Source: Salipiger thiooxidans (GTDB taxonomy: Bacteria; Pseudomonadota; Alphaproteobacteria; Rhodobacterales; Rhodobacteraceae). Taken from it: a stretch of 64,000 nucleotides of DNA. Location of the stretch: assembly GCF_900102075.1 (NCBI RefSeq), contig NZ_FNAV01000001.1:124001-188000 (forward strand). The letters run 5' to 3'. Below, piece after piece: positions 1 to 64,000 of this stretch (the first letter of the stretch is position 1; every line of letters starts with the position of its first letter). A program made the position numbers and the translations under genes. Below the pieces are notes generated by a model. It was not told the origin of the DNA. It did no database searches and saw only the letters and a list, made by a program, of their open reading frames with translations.

Positions 1-1074
1 TGAGGCGTCGATCATCGGCACCAGGATCGGCAGGGTGAGCAACAGCAGGCCGATGCTGTCGATGAGCATCCCGAGCACGAGGTAGATCACCGCGACGGCG
101 AAGAGGATCCACCAGGTCTGGTCGCTGACCGACAGGATCGCGTTGCTGAAGGCGCGCGGAAAGCCGGAAAGCGCCAGGAAGCGCGTGAAGAACAGCGAGC
201 CGATCAGGATGATGAAGATCGACGCGGTCGAGATCATCGCCTGGCTGACGGCCTCGACGAAGGTCTTCCAGTTCAGCTTGCGGCGCACCAGCGCGATCAG
301 TGCGGCGAAGAATGCGCCGAGCGCGCCTGCCTCGGTCGGAGAGAAAACGCCCGTGAAGATGCCTCCGAGCACGAGCAGGATCAGCGTCGGCAGGGGCCAG
401 ATGTCGCGCATCGCCTCGCGGCGTTCCTCGTCGGTGACGACAACCTTTCCGCTGCCCGCGAGTTCGGGCTTCAGCTTCACCCGGACAATGATCATGGCCA
501 TGTAGATGAGCGCGGACAGCAGGCCGGGCAGGAAGCCCGCCATGAACAGCTGTCCGACCGAAACCTGTGCGTAGACACCGTAGAGGATCAGCAGCACCGA
601 CGGCGGGATGAGCGAGCCGAGCGTGCCAGAGGCGGCAATGGTGCCGGTGGCAAGGCCCCTGTCATAGCCGTTCTCGAGCATCTCCGGCACCGCCATGCGC
701 GACATCGCCGAGGCGGTCGCGACCGACGATCCCGAGGCCGCCGCGAAGAAGGCGCAGGCCCCCACCGAGGTGATGGCCAGGCCTCCCGGCAGGCGCGACA
801 GGTAGATCCGCAACGCGAGGAACAACCCCCGCGTCATGTCCGTGGACGAGCACAGGAAGCCCATCAGCAGGAACATCGGCGCCGCCGACAGCTCCCACTG
901 GCCGACATAGTCGAAGGGCGTGGCCGAGATCATGCCCCATGCCACGTTCATGTTGAACATCAGGGCGATGCCGCCGATGGAGACCAGCCCGAGCGCCAGC
1001 CCGACCGGCACGCGCAGGGCAATCAGCACGAGGGCCAGGACGACACCGCCGATCCCGACGTCAAGGTTGCTCAT
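1..1074 (-). CDS. dctM: TRAP transporter large permease (DctM type), partial
   Basis: This is the large, roughly 12-helix membrane subunit that forms the substrate channel of a tripartite (TRAP) importer powered by an ion gradient. The gene is cut by the left window edge, leaving about 358 residues from the start. The protein opens MSNLDVGIGG and then runs as successive hydrophobic helices. The family-typical stretch with AAASGSSVATASAMSRM and GTIAASGTLGSLIPPS is visible, followed by FSPTEAGALGAF. It starts 21 bases after the DctQ gene and is the last visible gene of the operon. The substrate is unknown. The co-transcribed hydrolases suggest a small organic acid or amide. Confidence 0.95.
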   Translation of the reverse strand, partial: MSNLDVGIGGVVLALVLIALRVPVGLALGLVSIGGIALMFNMNVAWGMISATPFDYVGQWELSAAPMFLLMGFLCSSTDMTRGLFLALRIYLSRLPGGLAITSVGACAFFAAASGSSVATASAMSRMAVPEMLENGYDRGLATGTIAASGTLGSLIPPSVLLILYGVYAQVSVGQLFMAGFLPGLLSALIYMAMIIVRVKLKPELAGSGKVVVTDEERREAMRDIWPLPTLILLVLGGIFTGVFSPTEAGALGAFFAALIALVRRKLNWKTFVEAVSQAMISTASIFIILIGSLFFTRFLALSGFPRAFSNAILSVSDQTWWILFAVAVIYLVLGMLIDSIGLLLLTLPILVPMIDAS

Positions 1075-1095
1075 CACAGGTTCTCCAGAGCGGGG

Positions 1096-1590
1096 TCACA
1101 GCGCCTTGCGCTGCGATACGGAAGTTAGAAGGTTGGCCATGACCGCGAGGAAGGCGGCGGCGAAGCCGATCGGCAGCGACCAGCGCGAGGGCCAGATGAT
1201 GAAGCGGAAGTTGCTCATCGCCTCCTCGCCGCTGCTGGTGGCGCGGATCGCGTCGTGCAGCGTCTGCCAGAACAGCATCCCGAAGAAGATCAGCCCCAGC
1301 ACGCAGGCCAGAAGGTAGAGCGCGAACTGCACCGGCCTCGGCATCATCTGCGCAAACAGGTCGACCCGGATGTTCTCGTGCTTGAGTTCGACGAAGCCGA
1401 AGGCGAGGAAGACCAGAGCCACCATGTAGTAAAAGGACACCACTTCAAGCGTGCCCACGATTTGCCCGTTGAAGAAGTAGCGATTGGCGACATCGAGCGT
1501 GATGTGCAGCATCATCAGCACCATCATCGCGCTCGCCAACGTTGCACTTCCGATGTTGAGCCAGCGGATTGCGGTCATGAGTCGCTGCAT
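1096..1590 (-). CDS. dctQ: TRAP transporter small permease (DctQ type)
   Basis: This 164-residue protein is the four-helix membrane subunit that pairs with DctM. The helices fall at about residues 12-32, 47-67, 86-110 and 132-155, and the family motif around residues 30-60 (DVANRYFFN) is recognisable. The start at 1590 is preceded by GGAGA at good spacing. A start 12 bases downstream is possible. It lies between the binding protein and DctM genes, the normal TRAP order, so the operon encodes a complete transporter. Confidence 0.93.
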   Translation of the reverse strand: MQRLMTAIRWLNIGSATLASAMMVLMMLHITLDVANRYFFNGQIVGTLEVVSFYYMVALVFLAFGFVELKHENIRVDLFAQMMPRPVQFALYLLACVLGLIFFGMLFWQTLHDAIRATSSGEEAMSNFRFIIWPSRWSLPIGFAAAFLAVMANLLTSVSQRKAL

Positions 1591-1653
1591 CGGCAGTCTC
1601 CGCGTCAGGGGATTGCAGGGCGGGCCCGCGGGTGCGGATCCGCCCGGTGTGCC

Positions 1654-2775
1654 TTAGTCCGCGCCGTAGGTGGCCGGGTCGATCTTGCTGTAGATCTCCT
1701 GCATCGCAAGCTCGGTGAGCGCGTCCTCGTCATCCGGCGCGACATCGGCCAGCAGCCCCTGCCACTTTTCCATCTTGCCGAGGAAGTCGTCGATGACCTC
1801 CTGCCCGTTGCTCAGGCCATACTGTTCCTGCGCGGTGGCATAGACCGAGTCGATGGCCTTCTGGCGGAAGGCGGTCACCGAGGCGAGCAGATCATCGCCC
1901 GGCTCGTAGACGTTGCCGCCCGCCTCCTGCGAGGCCTTGAGGCCCGCCTCGGCATTGGCGGTGTAGGCAATGATCATGCGCGCCATCGAGCGGGCCGAGG
2001 CCTCCATCAGCACGCCGCGCTGCTCTGGGGTGAGCCCGGCCCAGAAGCTCGGGTTGAAGCCCCACTGCGGGCCGGACCAATACATCCCGGTGGACAGCAG
2101 CGTGGTGTGCTCCGCGACCTCCATCAGCGAGCGGTCGACGAGATCGCTGGCGGCGTTGGTGGCGCAGTCGAGCGTGCCGCGCTCGAGGCCGGTATACATC
2201 TCGCTCGACGGCACGTTGACCGGGATGCCTCCGGCCTCCTCGACCCAGACCGACACGCTGGAGCCGGCGGTGCGGATGCGCTTGCCCTTCAGTTCCTCAA
2301 GCGTGCGGACCGGGCTCGAGCACATCAGGATGTAGGGCGGTGTCGTATAGGCGCCGAGGTAGACGACGCTCTTGTCCTTCCATTCCTGCAACTGGGTCGG
2401 GTTGGTCATCGAGAACTCGGTGACGGCAAAGATCGTCGGAAGCGGGTCACTGAAGTTGAAGCCGAGCTCCTGCACGGCGTTCGCGACCGGCAGGTCCGAG
2501 GGCGTGTAGATGGCGGCGTGGTGCGCGACCTGAACGACGTTGTCCTGCACCCCCTGAAGCGACGCGCGCGGTGCCAGAAGCACAGTGCCCGTGTAGACCT
2601 CGGGGACGAGGTCGCCGCCCGAAAGCTCCTTCACCAGTTCCGCCCACTGGATGTAGCCCTGCTGCGACATCGGCACGGCCGCGTCATAGAAACTGTTCGC
2701 GATGAAATTGGTCTCGGCCGACACCGGCAGTGCAAGCGTGGCGGCGAGAGCCGTCGAGACGATGAGCTTCTTCAT
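1654..2775 (-). CDS. dctP: TRAP transporter periplasmic substrate-binding protein (DctP type)
   Basis: This 373-residue periplasmic receptor captures the substrate for the DctQM membrane pair. The chosen start gives a classic signal peptide (MKKLIVSTALAATLALPVSA, cleavage after A20). The open frame extends further upstream, but that part is arginine-rich and not secretory. Residues 110-250 hold the typical DctP core, including the LEELKGKRIRT segment and GTLDCATN. It lies between the HAD-type hydrolase and DctQ genes. Membership of the family is clear, but the ligand cannot be read from the sequence. Confidence 0.94.
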   Translation of the reverse strand: MKKLIVSTALAATLALPVSAETNFIANSFYDAAVPMSQQGYIQWAELVKELSGGDLVPEVYTGTVLLAPRASLQGVQDNVVQVAHHAAIYTPSDLPVANAVQELGFNFSDPLPTIFAVTEFSMTNPTQLQEWKDKSVVYLGAYTTPPYILMCSSPVRTLEELKGKRIRTAGSSVSVWVEEAGGIPVNVPSSEMYTGLERGTLDCATNAASDLVDRSLMEVAEHTTLLSTGMYWSGPQWGFNPSFWAGLTPEQRGVLMEASARSMARMIIAYTANAEAGLKASQEAGGNVYEPGDDLLASVTAFRQKAIDSVYATAQEQYGLSNGQEVIDDFLGKMEKWQGLLADVAPDDEDALTELAMQEIYSKIDPATYGAD

Positions 2776-2843
2776 GATTGGTCTCCCTGTGCGTTGGAAA
2801 GGGACGGGCCGGACTTTTTGCCGCCGGCTCCGCCGGAAAGGCG

Positions 2844-3560
2844 TCAGATGTCGCCTTTTTCGTGTGCCTCTGCCATCTCCCTCAGGCTGTTGAAGCAATA
2901 GGTGGTTTCGGCAAGCTTACCCGGATCCATGGTCGCGCCGAAGCCTGTCTTGGCATGGCGCCGATAGATCCATGCGTTGTCCAGCCCGTTGCCACGTGCC
3001 GGGACATGGTCGTGGAACATGCTCTCGGCCGTGTGCAGGAGTTGGGCTTTCTCGATCCCCAGAGCGTCGATCATGCCCAGAAGGTAATCGAAGTTGCGCT
3101 GGTTGGGTTTGTAGGAGCCGATGTCCTCGGCAAGGTAGGTTCCGTCCCAGGCGATGCCCAGTTTCGCCGCGGAGCCCGCAAAGCTGCGGTTGTCGACGTT
3201 CGACAGCGCGATCATCTTGTAGTGCTGCTTGAGATAGGCGAGCGCTTCGGCGCTGTCCTCGAACGCAGGCCAGTTGCCGACGCTGTTGCCGTAGGTCTCG
3301 CAGGCCTCCCAGTCCGTGGCGAGGCCCATGGCCTCGGCACAGCGGCGGTAGACCGTCGCCAGAAGACTGGAGTAGCCCTTCGCGGGCGTCAGCGCCTGAT
3401 GCGAGCTTTCCATGCGCGCGTGAAGTTGCAGCACCTCGTCGTCGCTCATTTCCTGGGACAACCGGTCCGTCAGCGGACGCATGTTGGTGAGAATGCCGGT
3501 CTCCCAGTCGATGACCGTTCCATAGATGTCGAAGCTGAGAGCGGAGTAGTCCTTGAGCAT
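2844..3560 (-). CDS. HAD-superfamily hydrolase, haloacid dehalogenase type II-like
   Basis: A 238-residue cytoplasmic HAD hydrolase. The nucleophile motif is FDIYGT with Asp11. SNVDN supplies the second-motif Ser, YKPN the Lys, and the region near HTAESMFHDHVPA fits motif IV. The DxYGT form is typical of type II 2-haloacid dehalogenases, but phosphatase relatives exist, so the substrate is uncertain. I chose the ATG at 3560 because GAGGA sits just upstream. A TTG at 3581 that overlaps the stop of the preceding gene is the alternative and would add seven residues. It is co-transcribed with an amidohydrolase and a TRAP importer, so it probably acts on the imported compound or a product of it. 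Confidence 0.88.
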   Translation of the reverse strand: MLKDYSALSFDIYGTVIDWETGILTNMRPLTDRLSQEMSDDEVLQLHARMESSHQALTPAKGYSSLLATVYRRCAEAMGLATDWEACETYGNSVGNWPAFEDSAEALAYLKQHYKMIALSNVDNRSFAGSAAKLGIAWDGTYLAEDIGSYKPNQRNFDYLLGMIDALGIEKAQLLHTAESMFHDHVPARGNGLDNAWIYRRHAKTGFGATMDPGKLAETTYCFNSLREMAEAHEKGDI

Positions 3561-3577
3561 GACGTCCTCGTTGGGGT

Positions 3578-4813
3578 TCAAAGTACAGAGGCTTTCTTGA
3601 CGGCGACGCCGTCCTTCATGATGAGCGGCATGTGGGCGCCCTGCCCGGTCAGCAGCGACAGGTCCTCGAGCGGGTTGCCCTCGACCGCGATGACATCGGC
3701 AAAGGCGCCGGGCGTGATGGCCCCGATCTGGCCCTCCATGCGCAGCACACGCGCCGCGTCGACGGTCGCCGACCGGATGACGGCATCGGCGGGCATGTAT
3801 TGGCCACGCAGCGGGAACTCCCCGGATTGCGCGGTCTGCATTCCGCCGAGCAGGTCCGATCCGTAGCCCATCAGCACACCTGCCTCGTGCATCTTGCCCA
3901 GACGCTCGAGCCCGGCTTCGCGCACGTCCGCGATCTTGGCGACCGATTCGGGCGGCAGCCCGAACTCGGCCCCCTTCCGGGCCAGCAGGTCATAGGTGAT
4001 GTTCGTCGGTACGACGGGGATGCCATCACGTGCGATCCGTGCGATGGTGGCATCGGACATCAGGTTGCCGTGCTCGATGCACTCGAAACCGCAATCCAGC
4101 GCCCGAACGATTGCCTCGTCCGTGTAGAGGTGCCCGGTGACATAGGTGCCGAAGCCCTTGGCGATCTCGACGATGGCCTTCAGCTCGTCGACCGAGAAGA
4201 CCAGGTAGCCGACGGGATCCGACGGCGAGGAGACCCCGCCATCCGCCATGACCTTGACGAACTGCGCCCCGTTCTTGATCTCTTCTCGCGCCGCGCGCTG
4301 GACCTCGGGAATGCCGTCACAGATCCGGCCCATTGCGCCGAGCTGGGTCGTGTAGTGGCTGACGTCGAGGTTGCTGTAGGGGCCGCGATAATCCGTATGG
4401 CCGCCGGTCTGCGACAGGGCCTTGCCACAGATCACCAGCCGCGGTCCGGTGAAGTACCCCTCATCTACCGCCTGCTTCAGGCCGACATCGGCGCCACCGA
4501 GATCGCGGACCGTCGTGAACCCGCGCATGATCATGTCCTTCATCAGCCCAGAGCTGCGCGCTGCGATCAGAGATGACGGCAGCGCTGCATTCAGGCCAAG
4601 GTTCGCGGTGGTCGCGATGACGTGCACGTGGCAATCGATCAGACCCGGCATGACGGTCAGGCCGTCGAGATCGAGCGTCTCGTCCGCGTCGACCGTCGCC
4701 GTCGGCGAGACCTCCCGGAAGATGCCGTCCTCGATGACGATGTTCACCGGATCCGCGATCTCGGGCGAGGTGCCGTCGACGATCCGGGCATTCTTGAGAA
4801 GTGTAAGAGCCAT
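3578..4813 (-). CDS. Metal-dependent amidohydrolase (imidazolonepropionase/prolidase-like)
   Basis: A 411-residue amidohydrolase-superfamily enzyme expected to hydrolyse a C-N bond with one or two divalent metals. The metal-binding HVH motif is at His62 and His64. Further ligand motifs include VKVMADGG (the Lys that is carboxylated in this family), TGHLYTDEA, CIEHGN and GSDLLGG. An N-terminal strand segment and the C-terminal AFADVIAVEGNPL motif complete the usual architecture. It sits between the isochorismatase-type and HAD-type hydrolases in one leftward operon. The substrate is unknown. Confidence 0.9.
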   Translation of the reverse strand: MALTLLKNARIVDGTSPEIADPVNIVIEDGIFREVSPTATVDADETLDLDGLTVMPGLIDCHVHVIATTANLGLNAALPSSLIAARSSGLMKDMIMRGFTTVRDLGGADVGLKQAVDEGYFTGPRLVICGKALSQTGGHTDYRGPYSNLDVSHYTTQLGAMGRICDGIPEVQRAAREEIKNGAQFVKVMADGGVSSPSDPVGYLVFSVDELKAIVEIAKGFGTYVTGHLYTDEAIVRALDCGFECIEHGNLMSDATIARIARDGIPVVPTNITYDLLARKGAEFGLPPESVAKIADVREAGLERLGKMHEAGVLMGYGSDLLGGMQTAQSGEFPLRGQYMPADAVIRSATVDAARVLRMEGQIGAITPGAFADVIAVEGNPLEDLSLLTGQGAHMPLIMKDGVAVKKASVL

Positions 4814-4858
4814 GAGTTCTGTCCGTGATGAAAGATAAGGGGGCGGGCCGCCGTCGGC

Positions 4859-5509
4859 TCATGCCTCCTGAGGGGTCGCCTGCGCCGCGTGCCAGCGCTC
4901 GAGATACGCAAGGGCATGGTCCAGATCGACCACGTCGACGTAGCGGCGCCCGAGGTCGCGCAGGTTGTCCCGATGCGGCTGCTCCTCGATGTCCCCGACG
5001 CAATCCTCGGGAACGAGCGTGCGATAGCGGTGGCTGAAGGCGTCGATCGCGGTCGCACGGATACATCCGCTTGTGTTGCAGCCGGTCACGATGACCGTAT
5101 CGACGCGTTCCTTGGCAAAGTAGTCCGCCACTCCGGTCGAGAAGAAGATCGAGGGTCCCTTCTTGCAGACCACGAGATCATAGGCGGGATCGTGGATGCG
5201 AGGATCGAGCGCGACGCTGGGGTGATCGTGTCGGAAGGTCTCGCGAACGGCGGTGATCTTCCAGTAGGGCATCTCGCGTTCGTTCATGTAGGCGGTGTTG
5301 CAGCTTGCCACCGGAACGCCGTAGCGACGCGCCGCCTTGAGCAGCGTCTCGGTGTTTTTCAGCGCCCGCATGACCAGGGGCGCGCCGCCGAGGGGATAGT
5401 CCGGGTCGGTAAACCCGAGCTGGAAGTCCACGACGACGATGCCGGGCTTGAAGCCGGTGCCCACGGGAATCTCGCCATAGCTTCGGTTCTTGTAGTCGTC
5501 GTTGCCCAT
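4859..5509 (-). CDS. Isochorismatase-family cysteine hydrolase (N-carbamoylsarcosine amidase-like)
   Basis: A 216-residue cysteine hydrolase. The expected triad is present: Asp28 in VVVDFQ, a Lys at 116-117 in VCKKGPS, and Cys149 in GCNTSGC followed by IRATAID. The TSGC-IRA pattern is closer to N-carbamoylsarcosine amidohydrolase than to true isochorismatase. The start MGNDDYKN is preceded by GAGGTG. The frame upstream of it is not conserved-looking. It is the first gene of the operon, 33 bases below a credible promoter. Together with the amidohydrolase it suggests breakdown of a carbamoyl- or amide-containing compound, which is an inference from context. Confidence 0.88.
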   Translation of the reverse strand: MGNDDYKNRSYGEIPVGTGFKPGIVVVDFQLGFTDPDYPLGGAPLVMRALKNTETLLKAARRYGVPVASCNTAYMNEREMPYWKITAVRETFRHDHPSVALDPRIHDPAYDLVVCKKGPSIFFSTGVADYFAKERVDTVIVTGCNTSGCIRATAIDAFSHRYRTLVPEDCVGDIEEQPHRDNLRDLGRRYVDVVDLDHALAYLERWHAAQATPQEA

Positions 5510-5541
5510 CGGGACACCTCCGTGTCTGCGTGTTCCGGGGC

Positions 5542-5576
5542 ATTGAACGTCAGCCAAAACAAATCAGTCAAGACTG
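5542..5576 (-). promoter_or_regulatory. Promoter of the TRAP/hydrolase operon with overlapping dyad
   Basis: Read leftward, TTGACT (5566-5571) and TTCAAT (5542-5547) are separated by 18 bases and lie 33 bases ahead of the first ATG. A perfect inverted repeat, CAGTC-AA-GACTG (5565-5576), overlaps the -35 hexamer. With flanking A and T runs, it extends to eight of nine matched positions per arm. A regulator bound there would block the polymerase. The regulator is not identified. The LysR gene upstream is more likely to serve its divergent neighbour. Confidence 0.55.
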
Positions 5577-6116
5577 TTTTTTTGATAGACGCCACGCAGC
5601 TCCCCAAAAAGGATCGCCCGGCGCCCGAACCGCGAAAGGATTGATCTGGGCCGCCCGGCGGCCAGCAGCCCTTCGGCGCCATTCCGATAGCGCAGGCGGC
5701 GCGTCAGGTGTCGCCTGCGGTTGGATGGTCTGTGGCCGAAGCGCCCTGCCCCCTTGCCAGACGCTTCGAGCACAACGCACCTTCAACACGCTTGACGGTG
5801 ACGGTGACGGGGGGGCAGGCAGAACGCAACGACAGCAACGCGCAATACGCGACGCCATTCGCACGATACCACGAGCGGAAGGCGCATCCGGCCCGCACAA
5901 CATGTCTTGAGCTGATCACCACCAGAGCGTCGAAGGCATCCAAGTTCGTCTCGGGCTCGAACCAACCTCTCGTGTCATTGCTGCGCGGTGCGCTGCCGGT
6001 CAGTGGTTCGTCAGCGAGCCTCGGCGCTTGAGCGCTTCATTGTAGCCCGGCCAGCTCCTGGTCTTGCAGGTCGGGAGGTCTGCACATGCAGCCCAGCTAC
6101 CACGCCGGACTCGCGA

Positions 6117-6172
6117 GATGAATCCCTCAGCCGGTTTGTGCAACAGAGCCTGCTTTTTCAACACAATCCGCC
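6117..6172 (-). mobile_element. Possible insertion-sequence terminal remnant
   Basis: Read leftward, the segment contains TGTTGAAAAAGCAGG followed by CTCTGTTGCACAAACC. This wording is common at the ends and early coding parts of IS5-like elements. No transposase frame or second end is present nearby, so at most this is a relic. The call rests on memory of such ends, not on a search. Confidence 0.25.
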
Positions 6173-7075
6173 CTAACCGGACTTTCGGTCCGTGTCGGAG
6201 AACATCTCCTTTACCCAATCCAGAAAGACCTCCAACCGGCGCGAGACACTGCGGTCACCGGCATGGATTGCGTTGAGGGGGAGCGGTTCGGGGGGCGTTC
6301 CCTCAAGCACCTCAACCAGCGCGCCAGAGGCGAGATCGCTTGCAAACCGGTAGCGCGGGGCCTGGATCAGCCCCAGGCCCTGCCGTGCAAGCGCCGCAGC
6401 CGTGTCGGAATTGTCGGTAGAGACCGGCGCTGGCAGGCGACGGTGGACGGTGGCGCCGTCGCGCCTGAATTCCAGTGGCATCACCTCGCCTGTCCGCGAC
6501 GACAGGAAGCCGATCATCCTGTGGCTTTCCAGGTCATCGCAATCGCGCGGCGTGCCGTGGCGGGCCAGATAGGCCGGGCTTGCGCAGGTGATCTCGGGCA
6601 ACTCCCCCAGCTTTCGCATCCGCAGGCTGCTGTCCTGCGGGTGCCCGGCCCGCAGCGCGCAATCCACTCCGTCACGCACGATGTCGACGAAGCGATCGCT
6701 TTGCGAAAAGGATATTGTCAGGCCCGGAAACCGTTCCAGGAATGCCGGAAGATGCGGAACGAGGAAGGTGCGCGTCAGCAATCCGGACGCATCGATGCGC
6801 AGGTGGCCGGTGGGGCTGCCGCTGGCGAAGGTCCCGAACGTGTCCTCGACCTCTGCCAGGATCGCCCGTGCTCTGCGATAGAACTCGGCACCTTCCGGCG
6901 TCGTCGCGACCTGGCGGGTGGTGCGCGCCAGAAGACGCACGCCCGCTTCCTGCTCCAGCAGGTTGATCGCATTTGTTGCGGTGGACCGGGCGACATGCAG
7001 ATCCCGCGCCGCGCGCGCGAAGCTGCCGCCCTCGACGATGCGGGTGAAGAGTTCAAGCCGATCCAGTCTGTCCAT
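6173..7075 (-). CDS. LysR-family transcriptional regulator
   Basis: A 300-residue LysR-type regulator. The N-terminal winged helix-turn-helix covers residues 1-60 (MDRLDRLELFTRIVEGGSF, then ARAARDLHVARSTATNAINLL). The effector-binding domain covers about 90-295 and includes the typical HLPAFLERFPGL region. It is divergent from the SDR gene with 101 bases between the starts, the standard layout for a LysR regulator that controls the adjacent gene and itself. The effector is unknown. Confidence 0.93.
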   Translation of the reverse strand: MDRLDRLELFTRIVEGGSFARAARDLHVARSTATNAINLLEQEAGVRLLARTTRQVATTPEGAEFYRRARAILAEVEDTFGTFASGSPTGHLRIDASGLLTRTFLVPHLPAFLERFPGLTISFSQSDRFVDIVRDGVDCALRAGHPQDSSLRMRKLGELPEITCASPAYLARHGTPRDCDDLESHRMIGFLSSRTGEVMPLEFRRDGATVHRRLPAPVSTDNSDTAAALARQGLGLIQAPRYRFASDLASGALVEVLEGTPPEPLPLNAIHAGDRSVSRRLEVFLDWVKEMFSDTDRKSG

Positions 7076-7107
7076 TCCGTTTGTTAGTTCAGAATGAATT
7101 GTGATGT

Positions 7108-7124
7108 CAATTTTCCGGCAATTG
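7108..7124. promoter_or_regulatory. Candidate LysR operator in the divergent LysR/SDR intergenic region
   Basis: CAATT and AATTG arms are separated by seven bases (7108-7112 and 7120-7124), midway between the divergent starts in an AT-rich stretch. A possible SDR -35 (TTGTTC, 7122-7127) overlaps the right arm. The dyad is short, and its assignment to the LysR protein comes from position only. Confidence 0.35.
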
Positions 7125-7176
7125 TTCAGTCACGGCGCATGGCCTAGCTGTCTCCCGTACTCAAACGGAGAACGTC

Positions 7177-7914
7177 ATGACCCATGAAACCCGAACGGCG
7201 ATCGTGACCGGCGCATCCCGCGGCATCGGGGCCGAGATCGCGCGTCACCTGGCAGCCGACGGCATTCGTGTTGCCATCAATTATGCAAACAGCCCCAACG
7301 CGGCAGAGGCCCTCGCGGCCGAGATCACGGACGCCGGCGGCCAGGCGGTCACGATCCATGCCGATCTGGCAGACCCTGCCGCACCCGTGGCCCTTTTCGA
7401 CGCGGCAGAGGCCGCGTTCGGCGGCATCGACATCCTTGTGAACAACGCCGGGATGATGGTGTTCTCGCCTCTCGAAGAGGCCGATGACGCCCAGATCGAC
7501 GCCCAGGTAGCGCTGAACCTTGCCGCCCCCATACGATTGATGCGCGAGGCGTCGCGGCGGCTGTCGGAGGGCGGGCGGATCGTGAACCTCTCGACTTCGG
7601 TCGTGGGGCTCTATCAGCCCGGCTACGGGCTCTATGCGGCGACCAAGGCCGGGATCGAGGCGGTGACCCACATCCTCGCCAAGGAACTGGGGCCGAAGGG
7701 CATCACCGTCAATGCGGTGGCCCCGGGCCCTGTCGGCACCGATTTTTTCCTGGCGGGCAAGAGTGACGCGCTGGTGGAGCAGATCAAGGGCATGAACCCC
7801 TTTGGTCGCCTGGGCACGCCAGAGGACATCGCGCGCGTCGTGCGGTTCCTCGCGAGCGACGAGGCGGAATGGATCAGCGGGCAGGTCATTCGGGCCAACG
7901 GCGGCGTGATCTGA
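7177..7914 (+). CDS. Short-chain dehydrogenase/reductase (SDR)
   Basis: A 245-residue NAD(P)-dependent oxidoreductase of the classical SDR family. The cofactor motif TGASRGIG is at residues 11-18 and NNAG at about 89-92. The catalytic Ser is in NLSTSVVG and the YAATK motif gives Tyr and Lys. The C-terminal SGQVIRANGGVI is the usual family ending. INYANS after the second strand hints at NADP preference, as in 3-oxoacyl reductase-like enzymes. GGAG precedes the ATG. It is divergent from a LysR regulator. A broken second SDR and a tautomerase follow. Confidence 0.93.
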   Translation: MTHETRTAIVTGASRGIGAEIARHLAADGIRVAINYANSPNAAEALAAEITDAGGQAVTIHADLADPAAPVALFDAAEAAFGGIDILVNNAGMMVFSPLEEADDAQIDAQVALNLAAPIRLMREASRRLSEGGRIVNLSTSVVGLYQPGYGLYAATKAGIEAVTHILAKELGPKGITVNAVAPGPVGTDFFLAGKSDALVEQIKGMNPFGRLGTPEDIARVVRFLASDEAEWISGQVIRANGGVI

Positions 7915-8300
7915 CGGCGCCTGTCCTGATCACCGGTGCGCCAAGCGGCTTTGGCGCCCTGATCGCCAGGGAACTCGCAAACGACGGCCACCACGTCTTT
8001 GCCTCGGTGCGCGATTCCACGGCCTATGACGGCGCGCCCGCCGCGGGGGGCGCGGACCTGGCGGCAGACGGGCAGCATATCGAGACGCTGGAGCTCGATG
8101 TCCCCGCGATGACTCGGTCGCCGCGGCCCCGGCGCACGTGAAGACGCGCGCAGGCCGTCTCGACGGGCTTATCCACGATGCAGGTCTCATCGGGACCCAT
8201 CTCGACCCGCCCCGGGATGGGGCCGAGATCGTCAACGGCGTGGCCGAGCGTGGCCGCGTCCAACTTCCGCAGCGGATTGGCCTTGCCGACCTGCTCCCCC
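7914..8300 (+). pseudogene. Truncated, frameshifted SDR-family remnant
   Basis: Directly after the intact SDR stop, the reading frame gives VLITGAPSGFGALIARELAN and then GHHVFASVRD. This is an SDR cofactor-binding start with the TGxxxGFG pattern. After about residue 65 the homology continues in another frame (DSVAAAPAHVKTRAG, then RLDGLIHDAG), so a frameshift near 8105 has broken the gene. The expected NAG, Ser and YxxxK regions beyond are missing. It has no start codon of its own. It was probably once a co-transcribed second dehydrogenase. Confidence 0.7.
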
Positions 8301-8330
8301 CTAACCCCAACCCTGAAAGGAAGACAAACC

Positions 8331-8540
8331 ATGCCATTCGTGAACATCAAGACGCCCGAAGCGGCCCTGACATCCGACCAGAAAGCGGAGATCGGGCATC
8401 GCGTGACCGAGATGCTGGTCGAATACTTCTCCGAAGCAGCTCGACCGCATACCATGGTGCTGATCGAGGAGGTGCTTGATGGCGGCTATTACCGCGCAGA
8501 TGAGCCCTTCTCGATCCCGGAGGCCTACCGCGCGCGATGA
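8331..8540 (+). CDS. 4-oxalocrotonate tautomerase-family protein
   Basis: A 69-residue protein starting MPFVNIKTPEAALT, where Pro2 becomes the N-terminal catalytic proline after methionine removal. The length and the pattern of the rest (DQKAEIGHRVTEML, then RPHTMVLIEEV and DGGY) match the small tautomerase subunit, which forms hexamers or trimers and isomerises enol/keto acids. GAAAGGAAG lies 7-16 bases before the ATG. It is downstream of the SDR pair, perhaps in the same transcript. The substrate is unknown. Confidence 0.88.
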   Translation: MPFVNIKTPEAALTSDQKAEIGHRVTEMLVEYFSEAARPHTMVLIEEVLDGGYYRADEPFSIPEAYRAR

Positions 8541-8548
8541 AATCCGAA

Positions 8549-8579
8549 ACCCACTGGCTGCAGCTTGCGGCCAGTGGGT
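8549..8579 (+). terminator. Hairpin after the tautomerase gene
   Basis: A perfect 10-bp stem (ACCCACTGGC with GCCAGTGGGT) and an 11-base loop, starting eight bases after the tautomerase stop. There is no T run, so it would be an imperfect intrinsic terminator or an mRNA-stabilising hairpin. Confidence 0.5.
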
Positions 8580-8827
8580 CGATCGATGGGGATGGTTAAT
8601 CCGATGTAACACACCACGATCTGTCTCCCTTGCTCAAAGTCCTTCACTGATACCATCGAGCGCTCCACTACAGCACAGGGTCCGCCGAATTGCGCGTGTT
8701 TCCCGTTCTGCGTGTGGATCCTTCCCTTTCCCGCCGGGAACGGCCAGTGTGGATGGCTCCCGCATAGCAAGATGGAAATGAGACTGCGTGTCCCTTTTCA
8801 GAAGCGGTCTTGTGTCCGGCCTGTTTT

Positions 8828-8870
8828 CGCGGTTCGCACCGCGGTAGCGTCCACCTGCGTGGACGCTACC
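8828..8870. repeat. Two adjacent perfect hairpins
   Basis: The first has a 6-bp stem (CGCGGT/ACCGCG, 8828-8843). The second has a 12-bp stem (GGTAGCGTCCAC/GTGGACGCTACC, 8843-8870). Each has a four-base loop. They share one base and sit 38 bases before the left copy of the long inverted repeat. There is no T run on either side, so a terminator role is doubtful. They could be the folded end of a mobile element. Confidence 0.6.
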
Positions 8871-8908
8871 CATAGAACGTCGCTCGCCGGCTCAAGGCTC
8901 GCAACAGG

Positions 8909-8996
8909 CTCACACCCTGCGAATAGGTCTGCAGGATCTGGACATCAGAGCCGGACAGACTCGTCTTGAACCCGATCCACCAGATGCCGGGACTGA
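8909..8996 (-). repeat. Left copy of the long inverted repeat flanking the TAXI operon
   Basis: By direct alignment, about 80 of 88 positions match the reverse complement of 15997-16084. The longest exact blocks are 19 bases (8943-8961), 17 bases (8980-8996) and 15 bases (8963-8977). Read leftward, both copies keep an open frame with the pattern SPGIW-x-IGFK-x-SLSGSD-x-QILQ-x-YS. The repeat is therefore probably a duplicated coding relic, perhaps from a mobile element. In this copy the frame runs on for about 20 more residues. The family is not recognised. Confidence 0.85.
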
Positions 8997-9339
8997 ACAA
9001 CGAGACAGGAGCCTGTCACGTTTCGATTTTTCCCCATGGATGCCCTGTAACACCTCAATAATACCCCTCAACGCACTGCTTCGGACGGTGGCAGCCGTCC
9101 GGGCTTCCGCAAGTCTCCGTCGCGGTTGCAGCGTACGGAGGCGGCGCGGCGGGCCGCGCGCGGGGTCCCGATGGCCGGAAGCGGCGCGTGAGCCGTGCGT
9201 GGCGGATTTCTGCCCCGGCCCGGGCGAAACCCTGCGACGAAAATTGCCGGAACCCCGGCCTCGGCAGTTGTGCGAGCGGATTTCCTTCCTCACAGTGCGG
9301 ACACCACGCGCCTCAAGCGCGTCTTTCTGGGAGGAAATC

Positions 9340-10290
9340 ATGATCAGAACTATTGGGTTCGGCGCTCTGCTCGCCGGCAGCATGTCCCTGTCCGCTCCGG
9401 CCGCCATGGCCGCGGAATTCATCAACGTCCTCGCGGGCGGCACCTCGGGTGTCTACTATCCGCTGGGCGTGGCGCTGGCGGACATCTACGGCCAGAACAT
9501 CCCCGATGCCCGCACGCAGGTGCAGTCCACCAAGGCCTCGGTCGAGAACCTGAACCTGCTGCAGCAGGGCCGGGGCGAGATCGGCTTTGCGCTCGGCGAT
9601 TCCGTCAAGGACGCCTTCGAGGGCAACGAGGACGTGGGCTTCACCAAGCCGCTCGACAAGCTGCGCGCCATCGCCGCCATCTACCCGAACTACATCCAGA
9701 TCGCGGCCTCGGCCGAGTCCGGCGCCGTCACGGTGAGCGATCTGGTCGGCAAGTCGGTCTCGGTCGGTGCGGCCAAGTCCGGCACAGAGGTCAACGCCCG
9801 CAAGATCCTCGGCGCGCTCGACATGAGCTACGACGATCTCGGCAAGGTGGAATACCTGCCCTTCGCGGAATCGGTCGAGCTGATGAAGAACCGTCAGCTT
9901 GACGCGACGCTGCAATCCTCGGGCCTCGGCTCCGCGGCGCTCAAGGACCTGTCGTCGACCCAGGACGTGACCTACGTGTCGATCCCGGCCGAAGTCGCCG
10001 GCACGCTCGGTGCGCCCTATGCCGCAGGCGTGATCCCCGCCGGCACCTACCCGGGCCAGGACGAGGACATCCCGACGCTGGCGATCACCAACATTCTCGT
10101 CACCAACTCTGACGTCTCGGACGAGCTGGCCTACGAGATGACCAAGCTGCTCTTCGAGAACCTCGACCACATGAAGGCCGCGCATGCCGCCGCCGGTGCG
10201 ATCGACATCCAGAACGCAGTGAAGAACTCGCCGATCCCGCTGCACCCGGGTGCCGAGCAGTACTACCGCGAGCAGGGCCTGCTGGACTGA
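9340..10290 (+). CDS. TAXI-family TRAP transporter periplasmic receptor
   Basis: A 316-residue periplasmic receptor. MIRTIGFGALLAGSMSLSAP is a signal peptide with cleavage near AMA-A (about residue 25). The mature start FINVLAGGTSGVYYPLG is the hallmark of the TRAP-associated extracytoplasmic immunogenic (TAXI) receptors. GVGAAKSGTEVNA-like and TNILVTNSDVS regions follow. GGGAGGAAA precedes the ATG. The open frame extends 100 codons upstream but without secretory or family character. It is followed by a long hairpin and the fused permease. Ligands of known TAXI receptors include glutamate and oxoglutarate-type acids, but this one is unassigned. Confidence 0.94.
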   Translation: MIRTIGFGALLAGSMSLSAPAAMAAEFINVLAGGTSGVYYPLGVALADIYGQNIPDARTQVQSTKASVENLNLLQQGRGEIGFALGDSVKDAFEGNEDVGFTKPLDKLRAIAAIYPNYIQIAASAESGAVTVSDLVGKSVSVGAAKSGTEVNARKILGALDMSYDDLGKVEYLPFAESVELMKNRQLDATLQSSGLGSAALKDLSSTQDVTYVSIPAEVAGTLGAPYAAGVIPAGTYPGQDEDIPTLAITNILVTNSDVSDELAYEMTKLLFENLDHMKAAHAAAGAIDIQNAVKNSPIPLHPGAEQYYREQGLLD

Positions 10291-10305
10291 TCCACGAAAG
10301 ACCCC

Positions 10306-10350
10306 GGCGGCCCGGCTCTTTCCGGTAATCCCCGGAAAGCCCGGGCCGCC
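10306..10350 (+). terminator. Large hairpin between receptor and permease genes
   Basis: An outer perfect 10-bp stem (10306-10315 with 10341-10350) encloses a perfect 8-bp stem (CTTTCCGG 10318-10325 with CCGGAAAG 10332-10339) and a six-base loop. No T run follows. Such hairpins after binding-protein genes usually protect the upstream mRNA and attenuate the permease part, giving more receptor than channel. That role is inferred from position. Confidence 0.6.
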
Positions 10351-10370
10351 TTCGTGAAGAGGAGGATGAC

Positions 10371-12512
10371 ATGAGCGTGAATCCGGAGGATGAGATGCGT
10401 TCTGACAACGGTTCCGATACAGCCAGGCCCCCCGAAGGCCGCAGCCGCGCCGAAGAGGTGGTCGAGCTGCACGACGCCCTCTCGGGCGGTTTCCCTGGAG
10501 GCTTTGCCGGGCGGTTCCTGTTCTGGCTGGCGGTGGTGTTCTCGATCTACCAGATCGCCATCGCGGCCCATGTCATCGACCTGCCGAGCCAGGTCATGCG
10601 GGCGGTGCACGTCGGCTTCCTCATGGCGCTCGGCTTCCCGCTGCTGGCCTACGGCCGTGGCTTCGGTTCTGTCGCAAAGACCATTTGCTGGGTGCTGGGG
10701 GCGGCGGGCGTCGCCGTCGCGGCCTACCAGTGGATCGAGTACACCCCGCTGCTGATGCGGGCAGGCGACCCCACCACGCTCGACCTCGTGTTCGGCTGCA
10801 TCGCGGTCTCGACCGTGTTCATCGCGGCGTGGATGCTGATGGGCCCGGCGCTGCCGATCATCTGCGGCATCTTCCTCGCCTATGCCTTCTTCGGGCAATA
10901 CGCCCCCGGCGTCATGCAGACCCGCGGCTATGCCTTCGAGCAGGTGGTCGAGCAGATCGCCTACGGCACCGAGGGCATCTACGGCATCCCGACCTACGTG
11001 TCGGCGACCTACATCTTCCTCTTCATCCTGTTCGGCTCGTTCCTCGAGAAGGCCGGGATGATCAAGCTCTTCACCGACGTGTCGCTGGGCCTCGTCGGTC
11101 ACCGCATGGGCGGCGCGGCCAAGGTGTCGGTGCTGTCCTCGGGCCTGATGGGCACGATCTCGGGTTCGGGCGTCGCCAACGTGGTGACCACCGGCCAGTT
11201 CACCATTCCGCTGATGAAGCGCTTCGGCTACCGCCCGGCGTTTGCGGGCGGCGTCGAGGCGACCTCGTCCATGGGCGGGCAGATCATGCCGCCGGTGATG
11301 GGCGCCGTGGCCTTCATCATGGCCGAGACGCTGGGCGTGCAATACGTCGAGGTGGTGAAGGCGGCGCTGGTGCCGGCGATCCTCTACTTCGCGGGCGCCT
11401 TCTGGATGGTCCATCTCGAGGCCGGCAAGCGCGACCTGCGCGGGCTCTCGGCCGACCAGATGCCCTCGGCCCGCAAGGCGCTGAAAGATGGCTGGTACCT
11501 GATCCTGCCGCTGGCGGTGCTGGTCTGGCTGCTGTTCTCGGGCTACACGCCGCTTTTCGCCGGCACCATCGGGCTGGCGCTCACGGGGATGCTGATCCTC
11601 GGGGCGGCCATTGCCATGGGCATGCCCTCGACGGCGGTGCGGGTGATCTTCTGGATCGTGCTCGGTCTCTGTGCCTCGGCCTTCTTCAAGTTCGGCATCC
11701 ACGCGCTGTTGCTGGTCATCGCCGTGATGATTGCCGCCTGTGCCTTCTTCAGGGGCGGGCGCGAGACGCTGGCGGTCTGCCGCGACAGCCTCGCCGACGG
11801 CGCCAAGACCGCGCTGCCGGTCGGCATCGCCTGCGCGCTCGTGGGGGTGATCATCGGCGTGATGACCCTGACCGGGGGGGCCAACACCTTTGGCCAGTTC
11901 ATCGTCTCGGTGGGGCAGAACAGCCTGTTCCTGAGCCTCGTGCTGACGATGATCACCTGCATCATTCTTGGCATGGGGATCCCGACGATCCCCAACTACA
12001 TCATCACCTCGTCCATCGCCGGCCCCGCGCTGCTCGACCTCGGCGTGCCGCTGATCGTCAGCCACATGTTCGTCTTCTACTTCGGCATCCTTGCGGACCT
12101 CACCCCGCCGGTTGCGCTGGCCTGCTTCGCTGCGGCGCCCATCGCCAAGGAAAGCGGCCTCAAGATCAGCTTCGAGGCGATCAAGGTTGCGGCGGCGGGC
12201 TTCGTGGTGCCCTTCATGGCGGTCTACACGCCCGCGCTCATGCTGCAGGACGGCGGTGCGCTTGCCGGGGCCATCGGCTACTGGCCGGCGGTTGCCTACA
12301 TCGTGCTGAAGGCGCTGATGGCACTGGCGCTCTGGGGGGCCTGCGTCATCGGCTGGCTGGGGCGTCCGCTGGCGATCTGGGAACGGCTGATCGCCGTGGC
12401 CGCCGCCTTCACGCTGGTCGCGGCCCTGCCGATCACCGACGAGATCGGCTTCGCGCTGGCGGTGGTCTTCGGACTGCTGGTCTGGCGGCGCAAGGCTCCG
12501 GTGTCGGCATGA
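10371..12512 (+). CDS. TRAP transporter fused permease (DctQM fusion, TAXI type)
   Basis: A 713-residue inner-membrane protein in which the small and large TRAP permease subunits are joined, as is normal for TAXI systems. An acidic, soluble N-terminus (about 1-45) is followed by four helices of the DctQ part (to about 180). The DctM part then contains GSFLEKAGM, SGLMGTISGSGVANVVTTGQ, EATSSMGGQIMPPVMGAVAF and, in its second half, MGIPTIPNYIITSSIAGPAL. AGGAGGA precedes the ATG. The stop overlaps the start of the DUF1850 gene (ATGA), so translation is coupled. Confidence 0.95.
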   Translation: MSVNPEDEMRSDNGSDTARPPEGRSRAEEVVELHDALSGGFPGGFAGRFLFWLAVVFSIYQIAIAAHVIDLPSQVMRAVHVGFLMALGFPLLAYGRGFGSVAKTICWVLGAAGVAVAAYQWIEYTPLLMRAGDPTTLDLVFGCIAVSTVFIAAWMLMGPALPIICGIFLAYAFFGQYAPGVMQTRGYAFEQVVEQIAYGTEGIYGIPTYVSATYIFLFILFGSFLEKAGMIKLFTDVSLGLVGHRMGGAAKVSVLSSGLMGTISGSGVANVVTTGQFTIPLMKRFGYRPAFAGGVEATSSMGGQIMPPVMGAVAFIMAETLGVQYVEVVKAALVPAILYFAGAFWMVHLEAGKRDLRGLSADQMPSARKALKDGWYLILPLAVLVWLLFSGYTPLFAGTIGLALTGMLILGAAIAMGMPSTAVRVIFWIVLGLCASAFFKFGIHALLLVIAVMIAACAFFRGGRETLAVCRDSLADGAKTALPVGIACALVGVIIGVMTLTGGANTFGQFIVSVGQNSLFLSLVLTMITCIILGMGIPTIPNYIITSSIAGPALLDLGVPLIVSHMFVFYFGILADLTPPVALACFAAAPIAKESGLKISFEAIKVAAAGFVVPFMAVYTPALMLQDGGALAGAIGYWPAVAYIVLKALMALALWGACVIGWLGRPLAIWERLIAVAAAFTLVAALPITDEIGFALAVVFGLLVWRRKAPVSA

Positions 12513-12892
12513 GCGGCTGCCTGATGGCCGGGGCGATGGCACTCGCCCTGGCCAATGGCGGGACCTTCACGCTGGAGTGGACCCATTCCGTGGAGCGCGA
12601 GACCTGGCGCGAGACCTGGCAGGTGACCGGCGACGACCGGCTGCAGCTGACAGGCGCCGCGGTGAAGGGTTCGGGGGCGGGCATGGAGCCCGGCCCCGGC
12701 GGCCATTTCGAGGACGGCTGGTGGGTCTGGGTGCCCGACCTGCCGCCGGTGCCGCGCCTGACTCTGGCCGCCTCTGGCGAGACCCCCTCGGCCTGGACGC
12801 TCTGCGCGGCGAAGTGCGTCGAGCTCGGCGCGACCTCGGGCGCACCCATCGAGGTGGCCCCCTGCGGCGACGAGAGCGCCGAGCAGGGCTGA
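12509..12892 (+). CDS. DUF1850-family protein linked to TAXI transporters
   Basis: A 127-residue protein with a short hydrophobic N-terminus (MSGCLMAGAMALALANG) followed by FTLEWTHSVERETWRETW. The WTHSVE phrase is the recognisable mark of DUF1850 proteins, which commonly neighbour TAXI-TRAP genes. Its function is not known. The N-terminus suggests export or membrane anchoring. It overlaps the permease stop by four bases and its own stop overlaps the kinase start (TGATG), so five genes form one tight operon. Confidence 0.85.
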   Translation: MSGCLMAGAMALALANGGTFTLEWTHSVERETWRETWQVTGDDRLQLTGAAVKGSGAGMEPGPGGHFEDGWWVWVPDLPPVPRLTLAASGETPSAWTLCAAKCVELGATSGAPIEVAPCGDESAEQG

Positions 12893-14691
12893 TGTCCCGG
12901 CGGCGCCCTCTCCTGCGCCGGATGAGGCCGGACAGGCGGTGGCGCTTGCTTCTGGTGCTGCTCGGCGCGCTGCTCTGCGGGGCGCTGGCCTGGCAGGTGA
13001 CGCTTCTGCAGCAGCGCCGCGGGCTCGAGCAGACGCTGCTGGTCAGCCACCGCGCCATCCAGACCGAGATCGACCGCTTCCGCTACCTGCCGCGTGTCGC
13101 GGGCGAGGATGCCCGCATCCACGACGCGCTGAGCGATCCCGGCGCGCCCGGGGCGATCGACGCCGCCAACCGCTATCTCGAGAAGATCGTCACCCAGACC
13201 GGGGCCGAGCGGCTTTACCTGCTGGACGCCGAGGGCCTGACGCTGGCCTCGTCGAACTGGGCCGAGCCCGAGAGCTACGTGGGCCACGACTACAGCTTCC
13301 GCCCCTATTTCACCGAGGCCCGCGCCACCGGCTCGGGCGCGGTCTACGCCATCGGCGTCACCACCGGCGAGCCCGGCTATTTCATCTCGGCCCGCGTCGA
13401 CGATCCCGCGCTCGGCGTCAACGGCGTCATGGTGGTGAAGATCGACCTCGGGCCGCTCGAACAGGCCTGGGCCGAGGCCGGGCAGCGCATCGCCGTCACC
13501 GACCGCGACGACGTGGTCTTCCTGTCTTCGCAGCCCGGCTGGCGCTACCGCCCGCTGACCCCGCTCACGCCCGAGACCCGCAGCCGGCTCGGGGCCTCGC
13601 GGGTCTACGACAGCGCCGCGCTCGATCAGGCGCAGCCCCTGCTGACCCGCGGCTCGGTGCTGCTGATCGAGGGCGAGGGCCGTGCCGCGATCCTGCGCGG
13701 CACCCCTTTCGAGAACGGCTGGCGGCTACTGATCGCGACGCCGCTCTGGCCGGCGGCGGCGGCGGCGGGGGCCACCGCCGCGCTGGTGCTGCTGGCGGGG
13801 CTGCTGGGGCTGGGGCTCGCCGACCTGCGCCGCCACCGGCAGCGGCTCATCGCGCTGCGCCTGCGTCAGACCGAGGTGATGGAGCGCAAGGTCCGCCTGC
13901 GTACCGCCGAGCTCGCCCGCGAGGTCGAGGCCCGCGCCCGGGTCGAGGCGGATCTCCGTGCCACGCAGGCGACGCTGGTGCACACCGAGAAGATGGCCGC
14001 CTTGGGCCGCATGTCGGCGGCCATCGTGCACGAGGTCAGCCAGCCGCTCGCCGCCATGGAGGCCACGCTCACCGCCGCCGAATTCAGCCTCTCGCGCGCG
14101 CCCGAGCAGACCGCCGCACGGTTGCAATCGGCCCGTGGGCTGATCCGGCGCATGCAGCGCATGACCAAGCATCTCAAGAACTTCTCCCGCCGCGAGGCCG
14201 CGCCGCTGGCGCCGGTGCCGGTGGTCGAGGTCGCCCGCTCGGCGCTGGCGCTGACCCGGCCGCGCGCCGATGCGGCGGGCATACAGCCCCGCTTCGAGGC
14301 GCCCGCGGGCGATCCCATGGTGCGGGCCGGGCACGTGCGGCTCGAACAAGTGCTGGTGAACCTGCTGCACAACGCCATCGAGGCGGTCGAGCCGGGGCGG
14401 GGCGAGGTCACGCTGTCCATCCGCGAGACCGGCGGCGAGCTGGCGCTGGCCGTGCGCGACAACGGCCCCGGCATCCCCGAGGACGTGCTGCCGCGCATGA
14501 CCGAGCCGTTCTTCTCGACCAAGATCGGCGCCGAGGGGCTCGGGCTCGGGCTTGCGATCAGCTTCGAGGTGGTCCAGCAATTCGGCGGGCGGCTCGACAT
14601 CCGGAACCATCCCGACGGCGGGGCGGAGATCTCGGTGATCCTGCCGCTGCTCGAGAACCGGAACGGCGGGGAATGGGAGGCCGCGGAATGA
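12892..14691 (+). CDS. dctB: Sensor histidine kinase, DctB-like
   Basis: A 599-residue membrane kinase. A first helix lies at about 17-37, a periplasmic PAS-like/dCache sensor at about 40-275 (with YLYLLDAEGLTLASSNW-type features), and a second helix at about 286-310. A coiled segment (320-365) leads to the phospho-acceptor His380 in VHEVSQPLAAME. The ATP-binding domain has N493 in LLHNAIEAVE, DNGPGIPE, and FFSTK followed by GLGLGLAIS. The start overlaps the DUF1850 stop. DctB homologues sense C4-dicarboxylates. Here the link to a TAXI importer suggests sensing of that importer's substrate. Confidence 0.93.
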   Translation: MSRRRPLLRRMRPDRRWRLLLVLLGALLCGALAWQVTLLQQRRGLEQTLLVSHRAIQTEIDRFRYLPRVAGEDARIHDALSDPGAPGAIDAANRYLEKIVTQTGAERLYLLDAEGLTLASSNWAEPESYVGHDYSFRPYFTEARATGSGAVYAIGVTTGEPGYFISARVDDPALGVNGVMVVKIDLGPLEQAWAEAGQRIAVTDRDDVVFLSSQPGWRYRPLTPLTPETRSRLGASRVYDSAALDQAQPLLTRGSVLLIEGEGRAAILRGTPFENGWRLLIATPLWPAAAAAGATAALVLLAGLLGLGLADLRRHRQRLIALRLRQTEVMERKVRLRTAELAREVEARARVEADLRATQATLVHTEKMAALGRMSAAIVHEVSQPLAAMEATLTAAEFSLSRAPEQTAARLQSARGLIRRMQRMTKHLKNFSRREAAPLAPVPVVEVARSALALTRPRADAAGIQPRFEAPAGDPMVRAGHVRLEQVLVNLLHNAIEAVEPGRGEVTLSIRETGGELALAVRDNGPGIPEDVLPRMTEPFFSTKIGAEGLGLGLAISFEVVQQFGGRLDIRNHPDGGAEISVILPLLENRNGGEWEAAE

Positions 14692-15992
14692 CGGCACTGA
14701 TCCATGTGGTCGAGGATGACGGCGATCACCGGCACGCGCTCTGCGACCTGATCGGCGCGGCGGGGCACGAGGCCGAGGGCTTTGCCTCGGGCAGCGCGGC
14801 GCTCTCGGCCGAGCGGCGGCCCGACCTCGTGCTCACCGACCTGCGGATGCCCGGGATGGATGGGCAGGCTGTGCTCGAGGCGGTGCGCCAGCGCGATCCC
14901 GACTGCCCGGTGGTGATGATCTCGGGCCATGGCGATCTTGCGCAGGCGGTGCAGGCGATGCGCGCGGGTGCCGAGGATTTCCTCGAGAAGCCCTATGACG
15001 GGATGCACCTGCTGACGGTGATCGAGCGCGGCCTGCGCAGCCGCGCCACCCGGGCCGAGATCGGACGGTTGCAGGACCAGATGGCCCGCCGCGACGAGGG
15101 CGGGCTGCTGGGCCAGTCCGCCGCCATCACCGCGCTGCAGGCCCGGATCGCGGCGCTGGCGCCGAGCGATCTCGACATCGTGGTGACGGGTGAGACCGGC
15201 ACCGGCAAGGAGCTGGTCGCCCGCGCCCTCCACGCCGCAAGCGCCCGCGCTGCCGGTCCCTTCGTGGCGATGAACTGCGCGGCGCTGCCCGAGAGCCTCT
15301 TCGAGATCGAGATCTTCGGCCATGTCGCCGGCGCCTTTCCGGGCGCGCAGGACAAGGCCGGCAAGCTCGAGGCCGCCTCGGGCGGGACGCTGCTGCTGGA
15401 CGAGATCGAGGCCATGCCCGCCGCCATCCAGCCCAAGCTGCTGCGGGCGCTGCAGGAGCGCGCCGTCGAGCGCCTCGGCGAGAACCGGCTGCGGCAGCTC
15501 GACCTGCGGGTGATCGCCATCTCCAAGACCGACCTGCGCGGGCTGACGCTGGACGGCAGCTTCCGGCCGGACCTGTTCTACCGCCTCGCGGGCGCAGAGA
15601 TTGCGGTCGAGCCGCTCCGGGCGCTCGGCGACGACATCCTGCTGCTTTTCAGCCATTACGCCGGGCTTGCCGCCGCCCGCTACGGCCGCGAGTTGCCGCC
15701 GGTGGACTATGCGCTGAAGCAGCGCCTGCTGCACCGTCCCTGGCCCGGCAACGTTCGCGAACTGAAGGCGGTGGCCGAACGCTTCGTGCTGGGGCTCGAC
15801 CTGCCCGAGGAGGGCGCCTTGCCGGTGAGCGAACCCGAGACGCTGGCCGACCGGGTCGCCGCCTTCGAAGCGCGCGAGATCCGCCTGACGCTGGAACGCT
15901 GCCGCGGCAACACCGAACGCGCCGCCCGCGCCCTCGGCATGGCGCGCCGGACGCTGAACGACAAGATCAGCCGGTACGGTATCCGGGTGTAG
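14688..15992 (+). CDS. dctD: DctD-like response regulator of the AAA+ sigma-54 activator family
   Basis: A 434-residue regulator. The receiver domain has acidic Asp10/11, phospho-acceptor Asp51 (LVLTDLRMPGMDG) and Lys101. The AAA+ domain has Walker A GETGTGKE (168-175) and Walker B GTLLLDEIE (233-241). The C-terminal Fis-type helix-turn-helix ends the protein (NTERAARALGMARRTLNDKI). The loop that contacts sigma-54 is normally GAFTGA but here reads GAFPGA (215-220), and it is preceded by GHVA. That change may alter or abolish sigma-54 dependence. It overlaps the kinase stop (ATGA) and is the last gene before the right repeat. Confidence 0.92.
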   Translation: MTALIHVVEDDGDHRHALCDLIGAAGHEAEGFASGSAALSAERRPDLVLTDLRMPGMDGQAVLEAVRQRDPDCPVVMISGHGDLAQAVQAMRAGAEDFLEKPYDGMHLLTVIERGLRSRATRAEIGRLQDQMARRDEGGLLGQSAAITALQARIAALAPSDLDIVVTGETGTGKELVARALHAASARAAGPFVAMNCAALPESLFEIEIFGHVAGAFPGAQDKAGKLEAASGGTLLLDEIEAMPAAIQPKLLRALQERAVERLGENRLRQLDLRVIAISKTDLRGLTLDGSFRPDLFYRLAGAEIAVEPLRALGDDILLLFSHYAGLAAARYGRELPPVDYALKQRLLHRPWPGNVRELKAVAERFVLGLDLPEEGALPVSEPETLADRVAAFEAREIRLTLERCRGNTERAARALGMARRTLNDKISRYGIRV

Positions 15993-15996
15993 GTGC

Positions 15997-16084
15997 TCAG
16001 TCCCGGCATCTGGCGGATCGGGTTCAAGATGAGTCTGTCCGGCTCTGATCTCCAGATCCTGCAGGTGTATTCATAGGGTGTGAG
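15997..16084 (+). repeat. Right copy of the long inverted repeat flanking the TAXI operon
   Basis: This is the reverse-complement partner of 8909-8996, about 80 of 88 positions identical. It begins only five bases after the regulator stop. The shared frame (SPGIW, IGFK, SLSGSD, QILQ) ends here at a TAG (16074-16076). The acyltransferase remnant follows immediately, so the repeat marks a junction where DNA was joined. Confidence 0.85.
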
Positions 16085-16595
16085 GCCGCTGAGCCTCGGA
16101 GGGATCGCGCTCATCGTCGGGGCCATCTTCGTCTTCGACGAGCGGACACCGTTTCCCTCGCTCTACGCGCTGGCGCCGACGCTCGCGGCGGCGGCAATCA
16201 TCCTCTTCGCACCGCAGGGAACGCTGGTGGCGAAGCTGCTCTCGATGCGGGCCTCCGTCGGGGCCGGGCTGGCAAGCTGCAGCGCCTACCTCTGGCCCCA
16301 GCCGCTCTTCGCCTTCGCCAGGCTCCGCTCGATGGAGAACTGCATCGCCTTCAACACCAAGGTGCTCGACGACCTGCGCCATCAGGACAGCGTAAAGTAT
16401 GTCGTGCTGTCATCGCCCTTCCGGGCCTATGTCTCGAAGGACCGGCAGGTCCTGGCCCCGGACGGGATCTGCCGCGCCATGGCGGATGGCCACTTCGTCT
16501 ACTTCGACCATGGCCACCTGACCCGCGAAGGCTCACGCGATCCCGGGCGGCGCATGGGCTGGGGCACGATGATCCAGTCCACGCCCGTGAACTGA
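16080..16595 (+). pseudogene. OafA-type acyltransferase/SGNH hydrolase remnant with internal deletions
   Basis: The frame opens with the last helices of an acyltransferase-3 membrane domain (LSLGGIALIVGAIFVFDERT, then TPFPSLYAL and SAYLW-PQPLFAFARLRS). It then jumps to a fragment of the SGNH domain (CIAFNTKVLDDLR, then SVKYVVLSSPF) and jumps again to its end (GICRAMADGHFVYFDHGHLT). Intact relatives have about 650 residues and this has 171. The N-terminal 240 residues, the GDS serine motif and the middle of the hydrolase are gone. At least two in-frame deletions are needed. The left end lies at the repeat junction. Confidence 0.75.
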
Positions 16596-16608
16596 CCGCT
16601 CCCGCCCC

Positions 16609-18168
16609 TCAGGGGGCGGGCGGGAGCAGGCCGCGGTCCTGCAGGAGGATGAGCATGTCGACGACCGTCTCCGGGCTCACGTCGATCGAGGCCTTCATGG
16701 CGACGCCCAGCCCGCCCTCGCCGATCTCCTGCGGGGCGCCGTAGTCGAAGCGCGGCTTCAGCACCGCCAGCTCCGGCGGCAGCTCGGGGCAGAGCGCGGC
16801 CTCTTCCAGCACCAGCCCCACCGCCTCGAGCACCAGCGCCCGCGCCGCCTCGAGCCTGCCCGAAGCGGTCTGGATCTGGCCCAGCGCGCCCGGCGGATCG
16901 CGGGTGAGGTCGAGCAGCCGGAAGACCACGCAGCCCTCCACCAGCTCGCCCGAGAGATCCGCCCGCACGTCGACGTCCTTGGTCTCTTCGAGCACGCCGC
17001 GTTCCCACGAGCCCTCGCCCGTGCGCACGCAGTCGAAGCTCTCCATCTCCAGGGACGCCCTGGCGATCACCGCGGTGCCGTCGGCCTCGGTCTCGAAGCG
17101 CTCGATGGTGACGTGGCCGCCGCAGCTGTCGATCACCTCCTGCCCGGTCAGCAGGTCGGGAAGGCGCTTCTGGATGCCGCCGAGATCGAGCAGCGCCTCC
17201 ATCCCGATCCGGGTCGCATCGACCGGGGAGAGCCGCGCGTCGATGCCGTAGGCAAGATCCTCGCCCTTGACCTCGAGGCTGTTGTCGAAGTCGAACCGCA
17301 CCTGCCCCGGCGGCGCGGGCACGAAGCGCAGCGCGCCGTCGCCCTCGGCGTTGGCGCCGAGCCACGCGAGGATGGCGATCAGGTTGTCGGCGCCGATATC
17401 TGCGGACCCGGAGAGCGCCATGCCGACCCCGCCGCCTCCCACCTCGCGCACGCCGAGCGTGGTGAACTGCGGCTCGAGGATGGCGATGGGTTCCGGCAGC
17501 GTGGGGCAGACGAGGTTCTCGGCCAGCACCGTCTCGGCCTTCTCGAGAATGGCCGCGCGCACCCGCTCGGTGAAGCCGAAGAGCGTGGCGAGCCCGCCGA
17601 GGATCCCGCGCGGCTTCAGGCCGAGATCCGCCAGTTCGAGCCTGATGCAATTGCCGGCAAGACCGGCGCGCAGCCGGGCATTCACATCGACGGTCTGCGA
17701 GATCATGCGGAAGCCGCGGCGTTCCTCGGGCGTGTCGCGGTCCTTGCAACGGTAGAGCGAGGCCTTCACCGAGGCACCGGCGCGCAGCACGTCGCCCTCG
17801 GCCTCGATGCCGCCGAAATCGACGTTGAGCCCGATGCTGCAGCTTGCCTCGATGGGCCCGGAGAGCAGCCCCGGCAGCGCCTTCTGCAGGCCGCGCATGT
17901 CCCCGAAGGCGTTGGCTCCAAGGCGGGTCCCCCCCGCGGGCGCGAGGCCGAGGTAGAAGGCGAAGGGCACCTCCTGCCCGCGCGCGGAAAAGCTCTGGGC
18001 GACGCGGAAGGCGACGTCGCCCGCGTAGGCCGCCGGCGGCACCGGCGACTGCAGGTCGACCTCGCGGAAGGTCATCGCGTCCTCGGCCGAACCCGTGCAG
18101 GCGGACAGCGCGAGGATCGCCGCGCAGACCGACGCGATGAATGGAGTGCCGTTTCTCTTGCCACGCAT
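16609..18168 (-). CDS. Lipoprotein of two tandem cysteine-rich units, function unknown
   Basis: A 519-residue protein with a lipoprotein signal (LALSAC, lipid-attached Cys24). After it, two homologous halves follow. Each has four cysteines: 110, 141, 174 and 221 in the first, 349, 380, 413 and 460 in the second. The spacings are identical (31, 33, 47), so the halves are offset by exactly 239 residues. Shared phrases include LQKALPGLLSG/IQKRLPDLLTG and CPTLPEPIAILEPQF/CPELPPELAVLKPRF. This implies an internal duplication with probably two disulfides per unit, in the periplasm. I do not recognise the family. It converges on the acyltransferase remnant and stands alone. Confidence 0.8.
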   Translation of the reverse strand: MRGKRNGTPFIASVCAAILALSACTGSAEDAMTFREVDLQSPVPPAAYAGDVAFRVAQSFSARGQEVPFAFYLGLAPAGGTRLGANAFGDMRGLQKALPGLLSGPIEASCSIGLNVDFGGIEAEGDVLRAGASVKASLYRCKDRDTPEERRGFRMISQTVDVNARLRAGLAGNCIRLELADLGLKPRGILGGLATLFGFTERVRAAILEKAETVLAENLVCPTLPEPIAILEPQFTTLGVREVGGGGVGMALSGSADIGADNLIAILAWLGANAEGDGALRFVPAPPGQVRFDFDNSLEVKGEDLAYGIDARLSPVDATRIGMEALLDLGGIQKRLPDLLTGQEVIDSCGGHVTIERFETEADGTAVIARASLEMESFDCVRTGEGSWERGVLEETKDVDVRADLSGELVEGCVVFRLLDLTRDPPGALGQIQTASGRLEAARALVLEAVGLVLEEAALCPELPPELAVLKPRFDYGAPQEIGEGGLGVAMKASIDVSPETVVDMLILLQDRGLLPPAP

Positions 18169-18308
18169 GTCTCACCCGCCGTTGCCGCTGACAGTCTGGC
18201 ACAACCATGCCACGAGCACAGCCATTGGCAAACCTGTTAGTGCCTTGCGCGCGATGCGTGCCGCCCGGGCGGGCGGGCGGAAACGCCCTCGCCCGTGCGG
18301 TGCAGAGT

Positions 18309-18518
18309 TCAGCAGTCGCGGCAGGTGCGCAGGCCGACGAGGCTGTAGAGCGGGCAGTTGCCCACCACCGCCGTCACCGCGAAGACCGCGGCCACGGCGA
18401 GCGCGAGCCAGTGCAGAACCCCGGCGGCGGCGAGGCCGGTTCCGAAGGCCACCCAGACCAGGATGGCTGCAAGGACAATGCGCAGCGCCCGGTCGAATTT
18501 GCCCATGTTGGTTTTCAT
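18309..18518 (-). CDS. DUF2892 (YgaP-type) small inner-membrane protein
   Basis: A 69-residue protein, MKTNMGKFDRALRIVLA, with two helices (about 12-30 and 33-52) and the family ending GNCPLYSLVGLRTCRDC. Its conserved cysteines are in the pattern NCP and C-RDC. The family is often associated with sulfur (rhodanese) proteins. The start is set by AAGGAG ten bases upstream. A 13-bp palindrome centred 71 bases upstream is shared with the gene at 19430-20638 and probably binds the neighbouring Crp/Fnr protein. Confidence 0.88.
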   Translation of the reverse strand: MKTNMGKFDRALRIVLAAILVWVAFGTGLAAAGVLHWLALAVAAVFAVTAVVGNCPLYSLVGLRTCRDC

Positions 18519-18582
18519 GTCGTGCTCCTTGGCGGGAATCATGTGATGCCCTCGTCATCGCATGACATGCCGCTTGCGGACG

Positions 18583-18595
18583 GTGACTTGGTCAC
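18583..18595. promoter_or_regulatory. Crp/Fnr-type operator, copy 1
   Basis: GTGAC-TTG-GTCAC, a perfect 5-bp inverted repeat around three bases, lies between the Crp/Fnr stop and the DUF2892 gene. The same 13 bases, plus flanking CG and A, recur at 20694-20706 in front of another membrane-protein gene. Position and symmetry fit activation by a Crp/Fnr dimer, most simply the one encoded between the two sites. Confidence 0.7.
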
Positions 18596-18606
18596 AGAGC
18601 CGCGTC

Positions 18607-19278
18607 TCAGGAGGCCCCGGCGGCGCGGACCAGACGCTCGAGCCCCTCGCGCCCGATGATCTCGACCTGCCCGCGCGCCTGTTCGATCCAGCCACGCCGG
18701 TGGAATTCGGCAAGCGTGCGCGAGATCACCTCGCGCGCGGTGCCAAGCTCGGTGGCCAGCACCGCATGGGTGGCGCGCACCACCCCCGCGTCGTCCGCCA
18801 GTTCGAGCAGGCGCGAGGCAAGGCGCACGTCCATCCGCTGGAAGACGATGTCGTCGATCAGGGTGAAGAGATCGGTGATCCGCCGCGAATAGGCCGCGAA
18901 GACAAAGCTGCGGAAAAGCTTCGAGCGGCCCACGAGGTCGTCGAAGACGGTGCGCGGGATGACCGCGGCGGTGACGTCGGTCTCGGCGATGCCGTCGGCC
19001 GAATAATCCTCGAAGGCCAGCATGCAGGCGGTGGTCAGTACGCAGCTCTCGCCCGCGTGCACGCGGTAGAGAAACACCTCGCGCCCGGTGTCCGAGCGCT
19101 GCTGCACCCGCACGGAACCCTCGAGCAGCAACAGCAGGTTGTCCGCCGACTGCCCCGGCGCAAAGACCTGCGTGCCGGCGGGGACGTACACCACCTGGCT
19201 GCCCCGAGCCAGGTCCGCGCGGACGTCCGCGGGCAAGCCTTTCAGGCCCTCAAAACGGTCAATCCAGCTGTCATCCAT
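18607..19278 (-). CDS. Crp/Fnr-family transcriptional regulator
   Basis: A 223-residue regulator starting MDDSWIDRFEGLKG. The cyclic-nucleotide-binding fold covers about 15-130 (QVVYVPAGTQVFAPGQSADN, then LLLLEGSVRV). A long dimer helix follows, and then a winged helix-turn-helix (ATELGTAREVISRTLAEFHR). There is no N-terminal cysteine cluster of the FNR iron-sulfur type, so oxygen sensing by that route is unlikely. A heme, a redox thiol or a small molecule may be the signal. The open frame extends upstream but is arginine-rich noise. Two identical 13-bp palindromes near it are its likely targets. Confidence 0.92.
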   Translation of the reverse strand: MDDSWIDRFEGLKGLPADVRADLARGSQVVYVPAGTQVFAPGQSADNLLLLLEGSVRVQQRSDTGREVFLYRVHAGESCVLTTACMLAFEDYSADGIAETDVTAAVIPRTVFDDLVGRSKLFRSFVFAAYSRRITDLFTLIDDIVFQRMDVRLASRLLELADDAGVVRATHAVLATELGTAREVISRTLAEFHRRGWIEQARGQVEIIGREGLERLVRAAGAS

Positions 19279-19429
19279 CGGTCTGCTCTTCTGTCTGCGG
19301 GAGGGCGGAAGATCGGCAAGCGGCCCCGAAAGCGACGTTCGCGCAGGAGCCGCCCGACGACAAGCGCGGACGGCCCTTGGGTGGGGCGCGGCCCATCGCC
19401 GCGCATGTGGCCCGACGCTGCGGGCGGCG

Positions 19430-20638
19430 TCACTCCGCCGGCGAGGCGACAAGCTGCGCGCGGCCGAAGTGGCGGCGGTTCAGCACCAGCATCAGCACGA
19501 TCATCGCGACCTGCGCCGCCAGCGCGATCCCGGTGAGCGCCCAGTAGGCCAGACCGAACCTGGCGACGAGCCCGGCGGCGACCAGCCCCTTGTTGATCCA
19601 GAACTGCATCATGACCGACAGCGCCACGCCCGGGCAGATCAGCGCGTAGCTGCCGACCGAGGTCTCGGAGCCGCTGATGAAGCGCCGGATGTAGCCGGTC
19701 GCGCGCAGCACGGTGACGCCGAAGAGCGCGAAGAGCAGTTCGAGCGACAGGAATTGGGTGAGCATCGTCAGCATGTCGCCGGCCGAGCCATGGCTCTCGA
19801 AATGCACGTGCAGCCCGTGGTCCTGCCGGATGAGCAGGATGCCCAGCACCGTCATCAGCGGGATGACGATCATCAGGGTCGGCGCCTGCTCGACCGCGAC
19901 GCCGTTCTCGAGCATCGAACGGATGCCGAGCACCATGCCCACCGCGGCGATCACCACGGCGGCGACGAGGAAGAAGGTCGAGGCGATGATGGCGATGCCC
20001 GCGGTCAGCGTGGTCCCGCTCATCGCGCCGGGGGCCGAGAGGCCGACGCCGACCATCGCGAGCGAGAAGGCGGGCAGGAGCTGCGCGAAGGAGTTGTTGG
20101 CCTTGCAGTCGAACCCGCCGCTGCCGATCACCCGCCCGAGGAACCCGCCCAGCTGCCGCAGCGCCAGCGCGCCGATGGCGAGGAAGGCGGCGAGCGCCAC
20201 GGGGAAGAGAAATTCGACGACCGACCAGAGCCCCGGCACGAAGACGAGCCCGAGGATGAAGGCCACGTTAACCGACATGGCAAGCGCCAGCGGCAGGGCC
20301 ATCATCTGGGTCTGCGCATTGCTCGCGCCCAGCGACTGGCCGCGCTCGGAGGCCACGAACGGCCCGACACGGCGCAGGTTCCAGGCCAGCAGGTAGAGGT
20401 TCATGGCACCGAAGATGGCGATGCCCGCCGCGGCGAGGGTGATGGCCACGGTCCGCAGCGGACTGCCGGCGCCGAGCGCCGCGGCGATGTCCTCGGAGAC
20501 CGGCACGCTGCGGCCGGGGTGCGGGATCCAGAACATCAGATACATGAAGAAGGTGACGGCCAGCCCCCCTGCCCCGACGGAGGCGAGGAAATAGAGCGGG
20601 GACCAGGTGTCTGCGGGGCGGGTCGGAATGCGTGGCAT
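19430..20638 (-). CDS. Multi-spanning inner-membrane protein, function unknown (possibly TsoY-like)
   Basis: A 402-residue protein with about ten to twelve hydrophobic segments and no clear soluble domain. It opens MPRIPTRPADTWSPLYFLAS, and a conspicuous FDCKANNSFAQL phrase lies at about residues 178-190. The overall shape recalls SLAC1/TehA-like channels and the poorly known TsoY (seleno)protein family, but neither assignment is secure. GAGGAG precedes the ATG at 20638. A perfect 13-bp Crp/Fnr-type palindrome is centred 62 bases upstream, identical to that before the DUF2892 gene, so the two are probably co-regulated. Confidence 0.8.
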   Translation of the reverse strand: MPRIPTRPADTWSPLYFLASVGAGGLAVTFFMYLMFWIPHPGRSVPVSEDIAAALGAGSPLRTVAITLAAAGIAIFGAMNLYLLAWNLRRVGPFVASERGQSLGASNAQTQMMALPLALAMSVNVAFILGLVFVPGLWSVVEFLFPVALAAFLAIGALALRQLGGFLGRVIGSGGFDCKANNSFAQLLPAFSLAMVGVGLSAPGAMSGTTLTAGIAIIASTFFLVAAVVIAAVGMVLGIRSMLENGVAVEQAPTLMIVIPLMTVLGILLIRQDHGLHVHFESHGSAGDMLTMLTQFLSLELLFALFGVTVLRATGYIRRFISGSETSVGSYALICPGVALSVMMQFWINKGLVAAGLVARFGLAYWALTGIALAAQVAMIVLMLVLNRRHFGRAQLVASPAE

Positions 20639-20693
20639 GGCGAGTCTCCTCAGGATCTGACGCCAGTCTCGCATGGGGGACGCCCGGGGAACG

Positions 20694-20706
20694 GTGACTT
20701 GGTCAC
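20694..20706. promoter_or_regulatory. Crp/Fnr-type operator, copy 2
   Basis: GTGAC-TTG-GTCAC again, in the 86-base gap between the TPR gene stop and the membrane-protein start. It shares 16 contiguous bases with copy 1. A site this precise in two short gaps around one regulator gene is strong circumstantial evidence for a small regulon. Confidence 0.7.
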
Positions 20707-20724
20707 ACGGGCGGCATCCCGGTG

Positions 20725-22359
20725 TCAGGCCGCCCCGCGCCGGCAGTAGCAAGAGGCGCGCACCGGCACCTCGGCCCTGGCGCGGGCCTTGTCGAGCTGA
20801 CGCCCGATGTGCGCCGCCTCGACCTTTTCGCCGCGGCGCACGAGGCATTCGTGCAGCCCGTGCAGGCTCCAGACATTGCCCGGGTGCTGGCAGGCGCGCG
20901 CCAGCGTGTCGTCGAGCCCCAGGTCGGCGCGGTAGACCGCCTCCGCCTCGCCGTATTGCCCCGCGTCGAGCAGCAGCGCGCCCAGCGCGTGCCGCGTCGG
21001 CTGCATCCAGCCCCACGGCTCGTCATAGGGCAGCGCGTCGTCGAGCGCGACCGAGCGCCGGAGATGCGCGAGCCCAGCCTCCTTGTTGCCGCGCTTGTAC
21101 TCGAGCTCGCCCAGCATCATCGCCTCGGCCACCCCGAGAATGTCGCGCCCGGTGTTGTTGAAGAGCATACGGCTTTCGGGCAGCGCGTCGCGGGCCTGAA
21201 CGAACGCCGCGGCCTCTGCGCTGGCCTCGGTGCTGCGCCCCTTGTTGGCCAGCGCCACGGTGCGGGCGTAGCGCATCACCGCGGTGGTCATGGCGTAGAG
21301 CTCCGCGTCTTCGGGCAGCGGCTCGGCGAGGATCGCGTCCCACATGCCGAAGCGGATGTAGACGTGCATGTTCATCGGCACGAAAGCCTCGAGCCAGTCG
21401 GCGAACTGCCGCAGCACCGGCTCCTCCGGAAGGTTGGCAACCAGCTCCGCCGCGGCCTCGAGCGCGGGGGCGGGCTGGCCGAGGAACATCGCCCCGTAGA
21501 TCTTGAAGTGGTAGTTGTGGCACCGGTAGACGGTGTAGAAATCCCCGGCCCCCTCGCGCGCGACCCAGATCCTGTCGGCCTCGATGGCCCGCGAATTGCG
21601 CGCGACGACGTTCTGGTAGTCGCCGCAAAGCACGTCGATATGGGTGGCCATGTGCAGCAGGTGCCCGGCATCGGGCGCCAGCGTGCTGAGCCGGTCGCCG
21701 TGGCGCAGCGCCAGCTCGGGATGCGGCGACATCTCCATCAGGTGGATGTAGAAATGCAGGAGCCCGGGATGGTCCCAGGCCCCGGGCAGCGTGTCGAAGG
21801 CCTGTTCGAGCAACGCGCGGGCCTCGACCGTGTCGGCGCCCCGGGCAGCCTTGCCGGTGGCGAGGTCCCAGAGCTGCCAGGGCGTGCGGCTCATCATCGC
21901 CTCGGCGCAGAGCGCGGCGACATCGCAATCCTCGGGGTGGGCCGCCCGCAGCGCGCGCATGGCGGCGGCATAGGCATCAAGGAAGGGCGCGATATCCTCG
22001 ACCGGCTCCGCGGGGAAGCGCTTGCGTAGCGCCTCGACAAGCTGCGCCTCGACCGGCGACATGGCGGCGTCTGGCCCGATCGCCTCGAGCGCCGCGTGGG
22101 CAGTGGCGAGCGCCGCCGCCTTGTCCTCCGGCTCCATCGCCTCCCACGGCAGGTTGTAGTTCGGTCCCGAGGCCGCGGCGATGCCCCATTGCGCCATGGC
22201 GCAGTCGGGATCGGCCTCGAGCGCCTGTCTGAAACAGCGCGCCGCCGCCTCGTGGTTGTAGCCGTAGAGCCAGGTGAGCCCCTGATCGAACCAGAGCTGC
22301 GCCGTCTCGGATGAGGTCGTGACGCTCCGGCCGAAACGTCCAAGGTCATAGCGCTCCAT
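20725..22359 (-). CDS. Tetratricopeptide-repeat protein
   Basis: A 544-residue, probably cytoplasmic protein (no signal peptide) made of helical TPR-like repeats. The clearest are at about 20-60 (TAQLWFDQGLTWLYGYNHEA, then AARCFRQALEADPDCAMAQW) and near the C-terminus (ALLLDAGQYGEAEAVYRADLG). An HFYIHLMEMSPHPE segment and HxATHIDV (about 215-260) are typical of a family otherwise of unknown role. The start MERYDLGRFG is preceded by GGGAGG. It ends 19 bases before Crp operator copy 2 and could be transcribed with the membrane gene or alone. Confidence 0.85.
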   Translation of the reverse strand: MERYDLGRFGRSVTTSSETAQLWFDQGLTWLYGYNHEAAARCFRQALEADPDCAMAQWGIAAASGPNYNLPWEAMEPEDKAAALATAHAALEAIGPDAAMSPVEAQLVEALRKRFPAEPVEDIAPFLDAYAAAMRALRAAHPEDCDVAALCAEAMMSRTPWQLWDLATGKAARGADTVEARALLEQAFDTLPGAWDHPGLLHFYIHLMEMSPHPELALRHGDRLSTLAPDAGHLLHMATHIDVLCGDYQNVVARNSRAIEADRIWVAREGAGDFYTVYRCHNYHFKIYGAMFLGQPAPALEAAAELVANLPEEPVLRQFADWLEAFVPMNMHVYIRFGMWDAILAEPLPEDAELYAMTTAVMRYARTVALANKGRSTEASAEAAAFVQARDALPESRMLFNNTGRDILGVAEAMMLGELEYKRGNKEAGLAHLRRSVALDDALPYDEPWGWMQPTRHALGALLLDAGQYGEAEAVYRADLGLDDTLARACQHPGNVWSLHGLHECLVRRGEKVEAAHIGRQLDKARARAEVPVRASCYCRRGAA

Positions 22360-22686
22360 CGTCGCCTCCCTATCGCTGCTGTCTCTCTCGTGCCGCCGGG
22401 ACCACCCTAGCAAACCGCCCCCGCCCCGCAGAGCGCAAACCGCCCCGCGAGGGCGTTTGCGCCACCCTTGGCCCCGCGCTGCGTCCGTTTCGACCACTGA
22501 CGCCGACGATCACGCCCGCAACCCCGCATGCGCAAGCACCAGCCACGCGCTCCGGCCCGGCAGCACCAGCCTGTCGCCGCGCCCGCGCACCAGCCCGGCG
22601 CGGACCCTTCGCAGGTCGCAGGACACAGGGCCCGGCAAGGATGGGGCCGTGCAGGCGGTGCCCAGGGCGGGCCGAAGACCGCGCGG
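22360..22686. other. Gene-free spacer between rsgA and the TPR gene
   Basis: These 327 bases are upstream of the TPR gene and downstream of rsgA. I see no protein-like frame, RNA gene or strong hairpin. The TPR promoter should lie near its right-hand start but is not obvious. Confidence 0.5.
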
Positions 22687-23772
22687 TCAGCGCCGGTTGC
22701 GCGAGCGCGCCTTGACCACGCCGCGCACCATCTTGCCGAAGGCCCGGTCCTTTTCGCGGCGCTGCGAGAGGCTTGCCGAGTTGAAGGCATCCTCGGCCTG
22801 CAGCTTGCGCCAGCGCTCCAGCCGCGCGGGATCCAGCGCCCCGCTCTCGAGCGCGGCGGTGACGGCGCAACCGGGCTCGGTCTCGTGGTGGCAGTCGCGG
22901 AACCGGCAGGCGCCGGTCAGTGCCTCGATGTCGTCGAAGAGCTCGGCGATGCCGGAGGCGGCGTCCGCCAGCTGCAGCTCGCGTATTCCGGGCGTATCGA
23001 GCAGCACGCAGCCGCCCGCGATCGGGTGCAGCTCGCGGTGGGTGGTGGTGTGGCGGCCCTTGGCGTCGTCCTCGCGGATCGCCCGGGTCGCGATGTCTTT
23101 CCGGCCGGCCAGCGCATTGGTCAGGGTCGACTTGCCCACCCCCGAGGATCCGACGAAGGCCACCGTCCGCCCCTTGCCGCACCAGTCAAGCAGCACCTGG
23201 CCGGGTTCATCTCCCCGCGCGTCCAGCGCCACCACCGCGACCCGCTCCGAGATCGCGCGGGCGGCATCTGCATAGCTCCCCGGGTCCTCCGCGAGATCGG
23301 TCTTGGTCAGCAGGATGACGGGCTCGATATCCGCGTCAAAGGCCATGGCGAGGTAACGCTCCAGCCGCGCCGGGTTGAAATCCTGGTTGCAGGAGGTCAC
23401 CACGAAGAGCGTGTCGATGTTGGCGGCGATGAGCTGCACCTGCCAGTCCGACCCGGGCGCGCGGCGCTTGATCAGGCTGCGGCGCTCGAGCACCCGGCTG
23501 GCCTTTGGCCGTTCGCGGTCGAAGAGCAGCCAGTCGCCCACGGTGGCGTCGATGCCCGGCGGGATGATCTCGTCAATGCCCTCGCCCACCACCTGCAGCC
23601 CGCTGCGGTGCACGGCGGTCACCCGCACCGGCGGCGTCTCGGTGAGATCGGTCGCGTCGATCTGCCCGGCAAAGAACGCGCCCCAGCCGAGCGCCTCGAT
23701 GGCCGAGAGCGCAGGCTCGGGCTGGCGCTCGGGCGCGCCACCCGGAAGGAAGGCTGAGTAATCTCGGACCAT
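22687..23772 (-). CDS. rsgA: Ribosome small-subunit-dependent GTPase RsgA
   Basis: A 361-residue circularly permuted GTPase that checks late maturation of the 30S ribosomal subunit. An N-terminal OB-fold (about 45-115) precedes the G domain in permuted order: TKTD (G4), then GSSGVGKST (G1), then DTPG (G3). The C-terminal zinc-binding element reads CRFRDCHHETEPGC. The start MVRDYSAFLPGG is the first in frame. It is followed on the same strand by the TPR gene after a 327-base gap, with no functional link evident. Confidence 0.95.
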   Translation of the reverse strand: MVRDYSAFLPGGAPERQPEPALSAIEALGWGAFFAGQIDATDLTETPPVRVTAVHRSGLQVVGEGIDEIIPPGIDATVGDWLLFDRERPKASRVLERRSLIKRRAPGSDWQVQLIAANIDTLFVVTSCNQDFNPARLERYLAMAFDADIEPVILLTKTDLAEDPGSYADAARAISERVAVVALDARGDEPGQVLLDWCGKGRTVAFVGSSGVGKSTLTNALAGRKDIATRAIREDDAKGRHTTTHRELHPIAGGCVLLDTPGIRELQLADAASGIAELFDDIEALTGACRFRDCHHETEPGCAVTAALESGALDPARLERWRKLQAEDAFNSASLSQRREKDRAFGKMVRGVVKARSRNRR

Positions 23773-23867
23773 GGGCTGTCACACTGTGGGCAGACTCGTT
23801 CGCGGCGCAGCATGCCACAGCGGGCCGGTGGCTCAAACGGTTTCAGCCCTGCACCCTCGCACACGGC

Positions 23868-23897
23868 CCCGTTTTGGGCGTGACGCCCTAGAACGGG
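23868..23897 (-). terminator. Hairpin at the end of the glycosyltransferase gene
   Basis: CCCGTT/AACGGG outer arms and GGGCG/CGCCC inner arms surround a three-base loop. The structure overlaps the stop codon at 23888-23890. There is no T run. It probably ends or stabilises the transcript. Confidence 0.4.
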
Positions 23898-25213
23898 TCG
23901 AGCTGCGACACCCGCTTCACCGCGTCGAGAAAGGCATAGATCTCCTGCTGCGGCGGATCGTTGTCGAGCGCCTCTTCCAGTACCACGCTGAAACAGCAGA
24001 GAATGACCGCCGCGGTGGTCAGCTGCCGCAACGCGGTAAGCCCGAAGAACTGCCGCGACACGGCCTCGGCCAGCCGTCCGACCTGACGCCGCAGCCGCGA
24101 CGGCGCGGGCCGGACCAGCGCCCCGCGCGCCCGTCGCTGCACCAGCACGGCAGCGGACAGGTCCTCGACCATCGCGGCGCCGGCGCGCGAGGCCGGGTTG
24201 CGCTTCCAGCCGGTGGTGATCTGGCGGCAGTGGTGGAAGGTGAAGGCGCTGCTGTCGAAGAGCCAGTTGAAATGGAAGCCCTCGAGCGAGTGCGGCCGCC
24301 ATTGCGTCTGGCCCACCGGCCCGGAGGGACGCACGCACCACTTGTGCGGACAGGGCGCTTCGCCCGGACGTCGGAAGACATGGTCGGCATGGCGCACCAC
24401 CGTGGTCCCGGGGTCCACGCGGGCATGGCGCCAGACGCCCCGGAACCGGGTGTAGCCGAAGCGCGAAAGCGCCGCCGCGTCGAAGACCGTGTCCTCGCCC
24501 CGCGACAGCACCAGCTCGTCGATGTCGCAGAAAAGCACCGCGCGGGCCTCCCGCAGGTAGCGCAGCCGCACGGCGTTGAGCGCGCAGGTCTGCAGGAACA
24601 GCTCGCTGTTGGCGTGCGGCTTGATCCCGCGCGGGCCGAAGGGCAGCTCGGTGCGCAACACCAGTGGGTCGAGCCCCGCCCGTTCGAGACACGCCTCCAG
24701 CTCTGCGACGCCATAGCCCGAGGAGCCGTTGTCGATGAGGGCGATGGCCTCGGCGCCCTGGCTCTCGGCGTGGAAGCGGGCGAAATCCTCGATCCAGACG
24801 AGGTCGTTGTCGCGCGACATGGTGACGATGACGTTGCGGTCCCGGAAGCGCTCGGGCTCGGTCTCCCGTACGCTGCTCTCGACGCGGTGCCCGTCGATCT
24901 CGAGCGCCACGCTCTCGGGGCGCTGCGGACTTTTCAGGGTCACGACGCTGTGGCGGTAGAAGCTGCGCACCGAGGCCCTGACGGGCCGGCCGTCGAGCGT
25001 GAGCCGCCCGCGCTTCAGCAGGGCGGCAAGGTTGTTGAGCCGCGGGCAGGTGAGCGTGACGGCACCGTCCTGCCAGACCGCATCCATCCAGAGCGTCGTC
25101 GCGTCGAAGGCGGCGTCATAGCCCGGCGTCCGGTAGCCCGGGGCGACCCGCGAGCGGCGCCGGAAGGGCGTGTCCTGCAGGCTGCAGGTCGAGAAATCTG
25201 AGATCACGTCCAC
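23888..25213 (-). CDS. Glycosyltransferase family 2-like (GT2/GT92 type)
   Basis: A 441-residue protein with a GT-A-type core. The segment RNVIVTMSRDNDLVWIEDFA is followed by ALIDNGSSGYG. The metal/sugar-nucleotide motif FCDIDEL lies near residue 230, and GFHFNWLFDSS-type residues follow. Such proteins usually add sugars to surface polysaccharide. I chose the GTG at 25213 because GGAG lies six bases before it. The ATG-bearing longer frame upstream is low-complexity. The C-terminal 100 residues include a hydrophobic segment. It stands alone, without other polysaccharide genes. Confidence 0.8.
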   Translation of the reverse strand: MDVISDFSTCSLQDTPFRRRSRVAPGYRTPGYDAAFDATTLWMDAVWQDGAVTLTCPRLNNLAALLKRGRLTLDGRPVRASVRSFYRHSVVTLKSPQRPESVALEIDGHRVESSVRETEPERFRDRNVIVTMSRDNDLVWIEDFARFHAESQGAEAIALIDNGSSGYGVAELEACLERAGLDPLVLRTELPFGPRGIKPHANSELFLQTCALNAVRLRYLREARAVLFCDIDELVLSRGEDTVFDAAALSRFGYTRFRGVWRHARVDPGTTVVRHADHVFRRPGEAPCPHKWCVRPSGPVGQTQWRPHSLEGFHFNWLFDSSAFTFHHCRQITTGWKRNPASRAGAAMVEDLSAAVLVQRRARGALVRPAPSRLRRQVGRLAEAVSRQFFGLTALRQLTTAAVILCCFSVVLEEALDNDPPQQEIYAFLDAVKRVSQLDPF

Positions 25214-25371
25214 GCTTGGCTCCGTCTGAACCGCCGTTGCGGCGCTGGCGTGACCATAGGTCGCGCGCAGCGGACTGCAACGGGCGAAACACGGCACAGG
25301 CGCCGAGCCGCGCAAGGGCGCAGGCACCGAACGGCCCGCCCGGGGGGGGCGGGCGGACCGCCGGGCAGGAT

Positions 25372-26010
25372 TTACGGCAGGGTCACCCGGTAGAACGGCG
25401 CCTTTGCCTCGTCGGATGAGGCGACGGGCCCCGGCGCCGGCGTGTCGCTCTTGAGGGTGCATTCGACGCAATCCGGCGCCTTGGCCATCACCCGTTCCAC
25501 CCAGAGCGCAACCGCGGTCTGGCGCCCGGCCGGGTAGACCCGCAACACCGTGGTGGCGCCGCGCGGCGCCTCGTAGAGCCGCACGTGGCAGGCGGTGACA
25601 ATGCCGAAGAACCCGGGTCCGCCGCCGCGCGCAGCTCAGAACACGTCCGGACGCTCGGTGGCACTGGCGGTGATCAGCGTGGCGTCGGCCATGACGACTT
25701 CAACAGCCAGCACCGAGAAGCAGGCGATGCCCCAGGCCGCGGCATTCCAGCCGATGCCGCCGCCGAGCAGGTGGCCGCTGACCGTGACCGCGCCGCAATG
25801 CCCGGTCGGGAAGGCCAGCCCGTGCCGGTCGAGCGCGGCGGCGAGGCGGGTGTTGGTGACCGCCGCCCCGCGGCGACACCGTCATGCCCGCCGCCGCGGC
25901 ATGGCGCCCGGCCTCCTGCACGACGGCGGCAGAGGTGGCAGAGGTGGCAGAGGTGGCCCGCACGATTGGCGAGGTCCGCCGCTCGGGCTCGCGTAGACCT
26001 TGATCCCGAT
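25372..26010 (-). pseudogene. FAD-linked oxidase (berberine-bridge type) remnant
   Basis: Read leftward in two frames, the region yields the FAD-binding fold of a berberine-type oxidase: VRATSATSATSA, HAAAAGMTVSPRGGGH, then (other frame) VTNTRLAAALDRHGLAFPTG, HCGAVTVSGHLLGGGIGWN, ACFSVLAVEVVMADATLI and ARGGGPGFFGIVT. A TGA replaces the Trp codon in the family phrase DLFWAARGGG (the codon lies near 25635). A frameshift/deletion follows PRGGGH, and the C-terminal BBE half is absent. With three lesions it is clearly dead. A 9-bp unit repeated three times near the N-terminus produces the ATSATSATS run. Confidence 0.75.
25928..25957. repeat. Tandem 9-bp repeat inside the oxidase remnant
   Basis: GGCAGAGGT occurs three times in perfect tandem plus a further GGC. 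In the remnant's leftward frame it encodes Ala-Thr-Ser repeats. Such units arise by slippage and are tolerated here in a dead gene. Confidence 0.9.
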
Positions 26011-26079
26011 TGGCCGATGGACGATGAGACATGGGCAATCTCAAGCGGATAGATTTCTGCCATGAGTATAAGGACGGGT

Positions 26080-26112
26080 AAAAAGAGATCCCGAGGCCTC
26101 GGTTCTCTCTTT
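26080..26112 (-). terminator. Intrinsic terminator of the tRNA-Glu pair
   Basis: Read leftward, AAAGAGA pairs with TCTCTTT around an inner CCGAGG/CCTCGG stem, and the transcript then ends in a run of five T. It lies about 27 bases past the second tRNA and is the best-formed Rho-independent terminator in the window. Confidence 0.85.
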
Positions 26113-26138
26113 AGCTTCAATTTCTTACAGGAGAAAAG

Positions 26139-26213
26139 TGGCAGCCCGTAGGGGAATCGAACCCCTCTTTCCAGGTTGAAAACCTGGCGTCCTAACCGAT
26201 AGACGAACGGGCC
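26139..26213 (-). tRNA. tRNA-Glu (UUC), distal copy
   Basis: A 75-base tRNA with encoded CCA. The acceptor stem GGCCCGT pairs with ACGGGCT. The D arm contains GGTTAGGA. The anticodon stem is CCAGG/CCTGG with loop TTTTCAA, giving anticodon TTC. The T arm reads GAGGGGTTCGATTCCCC. It is identical to the copy 35 bases upstream (26249-26323), and both are probably cut from one transcript that ends at 26080. Confidence 0.97.
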
Positions 26214-26218
26214 ACGCT

Positions 26219-26234
26219 GCGACATTCCTGTCGC
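26219..26234 (-). other. Spacer hairpin with GNRA loop between the two tRNAs
   Basis: In the 35-base spacer, GCGACA and TGTCGC form a perfect 6-bp stem closed by GGAA, a GNRA tetraloop, in the leftward transcript. It probably separates the two tRNA precursors for processing. Confidence 0.55.
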
Positions 26235-26237
26235 GGA

Positions 26238-26338
26238 TCACGCTTCGGTGGCAGCCCGTAGGGGAATCGAACCCCTCTTTCCAGGTTGAAAACCTGGCGT
26301 CCTAACCGATAGACGAACGGGCCATATCCGAAGCGTGA
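26238..26338 (-). repeat. Perfect 11-bp inverted repeat enclosing the proximal tRNA-Glu
   Basis: TCACGCTTCGG (26238-26248) and CCGAAGCGTGA (26328-26338) are exact reverse complements flanking the proximal tRNA. In the RNA, the leader and trailer would pair and extend the acceptor stem. The distal copy lacks this pairing. Confidence 0.85.
26249..26323 (-). tRNA. tRNA-Glu (UUC), proximal copy
   Basis: Identical in all 75 bases to the copy at 26139-26213, including the encoded CCA and anticodon TTC. It lies downstream of recJ in the usual Rhodobacterales order. The flanking 11-bp inverted repeat and the promoter to its right indicate it is the first tRNA of the transcript. Confidence 0.97.
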
Positions 26339-26343
26339 CGCGG

Positions 26344-26372
26344 GTTTTAGGGAATTGCGGTGGCAGCCGCAA
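26344..26372 (-). promoter_or_regulatory. Probable tRNA-Glu promoter
   Basis: Read leftward, TTGCGG (26367-26372) and TAAAAC (26344-26349) are 17 bases apart. Transcription would start near 26338, at the beginning of the leader-trailer helix. The hexamers match the consensus only partly (3/6 and 4/6). Confidence 0.45.
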
Positions 26373-26466
26373 GACATATTTTCAGATTTTTCGCGGATCC
26401 CGAGACTTATCCGAAAAACCCCTTTTTCCCTTACCAATCAATACCTTGCCGAAACCGCACCCAAGC

Positions 26467-28206
26467 TCACGCCGGCGCGGCATCCTCCAGCCGCAACTGC
26501 ACCGCTCGGCGACCGTTCCACTCGTTGATCTCGAGCCGCCCGGCCATCTGGAATCGTTGCCCCTTGTGATCGGTCAGCGTCTGCCCCAGCGGCCCCTCGA
26601 AGGCGCCGAAGCAGATCGCGTCGAGCCGCGCGCCCAGCCCGTCCCCGAGGGAGAGCTTGAGATGCCCCGAGCCCACCTGCTTGGCAAAGCTCACCTGCAC
26701 GTCCGGGAAGGCAAAGCGCGGCGACGGCGCACCCGCCCCGAAGGGCCCTGCCCGCTCGAGCATCTCGCAAAGCTCCACCGTCGCGGCGCCGGGCATCAGC
26801 ATGCCGTCGAGCCTGAGGTCGGCAGCGCCCCCCTTGCCCGCCCCCTGCTTCGCCAAGAGCTCCGCCAGCCGCGCCATCGCCGCCTCGAGCTGCGCCTCTG
26901 CCACAGTCAGCCCCGCCGCCATCTTGTGACCGCCGCCCTTCAGCAGTAGCCCCTCCGCCACGAGCCGCTGCACGCTGGCGCCGAGATCCACGCCCGAGAC
27001 CGACCGCCCCGAGCCCTTGCCCTCGCCGCCGTCGAGCCCGATCACCACGGCGGGCCGGTTGGTCATCTCCTTGAGACGCGAGGCGACGATGCCCACCACG
27101 CCCGGGTGCCAGCCGTCGCCCGCGGCCCAGACCAGCGGCGCGTCGAGCCCGCGTGCCTCGGCCTGCGCCAGCGCCGAGGCACGCACCGCCTCCTCGACCT
27201 CGCGCCGCTCGGTGTTGAGCCGATCGAGCCGCTCGGCCAGCGCCTCGGCCTCATGACGATCGCGCGAGGCCAGCAGGCGGGCGCCGATGTCGGCCTGCCC
27301 GATGCGGCCGCCGGCGTTGACCCGCGGCCCGAGGACGTAGCCCAGGTGATAGGAGCTCGGCGCCGTGTCGAGCCGCGCCACGTCCGACAGCGCCACCAGC
27401 CCTGGCCGCTGCCGCCGCGCCATGACCGCGAGGCCCTGCCGCACCAGCGCCCGGTTGACGCCGATGAGCGGCGCCACATCCGCCACCGTGGCCAGCGCCA
27501 CGAGATCGAGCATCGACATCAGGTCCGGCCCGCGCGCGCCCGCCTCGCGCAGCTGCCGCCCGCATTCCACCAGCATCAGGAACACCACGGCCGCGGCACA
27601 GAGATGCGCCAGCGCCCCGTCCTCGTCCTGCCGGTTGGGGTTCACCACCGCGACGCAATCGGGCAGCGTCTCGCCGCCAAGGTGGTGGTCGAGCACCACC
27701 ACGTCGGCCCCCGCGGCGGCGGCGATGGGCTCGTGCGAGAGCGTGCCGCAGTCGACGCAGACGATCAGGTCATGCGCCCCGGCAAGCTGCTGCATGGCGG
27801 GCACGTTGGGCCCGTAGCCCTCGTCGATGCGGTCGGGGATGTAGAGCGTCGCCTCGCGCCCCATCTGGTGCAGCCAGTCGATCAGCAGCGCCGCCGAGGA
27901 GCCGCCGTCGACGTCGTAATCGGCAAAGACCGCGATGCGCTCGCGCCGCTTCACGGCCTCGAGGAAGCGCGCGGCGGCGGTCTCCATGTCGCGCAGCCCG
28001 CGCGGGTCCGGCAGCAGTTCGCGCAGCTTCGGCTCGAGATAGCCCGGCACCTCCGCAGGCTCGACGCCGAGCCGCGCCAGCACCGCGCACAGCGCCCGCG
28101 GCTGGCCGGTCTGCTGCGCCATCGCCTCGGCCTGCCGCTCCTGCTCCACGCCCGGCCCGACCCAGCGCCGACCGTTCAGTGAGCTCTCAACCCCGAGATA
28201 TGACAT
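26467..28206 (-). CDS. recJ: Single-stranded-DNA-specific exonuclease RecJ
   Basis: A 579-residue 5'-3' exonuclease used in recombination and mismatch repair. The DHH-family phosphoesterase motifs are present: ADYDVDGGSSAALL (about 93-106), CVDCGT, LDHHL and VALATVADVAPL. The DHHA1 domain carries GGGHKMAAG (about 415-425), and the C-terminal OB domain completes the usual length. The start MSYLGVESSLNGRRW matches the conserved N-terminus. It lies between glpX and the tRNA-Glu genes. Confidence 0.96.
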   Translation of the reverse strand: MSYLGVESSLNGRRWVGPGVEQERQAEAMAQQTGQPRALCAVLARLGVEPAEVPGYLEPKLRELLPDPRGLRDMETAAARFLEAVKRRERIAVFADYDVDGGSSAALLIDWLHQMGREATLYIPDRIDEGYGPNVPAMQQLAGAHDLIVCVDCGTLSHEPIAAAAGADVVVLDHHLGGETLPDCVAVVNPNRQDEDGALAHLCAAAVVFLMLVECGRQLREAGARGPDLMSMLDLVALATVADVAPLIGVNRALVRQGLAVMARRQRPGLVALSDVARLDTAPSSYHLGYVLGPRVNAGGRIGQADIGARLLASRDRHEAEALAERLDRLNTERREVEEAVRASALAQAEARGLDAPLVWAAGDGWHPGVVGIVASRLKEMTNRPAVVIGLDGGEGKGSGRSVSGVDLGASVQRLVAEGLLLKGGGHKMAAGLTVAEAQLEAAMARLAELLAKQGAGKGGAADLRLDGMLMPGAATVELCEMLERAGPFGAGAPSPRFAFPDVQVSFAKQVGSGHLKLSLGDGLGARLDAICFGAFEGPLGQTLTDHKGQRFQMAGRLEINEWNGRRAVQLRLEDAAPA

Positions 28207-28296
28207 GCCATCGTCCCCTTGCCTCAGCGCAGACCGGATAACGCAGAAAGGCGGGAAACGGAACGCCGCTCCCCGCCTTTCATGTTGTCCACGATC

Positions 28297-28323
28297 CCCG
28301 GCCGGACGGATGCCCCGGCCGGG
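28297..28323 (-). terminator. GC-rich hairpin between glpX and recJ
   Basis: CCCGGCCGG and CCGGCCGGG form a perfect 9-bp stem around a nine-base loop, just past the glpX stop. No T run follows, so it may attenuate rather than stop transcription into recJ. Confidence 0.5.
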
Positions 28324-28330
28324 CGCCCGA

Positions 28331-29296
28331 TCACTCGAACGGGTTGCGGTAGATCACCCGGCGCACGGAGCCGGTCTTCGAGCGCATCAGGATGGTCTCG
28401 GTGGTGATCCAGCCCGGCTCGCGCTTGATGCCCGAGAGGATCGAGCCGTTGGTCACGCCGGTGGCGGCGAAGATCACGTCCGCGGTGACCATCTCGTCAC
28501 GCTTGTAGATCTTGTCGAGATCGGTGATCCCGGCCTTGGCGGCGCGGGCCTTCTCGTCGTCGTTGCGGAACAGCAGCTTGCCATACATCTGGCCGCCCAT
28601 GCACTTGAGCGCGGCCGAGGCCAGCACGCCCTCGGGTGCGCCGCCGGACCCCATGTACATGTCGATGCCGGTCAGGTGGGACTCGGCGCAGTGCATGACA
28701 CCGGCCACGTCACCGTCGGTGATCAGGCGGATGGCGGCACCGGTGGCGCGCACCTCGGCGATCATCTCCTCGTGGCGCGGACGCTCGAGGATGCAGCAGG
28801 TGATGTCCGACGGTTTGCAGCCCTTGACCTTGGCCAGCGCCTCGACGCGCTCGGTGGGGGTCATGTCGAGCGTCACCACGTCCTCGGGGAAGCCCGGCCC
28901 GATGGCCAGCTTTTCCATGTAGACGTCGGGCGCGTGCAGCATCGAGCCGCGCGGCCCCATGGCAATCACCGTGAGGGCGTTCGGCATGTCCTTGGCGGTG
29001 AGAGTGGTGCCTTCCAGCGGGTCGAGCGCGATGTCCACGCCCGGGCCGTTCCCGGTGCCGACTTCCTCGCCGATGTAGAGCATCGGCGCCTCGTCGCGCT
29101 CGCCTTCGCCGATCACCACGACGCCCTTGATGTCGAGCTTGTTGAGCTGGTCGCGCATGGCGTTGACCGCGGCCTGGTCAGCGGCCTTCTCGTCGCCGTG
29201 GCCCACGAGCTTGGCCGAGGCAATGGCAGCCTGCTCTGCCACCCGGGCGAGGCCGAGCGACAACATGCGGTCGTTGAAATCCTTGGGGATCGACAT
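28331..29296 (-). CDS. glpX: Class II fructose-1,6-bisphosphatase GlpX
   Basis: A 321-residue enzyme that hydrolyses fructose 1,6-bisphosphate in gluconeogenesis. Metal and substrate motifs are clear: VVIGEGERDEAPML (about 57-70), DPLEGTTL, ITDGDVAG and MGSGGAPEGVLA. The length and the ending RVIYRNPFE fit the family. The start MSIPKDFNDRML has AGAGGAAG upstream. The open frame further upstream is not conserved-looking. It sits in the hom-glpX-recJ order common in Rhodobacterales. Confidence 0.96.
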   Translation of the reverse strand: MSIPKDFNDRMLSLGLARVAEQAAIASAKLVGHGDEKAADQAAVNAMRDQLNKLDIKGVVVIGEGERDEAPMLYIGEEVGTGNGPGVDIALDPLEGTTLTAKDMPNALTVIAMGPRGSMLHAPDVYMEKLAIGPGFPEDVVTLDMTPTERVEALAKVKGCKPSDITCCILERPRHEEMIAEVRATGAAIRLITDGDVAGVMHCAESHLTGIDMYMGSGGAPEGVLASAALKCMGGQMYGKLLFRNDDEKARAAKAGITDLDKIYKRDEMVTADVIFAATGVTNGSILSGIKREPGWITTETILMRSKTGSVRRVIYRNPFE

Positions 29297-29515
29297 CGAG
29301 ACTTCCTCTGAAATGGCTGTCGTTCGGGGTGTAGCCCGCACAACCCTGAGCCACAAGGCCGGTGACGCTAACGCCCCTGCCTTATCGGCAGAACGCACAC
29401 ACCCGCCCGAAAGCGCAGCTCCACGCCGCCCCGCTCCTCACCGCACCGCCCTTCGAACCGGCACCGGACATCCCACATACCGGCTGCACACCCCGACACG
29501 GCCCCCACCTTTCGA

Positions 29516-29560
29516 CTTGCCGGACAAAACACCCGGGGGTGAGGCGCACAGCGCCCCCTG
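29516..29560 (+). repeat. Intergenic repeat, degenerate copy
   Basis: It begins CTTGCCGGACAAAACACCCG and ends in CAGCGCCCCCTG, matching the start and end of the copy at 29677-29731 but lacking its middle hairpin. Confidence 0.55.
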
Positions 29561-29676
29561 CTCGTCCGTGGCATGCAACGTCCAGACCCCAATGGGCCGT
29601 TCCATCTCCACCCGCCTCCGGAGGGCCGTCTCTCCGGCGAAAACCGCCTCCCCTCCCGCGCAACCCGGCCCCTTCA

Positions 29677-29731
29677 TCTTGCCGGATAAACTCCGGGGGA
29701 GTCTCCGCAGGAGACGGGGGCAGCGCCCCCT
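29677..29731 (+). repeat. Intergenic double-hairpin repeat
   Basis: It carries two consecutive perfect hairpins: GTCTCC-gca-GGAGAC and GGGGGC-agc-GCCCCC. The lead-in CTTGCCGGATAAACTCCGG is shared in part with the other copies. Elements of this wording are scattered in Rhodobacterales intergenic DNA and behave like REP sequences. Confidence 0.7.
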
Positions 29732-29835
29732 TCCGCCTTCACCACAAACGCGGCGCCAGACACAGCGCCCCGCACCTTCAACAGCAAACACCAGGGACCG
29801 GCACCCGCCAGCCCCCGACGCTCACCTTCCGGGGA

Positions 29836-31122
29836 TCAGACCTGCTCGATGCGCAACGCCACCGGGTCGCCGATGACGACGCCGGTGCCCGGCATCGCCG
29901 CCAGCGCCGTGTCGAGCGCCGCGCGGGTGGTCTTGTGGGTCACGATCAGCACCGGGGCCGCCTCGTTGACGTGGTCGTACTGGCGCATGCGGTGGATCGA
30001 GACCCCGGCCTCGCCCAGCGCCGAGGCGACCTTGGCGAGCGCCCCCGGCTTGTCGGCCAGCGCCATGCGCAGGTAGTAGGGCGCGGGGGTCGTGGCCCTG
30101 GCCGCGACCGCCTTCACCAGCTTGCTCGCGGGGGCCCCGAAGGTGGTAACGCGGGTGCCGCGCGCGATGTCGAGCACGTCGCCCATCACCGCGCTCGCGG
30201 TCGGGCCCTCGCCCGCACCGGCGCCGCGCAGCACGATCTGGCCGACCTGGTCGCCCTCGATCACCACCATGTTGGTGCCGCCGTCGAGCTGGCCCAGAGG
30301 CGAGGTCGCGGGCACGAGGCAGGGCGACATCGACTGCTCGAGCCCGCGACCGGACATGCGGCACACGCCCAGCAGCTTGATCTTGTAGCCCATGTCCGCG
30401 GCCTGGCGGATGTCGTCGATGCTGACCCGCCCGATGCCCTCGAGCTCGACCCCGTCGAAGGCCACCTGCGTGCCGTAGGCGATGGCCGACAGCAGCGACA
30501 GCTTGTGGCCGGCGTCGATGCCCCCCACGTCGAGCTCGGGATCGGCCTCGAGATAGCCCAGCCCGTCGGCCTCGGCGAAGGCCTCGTCGTAGCTGAGCCC
30601 GCCGCTTTCCATGCGGGTCAGGATGTAGTTGCAGGTGCCGTTCATCACGCCCATGACGCGGGTCACCTCGTTGGCGGCAAGGCCCTCGGTCAGCGCCTTG
30701 ATGACCGGGATGCCGCCGGCGACCGCCGCCTCGAAGCGCAGCACGCAGCCGTTGGCCTCGGCAAGCTCGGCCAGCGCCTGGCCGTGGTGGGCGAGCAGCG
30801 CCTTGTTGGCGGTGACCACGTCCTTGCCCGCCTTCAGGGCCGCCTCGACCGCGGCCTTGGCCGGGCCGTCGGAGCCGCCCACCAGCTCGACGAAGACGTC
30901 CACGTCGTCACGGGTTGCGAGCATGACGGGGTCGTCCTCCCAGCCGTAGCTGTCGAGCGGAACGCCCCGGTCCTTGTCGCGGTTGCGGGCGGAGACCGCC
31001 GAGATCGCGATGCCGCGGCCCGAGCGGTCCTCGAGCAGCGCCGCCTTCTGGCGCACGATCTTGACGACACCGGCACCCACGGTGCCCAGGCCGGCGATCC
31101 CGAGACGGAGGGGGTCAGACAT
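29836..31122 (-). CDS. hom: Homoserine dehydrogenase
   Basis: A 428-residue NAD(P)-dependent enzyme reducing aspartate semialdehyde to homoserine, on the way to threonine and methionine. The nucleotide-binding start is LGIAGLGTVGAGVVKIV. The central catalytic domain has VMNGTCNYILTRME and LGYLEADPELDVGGIDAGHKLS. The C-terminal ACT domain (about 345-425) gives threonine feedback control in this family. It precedes glpX after a 539-base gap. Confidence 0.96.
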   Translation of the reverse strand: MSDPLRLGIAGLGTVGAGVVKIVRQKAALLEDRSGRGIAISAVSARNRDKDRGVPLDSYGWEDDPVMLATRDDVDVFVELVGGSDGPAKAAVEAALKAGKDVVTANKALLAHHGQALAELAEANGCVLRFEAAVAGGIPVIKALTEGLAANEVTRVMGVMNGTCNYILTRMESGGLSYDEAFAEADGLGYLEADPELDVGGIDAGHKLSLLSAIAYGTQVAFDGVELEGIGRVSIDDIRQAADMGYKIKLLGVCRMSGRGLEQSMSPCLVPATSPLGQLDGGTNMVVIEGDQVGQIVLRGAGAGEGPTASAVMGDVLDIARGTRVTTFGAPASKLVKAVAARATTPAPYYLRMALADKPGALAKVASALGEAGVSIHRMRQYDHVNEAAPVLIVTHKTTRAALDTALAAMPGTGVVIGDPVALRIEQV

Positions 31123-31270
31123 GGGCGGGTTCCTTCTTGCTGTTGTCTCGATGCGTTCAGGTTGCCGGAGGGCTTATCTGCATGGCCCGCCCTGTGCAAC
31201 GGGATCAGCGTGGCCATCGCCGAAATCCTGGGGGTGGAGGCTGTCGCGGAGGCGGTCCCTGCGGGACCGG

Positions 31271-31329
31271 AGGGGGCGCTGCCCCCGTCTCCTGCCGGAG
31301 ACTCCCCCGGGATATTTCCTGCCAGAGGA
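31271..31329 (-). repeat. Intergenic double-hairpin repeat, inverted copy
   Basis: Read leftward, it repeats the 29677-29731 element: GGGGGAGTCTCC, a changed loop (ggc in place of gc), GGAGACGGGGGCAGCGCCCCC. Both stems are conserved. With the first copy it brackets hom in inverted orientation. Confidence 0.7.
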
Positions 31330-31380
31330 AGACAGGGGGCTGGTCGGCCCGAGTTTTTGCGTACCAGAATGGCAGCGTGC

Positions 31381-31686
31381 TCACTCGGGCAGGGTGACGC
31401 CGTCGTCCATCCGGGTGCGGTCGGTTGCCGGGACCACCGGGCCCTGCAGCGCCTCGGCGCGGGCGCGAAGCCCCGAGACCCGGCCCTCGATCCCGGCGCG
31501 CATCTCTGGCGTCGCCCGCGGTTCGGCGCCCCGCACCAGCGCCTCGAGCGGCAGGATCGCGGGGAACGGCGCGTATTCGGTTCCCGGGGTGCGGGCGGCG
31601 TCGAGCTCGGGGAACTGGGCGCAGCCGCTTTGTGTCGCCAGCGCGGCGACGAGGCTCAGGCAGGACAGGCTGGTCGAAAGGCGCAT
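31381..31686 (-). CDS. Small putative lipoprotein or secreted protein
   Basis: A 101-residue protein with a signal peptide (MRLSTSLSCLSLVAALATQS) followed by GCAQF, where Cys22 may be lipid-modified, although Gln at -3 is unusual for a lipobox. The remainder (FPELDAARTPGTEYAPFPAI, then LPLEALVRGAEP) resembles small uncharacterised periplasmic proteins of Rhodobacterales. It is divergent from the TetR gene, with 99 bases between starts. The function is unknown. Confidence 0.7.
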   Translation of the reverse strand: MRLSTSLSCLSLVAALATQSGCAQFPELDAARTPGTEYAPFPAILPLEALVRGAEPRATPEMRAGIEGRVSGLRARAEALQGPVVPATDRTRMDDGVTLPE

Positions 31687-31762
31687 CGGCGGGTCCGTCT
31701 TCGGTCTGTCACCCTCTTGCCGCAGTCGACGGCGCGGGGCAAGCGCAACGCTTGATCTGAAC

Positions 31763-31778
31763 GGTTGTTCATATAACC
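31763..31778. promoter_or_regulatory. Candidate TetR operator overlapping its promoter
   Basis: GGTTGT-TCAT-ATAACC is a 6-bp inverted repeat with one mismatch. Its right arm overlaps a good -10 hexamer (TATAAC, 31772-31777) eight bases before the TetR ATG. Autorepression is the simplest reading. The leader would be extremely short. Confidence 0.4.
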
Positions 31779-31785
31779 TCGTGCC

Positions 31786-32376
31786 ATGGCCCGCACCCAA
31801 GGTTCGCATTCCGACATCACCGGTCCGCGCGTCCGCGACGCGGCGCTGAGGCTGTTCGCGCAGTACGGATATGCCGCCGTCTCGATGCGACAGATCGCGC
31901 GCGAGGTCGGCGTGCAGGCGGGCGCGCTCTACAACTATACCCCCGACAAGCAGGCGCTGCTGTTTTCGCTGCTGCGCGGCCACATGGACGAGCTGCTCGA
32001 GGCGTGGGAGGCGGCGCCCCGCCCCGAGGGCGCGGTGGCGCGGCTCGAGGGCTTCGTGCGCTTCCACATCCGCTTCAACCTCGACCGGCCCGAGGCAATC
32101 TTCATATCCTACATGGAGCTGCGCAACCTCGAGCCCGGGAATTTCGCGGTGATCGAGGCGCAGCGGAAGCGCTACGAGAGCGCGCTCGAGGAGATCCTGC
32201 GCGACGGTCAGGCCGAGGGCGCCTTCTCGGTGCCCGACACGCGGCTGGCCTCGTATGCGCTCATCGCCATGCTCACCGGGGTGAACACCTGGTACCGGGC
32301 GGGCGGGCGGCTCTCGATCGAGGAGGTGGCGGACATCTACTGGGACATGGTCCGCAAGTCCGTCGCCATCGGCTGA
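31786..32376 (+). CDS. TetR-family transcriptional regulator
   Basis: A 196-residue regulator. The N-terminal helix-turn-helix covers about 15-62 (RVRDAALRLFAQYGYAAVSM, then QIAREVGVQAGALYNYTPDK). A helical ligand domain follows with ALIAMLTGVNTWYRAGGRLS, a form seen in regulators of acyl-CoA and branched-chain acid catabolism. No such genes adjoin it, so the target is open. A dyad at its promoter suggests autoregulation. It may also control the divergent small lipoprotein. Confidence 0.9.
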   Translation: MARTQGSHSDITGPRVRDAALRLFAQYGYAAVSMRQIAREVGVQAGALYNYTPDKQALLFSLLRGHMDELLEAWEAAPRPEGAVARLEGFVRFHIRFNLDRPEAIFISYMELRNLEPGNFAVIEAQRKRYESALEEILRDGQAEGAFSVPDTRLASYALIAMLTGVNTWYRAGGRLSIEEVADIYWDMVRKSVAIG

Positions 32377-32395
32377 GCCCGCCCCTGCCCCGCGC

Positions 32396-32827
32396 TCAGC
32401 GCGTGGCCTGGATCGACTCGAGGTATTCCAGCAGCGCCACCATCTTCCGCGGCGTCGGCGTCATCACCCCGTCGCCGGTGTCGAGCGGCACGAGGTCGCC
32501 CTTCAGCAGCTCGCCGAACTCGGGCATACTGGGCCCGTCGAGATCGGACCGCGCGTAGCCGTCGATCATCGAGAGCACCTTCGCCCGCGGGAAACTGTCG
32601 CCGTGGCGCAGCGCGATGAGTGTCAGGTCCTTGGGCGGCGTCGACATCGCCCGCGCCATCTCGCCGTCGCCCCTGGCGCTCTCGCCGTGGCAGACCGAGC
32701 AATATTCCAGGAACAGCGCCCGTCCGTCGCTGGCCTCGGGCATCTCGTCCCGCGTACAGGCCGCCACCGCGAGGATCACCCCAAGCACCGCCACGGGCCA
32801 AAGCCCGCCTGCCAGTCGTCCCGTCAT
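32396..32827 (-). CDS. Lipid-anchored c-type cytochrome
   Basis: A 143-residue monoheme cytochrome. The N-terminus is a lipoprotein signal (VLGVILAVAAC, Cys24). The heme motif CSVCH is at residues 43-47, and SMPEF in the C-terminal third provides the probable axial methionine. The start at 32827 was chosen because the longer upstream frame lacks a signal. It would carry electrons at the periplasmic face of the inner membrane. The partners are not encoded nearby. Confidence 0.88.
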   Translation of the reverse strand: MTGRLAGGLWPVAVLGVILAVAACTRDEMPEASDGRALFLEYCSVCHGESARGDGEMARAMSTPPKDLTLIALRHGDSFPRAKVLSMIDGYARSDLDGPSMPEFGELLKGDLVPLDTGDGVMTPTPRKMVALLEYLESIQATR

Positions 32828-32969
32828 TCCCGTCTCCCTGCTCGTGTCTTTCCCTCTTCTCTCGCCCGCGCGGCAGGCCAGATCAACCCCTCGCGTCACG
32901 CGGGACGGCAGGGGATGACATTCCCGCATCGCAAGGTCATGGTGCCGACACGTTCCCGGAGGAGTCCCG

Positions 32970-33404
32970 ATGCCAGTCCACGCGCTGACCATGCTTGCCG
33001 CCGGAATCGGCATCCCGGTTCTCGCGGCGCTCAACGCGCGGCTCGGCGCCTTCATCGGCTCGCCCGCCGCCGCCGCGGTGATCCTGTTCTGCGTGGCGCT
33101 CGTCGTAGCGCTGGTGACCATGTTCGTCATCGACCCCCGCCCCATCACCCGCGCCGTGGAGGCGCCGCGGCACCTGTTCCTCGGCGGCATCTTCGTCGCC
33201 TTCTACGTGCTGAGCGTCACCTTCATCGCGCCGCATTTCGGGGTCGGGCGGGCGATCTTCTTCGTGCTGGTGGGGCAACTGCTGAGCGCCGCGATCATCG
33301 ACCATTTCGGCCTTTTCGGCGCGCGCACCGTGCCGCTGACGCTGAACCGGGCGGGCGGCATCGCGCTGATGGGCATCGGCGTCTGGCTGGCCCAGCGCGG
33401 CTGA
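32970..33404 (+). CDS. DMT-superfamily small membrane protein (DUF606/YdcZ type)
   Basis: A 144-residue protein with five hydrophobic helices, starting MPVHALTMLAAGIGIPVLAA. PVLAALNARLG in the first helix and SVTFIAPHFGVGRAIFFVLV with GQLLSAAIIDHFG in the later helices are the family signature. CGGAGGAG precedes the ATG. It is a probable half-size transporter acting as a dimer, with an unknown substrate. It is convergent with the MerR gene, 12 bases apart. Confidence 0.88.
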   Translation: MPVHALTMLAAGIGIPVLAALNARLGAFIGSPAAAAVILFCVALVVALVTMFVIDPRPITRAVEAPRHLFLGGIFVAFYVLSVTFIAPHFGVGRAIFFVLVGQLLSAAIIDHFGLFGARTVPLTLNRAGGIALMGIGVWLAQRG

Positions 33405-33416
33405 GACCCGCGCCGC

Positions 33417-33860
33417 TCAGGCCGCGGGCATGCCCTGCCCGGCGCCGCCGTGGTCGGTGAGGCATTCGCCATGGTCGCGCAGCACCTCGAGCACCCGGCA
33501 ATCGGAGACCGCACCGCCGGAGCACTCCCCGATCATGCGCTGAAGCTCGGTCCGCAGCGCCTCGAGCCGGACGATGCGCGCCTCCACCGCACGCAGCTGC
33601 TTTTGGGCGATGGCGTCGACGTGGCTGCAGGAATGGTCGGGAGTGTCCGACAGGTCCAGAAGCTCGCGGATCGCCTCGAGCGAGAAGCCCAGATCGCGGG
33701 CGTGGCGGATGAAGGCCAGCCGGTCGAGATCGGCATCGCCATAGCGCCGCTGCCCGCCGCTGCTGCGGCCCGGTTCAGGCATCAGGCCGATCTGTTCGTA
33801 GTAGCGGATGGTCTGCACCTTGCTGCCGGTGCGTCGCGCCAATGCGCCGATGGTCAGCAT
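33417..33860 (-). CDS. MerR-family metal-responsive regulator (ZntR/CadR/PbrR group)
   Basis: A 147-residue regulator. The winged helix-turn-helix covers residues 1-70 (MLTIGALARRTGSKVQTIRY). A long dimer helix and a metal-binding loop follow, with Cys78/His80 and the Cys113-Cys121 pair (CSGGAVSDC) plus Cys133. That pattern fits divalent Zn/Cd/Pb sensing more than Cu(I). It is divergent from a P-type ATPase. Both promoters carry matching dyads (33872-33900 and 33954-33972), so it should activate the ATPase and limit itself. Confidence 0.92.
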   Translation of the reverse strand: MLTIGALARRTGSKVQTIRYYEQIGLMPEPGRSSGGQRRYGDADLDRLAFIRHARDLGFSLEAIRELLDLSDTPDHSCSHVDAIAQKQLRAVEARIVRLEALRTELQRMIGECSGGAVSDCRVLEVLRDHGECLTDHGGAGQGMPAA

Positions 33861-33871
33861 CTGTTGACTCC

Positions 33872-33915
33872 CTTAAAGCTACATGGATTGTAGCTTTAAG
33901 CGTCCGGAAAGGCAA
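33872..33915 (-). promoter_or_regulatory. merR promoter with perfect 12-bp dyad operator
   Basis: Leftward -35 TTGCCT (33910-33915) and -10 TACAAT (33887-33892) are 17 bases apart. A perfect inverted repeat, CTTAAAGCTACA-tggat-TGTAGCTTTAAG (33872-33900), covers the -10. A protein bound there would repress merR. Confidence 0.75.
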
Positions 33916-33949
33916 TTCCGCGGGCCGCGAAGATTTCTTCAGAAACCCC

Positions 33950-33980
33950 TTGAAGCTACAGTCGCCATAGCTCTTATCTT
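33950..33980 (+). promoter_or_regulatory. MerR-type promoter of the P-type ATPase gene
   Basis: TTGAAG (33950-33955) and TATCTT (33975-33980) are separated by 19 bases, the lengthened spacer typical of MerR-activated promoters. The spacer contains a dyad (AGCTA 33954-33958 and TAGCT 33968-33972). The outer arms have the same spacing as the merR operator, AAGCTACA then five bases then a partly matching arm. Confidence 0.85.
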
Positions 33981-34016
33981 GCCTGTCGATCGGAACAGAC
34001 TCACGGACCGGACGAT

Positions 34017-36218
34017 ATGACCACCTCTTCGACACAACTTCACGAATGGCGCGTGACCGGCATGGACTGCGGCTCCTGCGCCGCCAAGGTGCGGGGGGCG
34101 GTCGAGCAGCTGCCCGGCGTCGCCGAGGTCGATGTCGCCCTGATGACCGAGCGGCTGAAGCTGCGGCTCGACGAGGCCCAGACCCGGACCTCCGAGATCG
34201 AGACGGCGGTGCGCGGCGTGGGCTTCGGCATCGCTCCGCGCGGGGCGCCGCCCCAGCGGGAGAAGGGCGCCTTCGTGCTGCCGGACGGCGCGCCGCCGGT
34301 CGCTTCCGACACGCCCGAGCCCGACGTCGCCCCTGACGCCCCCGCGCCGCAGCGGTGGTACCAGAGCCGCAAGGGCCGGATGCTGCTCGGCACCGGAGCG
34401 CTGTTGCTGCTGGCCTGGGCCATCGAGCTCAGCATCGGCGGGGCGCCAGCGCACTGGGCCTTTGCGCTCGCCACGCTGCTGGGCCTCGCCCCGGTCGCGC
34501 GTACGGCCCTTGCGCTGGCGCGCGCGCGGATGCCCTTCACCATCGAGATGCTGATGACCATTGCGGCGCTCGGCGCGCTGGTCATCGGTGCCGCCGAGGA
34601 AGCGGCGCTGGTGGTCTTCCTCTTCGCCCTCGGCGAGATGCTCGAAGGCCTCGCGGCGGGCAAGGCCCGCGACGGCATCCGCGCGCTCGCCGACCTCGTG
34701 CCGCGCACCGCCCGCGTGGTCGTGGGCGCGCGCATCCGCGAGATGCCCGCCGCCGGACTGTCGGTCGGACAGGTGGTGCAGGTGCGCCCCGGCGACCGCG
34801 TGCCCGCCGATGGCACCGTCGTCTCCGGACGCTCGGGGCTCGACGAGAGCCCGGTCACCGGTGAGAGTGTCCCGGTGCTCAAGGAGCCCGGCGCCGAGGT
34901 CTTCGCCGGCTCGATCAACACCGAGGCCGAGCTGCGCGTGCGCGTCAGCCGCGACGCCGAGGACAACACCATCTCGCGCATCGTGCGGCTGGTGGAAGAG
35001 GCCGAGAGCGCCCGCGCGCCCACCGAGCGATTCATCGCCCGCTTCAGCCGCTGGTACATGCCCGCCATCGTCGTCGTCGCGGCGCTGGTGGCGGTGCTGC
35101 CGCCCATGGTTGCGGGCGGCGCGTGGGAGACATGGATCTACCGCGGCCTCGCGCTTCTGCTGATCGGCTGCCCCTGTGCGCTGGTGATCTCGGTGCCCGC
35201 CTCCATCGCCTCGGCGCTCTCCGCCGGGGCGCGCCACGGGCTGCTGCTCAAGGGCGGCGCGGTGATCGAGGCCGCGGCGCGCACCACGCTGGTGGCCTTC
35301 GACAAGACCGGCACCCTCACCGAGGGGCGGCCGCAGGTCACGGCACTTGCGCCGCTTGCGGGCAGCGAGACGGAGCTGCTGCGCATCGCCGCCGAGGTCG
35401 AGACCGGCGCCAGCCACCCGCTGGCGAAGGCAATTCTCGCGCGCGCCGAGGCCGAGGGGCTGGAGCCGCCCGCCGCCACCGAGGCCTCGGCCATCCCCGG
35501 GCTCGGCGCCACCGCGACCGTCGAGGGCCGGCGCTGGACCGTCGGCGCGCCCCGGCTCGCGTCCAAGACCGGCGTGCTGAGCGCTGAAGCCCGTGCCCGG
35601 GCCGAGGCGCTCGAGGCCGAGGGCCAGACCGTGGTCGCGGTCTTCGCCCCCGGCACGCTGCTCGGGCTCATCGCCCTGCGCGACGAGCCCCGCCCCGACG
35701 CCGCCCCCGCGGTGGCCGAGCTTGCCGCCATGGGCGTCGGCAGCGTCATGCTCACCGGCGACAACGCCCGCACCGCCGAGGCCATCGCCGCGCGCATCGG
35801 GCTCGGCCACCGCGCCGGGCTGCTGCCCGAGGACAAGGTGACAGAGCTGGGCAAGCTCACCCGTGACGCACGGGTGATGATGATCGGCGACGGTATCAAC
35901 GACGCGCCCGCGCTCGCCACCGCCCATGTGGGCATCGCCATGGGCTCGGGCACCGACGTGGCGCTCGAGACCGCGGACGGCGCGCTGCTGCGCAACCGCG
36001 TGACCGACGTGGCGGCACTGTTGCGGCTGTCGCGGGCGACCATGGCCAACATCCGCCAGAACGTGGCCATCGCGCTCGGGCTCAAGGGGGTCTTCCTCGT
36101 GACCACGGTGCTGGGGCTCACCGGGCTCTGGATCGCCATCCTCGCCGACACCGGCGCCACGGTGCTGGTGACGCTGAACGCGCTGCGACTGCTGGGCTTC
36201 CGCCCCGGCGGCCGCTGA
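34017..36218 (+). CDS. zntA: Heavy-metal-translocating P-type ATPase (ZntA/CadA-like)
   Basis: A 733-residue inner-membrane pump that exports divalent metals using ATP. The N-terminal heavy-metal domain has GMDCGSC (Cys18, Cys21). After a linker come eight helices with the ion-site motif CPC (about residue 384). DKTGT (about 428) carries the phosphorylated Asp. GASHPLA is the PIB-type HP motif, and GDGINDAPALA closes the hinge. The MerR-type promoter and divergent MerR gene show metal-induced expression. CPC with this regulator points to Zn, Cd or Pb. Confidence 0.95.
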   Translation: MTTSSTQLHEWRVTGMDCGSCAAKVRGAVEQLPGVAEVDVALMTERLKLRLDEAQTRTSEIETAVRGVGFGIAPRGAPPQREKGAFVLPDGAPPVASDTPEPDVAPDAPAPQRWYQSRKGRMLLGTGALLLLAWAIELSIGGAPAHWAFALATLLGLAPVARTALALARARMPFTIEMLMTIAALGALVIGAAEEAALVVFLFALGEMLEGLAAGKARDGIRALADLVPRTARVVVGARIREMPAAGLSVGQVVQVRPGDRVPADGTVVSGRSGLDESPVTGESVPVLKEPGAEVFAGSINTEAELRVRVSRDAEDNTISRIVRLVEEAESARAPTERFIARFSRWYMPAIVVVAALVAVLPPMVAGGAWETWIYRGLALLLIGCPCALVISVPASIASALSAGARHGLLLKGGAVIEAAARTTLVAFDKTGTLTEGRPQVTALAPLAGSETELLRIAAEVETGASHPLAKAILARAEAEGLEPPAATEASAIPGLGATATVEGRRWTVGAPRLASKTGVLSAEARARAEALEAEGQTVVAVFAPGTLLGLIALRDEPRPDAAPAVAELAAMGVGSVMLTGDNARTAEAIAARIGLGHRAGLLPEDKVTELGKLTRDARVMMIGDGINDAPALATAHVGIAMGSGTDVALETADGALLRNRVTDVAALLRLSRATMANIRQNVAIALGLKGVFLVTTVLGLTGLWIAILADTGATVLVTLNALRLLGFRPGGR

Positions 36219-36377
36219 CGCTGCCGGGAAAGCCACGACCGAGCGGTGAGGATTCGGGCGTTTTGCCTGCCGAACAGGCAAAACCGTCACCTCTGCTCCG
36301 TCCCTGCCCGGTTGCGCTTTCGCCGCCCTGCGCGGTTCGCTACCGATCCGGGCAAGACCAGACGCGAGGATCCGACC

Positions 36378-37934
36378 ATGCCCGACATCGACCACACCCG
36401 TCTCGACGCAGCCCTCGACGCGCTGCCCAAGGCCCATCCCGGCCCCGGTGGCGTCGCGGGGGTGATGAAGGACGGCCGGATCGTGGCGGCCCGCGCCTGG
36501 GGCTATGCCAGCCTCGAGACCGGGACGCCCCTGTCGACCGCGACCCGGCTGCCGATCTGCTCGATCTCGAAGCAGTTCACCTGCGGTGTGCTGCTGGCGA
36601 CGGTGGGCGACCCGGCAAAGCTCGACGCGGGCGTGGCCGACTTCCTGCCGCGGCTCGAAAGCCCGCTGCCCACGGTGAAGCAGCTCTGCGACAACCAGTC
36701 GGGGCTGCGCGACTACTGGGCGCTGACCATCCTTCAGGGCGCCAAGGCCGAGCAGACCTTCCGGCGCGAGGACGCCCTGCCGCTCATCGCAAAGATGAAG
36801 ACCGGTCATTTCGCGCCCGGCACCTCGTATTCCTACAACAACAGCAACTTCCGTATGGTCGGCGAGCTGATCGAGCGAGCCACGGGCGAGACGCTCGAGA
36901 CGCTCTACCAGCGACACATCTGGGGGCCTGCCGGCATGACCGGTGCCGAGCTCACCGCCGACACCCGCCACCCGGCGGACGGTGTGACCGGCTACGAGGG
37001 CAGCGACGCGACCGGGTTCTTCCCCGCCGACAACGGCATCTACTGGCGCGGCGACGCGGGCATCTCTGCCTCGCTTGAGGACATGCTGGCCTACGAGGCT
37101 TGGATCGACGCCACCCGCGACGATGCCGAGAGCCTCTACCGCCGACTTTCGGCCGCGCCCAGCTTTGTCGACGGGGCGCCCGCGTCCTACGGATACGGGC
37201 TGTCGCATGAAGAAATCGGCGGCGCCGCCTTCACCGGCCACGCCGGCGCCCTGCGCGGCTTCCGCGCCTATCGCATGAACAGCCGCGAAGAACGGCTTTC
37301 GGTGGTGGTGCTCTTCAACCACGAGGGCAGCGCCCATGGCGCCGCGACCCGGCTGGCGCTCGCGGCGATGGGCAAGGATGCGCCCGAGCCCGCCCCCATC
37401 GCCCAAAGCTGGGACGGCCAGTGGCTCGACACCGAGCGCGGAATGCTCGCGCGGATCGAGACCGGCTGCCGCACCGCTACGCTCCAATACGGCACCGGCG
37501 ATGCGGAGCTGACCTGCGACGGCGAGGCGCTGCGCTCGGACGGGCTGGTGATCACCCGCGCGGGCGACGGGCTCACCATGCTGCGCCCCGGCGAGAACAC
37601 CACGCGCAGGCTCACGCCCCTGAACGAGATCGCCTTTGCCGACGGCGCCGAGATTGCGGGGCGCTACCGGTCCGACGAGCTCGATGCCGAGATGGAGATC
37701 GAGGCCCGCGACGGCGGCGTCTACGCGGTCTTTCGCGGCATGTTGGGCGAAGGCCGGCGCGAGCGCATGGCGGCGGCGGGCAACGACGTGTGGCGGATCG
37801 CGACGCGGCGCTCGATGGACGCCCCCGCCCCCGGCGACTGGACGCTGGTCCTCTGCCGCGACGCGGCGGGTGCGGTCAGCGGCGCGACGCTGAGCTGCTG
37901 GCTCGCACGCGGCGTGGCCTACACGAGGCTCTGA
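36378..37934 (+). CDS. dap: D-stereospecific aminopeptidase, serine beta-lactamase fold (DAP type)
   Basis: A 518-residue serine hydrolase that should remove N-terminal D-amino acids. The catalytic Ser62-x-x-Lys65 (CSISK), Tyr153-x-Asn155 (YNN) and His288 (GHAG) fall at almost the numbering of the Ochrobactrum D-aminopeptidase, which also has about 520 residues. The catalytic domain (1-335) is followed by two beta-barrel-like domains. No signal peptide is seen, so it is probably cytoplasmic. The ATG at 36378 is preceded by GCGAGGA. It ends four bases from the convergent GntR gene. Confidence 0.88.
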   Translation: MPDIDHTRLDAALDALPKAHPGPGGVAGVMKDGRIVAARAWGYASLETGTPLSTATRLPICSISKQFTCGVLLATVGDPAKLDAGVADFLPRLESPLPTVKQLCDNQSGLRDYWALTILQGAKAEQTFRREDALPLIAKMKTGHFAPGTSYSYNNSNFRMVGELIERATGETLETLYQRHIWGPAGMTGAELTADTRHPADGVTGYEGSDATGFFPADNGIYWRGDAGISASLEDMLAYEAWIDATRDDAESLYRRLSAAPSFVDGAPASYGYGLSHEEIGGAAFTGHAGALRGFRAYRMNSREERLSVVVLFNHEGSAHGAATRLALAAMGKDAPEPAPIAQSWDGQWLDTERGMLARIETGCRTATLQYGTGDAELTCDGEALRSDGLVITRAGDGLTMLRPGENTTRRLTPLNEIAFADGAEIAGRYRSDELDAEMEIEARDGGVYAVFRGMLGEGRRERMAAAGNDVWRIATRRSMDAPAPGDWTLVLCRDAAGAVSGATLSCWLARGVAYTRL

Positions 37935-37938
37935 GCGC

Positions 37939-38622
37939 TCAGCGCGCGCCAAGCATGTGGACGTGACCGTAGGCCGCCCGGATGGCGGCCACGATCCCGT
38001 CGTTGCGGTGCAGGATGTGCTCGCGCATCAGCGCCATGGCGCCCACGGCATCGCGGGCCCGCACCCGGGCGAGGATGTCGCGGTGCTGCGACTGGGTGCC
38101 GGCGCGGCGCCCGTCCATGGCGATCCAGCGCACGAGGTGGATGCGGTCGTTGAGATTGGCCAGCATCCCCCGCATCACCGCGTTGCCCGCCAGCCGGGCG
38201 AGTGTGTCGTGGAACCCTATGTCGAGCTCGATCAGCCGGTCGACCGAGGCGTCGGGGGTCTCGGCGATGCTCTCGTCGAGGAACCCCGCCAGCGCCTCGA
38301 GCCCGGCCTCGGTGGCGCGCTCGCAGGCCAGCCGGACGATGGCGCATTCGAGCTCGAGCCGGGCCTCGAAGAGGTCGGTGACCACGTCGACCCGCAGGTC
38401 GGGGACCGAAAAGCCCCGCGTGCCTTTCTCGAGCAGCCCCTCGGCCACCAGCCGGTTCAGCGCCTCGCGCAGCGGCGTGCGGCTGGTGTTGAGACGCTCG
38501 GCCAGCGCCACCTCGTTGAGTTTCTGCTTGGGCAGCAGCGCAAAGCGCAGCAGCAGCTCGCGCAGCTCGGCATGGGCCCGGTCGGCGGCCGAAACCGCAG
38601 TGCCTTCGCCTGTCTCCGCCAT
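37939..38622 (-). CDS. GntR-family regulator, FadR/FCD type
   Basis: A 227-residue regulator with an N-terminal winged helix (about 15-80: LPKQKLNEVALAERLNTSRT, then PLREALNRLVAEGLL) and an FCD effector domain. In the latter, DIGFHDTLARLAGN and the later His residues form a metal/carboxylate site. It is divergent from a thiamine-diphosphate enzyme gene. Two TGTATRCA-like sites lie in the gap, so it probably controls that enzyme in response to a small carboxylate. Confidence 0.92.
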   Translation of the reverse strand: MAETGEGTAVSAADRAHAELRELLLRFALLPKQKLNEVALAERLNTSRTPLREALNRLVAEGLLEKGTRGFSVPDLRVDVVTDLFEARLELECAIVRLACERATEAGLEALAGFLDESIAETPDASVDRLIELDIGFHDTLARLAGNAVMRGMLANLNDRIHLVRWIAMDGRRAGTQSQHRDILARVRARDAVGAMALMREHILHRNDGIVAAIRAAYGHVHMLGAR

Positions 38623-38655
38623 CGCCCCGCCCTCGCCCTCTTGCTGAATTCCGGC

Positions 38656-38665
38656 CTGTATGCAG
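38656..38665. promoter_or_regulatory. Candidate GntR half-symmetric operator, site 1
   Basis: CTGTATGCAG is a near palindrome resembling the TTGTATACAA operators of FCD-type GntR proteins. It lies 34 bases ahead of the GntR start. Confidence 0.4.
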
Positions 38666-38745
38666 CGCGCCTCCCCGGCCCGTCAAGCGCTGCGGCCCCT
38701 GTGCAGAAGTCGGTTGCGCGGGGCTGGCGCTGCGTAGTATTCCGC

Positions 38746-38757
38746 TTTGTATACAGA
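38746..38757. promoter_or_regulatory. Candidate GntR operator, site 2
   Basis: TTTGTATACAGA with a perfect TGTATACA core (38748-38755), flanked by CT and AA. It lies 33 bases before the chosen start of the thiamine-diphosphate enzyme, near where its promoter must be. Similar sites bind FCD-type GntR regulators. Confidence 0.55.
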
Positions 38758-38789
38758 AAGTGATGCAGACGATCAGGGAGCGAAGGGCG

Positions 38790-40517
38790 ATGACGGAGAC
38801 AGGCGGGAACCAGACGGACGGGCGGCTGAGCAACGACAGCGTGACCGGCGCCGAGGCGGCGGTGCTGTCGCTGGCGCAGCACGGGGTGCGTCACGTCTTC
38901 GGGCTCTGCGGCGACACCAGCCTGCCGTTCTACGACGCGCTCGCCCGGCTCAACCACGGCATCACCCACGTGCTGTCGCGCGACGAGCGCTCGGCGGGCT
39001 ACATGGCGGATGCCTATGCCCGGGTGACCGGCCGGGTCGGCGTCTGCGAGGGCCCCTCGGGCGGCGGCGCGACCTACATCCTGCCGGGCGTGGTCGAGGC
39101 CAACGAGAGCTCTTCGGCCATGGTCTGCATCACCTCGGACGTGCCGGTGACCGCGCGCGGCCGCTACCCGCTGACCGAGCTCGACCAGACCGCGATGTTC
39201 CGTCCGCTCACCAAGACCGCAACCACCATCGACCACGTCGACCAGATCCCCGACGTCTTCCGCAAGTCTTTCCGCGCCGCCACCACCGGACGCCCCGGGG
39301 CCGCGCATATCGGCCTGCCCTACGACCTGCAGAAGCAGACGCTCGACCCCGAGCGGATCTGGGCCCAGCCGCGCCACGCCAGCTTCCCCGCCTACCGCGC
39401 CGGGCCGGATCCCGAGACCGTGGCTGAGGCGGCGGCGATCCTGCGCGCGGCGAAGGCGCCGGTCTTCATCGTGGGTGGCGGCGCCATCATCAGCGGCGCC
39501 ATGGAAGAGCTCGACGAGCTTGCCACGCTGCTGAGGGCGCCGGTGGCCTCGACGGTCTCGGGGCACGGGGCGCTGTCGGACCTGCACCCGCTGGCGGTGG
39601 GGGTCGTGGGGGCCAACGGCGGCACAGACGAGACCCGCGAGGTGGTGCAGGCCGCCGACACCGTGGTCTTCGTGGGCTGCCGGGCGGGGTCGACCACCAC
39701 CGAGCACGGCAGGGTGCCGGGCCGCGGTGTGCCGGTCATCCACATCGACATCGACCCGATGGTGGTGGGCGCCAACTACCGCTGCGACGCGGGCATCGTG
39801 GCCGACGCCAAGCTGGCGCTGAGCGCGCTCATCGAGGCGCTGCGCGACGCCGACCTCGCCTCGGGCGGAGAGCTGGCCGCGACGCTCGACGACATGCGGG
39901 CGCGCAAGTTCGCCATGTTCGACCGGCTCGCCCGCTCGGACGACCGGCCGGTCCGCCCCGAGCGGCTGCTGGCGGCGCTGCAGACCCACCTGCCCGAGGA
40001 TGGCATCATCGTCGCCGATCCCGGCACCCCCTGCCCCTATTTCTCAGGCTACTACCGCTTCCCCAGGGCCGGGCGGCACTTCATCACCAACCGCGCCCAT
40101 GGCGCGCTCGGCTTCTCGCTCTCGGCGGGGATCGGCGCGTGGTACGGGCGGCCCGACGCGACGGTGGTCTCGGTCATGGGCGATGGCAGCTTCGGCTTCG
40201 CGGTGGGCGAGATGGAGACCCTCACCCGCCTGAACGTGCCGCTCAAGATGGTGGTGATCTCGAACGCCTGCTTCGGCTGGATCAAGGCCAGCCAGAACGC
40301 GGGCTACGGTTCGCGCTACTTCTCGGTGGATTTCTCGCGCACCGATCACGCGCGCATCGCCGAGGCCTACGGCATCAGGTCGTGGAGCGTCAGCGACCCG
40401 GCGCAGGTCGACACCGCCGTGCGCGAGGCGCTGGCCCATGACGGGCCCGCGCTCATCGACATCGTGAGCCAGGTGCTTCAGGACACAAACGTACCGGTCT
40501 CGGCCTGGATGGGCTGA
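38790..40517 (+). CDS. Thiamine-diphosphate-dependent enzyme, acetolactate-synthase-like
   Basis: A 575-residue enzyme with the three-domain layout of the ALS/benzoylformate decarboxylase superfamily. The catalytic Glu66 is in SRDERSAGYMADAYARVTG. The central domain spans about 200-340. The ThDP/Mg motif GDGSFGFAVGE with the downstream Asn in VISNACFGWIK is intact. The real substrate (decarboxylation or acyl transfer of a 2-oxoacid) cannot be read. The start MTETGG was preferred over a GTG 30 bases earlier because the earlier one would leave no leader. It is divergent from a GntR regulator. Confidence 0.88.
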   Translation: MTETGGNQTDGRLSNDSVTGAEAAVLSLAQHGVRHVFGLCGDTSLPFYDALARLNHGITHVLSRDERSAGYMADAYARVTGRVGVCEGPSGGGATYILPGVVEANESSSAMVCITSDVPVTARGRYPLTELDQTAMFRPLTKTATTIDHVDQIPDVFRKSFRAATTGRPGAAHIGLPYDLQKQTLDPERIWAQPRHASFPAYRAGPDPETVAEAAAILRAAKAPVFIVGGGAIISGAMEELDELATLLRAPVASTVSGHGALSDLHPLAVGVVGANGGTDETREVVQAADTVVFVGCRAGSTTTEHGRVPGRGVPVIHIDIDPMVVGANYRCDAGIVADAKLALSALIEALRDADLASGGELAATLDDMRARKFAMFDRLARSDDRPVRPERLLAALQTHLPEDGIIVADPGTPCPYFSGYYRFPRAGRHFITNRAHGALGFSLSAGIGAWYGRPDATVVSVMGDGSFGFAVGEMETLTRLNVPLKMVVISNACFGWIKASQNAGYGSRYFSVDFSRTDHARIAEAYGIRSWSVSDPAQVDTAVREALAHDGPALIDIVSQVLQDTNVPVSAWMG

Positions 40518-40535
40518 GCCCCTGCGCGCAGGCGC

Positions 40536-41582
40536 TCAGGCGCTCCAGTAGGCCGAGAAATAGCCGCGGTCGCGGGGCAGGTCCCAGTGCTTGCGGAAAT
40601 GTGCCCGCGCGGTGCGCACCAGCCCCTGCTCGGCGGCGACCCAGACGAAGGTGTCCGCCTCGGGCTTCGGCTCGGCCAGCAGAAGATCCGCGAGGCTCTC
40701 GCCGCGGCCGCGGGTGATCCAGTTGATCTCGACGCCCTCGGGGCGTGGCATGTCCTCGCGGTTGCCCGCATCGGCAAGCTCGATCAGCACCTTGCCACGG
40801 CGCGCGGGCGCCGAGCGGGCGAGAATGCGGCGGATCGCCGGCAGCGCGGTCTCGTCGCCCGCCATGAGCAGCACGTCGCCCGCCGGGAAATCCCCGCCGC
40901 CCGGCCCCATGACCGCCACCTGCGTGCCGGGCGTTGCGTGGCGCGCCCACTCGGTGGTGCGCCCGCCGTCATGTTCGTAGACGTCGAATGTGAAGCGCCC
41001 GGCCTCGGCGTCGAGTTCGACGAAGGTGTAGGCGGCGCGGTGCAGCGTATCGTCACCCTCGGGCCAGGCGGTGCGCCCGCGCGCGTCGATGTGCGGCCAG
41101 ACCGGGGCGCGGCCCTCGGGCGGCAGGATCAGCGAGAAGTGCATGCCGCCCACCGACAGCGCCTCGATGTTGTCGCAGGCCATCTCGACCCGCAGAAAGC
41201 TGGCGCCGACGCGGGCGACCGAGCGCACGGTGGCGAGGTGGAAGTTCGGCGGCACGTCGGTCTCGGGGGTGCCGCCCTCCCAGACCAGCGCCGCGCCGGC
41301 CTCGGGGAAGACGTGGTCGAGCAGATAGGCCACGCTCTCGCGCATCTGGTAGAGGTGCAGGGCGCTGGCGGCAGACACCACCACCGAGAGCCCCTCGGCG
41401 CCGGTGCTCAGCACCACGTCCGAGGCATCGTAGCGCACCGCGATGCCGGTCTCGCGGCGGGCCACCCGGTCGGTGAACTCGCGCACCTGGGTCTCGACGT
41501 GGTCGAGCAGGTCCGAGGGCAGCGTGCCGGCGAAGCGGGCAGTGCTGGTGACGGGGAAATCGCGGGAGGGGGAATGCTTCAT
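40536..41582 (-). CDS. Siderophore-interacting protein (ferric reductase)
   Basis: A 348-residue flavoprotein of the ViuB/SIP family that releases iron from imported ferric siderophores by reduction. An extra N-terminal domain (about 1-110, DUF2218-like) precedes the FAD-binding barrel, whose AAYTFVELDAEAGRFTFDVY and HGGRTTEWA-type residues are visible. A C-terminal NADPH-binding fold (LLMAGDETALPAIRRIL, VWVAAEQG) follows. The ATG overlaps the ATPase stop (ATGA), and it is the last gene of the uptake operon. Confidence 0.9.
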   Translation of the reverse strand: MKHSPSRDFPVTSTARFAGTLPSDLLDHVETQVREFTDRVARRETGIAVRYDASDVVLSTGAEGLSVVVSAASALHLYQMRESVAYLLDHVFPEAGAALVWEGGTPETDVPPNFHLATVRSVARVGASFLRVEMACDNIEALSVGGMHFSLILPPEGRAPVWPHIDARGRTAWPEGDDTLHRAAYTFVELDAEAGRFTFDVYEHDGGRTTEWARHATPGTQVAVMGPGGGDFPAGDVLLMAGDETALPAIRRILARSAPARRGKVLIELADAGNREDMPRPEGVEINWITRGRGESLADLLLAEPKPEADTFVWVAAEQGLVRTARAHFRKHWDLPRDRGYFSAYWSA

Positions 41583-42349
41583 AGCGGACACACCATGGGT
41601 TTGCCGGTGACGGGATCAGGTTCGACGCGCGCGGCGAGGCCAAAGGCGCGTTCGAGGTTATCGGGGGTCAGGACGGTCTCGGGCGCGCCGGTGGCGACGA
41701 GCCCGCCGCGACCGAGCAGCACCAGCACGTCCGAGAACCGCGCCGCCATGTTGAGGTCGTGCAGCACGCTCACCACGGTGAGGCCGGTATCGCGGTTGCG
41801 CTGGCGCAGCAGGCTCAGCACCTCGAGCTGGTGCACGAGGTCGAGAAAGGTGGTGGGCTCGTCGAGCAGCAGGAGCGGTGTGTCCTGCGCCAGCACCAGC
41901 GCGATCCACGCGCGCTGGCGCTGACCGCCGGACAGCTCGTTGAGCGGGCGCTCGGCCAGATGGGTGAGGTGCACCGCCTCGAGCGCGCGGGCGCAGGCGG
42001 CGGCATCCTCCTCGCGCCACGGCGACAGGAAGCCGCGCCACGGCGTGCGCCCGCGCCGCACGAGGTCGCCCACGGTGATGCCGTCTGGCGCCAGCGGATC
42101 CTGCGGCAGGATGGCGAGCCGGCGGGCGAGCTTTCCGCTGTGGCTGGCGTGGATGTCGTCGCCCTGCAGCAGCACGCGGCCGGATGCGGGCTCGATGAGC
42201 CGCGCCAGCGTCTTGAGCAGCGTGGACTTGCCGCAGCCGTTGGGGCCGAGGATGGCGGTCACCTCGCCTTCGGGGATCTCGAGGTCGAGCCCGTCGATGA
42301 CGGTGCGGCCCTCGTAGCCGATGGTCAGCGCCTCTGCAGTCAGGCTCAT
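41579..42349 (-). CDS. Iron-siderophore ABC transporter ATP-binding protein
   Basis: A 256-residue ABC ATPase of the FecE/FhuC class. Walker A is GPNGCGKST (about 35-43), followed by the Q-loop (ILPQDP). The signature LSGGQRQRAWIALVLAQ, Walker B LLLLDEPTTFLD and the H-loop (VLHDLN) are all intact. The start MSLTAEALTIGY overlaps the permease stop (ATGA). It powers the two FecCD-type permeases encoded upstream. Confidence 0.95.
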   Translation of the reverse strand: MSLTAEALTIGYEGRTVIDGLDLEIPEGEVTAILGPNGCGKSTLLKTLARLIEPASGRVLLQGDDIHASHSGKLARRLAILPQDPLAPDGITVGDLVRRGRTPWRGFLSPWREEDAAACARALEAVHLTHLAERPLNELSGGQRQRAWIALVLAQDTPLLLLDEPTTFLDLVHQLEVLSLLRQRNRDTGLTVVSVLHDLNMAARFSDVLVLLGRGGLVATGAPETVLTPDNLERAFGLAARVEPDPVTGKPMVCPL

Positions 42350-43320
42350 AGTTTTCCCCTGTCCATTTCGCGCGACAGCCGCCACAGCAGGTAGGGCGCG
42401 CCGAGGATGCCGGTCATCACGCCGACCGGAAGCTGGATGCCCGGCAGCGCCGAGCGGGCGACGAGATCGGCGAGCATCAGCACCAGCGCTCCGGCCCCCG
42501 CCGCCGCGAGCAACCGCCCCGCGACGCTGGTGGCACCGGTGATGCGCGCGCCCAGCGGACCCGACATCAGCGCCACGAAGGGCACCGGCCCGGCCACGGC
42601 GACGCCGGTCGCGGCGAGCAGCACGCCGGTCGCGGCAAGACCGCGGCGCACAGCCTCGACCCGCAGGCCGAGCCCGGCGGCGAGGTCGTCGCCAAGTTCC
42701 AGCGTCTCGAGCAGCCGCGCCTGCCCCAGCGCCGCCAGCAGCAGCGCTGCGCCCGGCAGCCAGACCTGCGCCACATGGCCCCAGTCGCGCGCCGCGAGCG
42801 AGCCGGTGACCCAGCGCTGCGCCTCGGCGGCCTCGGCCTGCGGCAGCAGCGTCATCAGGAAGTTCGACAGCGCCGAGGTGAAGAACCCCATGCCGAGCCC
42901 CACGAGGATGATCGAGAGCGGCGGCGTGCGGTGGCCCCTGCGCCAGGCGATGCCGGTGACCAGCAGCGCGGCGAGGATGCCCCCGGCGGCGGCCACCAGC
43001 GGCATCGGTGCCACGAGGCCGAAGGCGATGGAGACCACCACCGCAAGCCCCGCGCCCGAGGTGAAGCCGAGGATGTCGGGCGCCGCCAGAGGGTTGCGGA
43101 AGAGCGTCTGGAACAGCGCCCCCGAAAGCCCGAGCACGGCGCCGGCGCCAAGCGCGGTGCCCACGCGCGGGCCGCGGATGGTGCCGATCATCAGCGCCGC
43201 CGGCCCCTCGCCGGTCACCAGCCCCTGCCAGAGCGCACCGGGCGCCAGCGCCACCTGCCCCCAGAGCAGCCCGGCCACGGAGCCCGCGACCAGCAGGATG
43301 ATCAGCAGGGCGCCCCTCAC
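42346..43320 (-). CDS. Iron-siderophore ABC transporter permease, second subunit
   Basis: A 324-residue FecCD-family permease with about ten helices. Family motifs: GTIRGPRVGTALGAGAVLGL, QTLFRNPLAAPDILGFTSGA, and near the end VARSALPGIQLPVGVMTGIL. The GTG start (43320) overlaps the stop of the preceding permease (GTGA), and no better start exists. Together with the other permease it forms a heterodimeric channel. Confidence 0.93.
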   Translation of the reverse strand: MRGALLIILLVAGSVAGLLWGQVALAPGALWQGLVTGEGPAALMIGTIRGPRVGTALGAGAVLGLSGALFQTLFRNPLAAPDILGFTSGAGLAVVVSIAFGLVAPMPLVAAAGGILAALLVTGIAWRRGHRTPPLSIILVGLGMGFFTSALSNFLMTLLPQAEAAEAQRWVTGSLAARDWGHVAQVWLPGAALLLAALGQARLLETLELGDDLAAGLGLRVEAVRRGLAATGVLLAATGVAVAGPVPFVALMSGPLGARITGATSVAGRLLAAAGAGALVLMLADLVARSALPGIQLPVGVMTGILGAPYLLWRLSREMDRGKL

Positions 43321-44300
43321 GTGGCCGCCCCCGGGCGGATGCGGCGCGCGATCCACAGGAACACCGGCCCGCCGATCAGCGCGGTCATGATGCCGGCGCG
43401 GATCTCGGAGGGGGCCATGAGCAGCCGTCCCAGCGTGTCGGCAAAGGTCAGAAGCGCCGCCCCCGCCATGGCCGAGACCACCATCTCGGCCCGCAGGTTG
43501 TGGCCGCTCACCAGCCGCGCCAGCGGCGGCACCATGAGCCCGAGAAAGGCGATGGGCCCGGCCACGGCCACGGCGGCGCCGGTGGTCAGCGTGACCACCA
43601 GCAGCGCCCCGGCCTGCACCCGCCGCGGGTGGGTGCCGAGCCCGCGCGACAGCGCCCCGCCGAGCGACAGCGCCTCGATGCGCGGCGCGATGACCAGTGC
43701 GATGATCCCGCCGAGCGCGGCCACCGCCGCCATTGCCCCCAGCGGCCGGGTGGTCGCCTGAGTCAGCGAGCCCGCGACCCAGAAGCGGAACACGTCCAGC
43801 GTCTCCTGCCGCACCAGCGCCACCGCCGAGACCAGCGACAGCAGCAGCGCGTTCAGCGCCGCCCCTGCCAGCGTCAGCCGCACCGGACCCACGTCGCCGC
43901 GCAGGCCTCCGCCCAGCGCGAAGACCGCGATCGAGGCCAGCGCCGCGCCGGGAAAGGACAGAAGCGCGACCATCGCCTCGTCCGAACGGCCGAGCAGAGA
44001 GGTCCCGAGCAGCAGCGCGAAGGCAGCACCGGCGTTGACCCCGAGGATGCCCGGATCCGCCAGCGGGTTGCGGGTGAGCGCCTGCATCACCGTGCCCGCG
44101 ACGCCCAGCGCCGCGCCCGCGATGATCCCCGCCATCAGCCGCGGCAGCCGCACCGCCACCAGCGTCACATGCGCCGGGTCGGACGGATCGAAGGCGAGAA
44201 GCGCGTCGAGATAGACCGAGGGCGCAAGCGCGCGCGCGCCGATGGTCAGCGACCCCAGCGCGCAGAGCACGAGCACGACTGCCACCCAGAGCATCCGCAT
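43317..44300 (-). CDS. Iron-siderophore ABC transporter permease, first subunit
   Basis: A 327-residue FecCD-family permease. Motifs: VRLPRLMAGIIAGAALGVAG, QALTRNPLADPGILGVNAGA, AVAGPIAFLGLMVPPLARL and the C-terminal APSEIRAGIMTALIGGPVFL. The ATG shares its A with the stop of the binding-protein gene (TGATG), so translation is coupled. About ten helices are expected. Confidence 0.94.
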   Translation of the reverse strand: MRMLWVAVVLVLCALGSLTIGARALAPSVYLDALLAFDPSDPAHVTLVAVRLPRLMAGIIAGAALGVAGTVMQALTRNPLADPGILGVNAGAAFALLLGTSLLGRSDEAMVALLSFPGAALASIAVFALGGGLRGDVGPVRLTLAGAALNALLLSLVSAVALVRQETLDVFRFWVAGSLTQATTRPLGAMAAVAALGGIIALVIAPRIEALSLGGALSRGLGTHPRRVQAGALLVVTLTTGAAVAVAGPIAFLGLMVPPLARLVSGHNLRAEMVVSAMAGAALLTFADTLGRLLMAPSEIRAGIMTALIGGPVFLWIARRIRPGAAT

Positions 44301-45322
44301 CAGGGGGCGAGACCCGCCTTCGCGGCCGAGGGCACCACGGTCGCGGGGTTGCCGTCGAGCGCAAGCGCGAAGGGCTCCTCGAGCCGCTCGAGCGCGTAGG
44401 GCAGCGACAGCACGCTGCCAAAGGACATGTCGCCGGCGATCAGCTCGTCGGCAAAGACCTCGCGGCCCTCGGCATAGGCGCCGAGCGTGCGCCGCATCGC
44501 CAGCGCCACCAGATCCGCTGCGCGCTCGGCCGACGAGATCCAGACCAGCAGGTCGGCGTCGATGGGCGACAGGTCCTCGGGCGAGAGCGTGGTGTAGAAG
44601 CCGTCGATGGCGGCGGTCTCGGCCAGTGCGTCGGGGGCGCGGAAACCGAGCTCCCGCAGGAAGCGCGCGCGGGTGTCCTCGGCCATGAAGGCGCCGGTCT
44701 GACCGCCATCATGCCAGGCGGCGACGGCGGTGCGCCCGGCCCAGTCCGGATGCCGGTCGCGGGCCGCGGCGAACGTGGTCTCGACACCCGAAATCAGCGC
44801 TTCGGCCTTGTCCTCCATGCCCAGCGCCCGTCCGACGGTGCGGGTCTCGGACTGCCATGGCGTGCCGTAGGTCGAGAACTCCTCGGACTGCATCAGCACC
44901 GGCGCGATCTGGCTCAGCATCGCGTATTCCGCCTGAGAGATGCCCGACCCGGTGCCGAGGATCAGGTCCGGGGCAAGGCTGGCGACGGTCTCGATCGAGA
45001 CCTCGCCGGTCATCATCACGGGCTTGGCCTCGCCGAGGTAGGGCTGCGCCCAGGGCCAGACCCCGTAGGCGTAGTCGCCGTACCAGTAGCGCGTACCCAC
45101 CGGAGCCACGCCGAAGGCCAGCACCGTGTCATGGGTGTTGTAGCCCAGCGAGACCACCCGCCGCGCCGGGCGCTCGAGCACCGTCTCGCCGTAGGCATGC
45201 ACGAAGCGCAGGCCGCTCGCCTGTGCCATTGCCGCGGGCGCGGCCAGCAGCGAGCCGGCTCCGGCGAGAAGGCCCCGGCGGCTGATCCGCGACGGGGCTT
45301 TGGGGGTGTGGGCCGAGCTCAA
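44300..45322 (-). CDS. Iron-siderophore ABC transporter substrate-binding protein
   Basis: A 340-residue class III periplasmic binding protein. The N-terminus has a twin-arginine-like signal (SRISRRGLLAGAGSLLAAP). The binding core contains RRVVSLGYNTHDTVLAFG, LAPDLILGTGSGIS and VGRALGMEDKAEALI. The TTG start at 45322 is the only one that retains the signal, and GAGGAGAG lies before it. It delivers ferric siderophore from the TonB receptor to the FecCD-type permeases. Confidence 0.9.
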   Translation of the reverse strand: MSSAHTPKAPSRISRRGLLAGAGSLLAAPAAMAQASGLRFVHAYGETVLERPARRVVSLGYNTHDTVLAFGVAPVGTRYWYGDYAYGVWPWAQPYLGEAKPVMMTGEVSIETVASLAPDLILGTGSGISQAEYAMLSQIAPVLMQSEEFSTYGTPWQSETRTVGRALGMEDKAEALISGVETTFAAARDRHPDWAGRTAVAAWHDGGQTGAFMAEDTRARFLRELGFRAPDALAETAAIDGFYTTLSPEDLSPIDADLLVWISSAERAADLVALAMRRTLGAYAEGREVFADELIAGDMSFGSVLSLPYALERLEEPFALALDGNPATVVPSAAKAGLAP

Positions 45323-45395
45323 GGCATCTCTCCTCTGGCGTCTCTGGCATCTGCGGCGAGGGAGAGGGGCACCGGGTGCGGTGCCCCCTTCCGGG

Positions 45396-47507
45396 TCACC
45401 ACTTGTATTTCAGCGAGGCGCGGATGGTGCGGCTGTCGCCGTAGTATTCCGTTCCGTAGTAGTTGGTCGTGACGTATTCCTTGTCGAAGAGGTTCGACAC
45501 GTTCATCGTCAGGTCGATGTCATCTGTGAGCGCGTATCCCAGCGCCGCGTCGACCAGAGTGTAGCTGTCCACGTCCACGGTGTTGGCATCGTCTCCCCAG
45601 GTCTGGCCGACGAAGCGCACGCCAAGGCCCAGCGTCAGGTCGCCGCGCCGCCCGGCACCGGGGATGGTATAGTCGGCCCAGAGCGAGGCGATCTGCTCGG
45701 GCACCCGCGCGGGGCGGTTGCCGTCGTTGCCCGAGATGCCGTCCTCGAGGATCTCGGCGTCCCAGTAGGAATAGGCGGCGGTCATGTTCAGGCGCTCGTT
45801 GAGCGCGACCTTGCCCTCGAGCTCGATGCCGCGCACGCCGATCTCGCCCACCTGCCGCTGCACGGTCGGGCTCACGTAGGTGTTCACGTTGGTCTGGGTG
45901 AGGTCGAAGATCGCCGCGGTGAAGAGCGCGTTCATGCCCTCGGGGCGGTACTTCATGCCGATCTCGTACTGCCGGCCCTCCTTGGCGTCCTCGGTCAGGT
46001 CCCAGACGTTGGGTTCGAAGCTCTCGGAGTAGTTGCCGTAGAAAGATAAGTTCGGCGTCGCCTTGTAGGTCAGCCCGACCCGCTTGGTGAGCGCGGTGAA
46101 GGTCTCGTCCTCGGTGCTGCCGGTGCCCGGGTAGCGGATCGACACGTCGGCGAGGTCGTAGCGCAGCCCGAAGGTCGCGATCCACTGCTCGGCGAAGGTC
46201 AGCTCTTCCTGCAGGTAGATCGACTTGGTGGTCTGCTCGGGCTCCCAGTCGACGTAGTCGTAGAGCGTCAGGCAGGAGCGGCCGCAATACGAGATGTCGT
46301 TGATGTCGATGCCGTCGGCGGTGCCGGATTTCGCCACCTCGTCGACCTTGATCCAGGTGTATTCGAGGCCGAGCAGGGTCTTGCTCTTCACGTTGCCGAA
46401 CTGCGCATCGTACTGCAGCTGGTTGTCCCAGGCGAACTGCTCGCTGTCGGAGTTGACGGCAAAGGACGAGCGGTCGAGGGACGGGTCGAGCTGGGCGCCG
46501 TAGACCTGCTCGTATTCCATCTCGAACCAGCCGTAGCGGGCGTTCGAGCGGACCTTCAGCCCGTTGCCGAAATCGTGGCGCAGGGCGAAGCCGAGGTTCT
46601 TCTCGATGGTGTTGAGCTCGTTGAAGTCGGGCTCGCCGAGGAAGGTGTCGATGTCGAGATCGGCGCCCTCGGGGAAGCCGGTGCCGGGCACGCCGTCGCG
46701 GTCGTTGTAATTGGCGAAGAAGGTCAGCTCGGTGGCGTCGCTCGGGCGGTAGGAGAGCGCGAGCCCGAGGTACGTCCGGTCATCGCCGGAATGGTCGTAG
46801 GAATAGGCCCCGTCTTGCCACTTTGCGGTGACGCGGTAGCTCCATTTCTTGTTCTGGCCGAGCACGTCGCCAAAATCGGTGCCGATCTCGCTGTAATCCT
46901 CGCCCACCGTGGTGTGGACCTCGCCGAAGCGATAGAACTTCGGCGCCTTGGTGACCTGGTTCACCAGCCCGCCCGGCGCGTTGAGCCCGAAGAGCGCCGA
47001 GTTCGCCCCCTTGAGCACCTCGACCCGCTCGAAGGCGTAGGGTTCGCTGCGCGAGAAGGTCCAGCCGAAGCCCCGCACCGGCAGCCCGTCGCGGAAGGTG
47101 CCCATGGAGAGCTCGTCGAAGCCGCGGATGCGGTAGGCGTCGTAGCGGTCGTCGGCGCCCCACTCGTCCACCGTCACGCCGGCGGTGTAGGCGAGGATGT
47201 CCTGCAGGTTCCCGGCGCCCCGGGTCTCGATTTCCTTCTGGGTAATGACAGAAACCGAGGCGGCGCTGTCCATGATGTCGGTGTCGGTCTTCGAGCCGGT
47301 GGACTCGGTGCCGGCCACCAGCGTCTCGCTGTCGCCCCCGGTGGCGACGTAGAGCGTGCCGAGATCCTCGTAGGCGGTCTGCGCGAGCGCGGCGGCGGGC
47401 AGGATCAGCGCGGTGCAGGAGAGCAGCACCGGCAGGGCGGCGCGTCGGCTGCAGGGAAAACACGAGAAAAGCGCGACGGGACGCGCTTGGGCGGGCAGAT
47501 GCGACAT
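45396..47507 (-). CDS. TonB-dependent siderophore receptor
   Basis: A 703-residue outer-membrane receptor. A long signal region (to about ALAQ, residue 44) is followed by the plug domain (about 75-190) with DSAASVSVITQKEIETRGAG, IRGFDE and EVLKGANSALFGLNAPGGLV. The 22-strand barrel ends YGDSRTIRASLKYKW with the terminal aromatic. An SYCGRSC pair lies in an extracellular loop. It resembles the FhuE/FpvA/FoxA class that takes up ferric hydroxamate or mixed siderophores. It is the first gene of the uptake operon. I did not find a convincing Fur, Irr or RirA box upstream. Confidence 0.94.
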   Translation of the reverse strand: MSHLPAQARPVALFSCFPCSRRAALPVLLSCTALILPAAALAQTAYEDLGTLYVATGGDSETLVAGTESTGSKTDTDIMDSAASVSVITQKEIETRGAGNLQDILAYTAGVTVDEWGADDRYDAYRIRGFDELSMGTFRDGLPVRGFGWTFSRSEPYAFERVEVLKGANSALFGLNAPGGLVNQVTKAPKFYRFGEVHTTVGEDYSEIGTDFGDVLGQNKKWSYRVTAKWQDGAYSYDHSGDDRTYLGLALSYRPSDATELTFFANYNDRDGVPGTGFPEGADLDIDTFLGEPDFNELNTIEKNLGFALRHDFGNGLKVRSNARYGWFEMEYEQVYGAQLDPSLDRSSFAVNSDSEQFAWDNQLQYDAQFGNVKSKTLLGLEYTWIKVDEVAKSGTADGIDINDISYCGRSCLTLYDYVDWEPEQTTKSIYLQEELTFAEQWIATFGLRYDLADVSIRYPGTGSTEDETFTALTKRVGLTYKATPNLSFYGNYSESFEPNVWDLTEDAKEGRQYEIGMKYRPEGMNALFTAAIFDLTQTNVNTYVSPTVQRQVGEIGVRGIELEGKVALNERLNMTAAYSYWDAEILEDGISGNDGNRPARVPEQIASLWADYTIPGAGRRGDLTLGLGVRFVGQTWGDDANTVDVDSYTLVDAALGYALTDDIDLTMNVSNLFDKEYVTTNYYGTEYYGDSRTIRASLKYKW

Positions 47508-47747
47508 GTGGTCGGAGTCCAGCGTTCGGGGGGTGAGGGTCCGGCTGGGCCCGCGGGCAAGCGCTCGCAACACGGGATAGTCTGGCGGGACGAATGGGCC
47601 AATACCCGAGTCTTTTACCAAGTTACTGCGGAATGAAAAGCAGGTCGTGGAAATGCGGGGGCCGACGATGTGTCATTCCTGCACCGTGCCCCTTGCAAGG
47701 GCGCTGTCAGCGCGCCCTTCTGTGGCTGTCTTCGCGTGCCGGTGGGC

Positions 47748-48086
47748 TCAGTGCGGCGTCGTCGCGTCGCCGTCTTGCGCGTCGTTCTCGTCGGGCGGGA
47801 CGGTGGCCGCGTAGAGTGCCCCCAGCAGCAGCGCCGGGGTCAGAAGCCAGGCGAAGATCGCAAGCACCACCCCGCCGCACGCCGCCCAGACCGTGATGCC
47901 GGTGGCGATGCCGAGCCCGCCGAAGGCCGATGCGATGCCGAAGCCCGCGCCGCGCGGCAGGGCGCGTCTTGCCTCACGGGGCTCCTCGTCAGACGCCGAC
48001 GATCCCCGACCCTTGGGGCCGCTGGTCACCTCGCAAAGACCTGTGACAGCCACAGGCGGGGTCCTGGAAAAACGTGCTTCGGACAT
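47748..48086 (-). CDS. Small membrane protein of unknown function
   Basis: A 112-residue protein with a polar N-terminal 50 residues, two hydrophobic segments (about 52-72 and 76-94) and an acidic tail (PPDENDAQDGDATTPH). The ATG at 48086 is set by GAAGGG upstream. A GTG nine bases earlier is possible. It lies between the Rrf2 gene and the siderophore receptor on the same strand and may belong with iron uptake. The family is not recognised. Confidence 0.6.
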   Translation of the reverse strand: MSEARFSRTPPVAVTGLCEVTSGPKGRGSSASDEEPREARRALPRGAGFGIASAFGGLGIATGITVWAACGGVVLAIFAWLLTPALLLGALYAATVPPDENDAQDGDATTPH

Positions 48087-48195
48087 CTGGGGCACCCTTC
48101 GTGTTCGCTACAACCTCACAATAACACAAAACACCAGTGATATAGTCGTCTTTTGGTAGCATGGCCCGTTCGTTGTACACGGCCCGCTTGGAAAA

Positions 48196-48684
48196 TCATT
48201 CTCCTGCAATCTCGTCCGGGGCCGCGTTCCTTGCGGCTCCGGGCTCACCGAGCGCCTTGCCCGCAGCCACCGGGTCGCGCAGCAGGTCCTGCAATGTCAG
48301 CGACTCGATCAGCAGCAGGTAGCTCCAGAAGATTTCGCCGAAGACCCGGCGGAGCTGGCAGGTTTCCTCGTCGTCACAATCCTCGCAGCGCCGGTAAGAG
48401 CGGCGCGACAGGCAGGGCAGCGGCGCGATGGGGCCGTCGATCTGTTGCAGGAGCTCGCCCAGCGACACCTTCGACGGCTCGCGGATCAGGAAGTACCCCC
48501 CTGCCCGGCCCCGGCGCGCGCCGAGATAGCCCGCCTTGCGCAGATCCAGAAGAATATGCTCGAGGAATCGCTTCGGCGCGCCGGAGCGCTGCGAGACCTC
48601 TTCGATGGTCAGCGCCGCGCCCTTTTCGAGCGCCCCGAGCGTCATCAGCGATTTCAACGCATATTTGGTCTTCTGGGTGATCAT
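48196..48684 (-). CDS. Rrf2-family regulator with cysteine cluster
   Basis: A 162-residue regulator. The winged helix covers 1-80 (MITQKTKYALKSLMTLGALE, SGAPKRFLEHILLDLRKAGY, RRGRAGGYFL). Cysteines at 91, 100, 103 and 109 could hold an iron-sulfur cluster, as in RirA (which uses three cysteines in this region) or NsrR/IscR. RirA controls iron uptake in rhizobia. Here a siderophore operon follows on the same strand, so iron sensing is plausible, but sulfur/cysteine control is an alternative. It is divergent from an Lrp-type gene across an AT-rich gap. Confidence 0.88.
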   Translation of the reverse strand: MITQKTKYALKSLMTLGALEKGAALTIEEVSQRSGAPKRFLEHILLDLRKAGYLGARRGRAGGYFLIREPSKVSLGELLQQIDGPIAPLPCLSRRSYRRCEDCDDEETCQLRRVFGEIFWSYLLLIESLTLQDLLRDPVAAGKALGEPGAARNAAPDEIAGE

Positions 48685-48810
48685 ATCACGAGTAAATCAC
48701 CAAATTCGTGGCTGGAGAAGTCGTCATTTAGTTAATTCACGATAAACTCGGTAGACTTATTGTTAATTTGAGGCATCCTCGGAGCACCGACACGCAAACG
48801 AGGCTGACCG
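48685..48810. promoter_or_regulatory. AT-rich divergent promoter region of Rrf2 and Lrp genes
   Basis: A 126-base gap much richer in A and T than its surroundings. It holds AGTTAAT-tcacg-ATAAACT, a 7-bp dyad with one mismatch, and the segment TTATTGTTAATTTGAGG just before the Lrp leader. Lrp-type proteins favour such DNA. Exact start sites cannot be set. Confidence 0.45.
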
Positions 48811-49281
48811 ATGGAGCTGGACCGTATCGACCGCAAGATCCTTGCGACCCTCATGGCCGATGCCGCGACGCCGCTGGCGCGGCTCGCCGATCAGGTCGGG
48901 TTGTCGCAGACGCCGTGCTGGAAGCGCGTGCGTAAGCTGCAGGACGCGGGAATCATCCGCGGCCGGGTCGCGCTGGTCGACCCGGAGCGGCTGGGGCTGG
49001 GCCTGACCGTCTTCGCCGAGGTTTCGGCGCCCGAGCAGAGCGCCGACTGGCAGGCGCGCTTTGCCGAGGTGATCGCCGACATCCCCGAGGTGATGGAGGC
49101 CCACCAACTTGCGGGAAGCCACGACTACGCCCTGCGCATCGTGGTCCGCGACATGGCCGGTTTCGAACGCATCCGCAGCCGCATCACCGAGGCGATCCCG
49201 GTGCGCGGCCTCTCGGCCAGCTTCGCGCTGAAGCGGATCAAGTCCGAGACCGTGCTGCCGATCGACACCCGCTCGGCCTGA
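48811..49281 (+). CDS. Lrp/AsnC-family transcriptional regulator
   Basis: A 156-residue regulator. The N-terminal helix-turn-helix covers 1-60 (MELDRIDRKILATLMADA, LSQTPCWKRVRKLQDAGII) and the C-terminal RAM effector domain about 65-150 (PEVMEAHQLAGSHDYALRIV). Members respond to amino acids and form octamers. It is divergent from the Rrf2 gene. No amino-acid gene adjoins it. Confidence 0.94.
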   Translation: MELDRIDRKILATLMADAATPLARLADQVGLSQTPCWKRVRKLQDAGIIRGRVALVDPERLGLGLTVFAEVSAPEQSADWQARFAEVIADIPEVMEAHQLAGSHDYALRIVVRDMAGFERIRSRITEAIPVRGLSASFALKRIKSETVLPIDTRSA

Positions 49282-49417
49282 CGGGGACCGCCCCGTCGCA
49301 GGCATCGCGTGCCGGCTGGCGCTGCGGCACCTGCCGCCCCTGGCATCGCGCGGATTGCCGGACCGCACTCCCCGCCCTGCACGCCAAGATTGCAGGTGAG
49401 GTTTCTGCGGACACATC

Positions 49418-49625
49418 ATGTCGCGGCCCGAGGACGATCTGTTGCTGCTGCGAGGCGTCGCCCGGGGGACAGGGCGGCGATGCGTCGTCTGTACGAGCGT
49501 CACCACGACGCGCTCTGTGCCTTCATCCGGATGCACTGCGACCACGACACCACCGCGAGCGACGTGATGCACGACACCATGCTGCCGGTCAGGCGCTCGG
49601 CGGCGCTATTTCAGCAGGCGCAGCG
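49418..49625 (+). pseudogene. ECF sigma-factor remnant (region 2 only, frameshifted)
   Basis: The first frame reads MSRPEDDLLLLRGVARG. After one missing base in the G run at about 49468-49475, the next frame continues GDRAAMRRLYERHHDALCAF, then IRMHCDHDTTASDVMHDTML and RRSAALFQ. That is the sigma region 1/2 of a group-IV factor. Region 4 is absent, and the sequence stops resembling the family at FQQAQRG. It is convergent with an intact anti-sigma-like gene. Confidence 0.72.
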
Positions 49626-49633
49626 CGGTCCGG

Positions 49634-50209
49634 TCAGGGGCGGGAGACGGTGATCACCAGTTCGGGCCGCGCCCCCAACGCCGCTTCGGCGGCCTCGAGC
49701 GCCGCCGCGTCGGTGAAGCCCAGAGTGTAGAGCCCCGGCGCGCTCGGCCCGTCGACGAGCTTGGCGCCGGTCTCGCGCAGCAGCGCCGTGATCTCGACCA
49801 GCGTGGCGTCGTCGGTGAAGGCGACCAGCAGGGTCGGCGTCGCCACGATCTCGCTTGCCGGGACGAAACCGCCGGTCTCCGGCCCCGGGAGCTGCGGGAC
49901 CACGACGAATTGCCAGACCACCACCGTAGCGGCGACAATGCCCGCGACCCTGAGCAGCGCCAGCCCGCGGTTGTCGTTCGCGGCGCGGGGCGCGCGGTCG
50001 GCCTCGATGCTGTCCGAGAGCCGCGCCCGGCCGGTGCTGCGCGCGCCCTCGGGCACCGGCGTCGCCCCCAGCGCATCCGCCGCCGCCCGCATCGCCGCTC
50101 GCTCGGCCCGCAGGCCCGGTTCCCTGGCCAGCTCGTCCTCGAACGCCACGCGAGCGGCGGGCGAGAGGCGGCTCTGCATGCAGGCCAGTAGACGGTCGTC
50201 GCGGTTCAT
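49634..50209 (-). CDS. Anti-sigma-factor-like membrane protein
   Basis: A 191-residue protein. The cytoplasmic N-terminus (MNRDDRLLACMQSRLSPAAR, VAFEDELAREPGLRAERAAM) resembles anti-sigma domains of ECF systems. A single helix lies at about 85-105 (LALLRVAGIVAATVVVWQFV). The periplasmic part ends in a small ferredoxin-like fold (TLLVAFTDDATLVEITALLR, ALEAAEAALGARPELVI). GGGAGC precedes the ATG. The facing sigma gene is broken, so this protein may have lost its partner or serve another sigma factor. Confidence 0.7.
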   Translation of the reverse strand: MNRDDRLLACMQSRLSPAARVAFEDELAREPGLRAERAAMRAAADALGATPVPEGARSTGRARLSDSIEADRAPRAANDNRGLALLRVAGIVAATVVVWQFVVVPQLPGPETGGFVPASEIVATPTLLVAFTDDATLVEITALLRETGAKLVDGPSAPGLYTLGFTDAAALEAAEAALGARPELVITVSRP

Positions 50210-50235
50210 GGTTGCTCCCTTCCGGTTCATCTGCC

Positions 50236-50595
50236 TCATCCCAGAGTTCCCCCCGGAACAGAAGGGCCGAAACGCGCCACCGGCGGCGCTTTGCACATCC
50301 CTTCTGCAGCTTCGGTCACGCGACTGGCCCCGGGATCCTGCTGCGTCACCGCCGGGTCGGGCCCGGCCACATCGGTGATCTCGGGGACGTCGAAGCTGTC
50401 GGCGATCTCGACCTCCGCGCCGTTCAGGGGATTGTCGTCGCCGGTGCCGCCTGGCAGGTTGTCTTCGCCACCACCGCCGGTGAGCGTGCCGTTGCCCGCG
50501 CCGCCGTCTGTGACGTTGTCGCCCGCATCGCCCGCCAGCATGTCGCCCTGCGCCGGGCCGGTGAGGTTCTCGAAACCCGTGTCCCGGATCCGCAT
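50236..50595 (-). pseudogene. RTX (hemolysin-type calcium-binding) repeat remnant
   Basis: The leftward frame has FENLTGPAQGDMLAGDAGDN, VTDGGAGNGTLTGGGGEDNL and GGTGDDNPLNG, which are degenerate nine-residue GGxGxDxLx calcium-binding repeats. Several expected Asp and aliphatic positions are lost (GNGTL, NLPGG, NPLNG). The surrounding frame has no secretion or catalytic domain and no clear start. It is a scrap of a secreted RTX protein. Confidence 0.6.
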
Positions 50596-50860
50596 CAGGG
50601 CGTGGCGTCAAGCGCCGCTGCCTCGGGGAAGACGCCCGCGCCGTAGCCGATGTCGACCGCGCAGGTCTCGATGCGCTCTTCCAGCGCCGCGACCGCATCG
50701 ACGGTGTTGAAGACGACGCCCACCGTGTTCGGCAGCCGCTCGATGCGCGACGGCGCTCTGCGCGCGGGAGATGTTCGTGGAAGTGGCCGACCAGGTCCGG
50801 TGAGCACCATGGCGCGCTGCCGGTAGCGGCACAACGCCCCGACGCGCCTTGCCAACGGCC
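50596..50860. other. Unassigned short open frames, likely gene debris
   Basis: A leftward frame ends with SRIERLPNTVGVVFNTVDAV, then ALEERIETCAVDIGYGAGVF. The composition looks protein-like but I do not recognise it. Cysteine-desulfurase C-termini have a similar LPNT phrase, but the catalytic parts are absent. With the RTX and sigma remnants it forms a stretch of decayed DNA. Confidence 0.35.
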
Positions 50861-50898
50861 CCAAAAGAAACACCCCCGGCGCCACCGGCACCGGGGGG
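50861..50898 (-). terminator. Intrinsic terminator of the min operon
   Basis: Read leftward, an 11-bp stem (50887-50897 with 50873-50883, one G-U pair) and a three-base loop are followed by TGTTTCTTTT. It lies about 50 bases after the minE stop. A second hairpin (50913-50932) precedes it. Confidence 0.8.
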
Positions 50899-50912
50899 AC
50901 TGGATCTGCCAG

Positions 50913-50932
50913 GGCCCGCCTTGCGGCGGGCC
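50913..50932 (-). terminator. Hairpin after minE
   Basis: GGCCCGCC and GGCGGGCC form a perfect 8-bp stem around a four-base loop, 12 bases past minE. It probably protects the mRNA end ahead of the main terminator. Confidence 0.5.
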
Positions 50933-50943
50933 GTGTCGCCGGG

Positions 50944-51225
50944 TCAGCGCTTGGCCGGGCGTGCCTTGGACGTGGCGGGCATCTCTATATTGATCTCGAG
51001 GCTCGAGACGTCGTCGTCCCGCTCCATCTTGATCTCGACGTCGTCGTCGCTGACGTTCATGTACTTCCGGATCACCGCGATCAGGTCGTATTGCAGCTGC
51101 GGCAGGTAATCCGGAGTCTCCGAACCGGCAGACCGCTCGTGGGCGAGAAGCAGCTGCAGCCGGTCCTTCGCGGTCTGCGCCGACTTCGGGCGGCGGGCCT
51201 TGAGGGAGAAACCGAACAAGCTCAT
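50944..51225 (-). CDS. minE: Cell-division topological specificity factor MinE
   Basis: A 93-residue protein that drives MinD oscillation and frees midcell from MinCD inhibition. The N-terminal membrane-targeting and MinD-binding part (MSLFGFSLKARRPKSAQTAK, DRLQLLLAHER) and the topological domain (YLPQLQYDLIAVIRKYMNV) are clear. The start overlaps the minD stop (ATGA). It is the last gene of minCDE. Confidence 0.96.
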   Translation of the reverse strand: MSLFGFSLKARRPKSAQTAKDRLQLLLAHERSAGSETPDYLPQLQYDLIAVIRKYMNVSDDDVEIKMERDDDVSSLEINIEMPATSKARPAKR

Positions 51226-52070
51226 GCGGACCGCCCGAAGATCCGCTGGATGAAGCCCGGACGCTTCTCGCTCTCGATCTTCATCTCGACATCCTCTCCG
51301 GTCAGCCGCGCCACCGCGTCCTCGTAGGCCTTGCCCGCGGCCGAGGGCTCGTCGAGGATCACCGGCACGCCGACGTTCGACGCCCGCAGCACCGCCTGGC
51401 TCTCGGGCACGATGCCCAGAAGCGGCACGGCGAGGATCTCGAGCACGTCTTCCACGGTCATCATCTCGCCCTTGTCGATGCGGCCCTGATCGTGACGGGT
51501 GATCAGCACGCGCGGGCGCACCGGCTCGGAGGCGCCTTTCTCGGCACGATGGGTCTTGCTGGCCAGCAGGCCCAGCACCCGGTCGCTGTCGCGCACCGAC
51601 GAGACCTCGGGGTTGGTCACGACCACGGCCTCGTCGGCGAAGTACATCGCCAGCTGGGCGCCGCGCTCGATCCCTGCCGGGCTGTCGCAGATGATGTAGT
51701 CGAACTCTTCCTTGAGCTCGTTCAGGACGGCCTCGACGCCTTCCTTGGTCAGCGCGTCCTTGTCGCGGGTCTGCGACGTGGGCAGGACGAACAGCGTCTC
51801 GAGCCGCTTGTCCTTGATCAGCGCCTGCTTCAGCCGCGCGTCACCCTGGATCACGTTGATGAAGTCGAAGACCACGCGGCGTTCGCAGCCCATGATCATG
51901 TCGAGGTTCCGCAGGCCGACGTCGAAGTCGATCACCACGGTCTTGTGTCCCAGCTTGGCCAGTCCGGCGGAAATTGCCGCGGCCGAGGTCGTCTTGCCAA
52001 CACCGCCCTTGCCGGATGTGATCACGATGATCTTTCCGAGGGGCGGCTTGTCCTTGAGTTGCGTCGTCAT
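51222..52070 (-). CDS. minD: Septum-site-determining ATPase MinD
   Basis: A 282-residue membrane-associated ATPase. The deviant Walker A is GKGGVGKTT (about 20-28). VIDFDVGLRNLDMIMGCERR and IICDSPAGIERGA follow, and the C-terminal amphipathic helix (KRPGFIQRIFG) anchors it to the membrane. The start MTTQLKDK overlaps the minC stop (ATGA). It recruits MinC and is stimulated by MinE. Confidence 0.97.
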   Translation of the reverse strand: MTTQLKDKPPLGKIIVITSGKGGVGKTTSAAAISAGLAKLGHKTVVIDFDVGLRNLDMIMGCERRVVFDFINVIQGDARLKQALIKDKRLETLFVLPTSQTRDKDALTKEGVEAVLNELKEEFDYIICDSPAGIERGAQLAMYFADEAVVVTNPEVSSVRDSDRVLGLLASKTHRAEKGASEPVRPRVLITRHDQGRIDKGEMMTVEDVLEILAVPLLGIVPESQAVLRASNVGVPVILDEPSAAGKAYEDAVARLTGEDVEMKIESEKRPGFIQRIFGRSA

Positions 52071-52876
52071 GCGAGCGCCTCCACACATAGCCTGTCATCC
52101 TTGAGGAAGACCTGCACCGGGCAGTTGCCCAGGTCATCCCCGATACTTTCGCTCGTCCGGTAGAGCCCCGCGATGGCCAGAAGCTCTGCGCTCTGGCTCT
52201 GGCAGAAGATGCGGGCGCTCTCGTCGCCGTGGCATCCCGCCATCGCCCGGCCCCGCATCCGCCCGTACACATGGATGTTGCCGGCTGCCACCAGTTCGGC
52301 CCCAGAGGAGACCGACCCGATGATCGTCAGGTCGCCGCGCTCGGCCACCACCATCTGCCCCGAGCGCACCGGATGGGTGATCACCCGGTTGTCGGGCGGC
52401 AGCAGGCGGTCGATCTTGCGCTTGCGCTGGGTGGCGGGCTCGGGAAGCGGCGCCTCGCGGCCCACCTTGACCGGGATCAGGCCCAGCCCCTCGGCCGCCT
52501 CGACCTGCTTCGGCCCGGCGTTCTGCACGCCGAACACCAGCAGCCTGCGCTTGCGAAGCTCGTCGACCAGCGCACCGATGCGCATGCGGTTCTCGAGCCC
52601 CGGCACCTTTTCGAAGTCGATCACCAGCGGTGCGCCCTCGAGAAGTTGCGGCGACTGCTCGAGCTGCGCGTCGAGCGCCTCGAAGAAGGCGGCGTTTGGG
52701 GTTTCGCTTTCCACACGAATGGCGATCGCGGTCATGAAGCGACCGCGGATCTGGAATGGCCTGACACGCGCCGGGGCGTCGTCTCCCCGGCCTTGGGGGG
52801 TCTGTGCTGGCACCTTGCTCTGTGCTCCTGCTCTCGTTCCGTGTCGCGACTCGCTCGCGCTCTTGTTATCTTTCAT
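52067..52876 (-). CDS. minC: Septum-site-determining protein MinC
   Basis: A 269-residue inhibitor of FtsZ polymerisation. The N-terminal FtsZ-binding domain covers about 35-140 (PFQIRGRFMTAIAIRV, EGAPLVIDFEKVPGLE). The C-terminal beta-helix (about 165-265: VRSGQMVVAERGDLTIIGSV, GNIHVYGRMRGRAMAGCHGD) binds MinD. I chose MKDNKSAS as the start because MTAIAI would cut into the FtsZ domain. Its ribosome-binding site is weak. It is first in the minCDE operon. Confidence 0.95.
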   Translation of the reverse strand: MKDNKSASESRHGTRAGAQSKVPAQTPQGRGDDAPARVRPFQIRGRFMTAIAIRVESETPNAAFFEALDAQLEQSPQLLEGAPLVIDFEKVPGLENRMRIGALVDELRKRRLLVFGVQNAGPKQVEAAEGLGLIPVKVGREAPLPEPATQRKRKIDRLLPPDNRVITHPVRSGQMVVAERGDLTIIGSVSSGAELVAAGNIHVYGRMRGRAMAGCHGDESARIFCQSQSAELLAIAGLYRTSESIGDDLGNCPVQVFLKDDRLCVEALA

Positions 52877-53041
52877 CCCTAGTACGGGGGCATGCGCCTC
52901 CGCAGCAGGGAAATCACCGACCGGACGGTTTGAGCAGGTTCCCGCCAAATTTGGCCGAACCCTGCCGAGCGGAGCCTCTACACTGTCGCGTTGCCGTGCT
53001 GCAAGAGGCGAAGGGCGCCCCCTGCCCTGCTCAGCGCATCA

Positions 53042-55402
53042 TCAACGCTTCTTCATGGCATCGAGCAGCGCCGCACCGAGCGCGCCGGGAGCCCCGCCGC
53101 CCTGCGACTTGCCGCCACCGCGCGGGCCCTTCGGCCCCTGTCCGCCACCGTCACGGCCCCGCGGGCCCTGCCCGCCGCCGTCGCGCCCGCGCGATGCGGA
53201 CCGGCCGCGATCCCTGTCGCCGCCGCGTTCCGCCACATCGCCGCCGTCCTTGCGCATGGAGAGCCCGATGCGCTTGCGCGGCACGTCGACCTCGGTCACC
53301 CGCACGCGCACCACGTCGCCGGCCTTCACCACCTCGTGCGGATCCTTGACGAAGCGATCGGCAAGCTGGCTCACGTGGACCAGACCGTCCTGGTGCACAC
53401 CAATGTCGACGAAGGCGCCGAAGGCCGCGACGTTGGTCACGGTGCCTTCCAGCATCATGCCGGGACGCAGGTCGGTGATCTCTTCCACGCCGTCGGTGAA
53501 GGTCGCGGTCTTGAAGCTCGGACGCGGGTCGCGGCCCGGTTTCTCGAGCTCGCTCAGGATGTCGCGCACGGTGGGCAGGCCGAAGCTGTCGTCGACGAAC
53601 TGCTCGGCGCGCAGCCCCTTCAGCGCTTCGGGCTGGCCCATGATCTGGCGGATGTCGCGGCCGCAGGCCTGCACGATGCGGCGGGCCACGTCATAGGCCT
53701 CGGGGTGCACCGACGAGGCGTCGAGCGGCTCGGCACCGTCGCGGATGCGCAGGAAGCCGGCGCTCTGCTCGAAGGCGCGCGGCCCGATGCCCGGCACCTT
53801 CATCAGCGCCTTGCGCGAGGGGAAGGCGCCGTGGGTGTCGCGGTGCAGCACGATGTTCTGCGCCAGCGACGGCCCGAGCCCCGCCACATGCGCCAGCAGC
53901 GGCGCCGAGGCCATGTTGAGATCGACGCCGACGGCGTTCACCGCGTCCTCGACCACCGCCTCGAGCGCGCGGGCCAGCAGGCGCTGGTCGACGTCGTGCT
54001 GGTACTGGCCGACACCGATGCTTTCCGGCGTGATTTTCACCAGCTCCGCCAGCGGGTCCTGCAGGCGGCGCGCGATCGAGACCGCGCCGCGCAGCGACAC
54101 GTCGAGGTCGGGGAATTCCTTCGCCGCCAACTCGGAGGCCGAGTAGACCGAGGCGCCGGCCTCGGAGACCACGACCTTGGTGGGCTTCGGCCCCTCGAGC
54201 AGCTTCAGCGTGTCGGTCACCATGCGCTCGGTCTCGCGGCTGGCGGTGCCGTTGCCGATGGCGATGAGCTCGACGCCGTGGCGCTTCACCAGCCGGGCGA
54301 TCTCGGCCTGCGCGCCACGCAGGTCGTTCTTTGGCTGGAACGGGTAGAGCGTCGCGGTCTCGAGCAGCTTGCCGGTGGCATCGACCACCGCCGCCTTGAC
54401 CCCGGTGCGGATGCCCGGGTCGAGCCCCAGCGTCGCCTTGTTGCCCGCCGGCGCCGCCAGCAGCAGGTCCTTGAGATTGCGGGCAAAGACGTTGATCGCC
54501 TCCTCGTGGGCGCGCCGACGCAGGTCGGCCAGCAGGTCCACGTACATGGTCAGGCTCAGCTTCACGCGCCAGGTCCAGCCCGCGGCGTCGCGCAGCCACT
54601 GGTCGCCGGGTCCTTCGCCGGGGATGCCGATGGCCTTCGCCACGATGGCCACCGCGCGCGCCGGCCCGGTTTCGGGCTCGGGCTCGATGCCCACGGTGAC
54701 GATCTCTTCCTTCGAGGCGCGCAGGATCGCCAGCGCCCTGTGCGAGGGGATGTCCCGCCATTTCTCGCTGTGGTCGAAATAGTCCGAGAACTTGGCCCCG
54801 GCCTGTTCCTTGCCGGGCTGCACGCGGGCGGTGATCACCGCCTCCTGCTTCATGAACTCGCGCAGGCGGCCCAGCAGGGCGGCGTTCTCACTCAGCGATT
54901 CTGCGAGGATGTCGCGGGCGCCGTCGAGCGCCGCCTTCACCGTCTCGACGTTCCCGCCGACGAAACGCTCGGCCAGCAGCTTGGGGTCGGCATTGCGGTT
55001 CCCGGTGATCGCCGCCAGCAGCGGCTCGAGCCCGTTCTCGCGGGCGATCATCGCCTTGGTGCGGCGCTTGGGCTTGTAGGGCAGGTAGATGTCCTCGAGC
55101 GTGGCCTTGGTCTCGGCCTGCGCGATGGAGCGCGCCAGTTCCTCGGTCAGCTTGCCCTGCCCCTTGATCGTCTCGAGGATCGCGCCCCGGCGGGCTTCCA
55201 TCTCGCGCAGGTAGACCAGCCGGTCGCCCAGGGTCCGCAGCTGGGTGTCGTCGAGCCCGCCGGTGGCTTCCTTGCGGTAGCGGGCGACGAAGGGCACCGT
55301 GGCGCCGCCGTCGAGCAGGTCCACGGCGGCCACGACCTGCTTTGGCGTGGCGGCGATCTCGGTGGCGATGGTGCGGGCGATGCGCTCGGCGGTCTGGTCC
55401 AA
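53042..55402 (-). CDS. tex: RNA-binding transcription accessory protein Tex
   Basis: A 786-residue nucleic-acid-binding protein of the Tex/YqgF family. The helical N-terminus ([33 protein letters not shown]) leads to the YqgF-like domain ([19 protein letters not shown] at about 330-350). Helix-hairpin-helix motifs ([18 protein letters not shown]) and an S1 domain at about 645-715 ([20 protein letters not shown]) follow. An unusual Gly/Arg/Asp-rich tail of about 60 residues follows S1. It is transcribed alone, towards minC. Confidence 0.96.
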
Positions 55403-55658
55403 GACGGTCTCCTCTGGTTCGAGACTGCCGTAGTATCCCTACGCCCGGCGCACGCCAAGCCCGACCCGCATGACCTTGCCGATCATTTCGGGGTTTCCCG
55501 CCGATGCCCTCCCGGGCCACGGCGTGACGTAGCGTGACGGGGCGCGGCATGTCCGCCACCGGCCCCGCCCCGTGCCGCACGGTTTTTTTGTGGCCGCCCG
55601 GCCAAGGTGGCACTCTGCCCTCTGCATCCGACAGGCGAGATACGGGAAGACCAACGCG

Positions 55659-56531
55659 ATGGCGCCGCGCGTGACACAGAAGAACCGCTCGGAACTGATC
55701 TGCGCCGCGCTGCGCTCGGCCATCCTCAAGCGCGCCCTGCTGCCGGGCATGAAGCTGCCCGAGGATTCGCTGGGCGAGCGCTTCGGCGCCAGCCGCACGC
55801 TGATCCGGCAGGCGCTGGAACGGCTTGCCGCTGAGGGGCTGGTCGAGCTGCGCCACAACCGCGGCGCCGAAGAGCTGCTGCGGCAGGCGCTGGGCTCGGG
55901 CGCCGACCTGCTCGGCGGCTGCCCCTACACCGACAGCGATCCCAGGGGGCATATCGCGCGGGTCTTCGCCATGGCGCAGGACTTCGGCGTGGATCTCGAC
56001 TGCCACCGCGATTTCGACCCCGACACGCGCGGGCGGCATCTCGACGAGGTGGCGAAGCAGACCATCGCCCATGGGATGCAGGGCCGCGTGACCATCGGCC
56101 ACGTCACCAAGCTGTCGATGCTGCCGCCCGAAGCGCTGCACGAGACCGTCGCGCTGATGCGCGACGCGGGCATCGCGCTGACGGTGCTGCCGGCCGGTCT
56201 GGGGGATGAAAGCCGGGCGCATGACCTTCGAGGCACGGCGGCCGAGGCTCTGCCGACCGGCCTCTGCCACGCCCCACGCGGCCTTCGCGCAGTCCGAAAC
56301 CGGGCGCTAGAGCGTGCGCCTCATGCCCCGTCGCGCTCCTCGTCGCACTTGGGCCCCTGCGGGACGCCGCCCAGCGCCTCGCGCAGCTCGGCGATCTGCG
56401 AGGCCACCGGCGCGCTGTGCTGGAAAGCGCGGTCCGACCATGCGCTGAAGCGTTCGAGCAGGGGCAGGAAGGTCTGGACCTCCTCGTCGGTCCAGTCGCG
56501 GAGGAACGAGCCCAGCACCAGGAGCTTGTAG
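55659..56531 (+). pseudogene. Chimeric ORF: GntR DNA-binding domain joined to a cytosine-deaminase-like fragment
   Basis: An uninterrupted 290-codon frame. Residues 1-70 are a GntR winged helix (MAPRVTQKNRSELICAALRS, DSLGERFGASRTLIRQALER). At residue 71 the text switches to the middle of an amidohydrolase of the cytosine-deaminase type (EELLRQALGSGADLLGGCPY, VDLDCHRDFDPDT, RVTIGHVTKLSMLPP) and runs to about residue 179 (ALTVLPA). The rest is unrelated and overlaps the convergent MarR gene. It probably arose by an in-frame deletion between a regulator and its target gene. It has a start and a weak GGGAAG, so expression is possible. Confidence 0.7.
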
Positions 56532-56983
56532 GTGCGCACCGCCTCGACCATGGCGGCGCCGGACTCGGTCAGCTCGAGCACCGTGCGCCGGGCGTCCTCC
56601 TGGCTGACCGCGCGCCGCACGAAGTCGCGGCGGATCAGGTCGGCGCTGATGCGGCTGGCGCGCGAGGGGTCGATGGCGAGCCGCGTCGCCACGGTGCCCA
56701 CCGTGGTCTCGCAATCCGCCTGCTCGCCGAACTCGTTCACCGGCGCGCGCACCGCCATCAGCACGTCGAGCTGCGCGAGATCAAGCGGCAGCCCGAGCTC
56801 GTCCAGCGCGGTGCGCCCCAGCTCGCGCTTCATCACCCGACGCCGCCAGCGTTGCAGGATCGCGTCCACGTCCAGCGCCGCCTGCGACACCTCGCGCGCG
56901 ATGCCCGCCCGCTCCAGATCGTCCTTCAGCTTCTCGTCTCTCCGGCTCAAGCCCGCCTCGTTCATTTTGTGTGCTATTGACAT
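56321..56983 (-). CDS. MarR-family transcriptional regulator
   Basis: A 220-residue regulator with a MarR winged helix at about 75-165 (TVGTVATRLAIDPSRASRIS, ADLIRRDFVRRAVSQEDARR) and helical dimer arms at both ends. It is longer than usual because of the first 40 residues. The start MSIAHKMNEAG was chosen over the ATG six codons later, with low certainty, since neither has a strong ribosome-binding site. It is divergent from the MFS efflux gene and its start overlaps that gene's -35, a typical arrangement for a drug-responsive repressor. Confidence 0.88.
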   Translation of the reverse strand: MSIAHKMNEAGLSRRDEKLKDDLERAGIAREVSQAALDVDAILQRWRRRVMKRELGRTALDELGLPLDLAQLDVLMAVRAPVNEFGEQADCETTVGTVATRLAIDPSRASRISADLIRRDFVRRAVSQEDARRTVLELTESGAAMVEAVRTYKLLVLGSFLRDWTDEEVQTFLPLLERFSAWSDRAFQHSAPVASQIAELREALGGVPQGPKCDEERDGA

Positions 56984-57009
56984 ATAAATGCCATCAGCAC
57001 AGATATAGG
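56970..57009 (+). promoter_or_regulatory. MFS promoter with consensus -35 and flanking inverted repeat
   Basis: A perfect TTGACA (56977-56982) precedes an AT-rich GATATAGG region (57002-57009), with the best -10 at 18-19 bases. TGTGCT (56970-56975) and AGCACA (56996-57001) form a 6-bp inverted repeat with 20 bases between the arms, spanning the promoter. It is a candidate MarR operator. Confidence 0.45.
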
Positions 57010-57092
57010 GACAGTTCCATTCTGCCCCAAGGGTCCCGCGCGCACCAGATCGCGTCGGGCCGCACCTGTCCTTTCCCCAAGGAGACGCGCCA

Positions 57093-58607
57093 ATGGCGCC
57101 ATTCGACAGCAGTGCCACGATTGCCGCGACGCCCGAGGCCGCGGAGTCTGTGCCTGTCCGGCTGGTGCTTGCGGCGGTGGCGGCGACACTTCTCTTCGCG
57201 TCTCTGGGACAGACCATCGTGTCGACCGCGCTGCCGGTGATGGTCGCCGACCTCGGCGGCATGGACAAGATCACCTGGGTGATGACCGCCTACCTGCTGG
57301 CCTCGACCATCGGCGCGCCGGTGGCGGGCAAGCTCGGCGACCTCTACGGCCGCAAGCTGGTGCTGCAATGGGCCATCGGCGTCTTCATCCTTGGCGCGGT
57401 GCTCTGCGGCACGGCGCAGAACATGTGGATGGTGATCGGCGGCCGCATCATCCAGGGCTGCGGCGGCGGTGCGCTGATCGTGACCTCGATGGCGGTGGTC
57501 GGAGACCTGCTGCCCGCCCGCGAGCGCGGACAGGCGCAGGCCGTCCTTGGTGCCGCCTTCGGGATCTCGACGGTGATCGGCCCGCTGCTGGGCGGCTTCC
57601 TCGTCCAGAACCTGAGCTGGCACTGGATCTTCTTCGTCAACTTTCCCGTCGGCCTCGCCGCCTTCATTGTCCTCAGTCAAGCCCTGCCCCGCCGCAGCGA
57701 CCGCCGGCGCAAGTCGGTGGATTACGCCGGCGGCGCACTGCTGGCCACGCTGCTGGCCTCGCTGGTGCTGATCTCGAACACCGGCGGCACGGTCTTTGCC
57801 TGGAGCAGCCCGCAGCTGCTGTCGCTCGCGGTCATCGCGCTGAGCGCGCTGGCGCTCTTCATCCGGGTCGAGCGCCGGGCGGAAGAGCCGATCCTGCCGA
57901 TGAGCCTGTTTGCCAACAACACCTTCGTGGTGGTGAATTTCGTCGGCATCCTCGTGGGCATGGGCATGTTCGGCACCATCACCTTCCTGCCGTTCTTCCT
58001 GCAGGTGGTGAAGGGCGTCTCGCCGACCACCTCGGGCCTCTTCCTCGTGCCGATGATGGGCGGGCTGCTGACGGCCTCCATCGCCTCGGGCCGCTACATG
58101 GCGCGCTCCGGGCGCTACAAGCTGCTGCCGGTGCTGTCGACCGCTCTGTTGGCAGTGGCGATGTTGTCGATGACCACGCTCTCGGTCGACAGCCCGCTTT
58201 GGCTGATCGCGCTGTCGATGATCGGCATCGGGCTGGGGATCGGGCCGGTCTATTCGATCGGCGTGGCGGCGATCCAGAACGCGATCCCGGTCTCGATGCT
58301 GGGCGTCGGCACCGCCAGCGCCAACATGTTCCGGCTGATCGGCGGCGCCGTCGGCACCGCGGGCTTCGGCGCGCTGTTCAGCACCGGGATGGCCCGCAAC
58401 CTCGCCGGCCAGCTGCCGCTGGCGGCCGAGGGCGGAATTCGCAACATCGGCGCCGAGATGGTCAACGCCCTGCCGCCCGAGACGCGGCTGCAGGTGATGG
58501 AGGGCATCTCCCACGCCCTGCACCCGGTGTTCTGGATCGCGGCGGCGGCTGCCGTTCTGGCCTGCCTCGCCTCGATCATGCTCCGCGAGCTGCCGCTCTC
58601 GGGCTGA
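57093..58607 (+). CDS. MFS drug efflux transporter, DHA2 (EmrB/QacA) family
   Basis: A 504-residue inner-membrane antiporter with about 14 helices. Family motifs: ASLGQTIVSTALPVMVADLG in helix 1, KLGDLYGRKLVLQ (motif A), GRIIQGCGGGALIVTSMAVV, and GAAFGISTVIGPLLGGFLVQ (motif C). The ATG is preceded by CAAGGAGA. The divergent MarR gene probably represses it. Substrates are probably hydrophobic toxicants. Confidence 0.93.
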   Translation: MAPFDSSATIAATPEAAESVPVRLVLAAVAATLLFASLGQTIVSTALPVMVADLGGMDKITWVMTAYLLASTIGAPVAGKLGDLYGRKLVLQWAIGVFILGAVLCGTAQNMWMVIGGRIIQGCGGGALIVTSMAVVGDLLPARERGQAQAVLGAAFGISTVIGPLLGGFLVQNLSWHWIFFVNFPVGLAAFIVLSQALPRRSDRRRKSVDYAGGALLATLLASLVLISNTGGTVFAWSSPQLLSLAVIALSALALFIRVERRAEEPILPMSLFANNTFVVVNFVGILVGMGMFGTITFLPFFLQVVKGVSPTTSGLFLVPMMGGLLTASIASGRYMARSGRYKLLPVLSTALLAVAMLSMTTLSVDSPLWLIALSMIGIGLGIGPVYSIGVAAIQNAIPVSMLGVGTASANMFRLIGGAVGTAGFGALFSTGMARNLAGQLPLAAEGGIRNIGAEMVNALPPETRLQVMEGISHALHPVFWIAAAAAVLACLASIMLRELPLSG

Positions 58608-58660
58608 GACGGAACAGCTCCCGAGCGCCCACCGGTTTGGGAGGACCCGAGGCGCTCCAG

Positions 58661-58690
58661 ACCCCGACCGGATGCTCCCCCGGTCGGGGT
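58661..58690. terminator. Bidirectional hairpin between convergent MFS and dipeptidase genes
   Basis: ACCCCGACCGG and CCGGTCGGGGT form a perfect 11-bp stem with an eight-base loop, in the 99-base gap between two convergent stops. T content after the stem is low on both strands. Confidence 0.7.
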
Positions 58691-58706
58691 TCGTCGTATC
58701 CGGTCC

Positions 58707-59675
58707 TTACCAGACGCGGTCGAGCAGGCTGAGCCAGTTCTCCCCCATCACCCGGCGGATCTTGGTCTCGGACCAGCCGGCGCGCTCCATGGCGGCGGTG
58801 AGGTTGGGGAAATCGGCGATGGAGCCGAGCCCGTCGGGGAATTCCACCTTCCAGATCTCGGTGAGCTGACGGGCATAGCCCTTGTCGCGGTTGAGATACT
58901 CGAAGAACTTCGCGCCGTAGCCCATGGTGAAGTCGGTGCCGAAGCCCACCCGTTCCTCGCCCACGAGGTTCACGATGTAGTCGATGGCCGCCACGTAGTC
59001 GTCCACCGTCGCGTCGTTGCCCGCGGCAAGGAACGGCGGGAACATGGTCACGCCGACGAAGCCGTCATGCCCGGCGATGAAGCGGAGCTGTTCGTCGGAC
59101 TTGTTGCGCGGGTGCGCCTTGAGCCCCGCGGGCAGGCAATGCGAATAGGCCACCGGCTTCTTCGAGGCGAGGATCACCTCCTGCGAGGTCTTGGGCCCGA
59201 CGTGGCTCAGGTCGCAGAGCATGCCGACGCGGTTCATCTCGGCCACCACCTCATGGCCGAAATCCGAGAGGCCGCTGTCGGTGCTCTCGTAACAGCCCGA
59301 GCCCACGAGGTTCTGGGTGTTGTAGGTCATCTGGACGATGCCGACGCCCTGCTCCTTGAAGAGCTCGATGAACTCGAGCCGGTCCTCGAAGGCCGCGGTG
59401 TTCTGGAAGCCCAGCACGATGCCGGTCTTGCCCGCGGCCTTGGCGGCGCGGATGTCGGCGACGGTCTTCGCCTTCACGATGAGGTCGGCGTTCTCGCGGA
59501 AATGGGTGTTCCATTCCCCGATCGCCGACATGGTGTCGCGGAAATTCTCCCAGACCGAGCAGGTGCAGTTGGCGGCGGTGAGCCCGCCTGCTGCCATCGC
59601 CTCGAAGATCGGGCGACCCCAGTCCGAGATGATGAGCCCGTCGAAGACGATGAGATCGTCGTGCAGCGTGGTCAT
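58707..59675 (-). CDS. Membrane-dipeptidase-like protein (peptidase M19 family)
   Basis: A 322-residue metallo-hydrolase of the renal-dipeptidase family. Recognisable sites are LCDLSHVGP (His158), AYSHCLPAGLKAHPRNKSDE (His179) and GFGTDF. The N-terminal metal motif, usually HxD, reads ISD (residues 16-18), and the bridging Glu region reads GFQNTAAFED. The binuclear site therefore differs from classical M19 enzymes and the activity may have shifted. It is the last gene of a branched-chain-type ABC operon, 15 bases after livF, and probably processes the imported compound. Confidence 0.87.
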   Translation of the reverse strand: MTTLHDDLIVFDGLIISDWGRPIFEAMAAGGLTAANCTCSVWENFRDTMSAIGEWNTHFRENADLIVKAKTVADIRAAKAAGKTGIVLGFQNTAAFEDRLEFIELFKEQGVGIVQMTYNTQNLVGSGCYESTDSGLSDFGHEVVAEMNRVGMLCDLSHVGPKTSQEVILASKKPVAYSHCLPAGLKAHPRNKSDEQLRFIAGHDGFVGVTMFPPFLAAGNDATVDDYVAAIDYIVNLVGEERVGFGTDFTMGYGAKFFEYLNRDKGYARQLTEIWKVEFPDGLGSIADFPNLTAAMERAGWSETKIRRVMGENWLSLLDRVW

Positions 59676-59690
59676 GTGGTGGTCCTTCGG

Positions 59691-60410
59691 TCAGAGATAG
59701 ATATTGCGCACGATGGCGTCGTGATCGCCCGCCATGGCGCGGACGTCGCCGCCGTCCACCACCTCGCCGTCCCTCAGGACGATGAAGCGGTCGGCGGCGC
59801 GGAAGGCGAGGTTGAGGTTCTGCTCGACCATCAGCATGGTCACGCCGTCCTCCTTGAGACTGTCGATGATGCGGGCGATCTCTTCGCAGAACTGCGGCGA
59901 GAGCCCGCCCGAAGGCTCGTCGAGCAGCAGGAGCCGCGGCCGGGACATCAGCGCGCGGCCAATGGCAACCATCTGCTGTTCGCCGCCCGAAAGCGTGCGG
60001 GTGGCCTGCTTGCGGCGCTCCTTCAGACGCGGGAAGCGGTCGTAGATCTGCGTCAGCGTCTGCGACAGCTCCCGCCCGCCCCGTCGCATGGCGCCGAGCC
60101 GCAGGTTGTCCTCGACGGTGAGGTCGGGGAACAGATCCCGCGCCTGGCTCACCTGCGCGATGCCGAGCGCGAAGATCCGGTGCGGCGACAGGCCCGCGGT
60201 TTCCTGCCCGTCGAAAAGCACCGAGCCCGAGGTCGGACGGACGAAGCCACAGATCGCGTTCATCGAGGTCGACTTGCCCGAGCCGTTGGCCCCCAGCAGG
60301 GTCAGGCACTCGCCCGGCACCACGTCGTAGGAGGCGCCGCGCAGGATGGGTTTCTTGCCGTAGCCCACGTGCAGGTCACGGATCTTGAGGAGCGGTTCAG
60401 GAGTGTCCAA
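59691..60410 (-). CDS. livF: Branched-chain amino-acid-type ABC transporter ATPase LivF
   Basis: A 239-residue ABC ATPase of the LivF class. Motifs: Walker A GANGSGKST, signature LSGGEQQMVAIGRALMSRP, Walker B LLLLDEPSGGLSP and H-loop VEQN. The TTG start (60410) has GGAGG six bases upstream and overlaps livG by 14 bases. It pairs with LivG to energise the LivHM channel. Confidence 0.94.
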   Translation of the reverse strand: MDTPEPLLKIRDLHVGYGKKPILRGASYDVVPGECLTLLGANGSGKSTSMNAICGFVRPTSGSVLFDGQETAGLSPHRIFALGIAQVSQARDLFPDLTVEDNLRLGAMRRGGRELSQTLTQIYDRFPRLKERRKQATRTLSGGEQQMVAIGRALMSRPRLLLLDEPSGGLSPQFCEEIARIIDSLKEDGVTMLMVEQNLNLAFRAADRFIVLRDGEVVDGGDVRAMAGDHDAIVRNIYL

Positions 60411-61158
60411 GGTAAGCCTCCAGCACGGCGCGGTCTTCGCGGATTTCCTCGGGGGTGCCCTCGGCGATGCGCGCGCCCGCCGCCATCACGAGGATGCGGT
60501 CGGCGGCGGCCATCACCAGCTCGACCGCGTGTTCGATGAGCAGGATGCCGACGCCCTTCTCGCCCGCCAGACGGTGGATGATCTCCATCATCTGCGCGCG
60601 CGCCTCCGGCGACAGCCCCACGGCGGGCTCGTCGAGCAGCAGGACCGGCGGGTCCGAAGCGACGGTGCGCACGATCTCGACGATGCGCTGCTGCCCGCCT
60701 GAGAGGTCGCCCGCCCGGGTGTCGGCCATGTGCTCCATCGACATCAGCTTCAGCAGCTCACGGGCGCGGTGGATGTTCTCGGCCTCGGATTTCAGCGCCT
60801 TCGAGCGCCCGAGCAGGATGTCGAGGAACGAGCCATGGGTCTGCGCATGCAGCCCGGTCAGCACGTTCTCGAGCACCGTCAGCGCCGGGAACAGCCCGCC
60901 GTTCTGGAAGGTCCGGCGGATGCCGCGCTCGGCGATCTCGTGCGGAGTGAGCTGCGTCAGCTCGTGGCCGTGCAGGTGCACGGTGCCAGAGGTGGGCGTC
61001 ACGTAGCCCGAGATCGCGTTGAAGAGCGTCGACTTGCCGGCACCGTTGGGGCCGATGACGGCGCGGACATTGCCTTCCTCGAGGGTGAAGGACACGTCGT
61101 CGAGCGCCGTCAGCCCCGAGAAGCGGACCGACAGGCTCTTTACGTCGAGAAGGGTCAT
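60397..61158 (-). CDS. livG: Branched-chain amino-acid-type ABC transporter ATPase LivG
   Basis: A 253-residue ABC ATPase of the LivG class. Walker A is GPNGAGKST (about 37-45), followed by GIRRTFQNGGLFPALTVLEN. The signature is LSGGQQRIVEIVRTVASDP and Walker B is LLLDEPAVGLSPE. The start MTLLDVKSLSV overlaps the livM stop (ATGA). The longer frame upstream is a shadow of livM. Confidence 0.95.
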   Translation of the reverse strand: MTLLDVKSLSVRFSGLTALDDVSFTLEEGNVRAVIGPNGAGKSTLFNAISGYVTPTSGTVHLHGHELTQLTPHEIAERGIRRTFQNGGLFPALTVLENVLTGLHAQTHGSFLDILLGRSKALKSEAENIHRARELLKLMSMEHMADTRAGDLSGGQQRIVEIVRTVASDPPVLLLDEPAVGLSPEARAQMMEIIHRLAGEKGVGILLIEHAVELVMAAADRILVMAAGARIAEGTPEEIREDRAVLEAYLGHS

Positions 61159-62138
61159 GGGGCCTCCCGGTAGAAACGTTCGACGAAGACGGGGGACAGG
61201 CGGCGCAGCAGGCTCGCGAGCCCCATCGGCATGGCCACGAGCACACCCGCAACGATCAGGCCGAAGAAGAGCTCTTCCATGCCCGGGAAGGCGCGCAGGT
61301 ATTCCGGCAGCGCGGTCAGCAGAACCGCCCCCAGTACGGCGCCGAGCACCGAGCCGAGCCCGCCCACCAGCACCATCGCGAAGGAGGCGATGAGGTGCAG
61401 CATCCCGAAGCTTTCCGGGAAGACGTGGCCCACGTGGCGAGCAAAAAGCGCCCCCGCGCACCCCACGACGAAGCCCGACCACATGAAGGTGACCAGGATC
61501 ACCCGCGCCGTGGGGATGGCGAGCGAGGCCGTCGCGATCTCGTTCTCGCGCACCGCCATCACGGCGCGACCGAAGCGCGAGCGCATGAGGTTCAGCGTCG
61601 CCTTCACCAGCAGCACGGTCACCCCGAGGAAGATGTAGAACTTCAGCGAGTCGTCCCCGAGCGAGATGCCGAAGAGCGCCTCGCGCGGCATCGGCATGCC
61701 GTCGGTGCCTCCGGTGACGGGCTTGGCGTGCAGGTAGGCCCAGCGCATCAGCTCGCCGAAGGCCAGCGTGATGATCGCAAGATAGTAGGTCCGGATCCCG
61801 CGCAGGGCGGCAGCCGAGGCGAGAAACCCGCCCAGCGCACCGAAAGCGCCCGCAAGCGGGATGGTCAGCAGCCACGGCACGCCGAGCTTGGCGGCAAGGA
61901 TCGCCGAGGCGTAGGCGCCGATGCCGAAGAAGGCGGTGTTGGCAAAGGCCAGCTGGCCGAGATTGCCGATGGTGAGCGTGAAGCCGAGCGTCACCAGCAC
62001 CGAGATCAGCATGCCGTTGGCGATGAACTGGGTGTAGGGGTTGGTGGCGAGCGGCAGGAGCAGCAGCAGCACGGGCACCGCCCAGAAGGCATAGGTGCGC
62101 AGGCGGCGTTGCGTGGCGGTGGGCATGGTCTGGCTCAT
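61155..62138 (-). CDS. livM: Branched-chain amino-acid-type ABC transporter permease LivM
   Basis: A 327-residue permease with about ten helices. Typical LivM text: LGFTLTIGNLGQLAFANTAF, FFGIGAYASAILAAKLGVP, RGIRTYYLAIITLAFGELMR, SRFGRAVMAVRENEIATASL and VGGLGSVLGAVLGAVLL. It starts four bases after livH and overlaps livG. It forms the channel with LivH. Confidence 0.94.
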   Translation of the reverse strand: MSQTMPTATQRRLRTYAFWAVPVLLLLLPLATNPYTQFIANGMLISVLVTLGFTLTIGNLGQLAFANTAFFGIGAYASAILAAKLGVPWLLTIPLAGAFGALGGFLASAAALRGIRTYYLAIITLAFGELMRWAYLHAKPVTGGTDGMPMPREALFGISLGDDSLKFYIFLGVTVLLVKATLNLMRSRFGRAVMAVRENEIATASLAIPTARVILVTFMWSGFVVGCAGALFARHVGHVFPESFGMLHLIASFAMVLVGGLGSVLGAVLGAVLLTALPEYLRAFPGMEELFFGLIVAGVLVAMPMGLASLLRRLSPVFVERFYREAP

Positions 62139-62142
62139 GGGA

Positions 62143-63012
62143 TCAGACCTTCACCACGGCCTTGCGGCCGAAGAGCCCCTGCGGGCGGATGAACAGCACC
62201 GCGACGATGACCACGTAGGCGGTGATCTCGATCAGCGCGCTGTCGATGTAGGCGCCGGCGTATTGCTCGGCGAGGCCCAGCAGCACACCGCCAAGCACCG
62301 CCCCGCCCAGCGAGCCGAAGCCGCCCAGCGTCATGGCCGCGAAGCCCTTGATCAGGAACGATGCGCCCAGATCCGGGTGCAGGAGCGAGACCGGCGCCAC
62401 GAGGATGCCGCCGAGCGCCCCGAGTGCCGCGCCGATGCCCCAGGAGAAATCGTTGAAGCGGTCGACGTTGAGCCCGATGAGGCGCGCGCCGCGCGGGCTT
62501 TGGTAGACCGCCTGCACCATCTTGCCGAGGTCGGTCATGGCCATCAGGCCGAAGAACAGCAAGAGCAGCACCAGCACGGTGCCGATGATGAAGACCGCGT
62601 CGCCGGTGATCACGAGTTCGCCCACGAAGATCGGGTCCATGTCGAAGACCGGCGGCATCGGCAGCACCTCGCGGCCCCAAACCATGCGCGCCAGCCCGCG
62701 CAGCACGTAGCCCGCCGCGATGCACATGAGCGCGAGCCCGATGTGCGGCCCGCCGAGGATCGGCCGGATCAGGCCTCGGTTGAACATCACCCCCAGCACG
62801 AACATCGCGATCATCGCCAGCGCCGCCGCGGGCAGGAAGGCCACCCCCGCCAGCACCACCAGCACGTAGGACAGGAAGGCGCCTGCCATGACGAAGTCGC
62901 CGTGGCCGAAATTCACCACCGTGGTCGAGCGGTAGACCACCGTCAGCGACAGCGCGATGAGCGCGTAGATCATGCCCTGGGAGAGACCTCCCAAAGTCAG
63001 CTGCATCAGCAT
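62143..63012 (-). CDS. livH: Branched-chain amino-acid-type ABC transporter permease LivH
   Basis: A 289-residue permease. Typical LivH text: LSQGMIYALIALSLTVVYRS, VVNFGHGDFVMAGAFLSYVL, and later GALGGILVAPVSLLHPDLGA with GGFGSLGGAVLGGVLLGLAE. The ATG at 63012 is set by AAGGAG eight bases upstream. The frame begins seven codons earlier without one. Confidence 0.94.
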   Translation of the reverse strand: MLMQLTLGGLSQGMIYALIALSLTVVYRSTTVVNFGHGDFVMAGAFLSYVLVVLAGVAFLPAAALAMIAMFVLGVMFNRGLIRPILGGPHIGLALMCIAAGYVLRGLARMVWGREVLPMPPVFDMDPIFVGELVITGDAVFIIGTVLVLLLLFFGLMAMTDLGKMVQAVYQSPRGARLIGLNVDRFNDFSWGIGAALGALGGILVAPVSLLHPDLGASFLIKGFAAMTLGGFGSLGGAVLGGVLLGLAEQYAGAYIDSALIEITAYVVIVAVLFIRPQGLFGRKAVVKV

Positions 63013-63086
63013 GTTGTCTGCTCCTTGGAACACCCCGGAAAAGACCGGGCGCGAACGGCGCCGCGCCCGGCAGTCGGGGGGAGTGA

Positions 63087-64000
63087 TCAGTAGGGCTGGC
63101 CCCAGGCCTTCAGGACGGTCGGTTCGCCGTCGACGAAGCCCGCCACGGCCGAGCCCTTGACGCCCTGGTGGTCCTCGGGGGTCCAGGTGATCGGGTCCGA
63201 GAGGATGCCGGTGTCGAAGTCGCGCACCTCTTCCAGCGCCGCCATCAGCTTGGAGCGGGTGAGGTCAGGCCCCACGGCCTCGAGCGCGGCGACCAGCGCC
63301 TCGGCCGAGCCGATCGAGACGAAGGAGAAGGTCGAGAGCTCTTCATCCGGGTTGTACTTGTGGATCATGTCGCCCCACGGCTTCATCAGCGGGCCGTCGA
63401 GATTGTCCACGTAGGAGTGGATCACGTAGTAGTTCTTGACCGTGTCGAAATCGCCGGTGCGCTTGAGCGTGTTCTCGAGGTCGGTGCCCGCGGTGCCCAT
63501 GACCGGGACGTCGCCCATGCCGTATTTCTTCAGGTCCCGCAGGAAGATCGCCGTCTCGGCCTCGTAGAGCGCCGCGATGATGAAGTCGGGTTTCTCCTGC
63601 CGCAGCTTCAGCACCTGCGCGGTGGCGTCGGTCTGGCCGCGTTCCATGATCAGCTCAAGCGAGGGCGTGACGCCGTTCTCCTCGAGATACTCCCGCGCGG
63701 GGTTCGAGTAGCTGTGCGCCCAGTCGTTCGAGTGCTCGATGATGGCGACGTTGCCGGTGTCGGGCTTCGAGAGCACGAAGGCCGCCATGGCCCGGCCGTT
63801 GGCGCGGCCGGTGGGCACGCCGTGGAAGATGTTCTTCGCCAGCGGGTCCGAGATCGAGTCGCTCACCGCGTGGGCGACGATCCACGGCAGGCCCGCGTCC
63901 TCGATGGTGGGCCGCAGCGCCACGGCCACGCCCGAGCAGGAGTTGCCCTGCAGCATGAACACCTTGTCCTGCGAGATCAGCTTCTTGGCGGCGGCGAGCC
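63087..64000 (-). CDS. Branched-chain amino-acid-type ABC transporter substrate-binding protein, partial
   Basis: The last 304 codons of a type I periplasmic binding protein (LivK-like, Peripla_BP_6). Visible text includes KKLISQDKVFMLQGNSCSGV, GNVAIIEHSNDWAHSYSNPA, ILRDLKKYGMGDVPVMGTAG-like and FDTGILSDPITWTPEDHQGV. The N-terminus and signal lie beyond the right edge. It is upstream of livH in the same operon. The ligand could be an amino acid, amide or peptide, and the dipeptidase at the operon end hints at a peptide-like compound. Confidence 0.92.
   Translation of the reverse strand, partial: LAAAKKLISQDKVFMLQGNSCSGVAVALRPTIEDAGLPWIVAHAVSDSISDPLAKNIFHGVPTGRANGRAMAAFVLSKPDTGNVAIIEHSNDWAHSYSNPAREYLEENGVTPSLELIMERGQTDATAQVLKLRQEKPDFIIAALYEAETAIFLRDLKKYGMGDVPVMGTAGTDLENTLKRTGDFDTVKNYYVIHSYVDNLDGPLMKPWGDMIHKYNPDEELSTFSFVSIGSAEALVAALEAVGPDLTRSKLMAALEEVRDFDTGILSDPITWTPEDHQGVKGSAVAGFVDGEPTVLKAWGQPY

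Follow-up and report, generated by a model that had tools for sequence, protein, structure and literature searches.

In CRP, a Glu and an Arg of the phosphate-binding cassette contact cAMP, and the R-E-x-x-x-R pattern of the recognition helix reads GTGA. Sites of class II Crp-type activators, FNR and FixK among them, centre near -41.5. To our knowledge, the described Crp/Fnr operators (CRP, FNR/FixK, NtcA, PrfA, and CprK) have an even, N6-type layout. Heme sensors of this kind include DNR, HcpR, and CooA, whose heme ligands are Cys75, His77, and Pro2.

The persulfide-related regulons of SqrR and BigR (ArsR family) and of FisR share the persulfide dioxygenase and SQR target pathways with the locus described here, but these regulators belong to protein families other than Crp/Fnr. 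In the accessible portions of two sources, SqrR and BigR are repressors and FisR is a sigma-54 activator (PMC9774590; PMC12170894). SqrR is also treated in the accessible part of a third (PMC9995734). The best solved relative of the regulator, both by sequence (E = 3.4e-23) and by fold, is a Crp/Fnr protein of Eubacterium rectale (PDB 3dv8). This protein has a C-x5-C pair at the same place but is 27% identical, and its entry title, 'putative regulator', gives no function. Among the titles and abstracts of the open-access literature, which leaves most subscription papers outside, no paper was found on a Crp/Fnr regulator of this operon or on this operator, and the available part of PMC10936201 contained nothing relevant to either.

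The locus lies in a 64,000-nucleotide stretch of the Salipiger thiooxidans genome, referred to here as the window. Its regulator resembles CRP in fold, in its recognition helix, in the GTGA half-sites of the putative operator, and in their class II position. However, this operator is one base shorter (N5 rather than N6), T83 and Y92 replace the Glu and Arg, and Cys79 lies in the cAMP pocket. FNR and FixK belong to the same superfamily and share class II activation, but the four-cysteine Fe-S ligand set of FNR is, in agreement with an earlier note on this DNA, absent from the window regulator, which has two cysteines only, 79 and 85. We consider it reasonably probable, from sequence comparison, that the protein is an activator of the Crp type that acts on an odd-spaced operator and serves sulfide/persulfide defence.

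Two Palindromes Around a Crp/Fnr Gene

In the direction of transcription, the minus strand carries operator 2, a TsoY-family gene, the Crp/Fnr gene (crp in what follows), operator 1, and a DUF2892 gene. The features are:

18309 to 18518, minus strand: DUF2892/YgaP-like transmembrane protein, 69 aa (Pfam PF11127, E = 5.6e-19)
18554 to 18562, minus strand: candidate extended -10 of promoter 1, TGCGATGAC, 27-35 bases past the dyad, score 7.7
18580 to 18598, minus strand: putative operator 1, 19 bp, dyad at 18589, reading TCTGTGACCAAGTCACCGT on the minus strand, precedes the DUF2892 gene
18607 to 19278, minus strand: Crp/Fnr-family regulator, 223 aa, with Cys79, Cys85, and the recognition helix GTAREVISR (PF00027, PF13545)
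19430 to 20638, minus strand: TsoY-family (seleno)protein, 402 aa (NCBIfam NF047644), predicted SLAC1/TehA fold
20665 to 20673, minus strand: candidate extended -10 of promoter 2, TGCGAGACT, at the same dyad distance as in promoter 1, score 7.7
20691 to 20709, minus strand: putative operator 2, dyad at 20700, reading CGTGTGACCAAGTCACCGT on the minus strand, precedes the TsoY-family gene

Pfam and NCBIfam searches bear out the earlier assignment of a Crp/Fnr gene between the two sites, with the sites placed before DUF2892 and membrane-protein genes. The regulator matches PF00027 (N-terminal cNMP-type domain, E = 3.5e-13) and PF13545 (C-terminal Crp helix-turn-helix, E = 1.3e-15), and fold matches agree with its place in the Crp/Fnr superfamily. 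The DUF2892 protein scores 68.5 bits against PF11127, whose gathering cut-off is 25.3. The membrane protein, previously described as having 10-12 helices, can now be assigned to the TsoY family (NF047644, 504.9 bits; cut-off 150); its score against the selenoprotein TsoY model NF047643 is 54.9 bits, under the cut-off of 250.

The 13-mer GTGAC-TTG-GTCAC stands at 18583-18595 and 20694-20706, where the earlier note had placed it, and the identity between the sites extends to 17 bases (18580-18596 and 20691-20707), one more than the sixteen it had counted. The genome scan that it had proposed for the 13-mer yields exactly these two copies in 5,868,215 bases and none in the reversed-sequence control. 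The site's first base is 65 bases from the likeliest start codon for DUF2892 (ATG at 18518) and 56 bases for TsoY (ATG at 20638), each with a strong ribosome-binding site; the former distance falls in the reported range of 60-75 bases and the latter below it. Operator 1 scores 28.3 (training mean 27.3) and is itself among the 83 training sites, whereas operator 2, outside the training set, scores 18.9.

Matches to GTGAC-N3-GTCAC with up to one mismatch are not significantly enriched in the window (3 found, 1.8 expected), and seven exact matches occur in the genome. The significance of the palindromes thus comes from their exact repetition, their rarity, and their conservation in relatives. The relaxed pattern GTGAYNWNRTCAC has 12 matches in the genome and 1 in the backward control. 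A wide regulon in the Salipiger genome was rejected, as 8 of the 10 matches besides the two operators overlap called genes, and the two operators are the only convincing sites. This agrees with the small Crp/Fnr regulon of membrane proteins proposed earlier, here DUF2892 and TsoY. Autoregulation of crp by its own operator was likewise rejected: just 1 of 110 loci has a site in the 300 bp 5' of crp, and the window has none. No terminator-like site was found in 18150-20800, so transcription from the tsoY promoter could extend into crp.

Conservation of the Operator and Promoter Geometry

Conservation was assessed in 110 loci whose regulator orthologues share 54-100% identity; 30 of the loci came from the same family and the other 80 from scanning named GTDB records. 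Six pairs consist of the same DNA, leaving 104 distinct loci. Between -40 and +400 of the crp stop, the operator is exact in 72 of the 104 and has one mismatch in 12 (84 in total); base-shuffled regions give 0.09% exact matches and 1.5% with up to one mismatch. An operator score of at least 15 occurs somewhere in 94 of the 110 loci and in none of the 110 reversed loci; it is absent from 16. When the regulators are clustered at 70%, 15 of 17 clusters have the operator, whose consensus is T-Y-K-GTGAC-N-W-N-GTCAC-M-R-A.

The spacing of this site is unusual. Of the distinct loci, 82 have GTGA-N5-TCAC in the 400 bp 3' of crp, and 0 of 104 have the CRP spacing, N6. Across spacings of 0-12 in the 110 loci, N5 occurs in 86 and every other spacing in at most 3. 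The FNR/FixK operator TTGA-N6-TCAA was found 3' of crp in 0 of 110 loci. The accessible part of PMC4999443 gives the FixK/FnrN motif. The earlier contrast with the FNR pattern stands, and that with CRP stands for the spacing, but the half-site GTGA is that of CRP and the recognition helix is CRP-like. The helix G[TS]AREV[IV]SR is kept in all 104 orthologues. The shorter conserved operator raises the question of how a dimer would be arranged on the DNA.

The module extends to more distant relatives. In a hand-chosen sample of 20 loci whose crp is 37-44% identical, the site is exact in 15 and has one mismatch in 4 (one of them 547 bp away), and a DUF2892 gene is present in 19. The pattern YKGTGACNWNGTCACMR has 61 sites in 46 of 149 genomes (backward control, 5), and 16 of the 61, counted by hand, are no further than about 0.8 kb from a homologue or fragment of crp. 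In one genome (G027:C73:9559-9890), a broken crp fragment with 61% identity and two stops lies near an intact operator.

Promoter geometry, which is absent from the earlier note, was derived from 83 crp-linked promoters, defined as distinct sequences with an operator of at most one mismatch and aligned on the dyad. TGnnA begins 27 bp past the dyad in 50 of the 83, compared with a mean of 1.2 and a next highest count of 15 at other offsets; it is missing from exactly +27 in 33. Read as an extended -10, this element would place the dyad near -42, the class II activator position. On spacing, these promoters thus resemble class II Crp/Fnr-dependent promoters, with site and -10 at a fixed distance and with predicted starts. 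In the window, +1 is predicted near 18547 for DUF2892 and near 20658 for tsoY. Both window elements exceed the training median (7.7 vs 6.8), and each is found only in the direction of its gene. The two promoters also share seven identical bases, CATGCGA, 25-31 bases past the dyad; an in-register run of this length arose in 81 of 20,000 shuffles. Ten operator-bearing tsoY promoters lie outside the training set. All ten carry A at +31 and six carry TG at +27; two of the ten have poor -10 scores.

The tsoY operator follows the distribution of a close crp. In 107 of 394 genomes of the family, tsoY exceeds its family cut-off. The comparison covers 104 of the 108 genomes in which TsoY matched; in the other four (G147, G216, G381, and G390) the match is partial or weak. 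With crp classes assigned by hand and a close crp defined by E at or below 1e-60, the operator precedes tsoY in 10 of the 24 genomes that have a close crp, in 0 of the 38 whose only crp is distant, and in 1 of the 42 that lack crp. One of the 38 scores 14.7, just under the threshold of 15, and the sole positive without crp (G236) has its operator 454 bp from the TsoY match and no -10. Fisher's test for 10 of 24 against 1 of 80 gives p = 7e-7, a value made optimistic by the kinship of the genomes. In 14 of the 24 genomes with both genes, no operator is apparent upstream of tsoY. As a general feature of tsoY, the operator was rejected (11 of 104 in all). None of the first 30 tsoY loci reaches a score of 15 before tsoY, and four hold a match with at most one mismatch elsewhere. 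In three loci (L162 in G140, L163 in G110, and L164 in G035), a second Crp/Fnr gene, 30-36% identical to the window regulator, lies about 0.2 kb from tsoY; here too an operator precedes tsoY, and the close crp is about 6-13 kb away.

Overall, the regulator-operator module is real and widely kept, and it combines an unusual spacing with a class II promoter geometry. What is said here of operator and promoter very likely holds, the geometry being strongly supported by the alignments.

Candidate Target Genes, Probable Signal, and Predicted TsoY Fold

In 76 of the 104 distinct loci, the 1.2 kb 3' of crp contain a DUF2892 signature, accompanied by the operator in 71. In many loci DUF2892 is followed by a YeeE/YedE-like pair (PF04143, PF20398). 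The same operons encode a metallo-beta-lactamase-fold protein, a BLH sulfurtransferase-SQR-like fusion, and a SulP transporter, with neighbour families named from cluster representatives. The best NCBIfam match of the metallo-beta-lactamase-fold protein is the dioxygenase part of Blh, at 391 bits under a cut-off of 625 that is set for the two-domain protein, and the SQR-like matches score 201-210 bits, under the curated cut-off of 525. The operator also precedes an SQR-like gene (L090), a persulfide dioxygenase-like gene (L044), and tsoY (L055). It stands before cydA in four loci (L081, L084, L093, and L107, the last a weaker site with one mismatch), with a fair -10 in L093 only and poor scores in the other three. 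The cydAB terminal oxidase is known for sulfide tolerance. In these four loci crp lies downstream of cydB. In the accessible part of one report, a DUF2892 gene of Azospira suillum is up about 10-fold during sulfide oxidation, and its deletion has a minor effect only (PMC5358917).

Judging by these annotations, operator targets in related marine Rhodobacteraceae are largely sulfide and persulfide genes, which makes persulfide the best guess for the signal; we regard sulfide/persulfide as a moderately probable signal of the regulator. The earlier suggestion of a new signal agrees with this, as a signal different from those of CRP and FNR is probable and the genes found in relatives suggest sulfide/persulfide, although low oxygen, NO, or metals could also be the signal. 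The Salipiger genome itself has its persulfide dioxygenase-like, YeeE/YedE-like, and BLH-type genes elsewhere, and they lack the operator; the best operator scores in the three regions fetched are 11.9, below 8, and 8.8, respectively. The link to sulfur thus comes only from relatives, and the regulon in this genome is probably just DUF2892 and tsoY.

In an HMMER alignment to M. tuberculosis CRP, read by eye, the cAMP-contacting Glu and Arg correspond to T83 and Y92. By this loss and by the absence of N6 operators (0 of 104), the regulator differs from CRP proper. Cys79 is invariant in 104 of 104 distinct orthologues and in 20 of 20 distant relatives. The loss of the cAMP contacts, together with an invariant Cys79 in the old cAMP pocket, makes cAMP an unlikely ligand and Cys79 a candidate sensor, a role to which we give roughly equal weight for and against. 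Of the 104 orthologues, 94 have exactly two cysteines, and the second cysteine of C-x5-C is found in 97 of 104 near orthologues and 3 of 20 distant relatives. Its loss in 17 of 20 distant relatives ruled out a two-cysteine polysulfide bridge as a general mechanism. In the structural model of the regulator, built on an alignment of 55 sequences, residues 83-90 have low confidence.

The TsoY model (pLDDT 91; alignment of 32 sequences) resembles the SLAC1/TehA anion channels. Its structure comparison gives 22 SLAC1/TehA-type entries with Z of 26-31 and rmsd of about 3.0 over about 300 residues; the next entries have Z of 20.4 (a designed protein) and 14.1. The fold comparison thus places TsoY with SLAC1/TehA, whereas the Pfam sequence comparison does not: PF03595 (SLAC1) gives no match up to E = 10, in a search in which HMMER filters drop most weak matches. 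Identity over the aligned structures is about 8-13%, and the best Foldseek E value is only 2.4e-3. In one relative (L037), a SLAC1/TehA-cluster gene is placed similarly to the TsoY gene and has an operator, with a weak -10. Given the predicted fold and this gene, export of an oxidised sulfur anion, perhaps sulfite, is a reasonable guess for TsoY. TsoY appears in a table of selenoproteins in the accessible part of PMC13188914. The family, listed in NCBIfam without a stated function, gains from this regulon a predicted anion-channel fold and a testable sulfide/persulfide pathway.

Mechanism and Alternative Explanations

In the mechanism we propose, the palindromes would serve as operators for the Crp/Fnr protein whose gene lies between them. 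A regulator dimer would bind the odd-spaced TYK-GTGAC-NWN-GTCAC-MRA, centred near -42, and would, in class II manner, activate rather than repress a promoter that has an extended -10 (TGn). In the window, the genes so controlled would be those of DUF2892 and TsoY, a membrane protein with a predicted SLAC1/TehA-like anion-channel fold that may transport an anion such as sulfite. The protein would most likely answer to sulfide-derived persulfide or polysulfide, with Cys79 in the former cAMP pocket as its likely sensing residue. Within this proposal, the operator, the promoter geometry, the target genes, the loss of the cAMP contacts, and Cys79 have support from sequence. The most specific version falls somewhat short of probable: a distinct Crp/Fnr subfamily on base-centred GTGA-N5-TCAC, acting as a single-cysteine persulfide-sensing activator, with TsoY among its targets as a SLAC1-fold exporter of oxidised sulfur. 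If true, a Crp-type persulfide activator would form a new branch beside SqrR, BigR, CstR, and FisR.

The same regulator, operator, and promoters could instead serve a gas or redox signal, with Cys79 as a ligand of the sensing heme or metal. This is unlikely, although an invariant Cys79 paired with a second cysteine that 7 of 104 near and 17 of 20 distant relatives lack would suit it, as would cydAB behind the operator, which also fits NO or oxygen. Cys79 falls in the same region as Cys75 of CooA. However, His77 and Pro2 of CooA have no evident counterpart in the regulator sequence, and most scanned neighbour families of known role are sulfide/persulfide genes. That the regulator is mainly a repressor, released by its signal, we hold to be improbable. 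The known persulfide regulators SqrR and BigR are repressors in the accessible portions of the sources (PMC12170894; PMC9774590), but the centre of the site near -42 and its constant distance to an extended -10 argue for activation, as a repressor needs no fixed spacing. A consensus scan of 18150-20800 also found no sigma-70 promoter-like site. We are therefore fairly confident that the regulator is an activator at these sites.

It is very improbable that the site belongs to another transcription factor and lies near crp incidentally. Binding by the Crp protein is our reading of the sequence, and the site is 3' rather than 5' of crp, which would allow such a factor. However, the operator before tsoY goes with the presence of a close crp in the genome, the recognition helix suits GTGA half-sites, and the order crp-site-DUF2892 persists to about 40% identity. 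A chance repeat, which the unremarkable number of one-mismatch matches in the window might suggest, was rejected: the 13-mer has exactly two genome copies, both 56-65 bases before a gene, and the site is conserved in 84 of the 104 distinct loci.

A very strong intergenic operator match in the same genome (L005, G000:C35:51363-51379) is an operator-like palindrome without a clear target gene or a good -10 in either direction. Directly upstream of the tsoY locus, on the same strand, a protein with TPR matches (20725-22359), for which an NCBIfam search gave no match, ends shortly before operator 2. GTGATCATATCAC, at 48677-48689 of the window, overlaps the start codon of a regulator gene that we take, from its sequence, to be Rrf2-like, and this overlap is probably a coincidence.
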